From positions 1 through 42,365 of the forward strand of contig ML210383.1 of the NCBI GenBank assembly GCA_004369085.1: a stretch of DNA of 42,365 nt, read 5' to 3'. The notes under the pieces are model-generated. The model was not told the DNA's origin, made no database searches, and saw nothing but the letters and a program-made list of their open reading frames with translations. The translations under genes were made by a program, and so were the position numbers. Source of the DNA: Coprinopsis marcescibilis. Lineage: Eukaryota; Basidiomycota; Agaricomycetes; Agaricales; Psathyrellaceae. Numbering within the stretch: the first letter of the stretch is position 1; the number at the start of each line of letters is the position of its first letter. Positions 1 through 42,365 of the stretch are shown one piece after another.

Positions 1-10
1 CATGACTTAG

Positions 11-401
11 CTCATTATTCTATTGGGTCTTTGTGCCTTTAGTGCAGCAGGCCTTAGACAACTTCCGGGACTACTGGAACTACCACCGCGTGCGAAAGCA
101 GAAGAACAAGCTCATGCCATCAGGTCATATTCCAGCTGACGCATTTTTCAACCCTGAGAAGTATGACATTCACGCGAAGAACTATTTGATACCCGTGCCC
201 GAGGAGATGCAGGCGCTCACTCGTGCTCACATCGAGCCCGAAGTAGGTCCCCGCGCACCCCATTTTAGGTGGTTTACGCATGAGTTCGATGTGGCCGCAC
301 GTTTAGTTCACAATGGTCTGGGTAGCCCTGTTATTACTTTGGCTAATGCTTGGGATATGTTTTCTGCTATGTCAATTGGTCTAGCCGACATTTACTACTA
401 G
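11..401 (+). CDS. Integrase-core-domain protein, C-terminal exon (partial at window edge)
   Basis: This is the last exon of a gene that begins left of the window. Reading is open from an apparent acceptor (TAG at about 8-10) to a stop at 399-401. The text WVFVPLVQ, then NYWN-like and HRVRKQ and MPSG, followed by a proline-rich linker and a final WDMF segment, matches from memory the C-terminal part of the rve/DDE-type integrase-core proteins that are abundant in mushroom genomes and derive from transposons. The DDE catalytic core itself would lie upstream and is not visible, so activity cannot be judged. No terminal repeats are seen downstream. The family assignment rests on recall of the C-terminal pattern and is moderate. 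Confidence 0.6.
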
Positions 402-581
402 TTACATACTGGTACTGTGCATACCGTTAATCTGGAAGAATAAATCTCTTCATAAATGCTAATGCGATGGCCGTTGGTACCAGGTTGGGTGATGGTTACT
501 TGTGGCTGTGGCTGATGGGAGTTGCTCGCGCGCGAAATTTCATCCACGACGCTCCCGTCAACCGTACTCTGTTTACATCGA

Positions 582-1635
582 ATGCCCGTAAATCTCGCGA
601 AATGGAGCAACTCTATAAAATATCTCCACATGGTAACCAGCGCCCGCTACGACAATTTCCCAGATCTCAAAATTAATCTGGCCTCTGTACCACCTCCTAG
701 TGGCGACAAACGCAAGCTTCAAAGTCTGCATATTGACTACCAGGAATTCTGTTATTTCGTACCTGCGAAAGTATTGGAAACAATGTTACACATGGATATC
801 TCTGGTGTACGTTGCTTATATTTTGGAGCTTCGGACGATGAGCATGACGGACTCTCTGTCCTGCTCAAAAATATTGAAAATTTGGAGGAGCTTATTCTTT
901 TTCCGGCTATGGAAGGTACGAAATACTCAGTTTCCATTCACTCCATCCTAACTTATTTTTCTCGCAGTGCAATTGGGTACCCAACGCACAAGGTATTCAA
1001 CCAGGGACCTAGACTTGGCGGCGGTTCCGACCCTTAGAATCTTCCACGTACACATCGGTGCATATGTGACAGACAGAACGCCATCATCCCCTGGTACCGG
1101 CGCTGCAGAGGACTCCGAAGACTAAGATGAAGATGAGGGAGAACCATCCCAGGCCATGCCATGGCTGCTTGATTTGCTTCAGTGTTGCATTCTCACAAGC
1201 CATTCGCCCAGCAACATAGCGGAACTGGTTCTTGGCGTAACAATCAGCGGTTTATTCCGCGGAAGGCAGCTCCCGCATGAGCTGCTTCATCGCAGTTCAC
1301 TCGACCGCCTCCTCACTCTGTTATCTGACTCTGCGACGTTTCCCAGCTTCGCAAAGCTGACCTTGAGGGTAACGGACTTTATGTACGCAATCAAAACCGA
1401 CAATGGCGAAGATTTCGAAGTGGTTCAGGAAATGATTTGGGCCAAGCTGCGGCGATCAGAGGCCGTGCTCTCACTTCAACAACAAGGGCGGCTGGAGATT
1501 TCCATTATCCTCGGTGAGAAAACGAAAACACTCCAGCGGCATACTTTGAAAGCTAATGTTCTAATTTCAGCGCCATTTGAAGATGAATGCGATTCCATGA
1601 CCTTACCGAGCTTATTGCGCCCATTAGCACAATAA
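582..1635 (+). CDS. F-box/LRR-like protein, possibly degenerate
   Basis: Leucine-spaced segments (for example KLQSLHIDY, LEELILFP and PTLRIFHVHIG) resemble the LRR half of the very large Agaricomycete F-box-like families. No F-box is visible, so the N-terminus is missing or in an unseen exon. The open frame extends back to 522 without an ATG, and 582 is the first ATG. Intron 916-967 has a good donor, a CCTAAC branch and an acceptor. Straight reading then meets TAA at 1123-1125 in the same frame as the following 170 codons. A second intron 1066-1152 (donor GTGACA, acceptor CCCAG, phase 0) would remove that stop and give a 304-residue protein. Without it the gene is broken. Family assignment is tentative. 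Confidence 0.45.
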
Positions 1636-2187
1636 TTGACATTTGAATCGCAAAAGCTATATCCTCGACGCATCTGATTTCAGCGCCTGCTCTCTTGATA
1701 CCGACCACGGTCGGCTTTGTGGTGTACGCTGACCTTTCGCCTATAACGACTAATGGAAGTTTTCAATATGTATATGCATTTTTGCTAGTCCTGTACAACG
1801 TGACGGTTCTGTGTGGTTTCTGCCAGACTAAAGAGGATTGAGACTTTGAGTCGGAACGAACGATAACAGTAAATTAAACAGAGCAAGGCCACCATGATTA
1901 CGGCAATGAGGAAATCAATTCAGAGTGGACAACTTTGTAACGTCATTTTCTTGCGTTGGTCCTAGGGACACATGAAGACTAGGAGTACGAACGTACTCTC
2001 GGTGTGTGCAACGAACAGTTGTCGACGCATCTGAAAAGGGCAGGTCAAAGGCTTTGGGGTGACGACAAAGGGAATGTTTCAACTCCGACGCACTGGCCGC
2101 CTATTTAAAATTGCCTGCTCTTCGATTTTAGAGTTCAAAGGACTCCTTTCCCTTTCTTCCTTTCGCTCTTATCTCGCCCATCTCGCA
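1636..2187. other. Intergenic, upstream of zinc-finger gene
   Basis: No coding segment is convincing here. The main visible element is the TATA-like run at 2102-2109. An open frame runs in phase from 2059 into the zinc-finger gene, with an ATG at 2074, but this lies upstream of the expected transcription start and is probably not translated. Confidence 0.5.
2102..2109 (+). promoter_or_regulatory. TATA-like box of the zinc-finger gene
   Basis: TATTTAAA lies 79 bp before the ATG at 2188, followed by a pyrimidine-rich stretch that could hold the transcription start. This placement favours 2188 over the in-frame ATG at 2074 as the start codon. Confidence 0.45.
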
Positions 2188-2991
2188 ATGGCTTACTGTA
2201 CCAACTGTGATAAATGGTTTGCTACCTGGATAGGGCTTAAAGAACACTATGTGCAAAGCCCATTTCACCACTACTGCCAGCATTGCAACGAGCACTTTTC
2301 AGAACGAGAGATTTTGGAGGATCACTACGAACGTCACCACCACCGCTGCAAGGATTGTAACCAGTTCTTCAGAAATGAGCTTGGTCTTCACGAGCATCAC
2401 CGACAATCACCTCGTCACTCCCACCTTTACTGCGTGCCTTGCCGCAAGCTCTTTCAATCCACAAACAACCTCAACAACCACCGTCGCTCAGCCATCCATC
2501 AGCCCAAAAGCACGATTTGCCCTGGGCGGGGTTGTGGTCTGGGGTTTGTCTCGACCTCCGCATTGGCCCTTCACCTCGAATCAGGGACATGCTCTTCTGG
2601 CGCGACGCGTTCGACTGTAAACAAATTCGTTCAGCAGTACGACAGAAACAATGTGATCACCGATCCCGCCCGCATGATTGGTGGATCTTTTCAGAACGAG
2701 GTTGTCACTTTCTATGCGACTGATGCATCCTGGAACGGCCGCCACTACGAGTGCTACCTTTGCAGTAACGGGTATTCCAGCCTTCGCGGATTGAACCAGC
2801 ACCTGGCAAGCCCTCGTCATCAAGCCAAGATCTACATATGCCCATCGAGCGATTGCACTATGCGATTCACTACTCTTAGCGGGTTTTGCCAGCACGTCGA
2901 GAGTGAGAGATGTGGGCTCCTCCAGTCGAGCTCCCAGGCACGCGCCATTGTTGGAGGGTTGGTGTCGCAGGTCAGGACGATTACAATGTGA
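2188..2991 (+). CDS. Seven-finger C2H2/C2HC zinc-finger protein
   Basis: Single-exon gene of 267 codons. It contains seven consecutive CxxC-type finger units. Units 1-4 and 6 end in His-His pairs (C2H2). Units 5 and 7 open with CPGRGC and CPSSDC spacing (CxxxxC) and end His...Cys (C2HC). The central part between fingers 5 and 6 carries a conserved-looking DRNNVITDPAR stretch. This architecture matches an expanded Agaricomycete family known only as zinc-finger or C2H2 proteins. The role is presumably nucleic-acid binding, but target and process are unknown. The finger loops lack the TGEKP linkers of classical DNA-binding arrays, so RNA or protein binding is also possible. ATG 2188 is chosen because finger 1 begins at the second residue and a TATA-like box lies upstream. 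Confidence 0.85.
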   Translation: MAYCTNCDKWFATWIGLKEHYVQSPFHHYCQHCNEHFSEREILEDHYERHHHRCKDCNQFFRNELGLHEHHRQSPRHSHLYCVPCRKLFQSTNNLNNHRRSAIHQPKSTICPGRGCGLGFVSTSALALHLESGTCSSGATRSTVNKFVQQYDRNNVITDPARMIGGSFQNEVVTFYATDASWNGRHYECYLCSNGYSSLRGLNQHLASPRHQAKIYICPSSDCTMRFTTLSGFCQHVESERCGLLQSSSQARAIVGGLVSQVRTITM

Positions 2992-4188
2992 TTAAGCGCT
3001 CGTCACTTGAACAATACGTTTCCGAACCTTTCGTCTTAAACTTCGCTTTTCCGCTTTATTCTTCTTGGACACCCATTCATACATCAATACATCACTCCTC
3101 TTTGCAACATGGCCAAAGACATAATAACGTAGTTAGTACATTTGCAAAGTACTTTCGTAATAGAAACTCAAAGAACAATCCAAAAAAAATTCAGGGTCAA
3201 ATTTAAGAGCGAAGTAATCATCCTCAGACCTCAAATCAACGGGCAAATGGACAGTTCTTTGCGTCGAAGCAACACAATAGGCTGCAAGAAGCACGTATGT
3301 ACGTTAACGTATTTGCCAGCCATCTCCGAAGATCTGATCCTCGGCGAAACAGCGGGAAGACGAAGGTCTGACCTGCCAGTGGTTGTCGTCTTCACATCGT
3401 GCTAGTGTGAGCGATGCCTTGCTGCATAGAAACGGTGGATAGAGGACTTTAGTACTCAGTACTGAGCCATTTAAGGCTGTCGGATGACTTTGAAAACTAA
3501 GCGCTGAGCGCGGATGCACTTCTGGGCATTTGACTTGGAGTGACGGGTTCGGGAGAGCGAATAAAAATGATCGTCGGTTAGTAACCTGACATCAATGGCT
3601 CTAGATGCTTGGCCGTTGGACGTGCCCAATTATGCAATTAAAGGACCTTGTGAAGTTGGACCGAACGCCCGTAGCTTGAATCGAGCATCAGAGGACTGGT
3701 TGTCAGGGCTGTGCGCCCACAGTTAATCCAGTACTTCTCAATGATAGGAATTTGGCTGAAAAAGTGCCACCAGCTTTGATGCGCCTGCCTGAAGATCACT
3801 TCGTCAATGTCCGACTGACAAGGTAAGTGGACAGTGGACCGTGAGTGAGCGGACATGTAATAACTTTGAAACGGGTTTCGTCAAAGAAAAAACGTAGCCG
3901 TATACTGTTAGATCATTTCAAATCTGTGGCCCGCAATGCCCAAGTATATTGCATCCCCTTTTCGAATCCGCGAGCGAAACCTCAGAGTCACCGACTTAGA
4001 GTCTTGAATCGCATTTATACTCAGGGGCGAGTTGCCGACGCGTGATTGAGACCGTGGGAAATAGGTCACGCCACGGCTCATGATGCCGCGGCGGCGAGCA
4101 AATGGGTCGTGTTCGCTGTCTGCGACGCTCACCAAAGTCAAGCCTGAATACAGCTTTTTTGCCCTTTATTTTGACGTCATATCCTAAA
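2992..4188. other. Intergenic region between zinc-finger gene and FIP1
   Basis: Short open frames occur on both strands (up to about 110 codons, minus strand 3996-4337), but none has family resemblance, plausible splice structure or good composition. It should hold the 3' end of the zinc-finger transcript and the FIP1 promoter. No clear TATA box is visible. Confidence 0.5.
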
Positions 4189-6514
4189 ATGTAAGAAAAC
4201 ACCGTTTCTAACACAATAAAGAAGCTCATTACTTTGTTAAGGGACGACGACGACGAATTTTTGTATGGGCCTTCAACGACATCAACGACCCCCACCACAC
4301 CTTCTGCTCCCCAGTCGTCAGCCACTGGTAAGAACATTTTCTCGATAGACGCTCTATGGTGCTACAGGCAGAGGATAGGTGTCCCTGCTATCTTTCTGTA
4401 TCTTCTCTACCTTTGCAATATCATCAATTATTAACATGCTTTGCATTTCCTTGTCCTTTTGAATCATTGTAGCACCCCAACCGTGAGTCTCAGCGCCAAC
4501 AACGAGCAATCTCCAGCTTCTCAGACGATGAATGCGTTCATTATTATAGAACATCCCGTGAAAGCACACAAGCAGCAAGCACTAACGGTGTAGTATCAAC
4601 TCTTGAAGAGCAGATTGAAGAGCCAGGGCCGCCACCCGAGTTGGAACATCAGTCCGACGACAATGTGGGACCCAATGTCAACGATGATGAACAAGAGTCT
4701 GAGGAAGTGGAATTGGATGACGAAGATGAGGAAAGTGACGATGTGAGTTCCAACACAACTCTACTGGTTGAATGCCATACTGAACGGGGATGTAGGATGT
4801 CGAAATTGTCATGGAGGCGCCATCCAGGACGTTAGACTTGCGGTAGGTTGCTCCTTATCTCAAGAGTGCTTCTTTGATACTTACCGACGCGACGTTATAG
4901 TCCAAACCGACCCCCTACGACTAGGACAGGCAGCGGTGCTCCCCCGAAAGGTACGGACACAGCCAGTGCACTCAGGACTATTGGTCATTCATTTCCTTAG
5001 GACCTGCACCATCGAGTCTGACTACAGAGTATACAATCCTCACCAGAGGAGCACCTGCTCCAACAGCACATTCACAACAAACCGGCCCCTCCACTCCACA
5101 ACAAGCAGCTGCAAGTAGCTCTCAACCGACACCTGGTTTGGGAGCATCGCCACAACAGCCTTTATTCCAGCAGCAACCACAACAGACACTTTCGCAGTCA
5201 CAATCTGGCGGAGAAATCCAGCAGCAACAGCAGCAAGAGGATGATGGGATAGACACCTCGACGTTACCCCCTGTCACTGCCCCGCCTTCGCATCCTACGA
5301 TTGACCCCTCGGAGAATGGTATCTACGACGGTCGCCCTATCCTCGAAGTCGACCTTGATGCACTTGCGGACAAGCCGTGGCGAAGACCTGGCAGCGACAT
5401 AAGCGATTGGTTCAACTACGGGTTTGATGAAATCTCATGGGAGGCGTACTGCTACCGCCGACGCGACCTCGGCGAGCTGGCTCATGTCCTTAAAACCAAC
5501 ATCATTGTTCGTCTCCTCCTTTTTCGTTGATCTTCTGCTTTCGCTAATTGACGCGATTCTTGTACGAATAGAACTTTTCTGGTATGACTGAGGAACAACT
5601 TCCGGTTCTTCCACCAGAAGTCCGTACGATGGTGATGACTGGCGCGAATGTTGCGATGAACAATGCAGCGCAGGGGATGATGGGACCCGGTATGATGATG
5701 GACATGTCAGGGATGGTTGGACCTATGGGCATGGACATGGGTATGGGACCCGGCATGATGCCCGGTATGATGCAAGACGCCAGCCAGCAGCAAGTTGGGA
5801 TGATGCAGGGAGCCAACCCAGGGGACCAACAAGTTGGAAACGTTGGGATGATGCAAGACGGATACGCAGCCGCTGGCACCCCCGCTGGTCTCATGAACAT
5901 GGGCATGAACGATTATGGAATGCAGGTGGGTCGTTTATCGATAGTTTAGCTTAGATCCCAGATTGCTAATCGTTAATTACAGGAACAAAACCCAATGGTG
6001 CAACAGATATATTCTGGAATGGATGTTTCGCAGGGCGTTCCTGGTGTGCAAGCAGGAGCTGGACGAGGTCAAATACCGTACCGCGGCACGAGTCGAGGTG
6101 GATCAGGTGGACCAGTCGGCGGGAGTGTCCCTCCTTCCCGTACCCGCGGCGGCTTCGCAGGTCGCGGTCGCGATCGAATATACGAGGGCGCCGGGCCTCC
6201 ATCCGCTCCTGTCCGACCGGCATCACCTCTGCCTCCTGGAGTACCTACTGGCCCTCGTAACCAAAACAAATACAAGGACCGCGACGGTAACGCTCCAGCT
6301 GTGGATGGCCTGGATTACGGAGGCGGAAAAGACGGTGGTGACCGCGGAAGGCGTACACCTAGTGGTGAACCAGAGGAAAGGAGTTCCAGTCGGTGAGTAA
6401 TTCTGAATTCCCTTTTATAAGCTCATATTTATGGATGTTCGTAGATATTCGCATGATAGAAAGCGAAGGAGCTCTCCTGGGATGGATGATCTACGTAGCT
6501 CGAAACGACGCTAA
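4189..6514 (+). CDS. FIP1: Fip1-type pre-mRNA 3'-end processing factor
   Basis: Fip1 tethers poly(A) polymerase to the cleavage and polyadenylation complex in the nucleus. Exons read here: 4189-4190, 4242-4327, 4473-4742, 4796-4842, 4901-4950, 5001-5506, 5572-5925, 5983-6392 and 6445-6514. The start codon is assembled across an intron (AT | G), giving MDDDDEFLYG. An acidic segment follows, then DVEIVMEAPSRTLDLR, then a Gln-rich linker, then the diagnostic Fip1 motif (KPWRRPG, DWFNYGFDE, W-AYC) at about 5368-5457. Next come a Met/Gly-rich region, an RG-rich region and a basic C-terminus (RKRRSSP). All junctions from 4742 onward keep frame. The junction between exon 2 (phase 1 end at 4327) and the exon at 4473 (phase 0) does not match, so a small exon or another acceptor is missing there. 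Total about 600 residues. Confidence 0.88.
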
Positions 6515-6833
6515 TCAGCTCTTTTATGAACCACTTTAATAGATGCTTCCTCTACTCTATTGTACCCTGTTCTGAATTCCAAAAAAGTTCCATGACGCTC
6601 AATGAACAAAAATCATTTATATGTACAGGATACATTCATTACTTTACAACAGGTGATGAGAATCTGAGAAACGATAAAATATCAGATTTGGGTAACGGGT
6701 TATGGGTATCAGTGGTGCGAAGATGTTGAAACTTGAAACCTATGTACAATGGTGAATATTCAAGCGAAAGAAAGATGCTTCGAAATATAGCAGAAAAAAT
6801 CAGATTCAGATAAGCATCATGCAAAAGTCAAAA
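6515..6833. other. Tail-to-tail intergenic of FIP1 and RdRP 1
   Basis: The 3' ends of FIP1 (plus) and the first RNA-dependent RNA polymerase (minus) converge over about 320 bp. No further gene is seen. The two 3' UTRs may overlap here. Confidence 0.6.
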
Positions 6834-9800
6834 TCAGAACACCTCATTCTCCTTGGTCTTATTCAACCCCCTCACAACAGCGGAGGACAGCACCTTACGC
6901 TCGTCAAATTTCCTCAGAACCGGTGCAAACCCAGACGGATCTTTCCTCGCCTTGATCAGGCAAAGATCCGTAAACGCGACAGACCACGCGAATTTTCCTG
7001 TCGGGGCTACGCTGTAGGCGAAGGATGCCTTAATCTCCTCCAAATTCCCGAGAAGATGTATGTCCTGGATGGGTTGATGGTACGACATTGCTGGCGCCAA
7101 CATAATATCGTCCTGGTCCGTCTTTGAGGCGCTTCCTCCCCGGACTGGCTTTTTGCCTTGCTGCTCACTCCTTTCCCGTTTGGCTCGACTCTCACCAGCC
7201 TTGGTGTTAAACATTTCCTGGGAATCCCAGACATGTTTGCGCATGCGACCTAGTTCCTCGACCAGCATCGCGTGCACCGGCGAGAGATTTGGATTGACCT
7301 TCTTTAGGCTTTCAAGGTTATTGCAATACGTGGCGATTTTCTCGTACGGGGCGATGAGGTCCTTGTCCTTGGGTGGGTCCTTGTCGTCGACAAAGTTTGC
7401 TGCTTTCTGGAATTGCTTCTCCAGCTCAGCCCCGAATTTAGCTCCAGCAAGCTTCAAGTCTGCTAGTACTCCAAAAGGCTCAGGCTTTTTCCCAAACTCC
7501 TTTTTGTCCGCATTGAAGACCTCTTCACGTAATCGAAGGCCAGACTTGCTCGAGTCCAGCAATTCGTTGAATCTACATTTGCACAGAAATGTCAGGGTTG
7601 GTTGATATCGAAGGCTGGAGACCCACATATATGCCAGACGAATCGTGGTCGGATGGGAATATCCATACTTCTCCACAGCATGATCATGGAACATAGAGTA
7701 AAGACCGGTAGCCGAGGAACGCAAGTTCCCTAGAAGCACTTTCTGATATGCCTTTGCGGCCTCCCTATGACTGAGCCCTACAAGTCTGGTGCAGAACGCA
7801 GTCACAGTCTCTACGTCCTTTTCGAAGTTGTTCATCAGGTCGGGAGGTGGCGAAGAAAAGGGCTTGCTCTGGAAATTCTCCACTATTTCAGCTTCTCTGA
7901 ATATGTGCACCGTATCTAAAAAAGCCCCAGCTGAATCAGTAAACATAAACGGCCGCAACGCCCATAGTTCTCACCTCCGTCCATGTCTGGTTGCGGTACC
8001 AACAACAAAAGAAACATCAGTGGGTGCGGAGAAACAGATCTTCGAGTAGCTTACCGCCACCGCTCAGCAAACTTGCGAGGCTTCTTTCGCCTCGAACAGA
8101 CGCAATGATAACGTCCGTCCATTTCGATAATTCTGGGACATTGACTGCTCTGACCTGCAAGCAAATCAATGGGACGAAACACCTGCCACAGCATCCTACG
8201 CACCTTCTGAAGGTCTGAGGGAAGACGCATAGGGTACCTGCCAATCTAACTGTGAGTCAGCAACAGTGATCTCTTAAAAAAAACCCAGTCGTACCACGAC
8301 ATCCCCAGTGATAACCTCAAATGGTAGGCCCGTAATAGGATCTGTGAGAGACGCCGAAGATCGACAGAATATCTCTCCTTCTTTCAAAATCCCCAATGGA
8401 TCAGCTATTACGGTACCCGTTGGATGCTTCATAGGGTGGACCGCGAACGGATCTAGGCAGCCAGAGCGTCACGGTCTTATAATCGCTGTAAAACAGACAA
8501 GTTAACGTACCAGGGATGACGAACGCCCACAGTGACTCCTTCAACGGAATCCTATACTTCTCAATGGCCGCGTTCAAGGTATTAGCGGCAGCTCTCTTCA
8601 AGTAATCTCGCAACACTTTGTTCGTCTTCGGCTCGAATCCGGCTTGTAGCATATCCAGGATTGCCTCATACGTCGAATGCGGACCTGGCAAGATATTGCG
8701 GTTGGTTAGTTGGTCCTCACATCATGAAAAGTTGCAAGACGGACTTACACCCGCTATATGGGTTTCTACCAGTGTAGGTTGCAGGGCCTAGCTCGCCTGC
8801 TCCATCCCCGCCACTATCTTCGGTTGCTGCCACATCATCGTGTCTCCACTCTCCCCGAGATAGACCTAGGGCTCTACTCGCAGCATTGGCGATACGTGCC
8901 ATCCTTGCCCCGGAGACACCACCTGCCTTGTTCACCGCGTCAAGGAGCTTGATCGGGTCATCCCAATCCAATAAAGGGGCGACCTCCTCCCTCAACCCCT
9001 GCTCAAACAATTTGACCAACTTCTCTGGCGATACACCATTGTGGTATATGTTCAAGATACTTTGTTGAGTCAATGAGTCGCCCAGAGTAGGGTGTGACGG
9101 GGCAACGAGCTCGAAGATGCGGTGTGGACGGTCGAGCAGAGTGTTCTTGATCTTGTTTTGGGAGGCACGAATCCAGATGCGAGGCGTGGTTGAGTCGTCA
9201 GTGGGGTGGCGAACCCAGAGACCTTTGGCGCCATCAATACGTCCTTGCACTGCTGTAGGAGGGAATGAAGAGCCCATATGATCCCTGATGGCTTTGAGTG
9301 CAGCGTTGTTCATGAACCCGGCGCCGTCCGTCATAATCTTTTCCGTTGGTGCCTTGGCCAGCCCAGGGTGGGGAGCATCTAGGCGTCCATGTTACCCAAC
9401 GTATCTCCGGTTCAAAAATCATTCTTACATATGTCTTCGATGAAGAAAATTGAGTCCGGTGCAAATTCCAGGACTGGGACTGAATTGGACAGTCCCAAAG
9501 CATACCGTGTCACAAGTTTGCTGACAACCTATTCAAAGAGGCTCGTTAGTCAACAAACACAGCAAATCGAGTATAACATACTTGGTTATTGTTGAGCAAG
9601 AACGGATTATGCCATTCCATGAAGTCCACAAAACTCATTCGCCGCTCATCTGCACACCACCTCTGCGCCTTCCTTTCAAAATCTTCATCCGTCTCAACCA
9701 TATATGTCCCCCCGTCCTTTGAATGAAATGGGATGAACACCCTTCCCATCAAAACAAACTTTTGTGACAGGAATTCAATCACCGCGTCCTTTTCTTCCAT

Positions 9801-11420
9801 GACAAGCTTGTCGTTTATCTTTATCTGAATCACACGGCGTGATCCCAGAAATCTCGCATAACGATGCGATCTCCTACTCTCCATAGGCTCCAAAACGACT
9901 TTAAACTTGCTCTCGCTGGCCTTGTCTGGCCGTACGAGCCGCGCGATCTGTTGAATCTGTCCGCCATGCCAACTGGGTACACCTTCCCAAGTGCCCATCA
10001 ACCCCAGCCTACGTTCGGGACATTCTCTGGTCGCCTTCTCCTCCCGATCCAGCTCGCTCCACACGCCCAGAGGTGTAGAGCCTACTATTGATTCGTCGCG
10101 CAGAACCTGCGGAACTTTACATGCCACGTCCGCGTTGCTTCCCTTGAGTTTTGGGATTCCGGCGATTACATCGTCCCAAGTCCACAGTTCTTTGACCACG
10201 CCCCTGGCAATCTCCCATTGCACACCCCATTCAACCCTGGCGTCGTCGAGCAGGGATTGTGCATGCTGGTTATGTGCGATGATATTGGGGCAAAGGGCTC
10301 TACCTAGCGGTAGCTTCAGAAAAGCGCGGATAGTTGAGGTGGAATCCCCAGCCGGATGGCGGTTCTGGGAGAGGGTTTCGCTAATCTCAAGTTTTGAGAG
10401 ACAGAGTGTCAGTGATTCGACCTCGGCGTTGGTAGAACCAGCCTTCGCGATGGATGAGGGTGGCGAAGGGATGGGTGATGGGCTTGTGCTAGCTGTGTCA
10501 ACGCCTTCATCTCGCAAACTGGAGGTTGTCGACGCAGCATCGTCGAAACTGTCGGCCCCTGTATCAGCGTCGCTTTCGCTGCTTTCGAAATCGGAGTCGG
10601 AATCAGGGACGTTGTAGATCTTCTACAATCGGAGGTCAATACTCGGTAATCTTAATCATTCTCGGCAGAAGACGCATGTACCATGGGGACACTGGTGCTT
10701 CGAGGTGGGAATCTTCCCAAAGCAGAAGCAGATTGGGCTTGAGCTATTTATAGTAAGCCAGTCGATTTCTTTGACGAGTGAATAGAGAGACACATGCCTT
10801 TCTCCTTCTCGGGACTGTTCAACTTTTCAAGGGTTATTGCACGGATTGTCTGTGACACCTCGGGCGACAAAACAGTTCGAGTTCGGGCTCCACCAGTAGA
10901 AATTGGGGCAAGTGGTGGGCGTTGGAAATGGCTCGAGGCGCTTCCCGATGCAGCGGTCGATCTAACGGGAGAAGCAGAAGGGTTCGCTGACCCCATGCCC
11001 TTTGTTCTATTCACATAAGGGTTGGAACGCGGAATTGGCCGTCCACCAGACACACTGATGGAAGGCTCAATTTGAGCTGCCCGCAGTCGATTGGGTTTGG
11101 GCGTCGGTGATCCATGTTGGGCCGAGGCAAAAAGACAGCTACTAGGGCTAGGCTGCGACATCGACTTGGATGGTGTGGTCAATGCTTCATCTGGAGTAGA
11201 ATTGACTGTGAGCAATGGAAGAGGCAATCTATAAAACTGGCAACACTTACCAGACATTGTGGATATCGATTGCCACCATTCTGGATCACTCACTTCTGAG
11301 TAAGGATCGGTGTCGTCCTCGTAGCTTTCCGTCTGTGCTAGATTAGCTCAAAGGGAATCGAGTCAATGTGAAAGAAAAACCGACCACTTTAGACTTCCGG
11401 CTCTGACTCCTACGCGCCAT
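6834..11420 (-). CDS. RNA-dependent RNA polymerase 1 (QDE-1/RDR family)
   Basis: Eukaryotic cellular RdRP, which copies aberrant RNA into double-stranded RNA for Dicer. Exons, minus strand: 11420-11385, 11332-11251, 11205-10792, 10743-10682, 10622-9582, 9528-9429, 9378-8749, 8684-8511, 8404-8295, 8245-8204, 8154-8055, 7986-7975, 7915-7627, 7572-6834. They sum to 3831 nt, 1276 residues. Residues 1 to about 200 are Ser/Pro-rich and low complexity. The polymerase region follows: RRSHRYARFLGSRR, EKIMTDGAGF, the QGRIDGAKGLW loop, and SGG-DMDGD at 931-935, the metal-binding catalytic motif. DMDGD is encoded mostly by the 12-nt exon 7986-7975. The exon pair around 10792/10743 was chosen because it alone keeps frame, and its donor GTCTCT is weak. 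The gene shares a divergent promoter with centrin. The paralogue is at 13522-17375. Confidence 0.9.
7975..7986 (-). other. 12-nt microexon carrying the RdRP 1 catalytic motif
   Basis: Exon ACATGGACGGAG (minus strand) is flanked by acceptor AG (7988-7987) and donor GTGAGA (7974-7969). Both flanking introns are phase 1, so G|AC ATG GAC GGA G|AT reads D-M-D-G-D. Skipping it would keep the frame but delete four residues of the active site. Confidence 0.88.
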
Positions 11421-11874
11421 AAGGCGTTGGGTATGCTTTAATCAAGATAATGGTCAAGCCAAGGGGAGTATGGGTATCCAATCGCGAGAAACTTGGCCAG
11501 AAAGAAGGATGAAAGGGACAAGGTCGGTTTTGCCAAACAAGGCTCTTATAATCCGGTACTCATGGGTTACGGTAACGCAGCAGCAAACAGCAGAGATTGT
11601 CCACGATAGGACAGTAGTTCCAGGGCCAAAATTAAAAGGTCGACGAGTAAGGAATGTCCAGCTAGACACCATCATCACAGAAGGAACAGCAGTGACAGGG
11701 AGCAGAAACCCTAAAAGATCCGTGGTCAGTGCGTGAAAACCGCGACACTGCCACTGACAGCGCGTTTTGCGCGTGACCGTGCGCCAAGCCTTCCTCCAGT
11801 GTTGTTCGCCACCATCCCGCTCGTTGCGCGTCTCAGTCAATTATATGCAACGCCAGCCCCCAGCAGCCACTTCG
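11421..11874. promoter_or_regulatory. Shared divergent promoter of RdRP 1 and centrin
   Basis: About 450 bp separate the RdRP 1 start (11420, minus) from the centrin start (11875, or 11845, plus). The region therefore must hold the promoters of both genes. No TATA box is evident on either side. An in-frame open stretch reaches back to 11767 on the centrin side without an extra ATG before 11845. Confidence 0.55.
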
Positions 11875-12498
11875 ATGTACACATCCTCTGCAGCACAGCG
11901 TGCAAAACGTCGCACTCATAAGACTGAACTCACAGACGAGCAGAAGCAAGAAATAAAGGAAGCTTTTGAGCTGTTCGACACCGACAAGGATGGGGCCATC
12001 GACTACCACGAACTCAAAGTCGCCATGAGGGCCCTAGGATTTGATATGAAGAAAGCGGAGGTCTTGAAGATTCTCAGGGATCACGACAAGACTGGCCAGA
12101 ACCTAATGGATTTTGAAGATTTCGCGAAAGTTAGTGAGTATCATTTTCATTTCGCGTTTATCCTAGCTCTGGATCCTGAATAAGGTGCTAACAATGGACC
12201 ATAGTGAGCGATAAGATCCAAGCACGCGATCCAATAGAAGAAATGCGACGCGCATTCCACCTCTTCGACGACGATGGCACGGGTAAAATTAGCCTGCGCA
12301 ATCTCCGTCGCGTCGCAAAGGAGATTGGTGACAGATTAGAAGACGATGAATTGTACGTTCGGTGGACGCTTTCGGGGTATACACACTGACCCCCAATTCT
12401 CTGCTCACAGACAAGCTATGATAGACGAATTCGATTTGGACGGCGACGGCGAGATCAACGAACAAGAATTCCTTGCCATCATGACAGACGAAGCATAA
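11875..12498 (+). CDS. CDC31: Centrin, spindle-pole-body EF-hand protein
   Basis: Exons 11875-12133, 12205-12352 and 12411-12498 give 164 residues. Four EF-hands: loop 1 [12 protein letters not shown] at 35-46 is canonical; loop 2 around 69-80 is degenerate; loop 3 [12 protein letters not shown] at 108-119 has Asn in place of the last Glu; loop 4 [12 protein letters not shown] at 144-155 is canonical. The basic N-terminus ([10 protein letters not shown]) and the [13 protein letters not shown] segment mark centrin rather than calmodulin. In fungi centrin acts in spindle-pole-body duplication and with nuclear pore TREX-2 and XPC-type repair complexes. An in-frame ATG at 11845 would add ten residues; 11875 is preferred because the protein then begins as centrins usually do. 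It sits between the two polymerase genes but has no known link to silencing. Confidence 0.93.
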
Positions 12499-13521
12499 CG
12501 CGTGTGCTTTGGGTTGCGGCACCCTTCAATTGACCAGAAATGACATCTAATCTAACTGGACTCCATCATTCTCGCGCTTTTTCATCTTCATGGCCGCCCT
12601 TGTTGTACTTGACCCACCGTATCTTCTTGTTTAATCATCTCGCTGTGCCATTGCTGTCTCATTGTAGGTTCTCCTCCGATCCCACGATGAAAGATGTTGA
12701 CATCCTTACTACAGGTCTGTATCACGTTCTCAAATCTCATTCGCAACTGTATCGTTATTGCACTCTGAATCAAAACAAACACCCTCGCATTCTATCTGGG
12801 CCAACCGTTGATCACCTTGAGGAAACCATCCCCTAAACCGCCAGCTTTCTACACTCCTCGACCAACTTCGATGTTTGCTTGAATCCCACATGATCTTAAA
12901 ATACACTCGGTTCGACATGAGAACTTAGCCGTCACAATGACCAGCATGGTGCCAACACATTGCGGACTCAGACAGGTGTCCAACAGCTAACTGTCGATTC
13001 TCGAACCTTGGTTGTTCCTCCTATTCACAGTTTGTCAACTGTTTGCTTTGCTCGCTGCTTCCCGTTTCCACGCAGCTACGAGACTGTTCGCATGCTATAA
13101 GAGCACGATTGTCTGTTCCTTCCTCTTGTTCCTCGTAAGCCGTCAGGGGTGTACAGCCGCCTGGTACAGCCTGGTACAGCGCTCCCCTCAGTCCCAATTC
13201 ACAGTTTAGTCTCGGCGCCGCAGTTTGGAAAAGAGGTTCGTCTTTGACGTTGAATCACCAACAGCTTGTCGAAATTTGACCCCTATCGAACTACAGAGAC
13301 CTCCAGACTATAGCCCGGTTTGGTGCAAACCGACAGTGGAGAAATGCCTCGTGAGCTTTCTATTACTTGTGGGCGACATTTTAAGGCTCTGAACTGATCG
13401 TCGCTGGTTAACTTGCTGTTCAGACAACGAACATAGCGTTCCCCTGCAGGACAGGAACGCGGATCCAATTTCAACGCGCCTCCATTGGTCACAAATTCTG
13501 TTATATGGAGGCCGACGGAAC
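12499..13521. other. Intergenic between centrin and RdRP 2
   Basis: About 1 kb without a convincing gene. It holds the centrin 3' end, a small direct repeat at 13161-13180 and the presumed RdRP 2 promoter. I looked for exons matching the N-terminal extension of RdRP 1 and saw none. The frame of RdRP 2 is open back to 13393 but without another ATG. Confidence 0.5.
13161..13180. repeat. Two perfect tandem copies of a 10-bp unit
   Basis: CTGGTACAGC occurs twice head-to-tail, preceded by a partial third copy (GTACAGCC, from 13151). It lies about 340 bp before the RdRP 2 start codon. Function unknown. Confidence 0.6.
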
Positions 13522-16500
13522 ATGCATCGGGCTACTTCTCCAACTATCGAGTCTACCTCTGCCTCGGTATTTGGACCAGATAATGCTGTGGACGTTGGGG
13601 TTGGGAGTACTCAACACGCGAATTCCCAACTCCCCGTCTCAGTTTTTTTCTCCCAAAGTCCCCCCTCAGTCTTGTCCCCGGATGTGCTGCGCACGATACG
13701 CATTGCAACTCAGGCCCACGCGGACGATGACGACAGCAACGATGTAGATGCGGACGCAGCCACCAATCGGTCGGATACGCCCGACGCCGACAAAGACGGT
13801 GATACAGAACTGGCACCCATCCTCTCAAAGCTACAGATCGCGGATGGTCTTCAAGTGCCCCCTCAGTCCTTCAATAACAATCCGGACATTGCCTACATTC
13901 ATCAATTCCTCGGCAAGCCACTTGGAATCGCACTCGAAGCACATATTATTGCCCATAACAGTGATGTGCAAACGGTACTGGACGAATACAAGATTGAATG
14001 GGGGGTTCAATGGGAGCTGGCTCGAGGGTTGATGAAGGAACCAAGTCTATGGACGTGGGATGACATCCGTGAACGCATTCCCGATCTCGTCGGATCCAAC
14101 GCCGAGAAAGCGGGGCAGGTTGGGCACATTATGGGGAGAGCAAGGCATGGAACGACTGCTATGAGTGTCTGGAGGGAGCTGGATCGGGAGGAAAAAGCTA
14201 CCCGAGAGGACCCCGATCGTCGTCTAGGCCTTAGGGGCGCATGGGAAGGAGATCCTAACTGGCATGGAGGACAGATTCAGCAATTGGCCAGGCTCGTCAA
14301 GAGGTGCCCGAGGACGTCCCAACCTATGGGACCCAAGTATAAAATTCTCCTTGAACCGATGGAGAAACGAAGGTCCCATCGTTTTGCTAGGTATCTTGGG
14401 TCTCGAAGGATTTTGCAAGTTCGTATCAATGACGATTTGGTTATGAAGGAGAAGGCGGATGTGGTTGCATTTTTGTCGCGAAAGTTTGTGTTATTCGGGA
14501 GGATGTTCGTGCCGTTCCACTCGAAGGATGAAAGCGTCTACATGGTTGAAACCAACGAGGATTTTGGAGGGAGGGTACCTCGTGATTGGTGCGCCGACCG
14601 TCAGAGGCTTAGCTTTGTGGAATTTTTGGAATGGCATAATCCCTTGGAGCATAATGGCATGCAGGCAAGTCAATTTCATTGGCCCTTGCTACAGAATATG
14701 TTGATCGATCTTCGGTTGTGAACCAGGCCATCAGTAAATGCGTGACCAGGTATGCGTTGGGTCTCTCAAACTCGATACCTGTCGTGGAATTTGAGCGAGA
14801 TTGCATTTATTTCATTGACGATATATGTAGGTCCTCGTCCCCATCTTCCCTGCTATATTACTAATTTCGAGCTGTAGATTCAAGTGATTGGCGACCTGGC
14901 CAGCCCAAGCCAGCTGAGAAGATCATGACGGATGGTTGTGGATTTATCAATCTCGCCGGTCTCAAGGCAATAACCAAGCAAATGGCGTACGAATACCTCC
15001 CCACTGCAGTGCAAGGTCGGATAGACGGAGCCAAGGGTCTGTGGGTGCGCCACCCAACAGACGAAGATCTCGACACGCCGCGGATCTGGATCCGCGCTTC
15101 CCAGAACAAAATTAAAAACCCCCGACTTGACCGTGCCCATAGGATATTCGAACTGGTGGCCCCCTCCAGGCCGTCCACGGGCAGCTCGATATCTCAGCAA
15201 AGCATTCTCAACCTACATTTCAATAATGTGAAGGCGGAAAATATGATCAAGCTGTTTGAGGAAGCGCTGAGGGAGGAAGTTGGTCCGCTTTTGGATTGGG
15301 GTGATAGCATCAGGTTGTACCATGCAGTTAACAAGGTGGGAGGTGTTGCTGGTTCCAGGGCTGTGAGGATTGCAAGTAGTAGGGGAAGAGCTATGGGGCT
15401 TACCAGGCCTACGTGGCAGCATGAGCACGTCGAGGCGACGGAGGAGTCTCAGAGTCAGAGCCAGGCTGTTTCACTCGCGGAGGACGTTGGGCCTGCGACA
15501 TATACGGGTAGAAATCCGTACAGTGGAGGTAAGTCGCGTGAGGAAGTTTATTGACTCCAACTGACATTTTTCTTTTCTCTCTTTCAGCTCCGCATGGGAT
15601 TTCCGAAAAGATCATGGAAATGCTGCAGGCCGGCTTCAATGTGACCGAGAACAAATTGTTGCGGGACGATACTATGAAATTGATCGATATCACTCTAAAT
15701 ACTGCGATTGAGAACTGTCGCATTCCCTTGAAGGAATCAATCAACGCCTTCATTATTCCTGGTACGCTCCCTTTGTTAATCCCTAGAAAGTTGATTGATG
15801 TCCATTGGCAGATCCACTGGGTATACTTGAAGAAGGGCAGATTTACTATCGTTCATCCCAACCAATGAAGAATCCTCGCACGGAAATGATGTTTGACGTT
15901 ATTATGGGAAAGGTTGTGGTCGGAAGGTCAGTGACAGTGACTAATGTATGCACAGATAACTGACTTTAACACCCAGGTATCCTATGCATCTTCCTTCGGA
16001 CTTGCAGAAGGTAGAGGGGAAAGCTTTTGATTGCCGAAACAATGTCAAATCTTTCTTCTTCAGGTCGAAGCTGTGGACAGGCGCGAGCTCTCTGGGTGGA
16101 CGGATGTCGTGATAGCTTCCGTCAAAGGTGAACGCAGCCTTGCTAGTTTGCTTAGCGGCGGTGGTAAGTCCAGTGTCAATAGGACTTTACCTTCGGTTGG
16201 ACTGATGGGCTTGTTTTTGAACAGATATGGACGGAGGTTGTTCTTCCATCCATCCATTGTGATTCTTATTAACTGGCGGTGTTTTTTAGACACGGTGGAC
16301 ATCTACAGAGAAGCTGAAATCGTTGAAAATTTCACAGGCCAGCTGTTTACCGAATCTCCACCAGATCTAGGGCACAACTTCCAAGAAAATGTTCAGACTG
16401 TCATCCGGTTCTGTCGTGAACATGCTACTGCCCCTCCTGACGTCTCGGCGAGGCTATATCAGGGTATTCTCATCGGAAACCTCAAATCCAACTTGACAGG

Positions 16501-17375
16501 GTTATACTCGACCTTCCATGACAAGTGTGTCGCTAACAACGGTTATGACCATAAAGAATCAATTCGGCTTGCTTATATGTGAGGATTATATCGCTTTGCA
16601 TTCTGTAACCTGCAAACTGATTACGCCCCTACCCCGCAGTTTCAATACCCTGGTTGACGCAGCAAAGTCTGGTCTTCAGCTGAAGGATGAGGTTTATCAA
16701 AGTGACAACGCCAGGTGGAAGGGACAAAGCAAAGTATTTCCCGTGGTAGAGGAGCTAAGAACGGCTGGTAGGCGAATATCCGCGGAACTACAAGACAGGT
16801 TTCAGGATCTATGCCAGACCCATGTTCAATACCGCAGGGATAAAGACCTTCTGGAACCTTATACAATGGCAAGGACGTACCTCCAGAAGCTCATCGAGGC
16901 TAAGCACCCAGCATACAAAATGTTCGACTTCGAGATGGACCTTATTTGCGCCCGCGTTGACGACGTGAAAGCTCTTTTCGCAAAGGCCTATCGGCAATAC
17001 CTCGAGAAGAAAGAGAAAGAGGCACATATGGCGAGGACCGGGGGCAAGAAGAAGAAGAAGAGAACTGAGCGCAAAGCGGACCAGGAAGACGTTATGTTGG
17101 CGCCGTCCAAGCTGTACATGGAAGATATCCCGGGTATCGTTTTGACGAGGAACGTGGAAGAGGTGAAGGCATCGTATGCGTATCATCTGGCCACGGAATA
17201 CAACAATGAGGCGTCATTCCCATATTCCATGGCATTCCGAACGATCTGCCTCATGAAGGCGAAGGCACAATCAGTGGGCTTTGCACCAGTGTTGCATAAC
17301 TTCGACGAGTGCAAAAATCTTTCAAGCGCGGCTGTCAGGGCGTTGGCCAGAAGTGGAGACGAAGACGTTTTCTGA
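13522..17375 (+). CDS. RNA-dependent RNA polymerase 2 (QDE-1/RDR family)
   Basis: Paralogue of the polymerase on the opposite strand. Exons 13522-14664, 14727-14826, 14878-15528, 15588-15761, 15812-15926, 15977-16010, 16064-16163, 16225-16236, 16290-16578 and 16640-17375 sum to 3354 nt, 1117 residues. Visible family features: RRSHRFARYLGSRR, a FVPFHSKD segment, EKIMTDGCGF, QGRIDGAKGLW, DPLGILEEGQ, and SGG-DMDGD at 773-777. The aspartates of DMDGD bind the catalytic metal in this family. The first intron has a GC donor (CAG|GCAAGT). The N-terminus is about 100 residues shorter than that of RdRP 1, an acidic Asp-rich stretch follows, and upstream exons cannot be excluded. A Lys-rich KKKKKR tract lies near the C-terminal third. 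The gene looks intact and catalytically competent. Confidence 0.92.
14665..14726 (+). other. GC-AG intron in RdRP 2
   Basis: Donor CAG|GCAAGT and acceptor ACCAG frame a 62-bp phase-0 intron. The matching intron in RdRP 1 (9581-9529) has a normal GTATGT donor at the same codon. The only nearby GT (GTCAAT) would break the frame. Confidence 0.8.
16225..16236 (+). other. 12-nt microexon carrying the RdRP 2 catalytic motif
   Basis: ATATGGACGGAG lies between acceptor ACAG (to 16224) and donor GTTGTT (from 16237); both introns are phase 1. Spliced reading is G|AT ATG GAC GGA G|AC, D-M-D-G-D. Same length, phase and position as in RdRP 1. Confidence 0.88.
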
Positions 17376-17832
17376 GGTAATAAGAGCACTTTCTACCTCT
17401 TGGGTCCCAAGTTTTATCGGGTTGTCCTACTATTTATTTGTTGGTTCCTCCTCCTTACTATTTAATATTTATAGTTGACTCGAGTTGGACTCGAGTCCGA
17501 CGAGCCCCACTTGTGCGCGGTTCTGGCCCCATTCGCTCTTCGGATACTGATCGTTGGCTTAACATTGATTACCGCTCTATTATCGAGTAGAGTTTCGCTG
17601 TTTTATCTTTGTTATTTCATCATATGGACGTGAATTGAAGTTGGACTGAGGTCATAATTCTCGGAATGGCAGTTCTCAGCGGAGATAACGGTGCCCGCCA
17701 TCATCGTAACCAAGCGTGGGATTTCCGAGGCGCCGCCAAATTTGCGATGATGTTCTGCGCCCTTGCACTGTTACACCGACAGCGACAACACTCAGCTCTA
17801 CTAACGCCCAAGGCTCATTGTTTTGAAGTTCA
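17376..17832. other. Intergenic between RdRP 2 and the 857-residue gene
   Basis: Holds the RdRP 2 3' end and the next promoter. Two XhoI-type palindromes lie together: ACTCGAGT at 17478-17485 and GGACTCGAGTCC at 17487-17498. No gene is seen. Confidence 0.5.
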
Positions 17833-20560
17833 ATGGTGCCCCCAACGTCGGTGTCTGACATGGTCTCGTCGCCAGACGCTGAAGAAAATCCATACACGTC
17901 GGAACTTTCAACACCGGTTACAGTGTCGGGCCAAACTTCTCCGACGGACGAACACGAAGATTCGCTCGAGGTCATCGAGCAGAAGAAGAAAAAGAAAAAG
18001 AAGTCGAAGAAGTCAACCTCCGCGAAGGCGAAAGAAACTCCTACCAAAGCGAAAGCAAATGGGGCAGCCGACCATGACTGTCGGCCACCAGTTCTTTGCA
18101 TCAGCAGGAACAAGCATTGGCGATACATAAGCTCGTACCATGTTAGTTGCTTGTTTTTACTTCGACCAATTCACATATATTGATTTGTTTAGGGACCGTG
18201 GCTCCAACTTCCACTTGAACTCCTAGAATCTCTGCTCGTACTAAATGCAGACCCGACCACATTGCAAGCGGAATCCCGCATGGCACAGTTGCTACCGCCT
18301 TTGATCAACTCGCACATCCAAACCACCAAGAGTCGTGATAAATCGTCAGGCTTCTCCAGACTAGGCGAAATCTCGTCTCTCACAGGCTTTCCGTACAGCA
18401 CCATACCTCAATTGTCTCCTCCGCCATTACCTACACCTAAGTCAGGGAAACCTACGCCTCCTCCGATTGATCCTGGCGTGTTTCGTTCGGTTACCAAAAT
18501 CCGGGAACTGATCGATGAAGCGGCGGAGCTTTCTGTTCGTGCAAGTTCAGGCTTATCTGCGGCGGAATTGAGTTCGATGAGGATTGGCTCCGTTAACGGG
18601 AGTGCTTGGGCAGCGGCTCAGTCGTTGGGACTGAACTCTCTTGGAATGAATAACGGTGGGGGAAGGAATGTAGCAATGTCGGCGATGCGCATCCATCGCC
18701 TCCGTGCCCTTGCGGTCCAGAAATTGGCGGAAGCGTACAAAACGGACGAAATTGCTTCCAGCGTCATGGTCATGCAAGGAGGGAGCGTATTCGACGATCT
18801 AGCTGAGCGTGTGCTCAAAGTGGGTATGTACCCTCTAATTCAACCTATTTCTAATATAAGCCTAATCATTGGAACAGATCCACTGGACGCTGACGCACGC
18901 TATGTGCACTTTTTCCACGAGAAGATCCCGTCCAGGTCTGCTAGTATCGTCTCCTCTGTATAACATCGTACTAAACACCTACAGGCAATTAGCAGAATCG
19001 ACCACACCTCAAGTGCTGGACGAATTAATCGCCCAACACCCTCAAAGACTCCAATACTATCGAACAAGAGGCACCGTGCATTGCTTTAGAGAAGACTTTG
19101 CGCTGGCGACCAAAGATTTTACACACGCCTTAAAAGAAGCTCGAGCGGTCCGCAAAGCAAAACTCGTGCACCATACCGGCAACGCAAGAAAAGACACTCG
19201 TGCCTTAAAGTCCGGAAAGAAAAGGAAGCCCGCGGGTGCTACAAACGGGCAAGCGCCTCCAGATGGCACTAGTGCAGTGGATGATGGCAGGCATGGGGAT
19301 TCGGGTGACATGATGTTACATCCCTCTGTTCTGGACGGTGCACCGGACCCGATTGAACCGCAACTGTTATTCCTTCGCGGGGCTGCATACCTTCAAAACG
19401 TGATGTACATCATCGAAAACGCTGTTCTCCAGCTGGAAGGTGTTCGCAAAGGCCCAACTCTAGATGGAGCCGAACTTCGGCTGTGCTACATCGAGAACGG
19501 CAAATATGGTGGGGTTGAAATTGGAAATCCTGAAGGACCGTTAGGACCAAACCAAGGACCTAAACTGCAAGCCTACAACTCAGTATTAGGGGAGCCAACA
19601 TTCCGTGATCACATATATTCTCTCTTACGAAAGAGTATGCGGGACCACGAGAAATTCCTTGCCCATTTCGACACACTGGAGCCGTCCAACAAGTACCCAG
19701 ATGGTGATATCGCCTCACGAATCGAGTATATCTTCCAGTTGGCAGAATCGAAACGGGCACCATCTGACATCCCACCGGTCTTCACCACCTATCACCCATT
19801 GCTTGTTGAATCGATGTATAGCGTGTTGATCTGCCACCTCATGCTTGGTGACTTTGCCTCACTGCTTCCTCAATTCGTTCGCACCGCTATCATCGTCGAA
19901 GGGCTCGAAGGGTATCCGATTTTTCTTCCGCCGCGCTCTATGGGACAGGCGGAATTTATGGAGATCTTGGAACGACTTGCTGGAGGTTGGAATAAAGGTG
20001 TTCAGCAGCATTCGTTGTCCACGCAGCGTGGGAAAAGTCGGCTAGCAATTGAACCTTCCCCTCCGCCCCCTATATCGCCTTCTCGTACATCCTCGACGGG
20101 TAGCTCTATTGGTCGTTTACAACCCAATTCTTCATCCTCGTCTCGCAAGGGTTCATTTGCGGCCAGGCCATTCAACCACGACTTGTTCGAGTCTTTGCCT
20201 TCCTCGTCGACTTTGGGTTCATCAACGTCATCTCAAACTACAGCAACAGGCACGACCACACCTTCATCCTCTTTCGAATCTGTCGACACTATCAGCGACT
20301 CTGATGATCAGCACACTCGAGCGTCTTCTCCTCCCAACCTAACAAGAAGGCCTGACGCGGAGCAGGCTTTGGATTATGCGAGAATGTTGCTGGCTCCTGT
20401 AGCGAAGAGACAGAAAGAGAAGGCAGAGAAAGCTACGCTGGAGAAGGTCAATGGGTGTAAAAAGAAGCCATCTCCGATTAGCATTCCGTTGCATGGGCCT
20501 AGGGTTGAGGTCATCCTCGCATGGGTTGGAGGTGTTCAGTTGCCAGAGTTGGAGGTGTGA
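17833..20560 (+). CDS. Conserved hypothetical protein, 857 residues, Lys-rich N-terminus
   Basis: Exons 17833-18141, 18193-18823, 18878-18935 and 18985-20560 sum to 2574 nt. The N-terminal 100 residues are acidic and then Lys-rich (a run of seven Lys). A helical region follows (WLQLPLELLESLL), with proline-rich stretches. The mid part (HFFHEKIPSR, then ELIAQHPQRLQYYRTRG and DFTHALKEAR) reads like TPR-type helical repeats. Next come a second Lys-rich linker, a well-conserved-looking domain (PQLLFLRGAAYLQ, ELRLCYIENG, YPIFLPPRSM) and a Ser-rich tail. I recognise it as a protein kept across Agaricomycetes but without a named function. The exon 1 end is chosen because it is the only one matching the phase-0 acceptor at 18192. 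No signal peptide or membrane segment is apparent. Confidence 0.8.
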
Positions 20561-22822
20561 TTGTCTTGGACGCTCTAGGGTCGGTTGTTTGTGCCGTCGG
20601 TTTGAAATCTTCGTCAGAATAGAGGCTATTCAAATTTTTGATTTAAATTCTCAGGACACCGTACTGTCTTTGACTTCAACTTATCTTGTTTTATGACCAT
20701 TCAACATTCAGAATGAATGTCTGTTTATCTGTCGGTACTTTTTACCGCTTCTATTGTTGATAGCTCGGTTCATGCAGGTCTGGTTGGTGCCAGTTGCGTG
20801 CGGGTGCTGACCTTTCAGGTTCTCGAGTGCATACTGGTTGCCTGGTTATACTATAAGTGCGTGTCAATCGACGTGTCTGTCAAAGTACGGCGGGCCCGTA
20901 AATGTTTATATTTACTGAGCGGAGTCCCGCACAGACTTGAATTTGTACCTCGCTGATCGACCGCTCTAACGTTTTTTGTTGTAAAGGATGCGTGTCTCTC
21001 GGAATTTTGACTCGGAGGCAACGCAGTACCATGTTTTTTCCGACTCGGATTATGACAATCAGGCGAGTCCCTCGATTCTCTAGTGATATGAGACTCGAAA
21101 CTGATCCGAGTCCACCCTCCACTAACCACAGGTCTTCAAGATTTTATCATAGTAAATCTTTGGATACATCGCCGCAAGTTCCTGACGTTCGGTATTTTTC
21201 TCGATACTGTTATTTCCCCTCAATCTTTATCATTCAGAGCGGAGCTGTGTAATCCGCGTATCACTTACATGGGTGACCGTACCATCAACGAAGTTGGGCT
21301 TCGCGTCGCTTCGCATTCCCAGGCGAGCCTTTTCATCCAATGGCTACCGTGTATTACGCCAAATGCATGCTATTGGATCACGTATAGGGTCGCTAAAGAG
21401 ACGTGGGCTCACCATACCCTCGCAACACATCGCATTGGGAAATCTGCCATACAATTTGCTTCGACGCCTCAAAGTACCACGGTGATAGGCGAGGAGCTGG
21501 TCTTCTTGCATCTCTGGGATTTGGTTCTTATCTTGTGTGGAGTAGACGGCGATCGCAACATGTCATACCTTCCACCACGGCAGTCGTCCTGGAATCGCCT
21601 TCAACCACAGTTACCGTCGCCAACAGTAAGGAGAAGAACGGTCAAGGAACAGCCATAATCGGCCACCTTCAACGTTTCAAGCAGCACGACCCTGTTCAAA
21701 CCCCAAAAAGACAGGATATATGCGGCGGCTTGACCGAAAAGAAAAGATCGACTGCATATGAGAAGAATTCGCTAAGATGTTCGGTGATTTCGATTCCCTG
21801 CTTCCACGGGGAAGTGAATCTTATCTTATGACAGGCTTTCCGTGGTTTCATATCTCAGGTTTGGAGTACGAAAACTTCTCAACTTTGATAACAGGTCGCT
21901 CTTTGATTGGCCTGCTATACCTGCATAACACCCTTGGACGGCTGAGGAACTTCGATTCGGCGATTCTATCCTGATGGACAGTTGCTCCAGCCAGCTACAA
22001 ATAACCCAGTCGACCTCGGGCTCGGCAACAAATGGGATGTTGCCCTGCGTCTTCTCTTGACTTTGATTGTTAATTGTTGATTATTCCTTATTGCGTCTCC
22101 TATTGGAGCACCCAAGCACCCCACCAAGTGAGTTCTCAATACCAGGACAGTGACCGCCGTTGTTAAGCCACCAAATTGCAGATGAATTCCTTTTTAACAG
22201 TGCATGCCTTACCAGTGGCTTGAGTTTGAAGGTCACCATGCACACGGTCACCGGTAGTGTTAAAGTTGACCTAGATGCCTACTCGCACATTTGTACAGGT
22301 CATACCTGCTTCCGAGTGATCTCAAAGCCTTTGAAAGCTCGTTCCAAGTTGCGGTCCCCGGCAATCCTAATCGCCGGGTTCAATCACCGATCACTGAGGC
22401 CATATCATTCCCGACTAGTATTGTGAGGCAATGTTGCCAACTGCGGTGAGTACGGCCCCGTATTGATGTTCCGGTGCTTAAACTATATCTTCTTTTCAGA
22501 CAATCGAAAATCTGGACGGCGATGGCTGTTTGACGCCGTGGATAATCAACACATCTCGTCTTTCTCAAAGCTTAATGCGGATAGATGTACAGTAACACTT
22601 GCTAGGACAGCCCTCACAAGCTGCTTCGGAATCTCAGAACTCTTAACGTCAGCCTTTAGAAGATGTCCATACGCCGAGAGTGTTCCATGGAATACGATAT
22701 AAACACAGGGCTTACATTTTCGATTCCGCACAAAGGTCTCACAGGTTGCTCACAGGTGCATTCTCGTTTCTGTACTTCTTGAAGGTCTCCTACTCATTAC
22801 TTGTAGCTAGTCAGACGTAGCG
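20561..22822. other. Gene-poor region, 2.2 kb
   Basis: Overlapping plus-strand frames occur at 21269-21658 and 21403-21831. The second contains a hydrophobic stretch followed by arginines (LASLGFGSYLVWSRRR) that could be a lone membrane exon. Neither has family resemblance or a splice model I could close. A CGAGTCC-type word recurs (21018-21110), similar to the palindromes at 17478-17498. Otherwise nothing is supported. Confidence 0.4.
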
Positions 22823-24156
22823 ATGTCACAAGCGTACTATGGACCTCTGGCTGATCCGAAAGAGATCGAACTTGAAAGGACTTTCGTTGCGGGGGACTGT
22901 GTGTCTGGTGTTGGTTACGGTAGGTGTTTTGTGTATTTGCTGTTCAATTGTCTCGGTAGTGACTATATGATATCACTGCAGGTATCCAGCTCGTACTCTT
23001 CTCGAGCTGCGCGTCATATCTATGGGGACGAAGGAAGGCTGGAAATCGATCGTCTATGTTCCTCCTTGCGTACATGACATTGCTTTTGCTTGTTGAAACG
23101 CTCTTCCTCGCAGTTCAGGCCAGGACTGTTCAGGACATATACGTCGACAACCGCAATTACCCTGGTGGTCCGTGGGCATACTTCTTGGCCACCCAAGATA
23201 AGGAGATTAACGTTATGTTCTATGCGACACTGTTTTTGCTGACCTTCCTGGCTGACCTTTTGATCGTACGTATATCTATGCCATATTGTCTTTGTCATGT
23301 CAGGTTTTCTGAACCTTGAATTCTCCAGATATGGCGTTGCTGGGTTATTTGGAGGGTTTCTGGCGCATACGCAGCGTACGCCGCTATTGCCTTGCCAGTA
23401 TTGATGGCGCTTGGCTCTTTCGGTAGGCCATCCCTCGGTATCGTGAAACGATTCGGCTAATCAAGATGCGATAGCACTAGGGACACTTTGGACCCTTCAG
23501 TCCAGCCAACCGGGCCTATCCCTGTATAGCGACACGCCACGTGCCTACGGGACGGCGTACTTCTTTCTCTCGCTCTTCACAAACATCATCCTGACGGGCC
23601 TTATTGTCCTGAGACTCTGGATGCACCGACGACAATCCAGGGGCGTTGATTTGCTTCCCCAAGAACATCTCAAAGAATACTATTCTATCTCGACCTTTGT
23701 GGTAGAGAGCGCAGCCCTCTACTCGACTTTCGCCATCATATTCATCGTCACCTATATGGTCGACCACCCAATAAACCAGATAGCTTTGACTGTCGCTTCT
23801 AGTTCTCAAGTAAGTCGGTTCTTATTGATCTACTTTTACCGCACTTACTGTCCTTGTTAGCAAATTTCTGGCTATTGGATTATTTACAGGGTCGCCCGGG
23901 GTAAAGCATGGACTCAAGATAGTCTTACTGCTTCCCATGGCGCTAAATCAGGTATTGATTTTGCGCCCCGAGGACAGACAACCACTACAGGTGAGCTCTG
24001 AAACGATGTCGAAATAATCGCTGACGTCACCTTCATTGCTAAATTATTACAGACACGATGGGTTTGCAATCGACGATCGATGTTCAATCCTACGACCGTT
24101 CGACCACTGCCGACGAGAAGAAAGGCCAGAACGATAGTTACGTATCCCAAGTCTAG
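22823..24156 (+). CDS. Seven-transmembrane protein, copy 1 (Agaricomycete family)
   Basis: Exons 22823-22919, 22982-23265, 23329-23422, 23475-23809, 23861-23990 and 24053-24156 give 347 residues. Hydrophobic segments in order: around GIQLVLFSSCASYLWG, FLLAYMTLLLLVETLFL, ATLFLLTFLADLLIIW, AAIALPVLMALGSFALG, FFLSLFTNIILTGLIVL, STFAIIFIVTYMV, plus a less hydrophobic N-terminal stretch, which suggests seven spans as in many mushroom receptor-like proteins. A soluble loop with RTVQDIYVDNRNYPGGP is strongly shared with the next gene. The C-terminal tail is polar and Ser/Thr-rich. It may act as a G-protein-coupled-receptor-like membrane protein, but ligand and signalling are unknown. It forms a tandem pair with the gene at 25385-26731. 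Confidence 0.85.
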
Positions 24157-25384
24157 TCAGGACTGGTACAACCTGTACTCTATCTATAACATGAAACAGA
24201 GACTAGGTACGGATGATTAACAGTCATTCCGTGTGAGAGATTGCTCTTCGTACTTGCATTTAGCAAGAACCCCGTGGCGTCCTACCGTTCTAGTTGGCTT
24301 CTATCTGGTGGCGTCTCCAGGTGACATTCTCAGCCTGAACTGACATTCTCCAAGTTCTTGGGCGACATACACCTCGAGCTGTATGCGCTTATTCGAGAAT
24401 CGATTGGTTTTCGGTACTGAATACTTACTGGCTGAGCTCTTCCTGTTCACTAGCTGACTTAAGTTTCGCAAACCACTTTTCAATACAGCATGGAATCTGA
24501 CGGTGCTTTGGAAGTTGCAACTGGCTATCGATTGAGTCGCTCATTCGCTCATCCGCCATCGACAAGCCCGCGAAGACCATGGTCCGGTGTGTATGCGCCG
24601 CAGTCCACCCCAGGTTACGATATAATTTCATGCCAACGAGGCCGCCGCAATCTTCCTCCGGATGGAATATCCTATCATATGGTATTTTCTTCGTTACAAA
24701 CCTAAACTAAACTTGCAGCGTTCCATCAGCCCACGGCACCGCAATCCTAGGAAACAGGCAACATAACAGGCAAGTCAGAACTGAGTTAGCGATCGCCATA
24801 TCTGATGAGAGCCCAAGACATAATAGGCGAAGATAGAACACTCCAGAGGTCTTTCCATCTTCAGCCATTCGCAGCAGGCCAAGAAGCGCCACCGACACGT
24901 GTATGGATAGCACTTCCGTAAGGAGTGTGTGATGCAGGTCTTCAATCGACGCAAACCTTTCAACTTTCTGGGGCTTGCTCTCCGGCCATGTGTTGTTTTG
25001 AGCAGAAATTAAAGCCAGAGGCTTGTGATGTCTCCTAGATGGCCTTCAGAATGACATCGGCTACCTATAATTTGGCGGACGAGCTGAGTTCGGAGTCCGG
25101 ACTGTGGGGTGCAATCTTTTATACTTATGTCTTGTGCGATTATGTCGCTGATGCAAGTGCTACCCTGACGCAATTGCTGTAGCAGATCGGTATCATCATC
25201 ACAGCGGACTAAGTATTGGTTGTTATGACGGGTTGGGGGGCCTATAAAGGTGCGGTTTTCAAAGTTATTCAATCGGTTGGGTTCTCTGGATTCCCTTGGC
25301 CTCATGTAAGTAGACCTCCCCAACTAATCTGTTGTGAAAATACTAATGATGAACAGTGTTGTAGCTCAACACCTTCGTGTCACT
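24157..25384. other. Spacer between the tandem seven-TM genes
   Basis: 1.2 kb without a supported gene. It should contain the copy 1 terminator and copy 2 promoter. Short frames on both strands have no family resemblance. Confidence 0.5.
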
Positions 25385-26731
25385 ATGGATGAGCCTTATT
25401 ATGGCCCTGAGGACAGGAGTCAAATCCTTTTCGAACATATGTTTGTTGCTGGTGATTTGGTAACTGGTATCGGCTATGGTGAGTTACATTGACTTGACTT
25501 TTCTTTTATTCTCCGACAACCAACTCATCCGCGTCCCCATACCAGGGATTCAACTTGTCCTTTACACTAGCTGCTTCATCTACCTATGGGGACAAAAGAA
25601 TACCCGCAGCCGGACGTCTTGGATCCTCATCTTCTACATGACCCTTCTCCTAATCATAGAAACTATTTTTGTCGCTGTGCAGGCAAGAACGGTGCAAGAT
25701 ATCTATATCGACAACCGAAATTATCCAGGTGGTCCTATGGCGTACTTTTTCGCTACGCAAGACAAAGCTATCAACGTCATGTTCGCGGCAACGCTATTTC
25801 TACTCACCTTCCTGGCTGACCTTCTGGTGGTGGGTAAACCGCTATTAGCGATAACATGGAAATTGCACTGACGAGAATCCTATGCATATGTACTAGCTTT
25901 GGCGATGCTGGACTATATGGCGTGCCACTTTGGGGACTTACTCCGCATATTTTGCCACTGCGTTCCCAGTCATGACTTTGCTCGCCTCATTCGGTACGTA
26001 CTAACGTGGGCTTGTTATGATTTACAGCAGGCACCCTGACCTTTGAATGAATGATCATTTAGCCCTTGGGACTCTTTGGACTCTCCAGTCTAGCAAACCC
26101 GGACTATCGTTTTACAGTCAGGTTCCAAAAGCATTTGGGGTATCCTACTTTTGGATATCATTGAGCACGAATATCCTTATGACAATCTTGATCACATCAA
26201 GGCTGTGGTGGTATCGTCGCACCGCGATGCGGTCGCTACCAGAAGAACAAGTCCGGGAGTACTTTTCATTGATCACCATTTTTGTGGAAAGTGCGGCGAT
26301 CTATTCTATGTTCGCACTTGTCTTTATTATTACCTACATGGTCGACCACCCAATCAACCAAATTGCGCTTAGCCTTACATCGTCTTCCCAGGTAAGCCGT
26401 TGCTTCTCTACTCTTCCATATACCATGTAACATTTTCTCATTATAGCAAATTGCCGGGTACTGGATCATCTACCGGATAGTCAAGGGTAAAGCTTGGACG
26501 CAGCACACATTTGCTTCTGGAGTTGGGACGTCGCGAAATCCAGCCGTTAGCTTTGCTTCGACACACCACAGGACAACCAATGCCTCTTTGCCTGTATTTG
26601 CCGTCAATGGCGGGCTTTCGACGATGGATTTGGAATCGACACACCCCTCTACGGTTGAGACCGAAAAATTTAAGACCCAAATATCTGTATCTGATACGCG
26701 GCTATCTTCGGCCGACGTGGTCTCGCGATAG
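25385..26731 (+). CDS. Seven-transmembrane protein, copy 2
   Basis: Exons 25385-25478, 25546-25829, 25897-25993, 26063-26391 and 26447-26731 give 362 residues. It is colinear with copy 1: exon 2 is 284 nt in both, and splice phases 1, 0, 1, 0 agree. Shared text includes VGYG/IGYG at the first junction, RTVQDIYIDNRNYPGGP, LTFLADLLV, LGTLWTLQSS and YMVDHPINQIAL. The C-terminal tail is longer, lacks the sixth exon of copy 1 and is rich in Ser/Thr, where the two copies diverge most. The start ATG 25385 gives MDEPYYGPED, parallel to copy 1 MSQAYYGPLAD. This is recent-type tandem duplication in a membrane-protein family; function unknown. Confidence 0.85.
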
Positions 26732-27313
26732 TATAAAGTATATCAAATAGCTCAGTCCAACCGTTTTTGTTTATCTGCCTCCCCTAGTACCTTCCTAAGC
26801 CCCTGCATATTGCGGGTATCGCGGCGATACCGGGGACGCGTCGCGATTGAAGATACACGTGATGTGTAAGTTTGTAATGAGGCCAGTGCGCGGTAAATTG
26901 AAGCGAAATAAGGTAGCGCCGGTCCATCTACACTGCAACAAGTGGTGAGAGATTTCTCCGGCTAAACGACCGTGCGTCGGTCCTGGAACGCCATACGCCA
27001 CGGAATCAGGTTCTTCTGTGTGTCCATCTTGCTTGCCCGCAGCCTTTTCTCAAGTGTTCCTGTCAAATTTATTCTGTTCAGCTACCACCACCTCATCGTC
27101 CGGTTTCAACCACCACTCTGTAATAGCCTTTCTCGCTCTTGCTCTTAAACTCGTAGTTTTAGGCTTGACTATACCCATAGGCTTGGTTCCCTCTTGCCAG
27201 CTCACTCGGCGGTTTACTGGCGGCTGGGCTATCTTCTGCTGTCTGGCGATCAACACCTACCACTCGACTCGACCACCACTAAGGGACACTTGTATACACC
27301 AGCTGCGACGACG
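26732..27313. other. Intergenic upstream of the acidic-protein gene
   Basis: No gene supported. The last 300 bp are pyrimidine-rich, as often seen at fungal transcription starts. Confidence 0.45.
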
Positions 27314-27980
27314 ATGTCTGAAGTTGAGAAAGTAATTACTGCTGCTTCCCCAGGGAAGGGCGTTGTTGAAGAACCGACAACATCCGAAGCCGTTGAGAAC
27401 GGGAATGCCGCCCATGCCCCTGCCTCAAATGGTCACACAGATCATGAGGCTGACGACGGAGGGGAGAGCGACGAATACGAGTTTGAGGTTTGTGTCTCAG
27501 TGCATGGTCAAGCTTTGCCCAGCTCACAGGCCGGGATATGCGTTATAGGAGGAGCAGCAGGCCGTCGAAGGCGAAGACGACGAATACGGGGATGAGGATG
27601 AGGACGACGACTACGAAGAGGGGGAAGGCGAAGAAGTTCACCAAAACGTACGTTTTCCACGTCCTATGCCATATTTCTGCTTATTGACACGACGTGCGAC
27701 CCCAGGGTAAATCCAACCTCACTGCTCTCCTCTTAGGCGATGTAAGTAAAACGATCAATCACCCTGTGTTTGTAGCTGACAAAATGCCTTCTAGCACACC
27801 AATTCCGGTGGTGGCGATGACGAGGAATATGACGAGGACGCTGATGATGATGACGAATACGAGGAACCTGATACTGCTCCCATCACACCCATTACGGCTA
27901 AGAAACGGAGTATCGACGAGGCGCTCGAGGATGCCGCCTCTCCCAAAGAAGAAAACGACGCCAAGAAAGTCAAAGCCTAG
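27314..27980 (+). CDS. Small, extremely acidic protein (164 residues)
   Basis: Exons 27314-27487, 27549-27647, 27706-27741 and 27795-27980 sum to 495 nt, all phase 0. The protein starts MSEVEKVI, has an Ala/Asn-rich stretch, then long Asp/Glu runs (EDDEYGDEDEDDDYEEGEGEE), interrupted by the 12-residue uncharged segment GKSNLTALLLGD encoded by its own 36-nt exon. It then has another acidic run and a short basic, nuclear-signal-like tail (TAKKRS, KKVKA). Composition resembles histone chaperones, prothymosin or nucleolar acidic proteins, but I cannot assign a family. Because every exon is phase 0, skipping exon 2 or 3 would keep the reading frame. Confidence 0.75.
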
Positions 27981-30053
27981 AATTTTGTTGCGCTTGATAT
28001 CGCCAGTGCAACTCAACCCAATGTCGGAATCGATAGAAAACGCTGCTTCAATGCTAAAGAAATTGGAACGCCCTAGGTTTGCTGAACGAAATTCAAATTG
28101 ACTCCTGCTTTGTCGATGTATTATGCCTGAACTAAGTATGTAGTATGTACTTATATATATATAGCTGTATGTATGTAGGCGTCACCTTATGTATTCTTAC
28201 AATTATTATGGTTTTGGATGAGAGTATACCCTACTGCATGCGCATTAAAGTTTCCGCACTTCTTCCAGACGCGAGAAATATCCTTGGCTGCGTTCTATCC
28301 AATTTGCGTCCAAGTTCCCAGGTCGGGGTTGCATTTGGACGCTCAGTCCGAAACGGAGGATTTTGTGATGGGATACTTAAGCCGCACGGGGCGGGCACAC
28401 GATCAGGCAGTGACCATCCCTACCCGATGTGAATGGCCTTAGATCTGTTCACCTTTGCCCTATTCAACTGCTCCATTCACCCCAGCCGAATTATATGTCG
28501 AGAGGAAGAAATACGCAGCCCTTTCATCGACGATGTACGAATCAGAATAGATATTTAGTGTTTCTTCTTCCTAGGATGTACTTGCTGTACTGCTACATTG
28601 TTATCGATCCATAGTCATAAGCTGAACCCAGCATTTGAGAATATCCCACGTGGGTTTCTAGATGGTCTGGAAAATCTTGATTCTTATTGGAAGTGAACTA
28701 ATTTGGCTGCTCAATATCAATCTCCAAGAATCCCGAGCTAATTTGCAGGATCAATGCCTTGGCCTTGAAGTTGGTTGACCTCTTATCATCAGACTGGACA
28801 ACTGTGTGGTATTATTCAACATGCAAGGTATACATTGACTCGGAGGGTGCGTTTATACGATGCTCAACAGCCATTGACAGAAATCACTATGGATCTGGAT
28901 CGTCATAATCGACCAAGAAATTTTGCCTAAGAACGATGGCATCCTTGATTGGCAACGGCCCGAGACTGGGCGCTTATTCCCCCAAAAGCCAACTGTGAAT
29001 ACTTTGCTGTTCTGGGGCTCCAGTAGCGTCAGTGTGAGAGGGTCATTTAAGTAATAGAATATAAACCAGGATGTGATCAGGAGAGCCTAACGGTTCACAT
29101 GGTGGCCTCCCTTTTCGTGCTTCATCAACCGTCGTAGGCTGTGTGCACAGTTACAGTGACAATTCCAAAACACTCGCAAGGAAGACTTTACATGTTGCTG
29201 AGATCTGAGGTGCAGCTATAGGCGCAGTACCCCCAGCTGTGGTGACTGGAGAGATAGAGCCTCTTCTAGCTGATCGGAGGTGACGGGTCTGCCAGCAGCG
29301 CTGTTGCTCTTATTGGCTTTGAACTTGTCCGCAATCTTGCTCGGACGGTTATGGCGTCCACAAAGAATCTAGTCAATCAATCCGAGGTCGCACACAACGC
29401 GCGTAAATCATCTAGAGTGTATCAGGCATCAAACAGTTGCAATCTTTCAACAGCATAGTTCACATAATAGATAATGTGGATGATGTGCATTTACTCAGTT
29501 AGATGTCCCAAATGTTAGCGACCGTCGAACAGCCCCGCCTAACGGCGGTCTGGTGCATCCATTTTATGGTCCGGTCCTAACAACACGGTTGTTTCATCGA
29601 ATAGTAAATCTGAGAGTGATTTGAACTTTTACATGCATATTGTGGATGTCCAGGGCGCCGAAGTCCGTAGCCTGTACAGCCCATCGAGCTGTAATTACAA
29701 GCTTGATGTCATGCCTTACATTTTGGCGACATCGACACTCTACCCTCTGCGTACTTTGGAAACCTATGAAGCCGATGTACTTGCCATAGGCTGTGTGTAT
29801 CCAGAGAGAGTCGAAGTTACCTTGTTGGATTTTGAAGGTCCCAGCCGCCCTTCTCCTCCTTTAGCGCTCAAATGACACACACTGTCCACAGTGTTGTCAT
29901 GGGACTACAGTAGATTGAACGCCCACATTTTATTTCCAATCTTAGGTCTACTTACTATGCGGTAAGTATAACCTCATCGCTCCCCTAGGGCCGTATAAAA
30001 GCAGGCACCGTTCATAAATGTATCCCAGCTAATCCCATTACTCTCTCCCGATC
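27981..30053. other. Gene-poor region, 2.1 kb
   Basis: Contains an AT-rich run with TATATA and TGTATG repeats (28138-28180). An 84-codon plus-strand frame at 29621-29875 ends in a fairly protein-like segment (IGCVYPERVEVTLLDFEGP), but it has no ATG near its start and no convincing exon partners. It could be a gene relic. Nothing else is supported. Confidence 0.4.
29994..30000 (+). promoter_or_regulatory. TATA box of the metalloprotease gene
   Basis: TATAAAA lies 53 bp upstream of the ATG at 30054. The implied 5' UTR is only about 20-30 nt, usual for strongly regulated secreted-enzyme genes in fungi. Confidence 0.7.
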
Positions 30054-31319
30054 ATGAAGCTTTCTGTCCTTGCATTGGCAGCTCTTGCTCTCTCCACCGG
30101 CTTGGGGGCCATAGCGCAGAATGTCACAAGCAATGAAGCTTCAAGTGACCTGCAGACCGCTGCAGTATATATGGACCTGTAGGTGACCATCATCTTCTCA
30201 AATACTATGGCTGATTATTTTATGTTCTGTTCACAGTGAGTGTGATTCCGAGGTAACATCGGAAGAAGTAGCTCGTATCGAAGAGCTGCAGCGCTTAGTT
30301 CCATTACCACCACAAGCCGGAGCATCGGTCCAGGCCACTGTGATCATACCCGTGTATTACCATGTCGTTTCTCAGGACAGGACGGCTAACGGAGGGTATA
30401 CTTCGTACGTGTCAAATAGCTGAATCAATGTATAGTGAAACACTTGTAACTGTGGTGAATAACAGGGATGCGAATATCCGGAGCATGTTCAACCTGTTGA
30501 ACGGTGCATTTTACAACACGGGTTACAGCTTTAGGCTTGACGGTATTCGGCGACACATCAATTCGAACTGGTTCAACCTAGTTGACAATAGAAATGGTGG
30601 AGAGTAGGTCATACCTTTGAGAGCTTGGGATACTAAGTACTGATCAAGCCGCAACTGTATAGAGTTTACGAGAGAGAAATGGCTCAGCAAACCCGGGTTG
30701 GTGGTCGCAAAACTCTGAACATATGGAGTGTTAGGTATCTCTTCCCACTGTCCCCACTGGTCTCCACGACTTACAGATACGAAGGTTGCCGCGATTGGCC
30801 GGATATGCCAAGTTCCCATGGAATCAGGCAGCCAACAGTGTTGTCGATGGAATTTACATCAGGTCAAATATTCTTCCTAACAGTGGTAATCCCAGGCGTG
30901 TCGGTAAGACGCTGATACACGAAGCGGGGCATTGGGTAGGGTTATATCATACCTTTCAGGTACGTCAATGAGACGAATATACCGATCAAGGTCCGAAGAG
31001 CGATCTGACTTCTGGATATAGGGAGGATGTGATGGATCTGGCGACCATGTAAACGATACACCTGCACAGGCAGGTCCAACTGACCCCGGATCTGGCTGTG
31101 GTGGTGGTAGGAACACTTGCCCAGGTCGCCCAGGTGATGATAAAATTTGTGAGTACTATCGTGTTTACCTCTCTCTACAAGCTCGTGTCGCTGAGGTGAC
31201 GTTGAACAGGGAACTATATGGACTATTCATCCGACCAGTGCAGGAACCATTTTACATGGGAACAGATAAGCAGAATGAAATGGGCGCTTAATACCTATCG
31301 CCCGACAATCTTGATCTGA
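30054..31319 (+). CDS. Secreted M43-family metalloprotease (MEP1-like)
   Basis: Extracellular zinc endopeptidase of the pappalysin group. Exons 30054-30178, 30237-30404, 30466-30603, 30663-30734, 30785-30959, 31022-31148 and 31210-31319 sum to 915 nt, 304 residues, a usual size for fungal MEP1-type enzymes. Residues 1-21 form a signal peptide with an Ala/Leu core. The zinc site HEAGHWVGLYH is at 213-223 (HExxHxxGxxH), with Glu214 catalytic. The Met-turn is YMDY near 272. Cysteines in the GGCDGSG, GCGGG, NTCPG and DQC segments would form the disulfides of the C-terminal part. The acceptor for exon 5 could also be at 30776 with donor GTTAGG; this changes two residues only. A TATA box precedes the gene. 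Likely role: protein nutrient use or host/litter degradation. Confidence 0.9.
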
Positions 31320-31702
31320 TCTGTGAATTTAGTGTGTTGCCAAACATTTAGATATGGCGAGATGGCTGTAGTATGTGCCAGACGTAGTCTATACTCATCC
31401 CAATGGCAAATGCTTTGCGCTTAGTTTTGCTCCTTTCTCGATTAAGATCTGCCTACCTTTAAGTTGGGGGGATGTGCACTCGTTGCAAATCACACTGATG
31501 TACATTGTATTGCGGGGAAATCGAGAGAAAAGGAACAATTCGTCGCTGTCGCAAAGCGATCCATTGGCCAACCCTTGTTGAGGCAGTTTATATAAACCAG
31601 CAAAAACTGCCTCAGCAGGTTTGTAGACCAACTATGAGTTATACCCATCCTTTTGTTTCGCAGACTCCACGCCAGGTTGAACTTTCCTCGCCATTGAACT
31701 GA

Positions 31703-32398
31703 TCAATTCAATGGCCTTTGTAATTGGGGAGTGGGCGTCACAGTAGAAAGATATAAATCTGGTCTAAGAGTTCTTTCAGAAGCAATTCGTATCTCAGCTT
31801 CCTGTGAGTGGGGTGGCCAACGAAGGTCTTCATTTATGCGCGTCCGGTGCCGCACTGCTTCCTGATAACAAGTCTGGCCTTCGCAAAGGAAGATGATGCA
31901 ACAAACCTCAATGAATTCAAACCGGCCCGAGGAATTGTGTTCCATCTCATCGACGATTCTGTAAACCGCGACAGAGTTGAAAATGGTTTTAGCCCTGACG
32001 ATGTTCGTTGCATAAGCTGCATAACGAATTTCTTGAGCTGATGGGAGCGACAAACTTGGGCCCTGAGTAAATTCATTCTTTCCGAATTCTCTGACCAGAT
32101 CAATTTGTTTCAAGCTCAGCCAACTCAGGTCAGGGGACGAGGTCAATGAACCTTTCATCTTCTCCACCATCTCTAAAGCCCCTGCCAGATATCGTCGCTT
32201 AGTCTCTTGGAATATGATCCCAGTATTTTGCTGTATTCTCAATCTAGGCAGGTGAGCTTGATAACGCACGACAGATACTCGCATGGCCATCGGGAGGCAT
32301 CCAGGATTGCAATATCCCCGAGGTTGCATGGATGACTGCGATCCCTCTCTATTTTCCGCGGATCGACCAAGAACTGCAAGTCTGACCACTCTTGCCAA
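31703..32398 (-). CDS. Doubtful open reading frame, 231 codons
   Basis: A long uninterrupted minus-strand frame downstream of the metalloprotease. The first in-frame ATG codons lie inside it, so it may be an exon with an upstream partner. Text such as KRRYLAGALEMVEKMKGSL and WLSLKQIDLVREFG is helix-like, but I recognise no family and no low-complexity or membrane features. Length alone is the main support; it could be chance or a relic. Confidence 0.25.
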   Translation of the reverse strand: MARVVRLAVLGRSAENREGSQSSMQPRGYCNPGCLPMAMRVSVVRYQAHLPRLRIQQNTGIIFQETKRRYLAGALEMVEKMKGSLTSSPDLSWLSLKQIDLVREFGKNEFTQGPSLSLPSAQEIRYAAYATNIVRAKTIFNSVAVYRIVDEMEHNSSGRFEFIEVCCIIFLCEGQTCYQEAVRHRTRINEDLRWPPHSQEAEIRIASERTLRPDLYLSTVTPTPQLQRPLN

Positions 32399-33246
32399 CC
32401 TCGTGCACTCATTTATGGCCCCCGGCCTGGTACGTGTTCATCGTTATCAGTCACCAGAATAAAATAAGCCAAATTGGCGGGGCCTTGAACTCGAAGGCTA
32501 ATGCGAGGCATCGTGCGCGTGTTTAATGTTGAGTGAGTGTTATGTTTTGCAAACCTGAAGTGGCCAATGAGAGCATCACGATCGGGCATTCTCAGCCACG
32601 TTGGTGCCAGTTTGAACGTTGAACGTTGATCCTGCAGCGGTCGGACGTTCGACAATTGCGAATCTTCAAGCTTCATGCATCATCAATCATACACGGTTTC
32701 AATTTCCACCTACGAATCCTTCTCATCAAGGATATCACGAAGACGCGGGGCGGGGGCAAGAAGGGTCAAACTTTCAAGAAGGGGTTTGTGTTCGCTTACC
32801 CCTTCTGAGCTTGTCCTTATCTTATCTCTGTTCCCGCAGGCTCGCATGTGCATGCGCCTCCCGAGTTCGCCCACCCGGATAAATCCTAAACAGCGACGAT
32901 ACTCAGGGCCCCAGTCTCCATAAATGAACGTTCCTCTTGCTTGTTTCAGACTCTTCAACCGCTTTTGGGACTGTCACCCTCGCTGGCCTAGTTTCATTAC
33001 CTGTACACACAGCGTGACTTCGTAAGACTCCGTTTACCTGCGCAGCCTTTATTGCTTGTTTGTTTCTTCGGGGGCCTTATAAACAGCTTGTATTTGGACC
33101 TTTCTTGCTTCAACCCTCTTCACGACAAGCGACTGTATACTCCCTCAGCAACCGGTGCTGGGACCTGCTAAGACCTTCATCCTTGTTCCGTCCCAACGAC
33201 AGATATTGACACGACGACATCGTACCAAGACAAACGTCACTGTAAG
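32399..33246. other. Intergenic and putative promoter of the 34-kb gene
   Basis: No protein-coding gene supported. A TATA-like TTATAAA is at 33077-33083, followed by pyrimidine-rich sequence, consistent with transcription beginning near 33.1 kb and running into the spliced leader described next. Confidence 0.4.
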
Positions 33247-33717
33247 GTATGTTGCATTGAATGGCGTCATGATTGGACTGTCCCTTGTTGACTGGTACAT
33301 ATGAATTTTAGGCTGACTATAGCGTCATTCAAGTAGGCTGACCTGACACCACGCTCGATAGGATAGGGTCTAGATTGGCCGGCACGCAGACGACTGCATT
33401 CCTAGAATCAGACCATTATCGTGAAGTGGGCTACTTCCTCTGAGCTCTCCCCCTTGGTTGACTAACCAACGTTCGCAAAGTCCCGCAACTGTTGTCATTG
33501 ATAATCTCTTGCCTGAGCGACCATTATCCAATAGGTGAGTTTACCTCGCTCTTCTCATCTTCCTCGCCGAACGCTTGGTAACACCCAGCTCCGTTATCTT
33601 TGTACAGCCAGCGTCATCTCATACGCCAGTCCGCCTATTTCAAGAGCAGAGTTGTCAGTTAAGAGTGGGTGATTCGCTCTCCATTTCTCCGGGTATTCTG
33701 CTGACACCACAACATAG
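33247..33717 (+). other. Three candidate introns in the 5' leader of the 34008 gene
   Basis: Good donor-acceptor pairs at 33247-33311 (GTATGT...TTTTAG), 33535-33607 (GTGAGT...TACAG) and 33665-33717 (GTGGGT...CATAG, with a CTGAC branch) lie in non-coding sequence upstream of the ATG at 34008. They suggest a long, multiply spliced 5' UTR beginning after the TATA-like element at 33077. Confidence 0.45.
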
Positions 33718-34007
33718 CATCATCGCCTGTCGCCCAATCCGGACATAGCCCCTAAGCCTTGTTCCGCGTCATTGATCCACCCCGTACCACAATTGGCCGG
33801 TACCACCTTTAACTCGACCTCCCCCGGGCACCTCGATTGGTCCCAACACACCCTCGAATTGACTCTTACCCCAACAACGCAAACTCTCGTCTTCAACACC
33901 AATTACTACTGTATCGCCCTTTCCAACATAATCATCTTCCTAATTCACTTTGATATCCCTGTTTCGCATTAACGACCACCACAAAGACGATAACAACAAA
34001 CGACATT

Positions 34008-34721
34008 ATGCCAGCTTTCAGACATTCGACAACCCCTGCTCCTATTGACACCAAGCCCAGTGCGGCGCCTGCTCCGCCCTCTGAGAGGGAACAGCACGAG
34101 AACCAGGTGCAGTCGCCGCCGTTGTCCCCTCTGCTGCATGTGCGAGAGGACCGGGATGCACTGGCGATGGAGCATGACCGGCAGAAGTACCTCAAGACGA
34201 TAGACCGAGCAAGGAACAAGGCACGCAAGGCCTTTGGGATGGATAAGAAGCGGTCGAACAGTAAGGCACGAGGAGGAGCTGGGACGGGGGGACCCGGCGA
34301 GAACCAGCGACCTCACCATCACCATGGAGCGCAGGAGCGCAGCGTCACTGTCGGGGATGATAAGGAGGTGGACTTTTGGCTACCGTCCTACGGGGGGATC
34401 ACTGTGACGACGCCCCCCGGGTACCCCTTGAGCGTATCCGACAACACTGCCACCAACACCTCTGTGGAGATGAGGTTAGCGGATTTGGTTTATGCTCCGA
34501 ATGCGAGGAAGACGAGAAAGAAGAAGAGCGGGGGGCTTGGGGGAGAGTATGAGGTTGTGCCGAATGTGAGGTCGGTCATTGTGTTGGATGAACACCAGTT
34601 TGTGGTGAGGGACCCTACTGCGGATTTGGATGATGGGGAGGCTTGGGAGTGCATTGAAGATGAGAAGGTTGAGAGGAAGGTTACTTATGCGAGCGTTGCT
34701 GCTGCTGCATTGAACAACTGA
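34008..34721 (+). CDS. Unrecognised single-exon protein, 237 residues
   Basis: No family recognised. The first 60 residues are Pro/Ala/Ser-rich and look disordered. Residues about 50-85 form a basic helix (RQKYLKTIDRARNKARKAFG). A Gly-rich and then His-rich linker (four His) follows. The C-terminal half appears folded: DFWLPSYGGI, PPGYPLSV, RLADLVYAPN, a KTRKKK cluster and VVPNVRSVIVLDEH, and it ends with acidic and then Ala-rich helix. No signal peptide or membrane segment. The coding strand is Gly- and codon-biased like other real genes here, and the ORF spans the whole domain order without introns, which supports it being real. The upstream leader is long and probably spliced. Likely cytosolic or nuclear. 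Confidence 0.7.
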   Translation: MPAFRHSTTPAPIDTKPSAAPAPPSEREQHENQVQSPPLSPLLHVREDRDALAMEHDRQKYLKTIDRARNKARKAFGMDKKRSNSKARGGAGTGGPGENQRPHHHHGAQERSVTVGDDKEVDFWLPSYGGITVTTPPGYPLSVSDNTATNTSVEMRLADLVYAPNARKTRKKKSGGLGGEYEVVPNVRSVIVLDEHQFVVRDPTADLDDGEAWECIEDEKVERKVTYASVAAAALNN

Positions 34722-35643
34722 GCTGGGTGCTCTTGACGGGGTCAGGGATGAGATGGATGGGACTTTTGTTTGGATATTGGATTATTGATGGACGATAGTC
34801 CGTTGCATACCCATTCCTTCGTTCGACGACAGTCCTTTTTGGTGTCTACCTCTTTTCTTTAGCGGATATGGAGAGGTTGTATGAATAGCGAGCGGATCTG
34901 TAGTGTATGATAACTCTAATGTTGATGATTATGACTTGGCTATATCAATGGACCATGGACCGCCATTAGCCAGAGGAGACCGTATACAGACCCATACGGT
35001 CCAACTGGTCCCGCGGAGGTAGATGCTGTTAATAGATTGATCAGAGTCCGGGGTACGCGGAGGAACGGACCACATGTCATTACCTATGTCATCTCGGCCT
35101 GACTCATGGACATAGTTCATCAACACGCTCCTTTAATCGATGTTCCAGGGGAACCCGGTGCCGAATTGCGACCCGGCTTTCGAATATATTATGGCCAATT
35201 GTCACTTGAGAAAGGTCATGACGTTGGAGCATAGCAATATCACATTTGATAAATTTGATTGCGAATTGGGCAGTTGGTCCTCGTTGCATGTGAACTGGGC
35301 GTGGGGTATGAAGCCCGTGCAGGAACGAGAATTGCATCGGGAGCTCTTTTCCTCTACCATCATCTACTCCATCACCCAAGCCTAACCCAAGCATAACGAT
35401 AACCGCGACACCGTCGACTACGCAACTGGAAGTCACAAGAACAAGCAAAGGGGGTGGGCGCTAAGGGCATTGTTACCTTGAACAGGATCTCCATAGCTCC
35501 AGGCCTTGCAAAGTACAAATCCCCATGTCAAACGGCGTTTCTCAGTGATTTCGTCACGATTCTCATACCATTCTTGTCTCTATTCTTTCACGAAACTCTA
35601 CAACGACCCTGAGAACGAACAGTAGTTCGCTCCGACGACCACT
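34722..35643. other. Intergenic between the 34008 gene and the sterol-transfer gene
   Basis: Overlapping open frames on both strands at 35104-35448 have no family resemblance. Probably 3' UTR, promoter and 5' UTR only. Confidence 0.5.
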
Positions 35644-38600
35644 ATGGCCTCCAAATTCCTCAGCAAGTTTGTAAAAGCAGCTACGCCCGCTCCACTAACG
35701 ACTAACGACAATGCCACGACCGAAACGAAAGAATCCAAACGGCACTCGCGCGACCGCTCCGGATCGACCAAGTCGTCGAAATCAGGCAAATCGCGGCCGC
35801 CATCAGAGGACCATTCTTCACCACAACGACCAAGCTTCCAGTTTGGTATCTCTACCCTTTCGCGCGCAGGCTCCAGAAAAGGGACAGTCTCCACTCATTC
35901 GGCTGTCCAAGACGACAATACCAACACTCCTTCAGTTAAAAGTTCAGGTTCACACAGAAAAAGCGAAAGCGCTGGCGCAGCAGGGCCGAACATCCCACCC
36001 GTCCCACCACTTCCAGACTCTCTAAAGGTCGGACAGCCGACGAACGTAGGGAGGTCGAGGAGGAATTCGATCGTTTCCATCTTTGGGAGTGCGGGAAAGA
36101 ATAGGCGGGACAGTGTGCCAGTTGTGACGGTGCAGCCGCCTGCGGACGTATCGACATCGAGGAAGAGAAAGACCAAGGCTGCTGCCGCTGCGGACACACA
36201 CAGCCTTGACAGCCTCGACATTGACATTCCGACTGTCGCTATCGTTGGGAGCCCCAGCATCGAAAGCTTTGCTTCGAACAGCACTCGCCTAGGAGTGACC
36301 ATCATCCCCCCTTCACCACTCATATACTCTGGTAGCTTGTCAGACAGCCCCGGCAACGCACCTTCGGTCAACATCGAAGTCGAGCCTGGGACTCCTGCTG
36401 GCAGTATATCAATTAGCTTGTTCGACGAAGACGACCAAAAGCAAGAGTTTCCTGAGGAGGAACCAGAAGTTGAAGAGCCCGAGGAGCCAGAAGCACCCGG
36501 AGTAACCGTTACATCCACGACAACAACCACAACCACTACAACAGCTACTACTACAACTGCGACTACAAATACCAACGCAGCCACAGCCGCAGCACCGACT
36601 GCGACCGTCCAGAGCACAAGTGCTTCTGTCCTCGTTTCAATATTTGGACGAAGAGCACGGACAGCGTCGATTTCATCAGCGATCGGCGGATTCATAACGG
36701 GTAAATCCGAGCCGACCCAGATCGCAAAGGCGCCTTTGTCGGATACGTCGGCTGGAAATCAACCAGAAGAGTCGCCAGTAACAACACCTACGACTGCAGC
36801 AACAATCAGGCCGTTCAATTTCGGAAACGAACGCAAGGAGACGATCCCACCAGTACCAGACATACCCGTTTCGAGCAAAGCCATGCCTCCATCCAGTCAA
36901 GCTACGCTTACCCCATCTTCCTATGAAGTCCGGAGGAAGAAGTCATCGCGTTCGATGACGAATGTTCCTCCTCCGCTGGACATACCCCAAGATAATGATA
37001 ACTTCCCTTCCGTACCAATACCCATCCGTCATACCCGAGCAGCAACATCACCTCCTGATGCATTTGACAGCGGATTAACAGACCCAACCAGCAATATCGG
37101 AAGCGTGACCATGGCGCCCATAGTTGAGAGTCCAACTGGAATCAAAGCACCAGGTTTACCCACTCCGGCATCCTCCAACGGACCATTGAGGTCCGCTACA
37201 ATGCAGCCCAACTCTGGCAGCAGCTTCCTCTCCCCGCGCAAAGATGACGACGCGGCGTCTATCATCAGCACATCCTCCAAGGTCTCGCCTGAAAAGAAAC
37301 GACCGTGGAAGAGGAGCGCGACGCGGAAGCCGACTGGTTTAGCCGGCGCGATCGCGGCGAGCGGACTTGCGATGGCCAATCCGAGCATGTCTCGGTTTGA
37401 CTCCCAGATCAGTCCCATTATGACGAATGTGTCGAGCAGCAATTCTGGGGATGGACACCAGCCGTATCTGAGCAAGAGTCCTGCGACTAGTGTTGGGGGG
37501 AAGAGTGGGAAGGGTCTTACACCAGTGTCACCGAAATCGCATCGGTCTGGGTCGAGTGGAGGCAGGAGGAGTAGTGGAGGAGGGGGCAAGAGTCCGAGCG
37601 CGAGCCGGGATGGTTTAGCCAGCGCTCCCAGGAGATCTCATCATCGACGGCCTTCACTTTCCGCGTACTCAGATAGCGCGTCCTCGCATGGAGGAGCACT
37701 CAGCACGTCGGGTTTGACGGAGTATTACTCCGGAAACGAAAGCGAAGGGGCGCTCTCACGGATTAGCAGCCGTGGAAGCAGGGGAAGACGGAACTCCAAA
37801 TTGAGGTTGGATGATTCGAGCGGGAGTGAAACAGATAGCGAGGATGAAACCGACTCTAGCGACGACGATAGCAGCGTCGACCTCGACAATCTCGACCTCG
37901 AAGATGATGATATGCCGGTCACTGGGTTCGCTGTGGCCAGCAATAAACGGAATGCAGACTTCCACGAATTGTTCCCAAATATATCGGAGGCCGACTACTT
38001 GATTGAAGGTACAGTCTACAGATGTCGTCCGACAATTGTTTTCAAATTCTGACTGCATCCATAGATTATGGCTGTGCCCTGCAACGAGAAATCCTGATTC
38101 AAGGACGACTGTACATATCTGAAAATCATGTATGCTTCCATGCAAACATCTTTGGTTGGATCACAGACGTAGGTGTTTTTCAATTGGGCTGTCCCCCTAT
38201 TTGTTCCTCCAATCACGACCATCTGATGGCCCTTTCCTAAATAGCTCGCCATTCCCATAGGCGAAATCATTGCGCTGGAGAAGAAGATGACAGCGTTTGT
38301 CATCCCCAACGCCATACAAATCACCACGAGGCAAGCCAAGTACTCGTTCGCTTCTTTCCTCTCGCGCGACACGACCTTCGACGTTATATACAACATCTGG
38401 CGGCTATCAAGGCCAGACGACGTGCAGAGTATCGGGAGCGGTCGCGGATCCTTAGAGGCTGGCACTGGCAGCGGTAGTCTGATCAACGGTGTAGAGGGCG
38501 GCGGCGTTGGTGTTCGAGCTGTTGTAAACATGATGAACGGAGTAGATCCAGCGACGACGGGCAGTAAACCGATTGTGAGGAAGGCGACAACGTGTGCTTG

Positions 38601-40077
38601 TGGACGAGAAGGAAAACATTATTCCGAGACCGCCCTTGAGGCCGTGTTCCCTGGTTCTCCGGAGAAGATACACAACCTCATATTCGCCAGTGGGTTCATT
38701 AAAGACTTTTTAGTTGTCGATCAAAAGTTACTTGGTGCGTCGACGTTGCTCTTGGCTTGCCCGCTGGCGCATATATGCTGACTTCCTGTTGCTTGGTATT
38801 ACAGAAATCCAAATGTCGGATTGGATGCCAGTACCGAACGATCCAAAGCTGTTGACAAGGAACATGTCGTATATCAAGCCGCTATATGCGTCCATGGGGC
38901 CGAAACAAACGAAATGCGAGATTAGGGATGAGACAGAGCACATCGACTTCGATGAATACGTGTCAACGCTTACAACTACGAGGACTCCGGACGTGCCAAG
39001 TGGAGGAGTGTTTTCAGTCAAGACCCGGACGTGCATCACCTGGGCGAGCCCGGTTACGACAAAGGTGCGCGTGACGACGCAGGTTGAATGGACAGGACGG
39101 AGTTTCATCAAAGGTACGTCAAGAAACTTTTCATCACGTCGTCTTTTTCCCTGGTTAGTCTGCTTCCGAGGCTGACTTTGGACTGTTTTATTTGATAACT
39201 AGGCATTATCGAGCGTTCCGCGATAGACGGGCAGAAGACTTTCCATGGCGATTTGGAGAAGGCGATGAGGAATTATATTCAGGAGCATAAGAGCGAGTTT
39301 GTACCGGAGGGTGTAGATGTCGAGGCGTCGTTGGCTGCACCGCCGGCTTTGGAGACCAACGCAGCTGCTATCGCGGAAATCAAGGACGGCAAGGCTGCGC
39401 AGTTTGGCGTCTCGGAAGAGGAACGCAACAAGCAACGGGAGCATGAGCGTAACCGCCGTGCGTTCCAGTGGGCGTGGGATACGGTCGAGGGCGCATTCGA
39501 TGTTGCGAAGCGGTCTATTGACGGCGCATTGGAGCTCGTGCGGGATGCATGGGACCAGTCGTCGAGTACGACCATCCTCTACTTTGTGATTGTGATACTG
39601 GTTGTTAGCAACCTGTATACAATGGTGAAGATGGGGAAGAAGGAGGAGCTCGGGAGGAGAAAAGAGATGATGAAGGCGGAGGAGAGGGAGAGGTGGGTGC
39701 AGAGTGTGGTCATGACTTTGTGGGATGAGCTTGCGAGCGGGAAGAAGGACACGTTCGCGTTGAGGGATGCTGCAAGTGAGAAGGGTGGGCCTGCAAGGTT
39801 ACAGCCGCAGAAACCGAGGGAGGAGCAGTCCCCTGATTTCTCGATTTTGGTGCTTCCCTCGACGCCTGCGACTTTGGTGCCCTCGACGGTGTCGGTGCTT
39901 GATATTGTTGCGACTCCTTTACCTGTCCCGATCGTCGGGACTGTTGCATGGAAAGAAGAGTTGGCGCAGCTGCAGGAGACGCTGAGGGTGGTTGAGGAGA
40001 GGGTGATAGCTATTAGAGCTAGTATAGCTGAGCTGGAGAACCAGGACCAAAATCAAAACCTTAACCAGCTGGATTAG
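35644..40077 (+). CDS. GRAM-VASt-TM protein, LAM/Aster-type sterol transporter
   Basis: Members of this family sit in the ER at membrane contact sites and move sterols from the plasma membrane. Exons 35644-38008, 38065-38168, 38245-38734, 38805-39113 and 39203-40077 sum to 4143 nt, 1380 residues. Residues 1 to about 765 are disordered, Ser/Thr/Pro-rich, with a near-pure Thr/Ala tract (36515-36600) and late acidic runs. The GRAM domain is at about 768-870 (FHELFPNI, GRLYISENHVCFHANIFGW). The VASt domain is at about 940-1120 (EAVFPGSPEKIHNLIF, DWMPVP, CEIRDET, VEWTGRSFIKG). One C-terminal membrane helix lies at about 1212-1231 (ILYFVIVILVVSNLY), then a coiled coil. The order matches yeast Ysp1/Lam1-type proteins; the N-terminal region is longer than in most. 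Confidence 0.92.
36515..36606 (+). repeat. Thr/Ala codon repeat inside the sterol-transporter gene
   Basis: Imperfect ACN triplet run (ACA, ACG, ACT, ACC) interspersed with GCN, coding Thr-Thr-Ala patterns. The mixed codons argue against recent slippage of a single triplet, but the tract is a likely length-variable site. Confidence 0.7.
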
Positions 40078-40855
40078 CGGACTCGTTTCTCGTTTCTTTA
40101 TCATTCCATAGAACATTCTGCCTATACTGTACAAATTAGTTGTTGGTTTTGCTTGTGGATACATTGGGATTTTAATTACTCTTATTCTTTATGTACCTCT
40201 CTTTTTGGTACCACCGTTTCAAATACAAACCAATTTACAGTTCACGCGTACGGGAGCTATTTGGGTCTTGTTCCCCAATAATTCATTGAAATGAGGGCAC
40301 TTTATCACGCCTCACGTAAACGGAAGGTCCGCGAAAGCATTTGGTTCCCCCTCGTTCTGATGGACGCCAAAGACGTTCGTTTATTCAATAAAACTCTATG
40401 TTGGTAGTACAAAGGGCTTGCCTCAACAAGTCCTCGGAGGTAGATATGGGCATGCGGCGGGAGGGGAAAGCAAAGGAAGGCTAACAAATATAGGTTTCGC
40501 ACAAAACAACAATATCAAGGGAGGGGAAATGGAGTTGCAGAGGATGTCTAGTCGATTGTTGTGGGTGGGTGCACATTATTCAAAGCACAGCCTGTTACAG
40601 TGATAGGTAAGATATCGCAAGAAAGGCATTGTAGGGGGGCGGGAAAGAGTTCGAGCGATGGTATCATGCTGAAGAGGATATCGATGTTTGTTTAAGACAG
40701 TTGTGTGAAGAAGAGGATAATAGCTGCAGTGACGTGTCGAATTACATGGTGTTGAACGCGTCGCCCGGCGTAGATGGGCGCCACGTATTAGGCATTATTG
40801 TTGGTTGGCATATTTTCGTTGACCGGATGGTCCCCCCAGCGCACTAGCCCCAGCA
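40078..40855. other. Tail-to-tail intergenic of the sterol transporter and homeobox genes
   Basis: Convergent 3' regions. No gene seen; short frames are unsupported. Confidence 0.5.
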
Positions 40856-41934
40856 TCAGCGGCGACCGCCTAGCCCACAAAGAGCTAGTGCGGCTTTCAT
40901 CATGGCATCGTCTTCGTCGTCGACAATGGCCGGACGTTGACTGAATGAGGAATGATGTGCCAGCTGTTTTTTCACACCTGCGCCAGGGTGAGGCTCCCAT
41001 CTGTAATCCTCCCGTCCCCAGGTGCTCGGAGGGGTGATTGCCTCCTCCGCCTCGTCATCTGTGCTGTCGAGGTCCATGGGCGCTCCCTTGGGTGTCACGT
41101 CGGGGTGGAAGCTGGCCTCGGGTTTCTGCCTGTGCACTGTCCTGCTCCGGATTGTAGCTGATGACGAGGCACTGATCGACGGCGGGGGATGGACAGAAGA
41201 AAAGCTCGAGTTGGAGTAGACACTGTATTTGGGGAGGCACTGGTCCTTGTCTTGAACACGAGCTGCAGCACAGGCCCATTCGAGTGTCCGTTTCGACCGC
41301 GAGTTTTTGGTAAAGTCGAGGTATTCAGAGCCAGAGGACGCTGGGCTAGGGGGGACTAGCGGAGATGATGGCATGTGGTCCCAGATGGCTCCGGAACCAT
41401 GGTTGCTAGCTGCTGCTTGGCGGCGTGGTGTCCGGGGAGAGTGGTGGTTGCGCATCTCAGTTCGTGTGGCGATACGGTCGAGGGATGGGCGCGCGCCCAG
41501 TGACGACACGCTCTTAGACGAGCTCACAGTGCTCGTTGGCGACACAGTGCGGCCGCTGCTTTCCTTGCTCGCGGCGGTCTTGCGCTCTGTTTGGCGCTTA
41601 TTCTGGAACCATATCGTCACAGATTTGATTTCCCTAATGACCGGAAATATACCAAAAGTTGGTGTAAAGGACGATATTATTAGGAATTGGATATGAGAAC
41701 GGGATGAAAAGATGAAAAGACGCACATTTGGCCAGCTTTTGCTACTGATTCACGTTCCTCACGCGAGGGGTGGGAAGTCTGGTGGAACAAATTTTCGAGC
41801 ATGGTGAGCTGGGTGTTTGTGAAGCGCTTCCGTGTCCGACGCGAGGCATTGGCGGAGGTTGCGGCAATGTCGTCGCACGACGAGAAACTGGTCGAGCTCG
41901 ACGTGCGAGACAACGAGGGAGGAAGGTTCTGCAT
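40856..41934 (-). CDS. Homeodomain transcription factor
   Basis: Exons 41934-41726 and 41633-40856 (minus) give 328 residues. The homeodomain lies at about 31-90, with RRTRKRF at its N-terminal arm and VTIWFQNKRQTERK in helix 3 (WFQNKR at 78-83), the DNA-contacting helix. The intron (92 bp) falls inside the homeodomain at codon 70 (AT|G), as in related mushroom genes. The rest is Ser/Thr/Pro-rich with no second domain, plus a short acidic segment (DDEDDAMMKAALALCGL) at the end that could serve as an activation or protein-contact helix. The loop and helix pattern is of the typical 60-residue class, not the TALE-type HD1 of the A mating-type locus. Mushroom relatives include developmental regulators of fruiting. 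The exact subfamily cannot be fixed here. Confidence 0.92.
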
Positions 41935-41993
41935 GGAAGTGGCGGGGGGAGTGTTAATTGGGGGAAGGGGGAAATGATTAAGACGCGAGGCTG

Positions 41994-42001
41994 ATATTTA
42001 T
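41994..42001 (-). promoter_or_regulatory. TATA-like element of the homeobox gene
   Basis: ATAAATAT on the minus strand about 60 bp upstream of the ATG at 41934. Modest match only. Confidence 0.35.
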
Positions 42002-42365
42002 GTCAAATCATTCCATCCAACGTTGATGCCAGCCAAATTAAACACACGGGAGTAGGCGCGTCCAACTTTGTCACGTGGAGCGCGCCGCTCCCACGCTCCC
42101 AAAATTTTCCTCCTCTTGAACCGCTACTTACATCTTCTGCCTCTTGCCATCTTGTCGTATACACTGCCGCCGCCATATCTACATGGTCTGGGGCCACCTA
42201 GTGGCTACAGGCAGGCTTTTAATGCTCTGAGCCACTTGACGCGTCTCAACAATTTTCAATTGCGACGCGTGTGTCGGAATCAATGTCATGCCATGCGCAC
42301 TGATATCTTCTTGTGATTTTGCCGAACTGGAAAGCCCCTAATGGAAGTCGGCTATTCAGGGATAC
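42002..42365. other. Homeobox promoter region to the window end
   Basis: No gene supported in the last 360 bp. Short frames on both strands show no family resemblance. Confidence 0.5.

What the first reader, a model, noticed from the sequence alone, without database searches (positions are those of the whole stretch)
7975..7986. Catalytic DMDGD of both polymerases sits on a 12-nt microexon
In both genes the metal-binding motif is split over three exons, its core coded by a 12-nt exon between two phase-1 introns (also 16225-16236). Skipping is frame-preserving, so one splicing choice would switch between an active polymerase and a full-length, catalytically dead one. That is a plausible regulatory switch. 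Microexons of this size are also easily missed by gene predictors, which would make such genes look inactive.
Basis: partly seen in the sequence, partly recalled or inferred. Interest (0 to 1): 0.8.

Follow-up and report, generated by a model that had tools for sequence, protein, structure and literature searches.

The report
Polymerase active site on a microexon
In two neighbouring RNA polymerase genes of a mushroom, the few amino acids that do the chemistry are encoded by an exon only 12 bases long, which gene-finding programs seem to miss often, so that some relatives in databases look like dead enzymes when they probably are not.

Summary
Confirmed at the stated coordinates. Both genes are cellular RdRPs of Coprinopsis marcescibilis. 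In each, DMDGD is completed by a 12-nt exon between two phase-1 introns; every in-frame splicing found that yields DxDGD uses this exon. The two genes are saturated at synonymous sites and most introns match no better than shuffled sequence, yet the microexons differ at one synonymous base.

The warning about predictors holds. The deposited gene B protein lacks the motif; gene A's has it. Of 201 listed clade proteins, 38 lack exactly four residues there (DxDG), in seven orders of Agaricomycetes; of 120 listed proteins of a paralogue clade with uninterrupted motif, all keep it. This suggests an old, widely shared microexon, inferred from proteins only.

The splicing switch is possible but has no direct support. 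A skip needs a 126- or 139-nt intron; the 18 modelled introns are 49-68 nt. In another mushroom, coding exon skipping was 1% of events in one analysis but 1,527 events in a second (PMC5034255). Best reading: a constitutively spliced conserved microexon. No RNA was examined.

The parts
7975..7986 (-). 12-nt microexon of gene A (ACATGGACGGAG); with the flanking G and AT it encodes DMDGD
7987..8054 (-). upstream flanking intron of gene A, 68 nt, phase 1, GTAAGC...CAG
7916..7974 (-). downstream flanking intron of gene A, 59 nt, phase 1, GTGAGA...TAG
6834..10622 (-). gene A, RdRP (PF05183), 9 introns modelled from the stop-to-stop frame that begins at 10622; any exons further 5' not modelled; deposited as FA15DRAFT_243960 with the motif present
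16225..16236 (+). 12-nt microexon of gene B (ATATGGACGGAG); encodes DMDGD with its flanks
16164..16224 (+). upstream flanking intron of gene B, 61 nt, phase 1, GTAAGT...CAG
16237..16289 (+). downstream flanking intron of gene B, 53 nt, phase 1, unusual donor GTTGTT, ...TAG
13522..17375 (+). gene B, RdRP (PF05183), 9 introns; deposited as FA15DRAFT_649270 without the catalytic motif

Best explanation
The 12-nt exon is an old, constitutively included microexon of one clade of Agaricomycete cellular RdRPs. The short introns on either side are each recognised across the intron, so the 12-nt exon needs no recognition of its own. Removing both restores the metal-binding loop DxDGD and hence an active polymerase, presumably in RNA silencing. 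Database proteins that lack exactly DxDG are mostly products of gene models that missed the exon. Shown: the exon, its phases, that it is the only route found to the motif, its conservation between the two genes, and the clade-specific pattern of missing DxDG. Inferred: constitutive inclusion, recognition across introns, presence of the exon in the DNA of other species, and polymerase function.
For: Exon structure and phases. Only route found to DxDGD. PF05183 at 298.1 and 314.4 bits against a cut-off of 23.8. Alignment to QDE-1. Microexons 11 of 12 identical, the difference synonymous, at saturated synonymous divergence. Exact four-residue loss in 38 of 201 listed clade proteins and 0 of 120 listed controls, Fisher p 8e-9. 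Among 91 core columns with at least 90% identity, the two microexon Asp columns are the most often missing (20% and 21%), against a median of 0 for the columns outside the motif. Trametes sanguinea P0131, without the motif, agrees with T. coccinea P0132 at 1065 of 1161 aligned positions; the only gaps are 82 residues and four residues that can be placed as DYDG. Five models read on into a donor as GGGK, and two Russula models carry an in-frame insert that ends just before DYDGD, as a phase-1 intron at the same place would give. Both C. cinerea entries listed keep DMDGD, as does the deposited gene A protein.
Against: No RNA evidence was examined. Some of the 38 models could reflect real skipped transcripts; a junction-based count in Schizophyllum commune found 1,527 skipping events inside coding regions (PMC5034255). 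Gene B's second donor (GTTGTT) is unusual, so inclusion may be inefficient there. The exon could not be seen in the DNA of any other species.
Confidence: 0.82

Rival explanations
1. Regulated splicing switch: under some condition the microexon is skipped, giving a full-length, catalytically dead RdRP that competes with the active one.
For: Skipping preserves frame in both genes. 38 of 201 listed clade proteins have exactly the skipped form. A microexon switch is reported in Trichoderma Xlr2 (PMC11121469). Coding exon skipping is not negligible in a junction-based count in S. commune (1,527 events).
Against: The skip intron would be 139 or 126 nt, against 49-68 nt for the 18 introns modelled. 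The transcript-based count in S. commune put coding exon skipping at 1% of events. In Xlr2 no reads joined the exons across the microexon, so even that switch is not a simple skip. Closely related proteins are annotated both ways, which annotation error explains more simply.
Confidence: 0.08
2. Control by intron retention: inefficient removal of a flanking intron yields a stop codon and lowers the amount of polymerase.
For: Retention of either intron in A and of intron 2 in B runs into a stop; retention of intron 1 in B shifts the frame to a stop. Intron retention was 43% of coding events in the transcript-based count of S. commune, and introns beside plant microexons are more often detained (PMC8831610, passages).
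Against: No RNA data. In B, retention of both introns leaves an open frame without the motif, so the outcome is not uniform.
Confidence: 0.07
3. Gene B is truly inactive, as the deposited model says, because its microexon is no longer used.
For: The deposited gene B protein lacks DMDGD; its second donor is GTTGTT.
Against: The motif is intact and flanked by AG and GT, and non-synonymous divergence (0.38) is far below the saturated synonymous divergence. A retrocopy fragment suggests that gene B has been transcribed and spliced at another intron.
Confidence: 0.03

Closest known systems
Conserved microexons of plants missed by annotation (PMC8831610; abstract and passages seen)
   Same: Exons of 15 nt or less, conserved over long times, called crucial for gene function, and mostly absent from reference annotations.
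   Different: Plants, found with RNA-seq; here one fungal enzyme clade, found from sequence, with the catalytic loop itself on the exon.
Xlr2 microexon switch of Trichoderma (PMC11121469; abstract and section 2.4 seen)
   Same: A fungal microexon coding part of an essential motif, conserved in a genus and missing from JGI models.
   Different: 20 nt, in a transcription factor, and regulated by glucose; here 12 nt, a polymerase active site, and no evidence of regulation.
QDE-1 cellular RdRP of Neurospora crassa (PDB 2j7n; PMC1750930, passages seen)
   Same: Homologous core and DxDGD loop.
   Different: Ascomycete enzyme; its gene structure at the motif was not examined.
P450 microexons of Phanerochaete chrysosporium (PMC1184071; passages seen)
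   Same: A basidiomycete with many exons coding 2-10 residues.
   Different: Spread over a gene superfamily; the passages seen say nothing of a catalytic motif or of conservation across orders.
Codon-sized alternatively spliced microexons of the nank family in Tuber melanosporum (cited in PMC4986451; one passage seen)
   Same: Very short fungal exons.
   Different: Alternatively spliced to diversify a protein family; not examined further.

Membership tests
Cellular RdRP (PF05183, QDE-1-like) | Pfam RdRP domain over the curated cut-off | tested here: met
   298.1 and 314.4 bits against 23.8
Cellular RdRP (PF05183, QDE-1-like) | DxDGD metal-binding loop in the spliced product | tested here: met
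   DMDGD if the microexon is included; aligned to QDE-1 DYDGD
Cellular RdRP (PF05183, QDE-1-like) | RNA polymerase activity and role in silencing | not testable with these tools
   needs biochemistry or genetics
Conserved microexon | Exon of 15 nt or less with GT-AG flanks | tested here: met
   12 nt, both genes
Conserved microexon | Inclusion in mature transcripts | not testable with these tools
   no RNA data held; only deposited models that include it
Conserved microexon | Conservation across species at the DNA level | tested here: inconclusive
   Inferred from proteins only; scans of viral contigs and genome contigs gave no relatives
Regulated microexon switch | Both included and skipped transcripts, changing with condition | not testable with these tools
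   no RNA data held
Regulated microexon switch | Frame preserved on skipping | tested here: met
   both genes

The most novel reading that the evidence does not exclude
An RNA-silencing polymerase clade throughout the Agaricomycetes carries its catalytic loop on a 12-nt cassette exon, kept in 1-1 phase over a long evolutionary time because controlled skipping makes a full-length dead polymerase that damps RNA silencing.
Probability: 0.08. Interest if true: 0.85.

Novelty: new member of a known kind. Interest (0 to 1): 0.55.

Why it matters
About a quarter of the listed proteins of this RdRP clade have no D.DGD motif (54 of 201), most of them through loss of exactly four residues. If these are annotation errors, surveys that count active RdRPs of mushrooms from protein sets would miscount, and a study expressing such a model would test a dead enzyme. 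The case is also a clean test for gene predictors and for how fungal spliceosomes handle very short exons.

Tried and rejected
Retrocopies that would record the junction: 201-nt included-junction sequences of A and B matched only the two neighbouring exons of the same gene. DNA of other fungi: the search for related loci with P0003 in viral contigs and with alignment A1 in viral contigs and genome contigs gave no relatives. The PDB search with the C-terminal exon alone gave no RdRP; the full gene B model did. A first regex count of motif loss was replaced by alignment-based classes, because the regex missed variants such as ADGDMDGD. In one search the automatic label for controls read 'other' for all 120, because the segment carried extra residues; one search recounted 120 of 120 with [GA]GGDLDGD. 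Two trial donors for L034 were wrong; one search found the GT donor that gives AGGDYDGD. No printed record of this microexon appeared in the listings of ten library searches, of which I opened passages of a few papers only. A C. cinerea long-read annotation that lists microexons is recalled; two searches with C. cinerea and microexons did not bring it and nothing of it was read.

Full report
Observation. In gene A (minus strand) the 12-nt exon is 7986-7975 and in gene B (plus strand) 16225-16236. Each lies between two phase-1 introns of 68 and 59 nt (A) or 61 and 53 nt (B). The last G of the upstream exon, the 12-mer and the first two bases of the downstream exon read DMDGD. In-frame, stop-free splicings between fixed anchors were enumerated (GT-AG, introns of 40 nt or more, at most two); two forms per gene contain DxDGD and both use this 12-nt exon. 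In shuffles of the two regions such an exon arose in 9 and 4 of 200,000.

Identity. The window belongs to Coprinopsis marcescibilis: P0001 (gene B) and P0003 (gene A) are deposited under that name with a longest contig of 42,365 bases, the window's length; the order is Agaricales. P0003 equals my gene A model plus an initial Met, and P0001 differs from my gene B model only by a 12-residue insert at intron 1 and at the motif. Both models are PF05183 RdRPs, and the motif aligns with the QDE-1 loop in which three aspartates coordinate Mg2+ (PMC1750930, passages). Skipping leaves SGGDTV, one of the three aspartates, so the product would be expected to be inactive; this is inference.

Selection. 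Between A and B, 574 residues are identical over 1030 aligned codons; pS is 0.80 (saturated) and dN 0.38. The nine intron pairs score near shuffled sequence; intron 8, just downstream of the microexon, is the highest (0.75 against 0.62). The microexons differ only at a synonymous GAC/GAT base.

Other RdRP genes of the genome. The PF05183 search gave 29 matches that I group into nine loci, a lower bound. Eight hold the motif region. A and B have the microexon. Three have the motif in one open frame (L030, L032, L035). Two have one intron inside the Gly codon before the last Asp (L031 phase 2, L033 phase 1). One has an intron in the Gly codon just before the first Asp (L034, phase 1, 47 nt). The ninth (L036) is a fragment without this part.

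Relatives. Two protein searches listed their best 120 of 191 and of 222 hits, 201 distinct proteins in all, which include the two entries of the window itself. By alignment, 144 have a segment ending in DxDGD, 38 lack exactly four residues (DxDG), and 19 differ otherwise. The 38 fall in seven orders by my assignment: 13 Agaricales, 11 Boletales, 10 Polyporales, and one each of Amylocorticiales, Jaapiales, Gloeophyllales and Hymenochaetales. The last four were looked up; the others are from general knowledge. The 19 others are mixed: five read on as GGGK, several are substitutions or other lengths, and one (P0194) has no residues in the segment. Two Russula models among the 144 carry an in-frame insert before DYDGD, as a retained upstream intron would give (order). 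As a control, the best 120 of 1225 hits of the C1 paralogue, whose motif is uninterrupted in this genome, all keep [GA]GGDLDGD. Loss of exactly four residues is 38 of 201 against 0 of 120 (p 8e-9). The proteins are related by descent, so the p-value overstates independence.

A position-specific gap. Over the core, 91 columns have at least 90% identity; the two microexon aspartates are the most often missing, at 20% and 21%, against a median of 0 for conserved columns outside the motif. Exact four-residue gaps also occur elsewhere: 16 at position 607 and 7 at 597, against 38 at 770-772. The stretch 597-615 is poorly conserved and gappy. P0131 and P0132 agree at 1065 of 1161 aligned positions; the only gaps are 82 residues and four residues that can be placed as DYDG. 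The gene B entry of this genome lacks the motif, while gene A was modelled with it.

Mechanism. The 18 modelled introns are 49-68 nt, which suits recognition across introns, where no minimum exon size is needed (established knowledge, not tested). A skip would require an intron of 126 or 139 nt. [quoted passage not shown] Skipping in coding regions is thus uncommon but not absent. Retention of one flanking intron gives a stop in each case, directly or after a frameshift; retention of both is stopped in A and open in B. A microexon switch is reported in Trichoderma Xlr2, where no reads joined the exons across the microexon (PMC11121469, abstract and section 2.4). The switch is therefore not excluded.

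Limits. No transcripts and no DNA of other fungi could be read. Conservation of the exon outside this genome is inferred from protein models. Whether the 38 forms are errors or real isoforms is judged here on plausibility, not on RNA.

Noticed in passing
L036:3033-4280 (G000 C405); window 11801-12771 and 14875-15339: A chimeric, apparently processed copy: a gene B fragment (98.3% identical over 466 bases, with 12 bases of the preceding exon joined directly across the intron 14827-14877) lies next to a copy of the EF-hand (centrin- or calmodulin-like, name recalled) gene between the two RdRPs, which lacks three stretches of 66, 58 and 49 bases that look like introns.
   Followed up: partly
window 14665-14726: Gene B intron 1 appears to use a GC donor (GC-AG); the deposited model P0001 has a 12-residue insert there instead.
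   Followed up: partly
window 8246-8294 and 15927-15976: Intron 5 lies at different phases in the two genes (phase 0 in A, phase 2 in B), a few bases apart, as after intron sliding.
   Followed up: no
L031, L033, L034: Three other RdRP genes of the genome have single introns within or beside the DxDGD codons, 2-3 bases from the positions of the microexon's introns; the Gly-rich motif may be prone to introns.
   Followed up: partly
P0141, P0146: RdRP entries of two Ganoderma species read AGADYNGD and SEDYDGA at the motif, perhaps truly degenerate or wrongly modelled.
   Followed up: no
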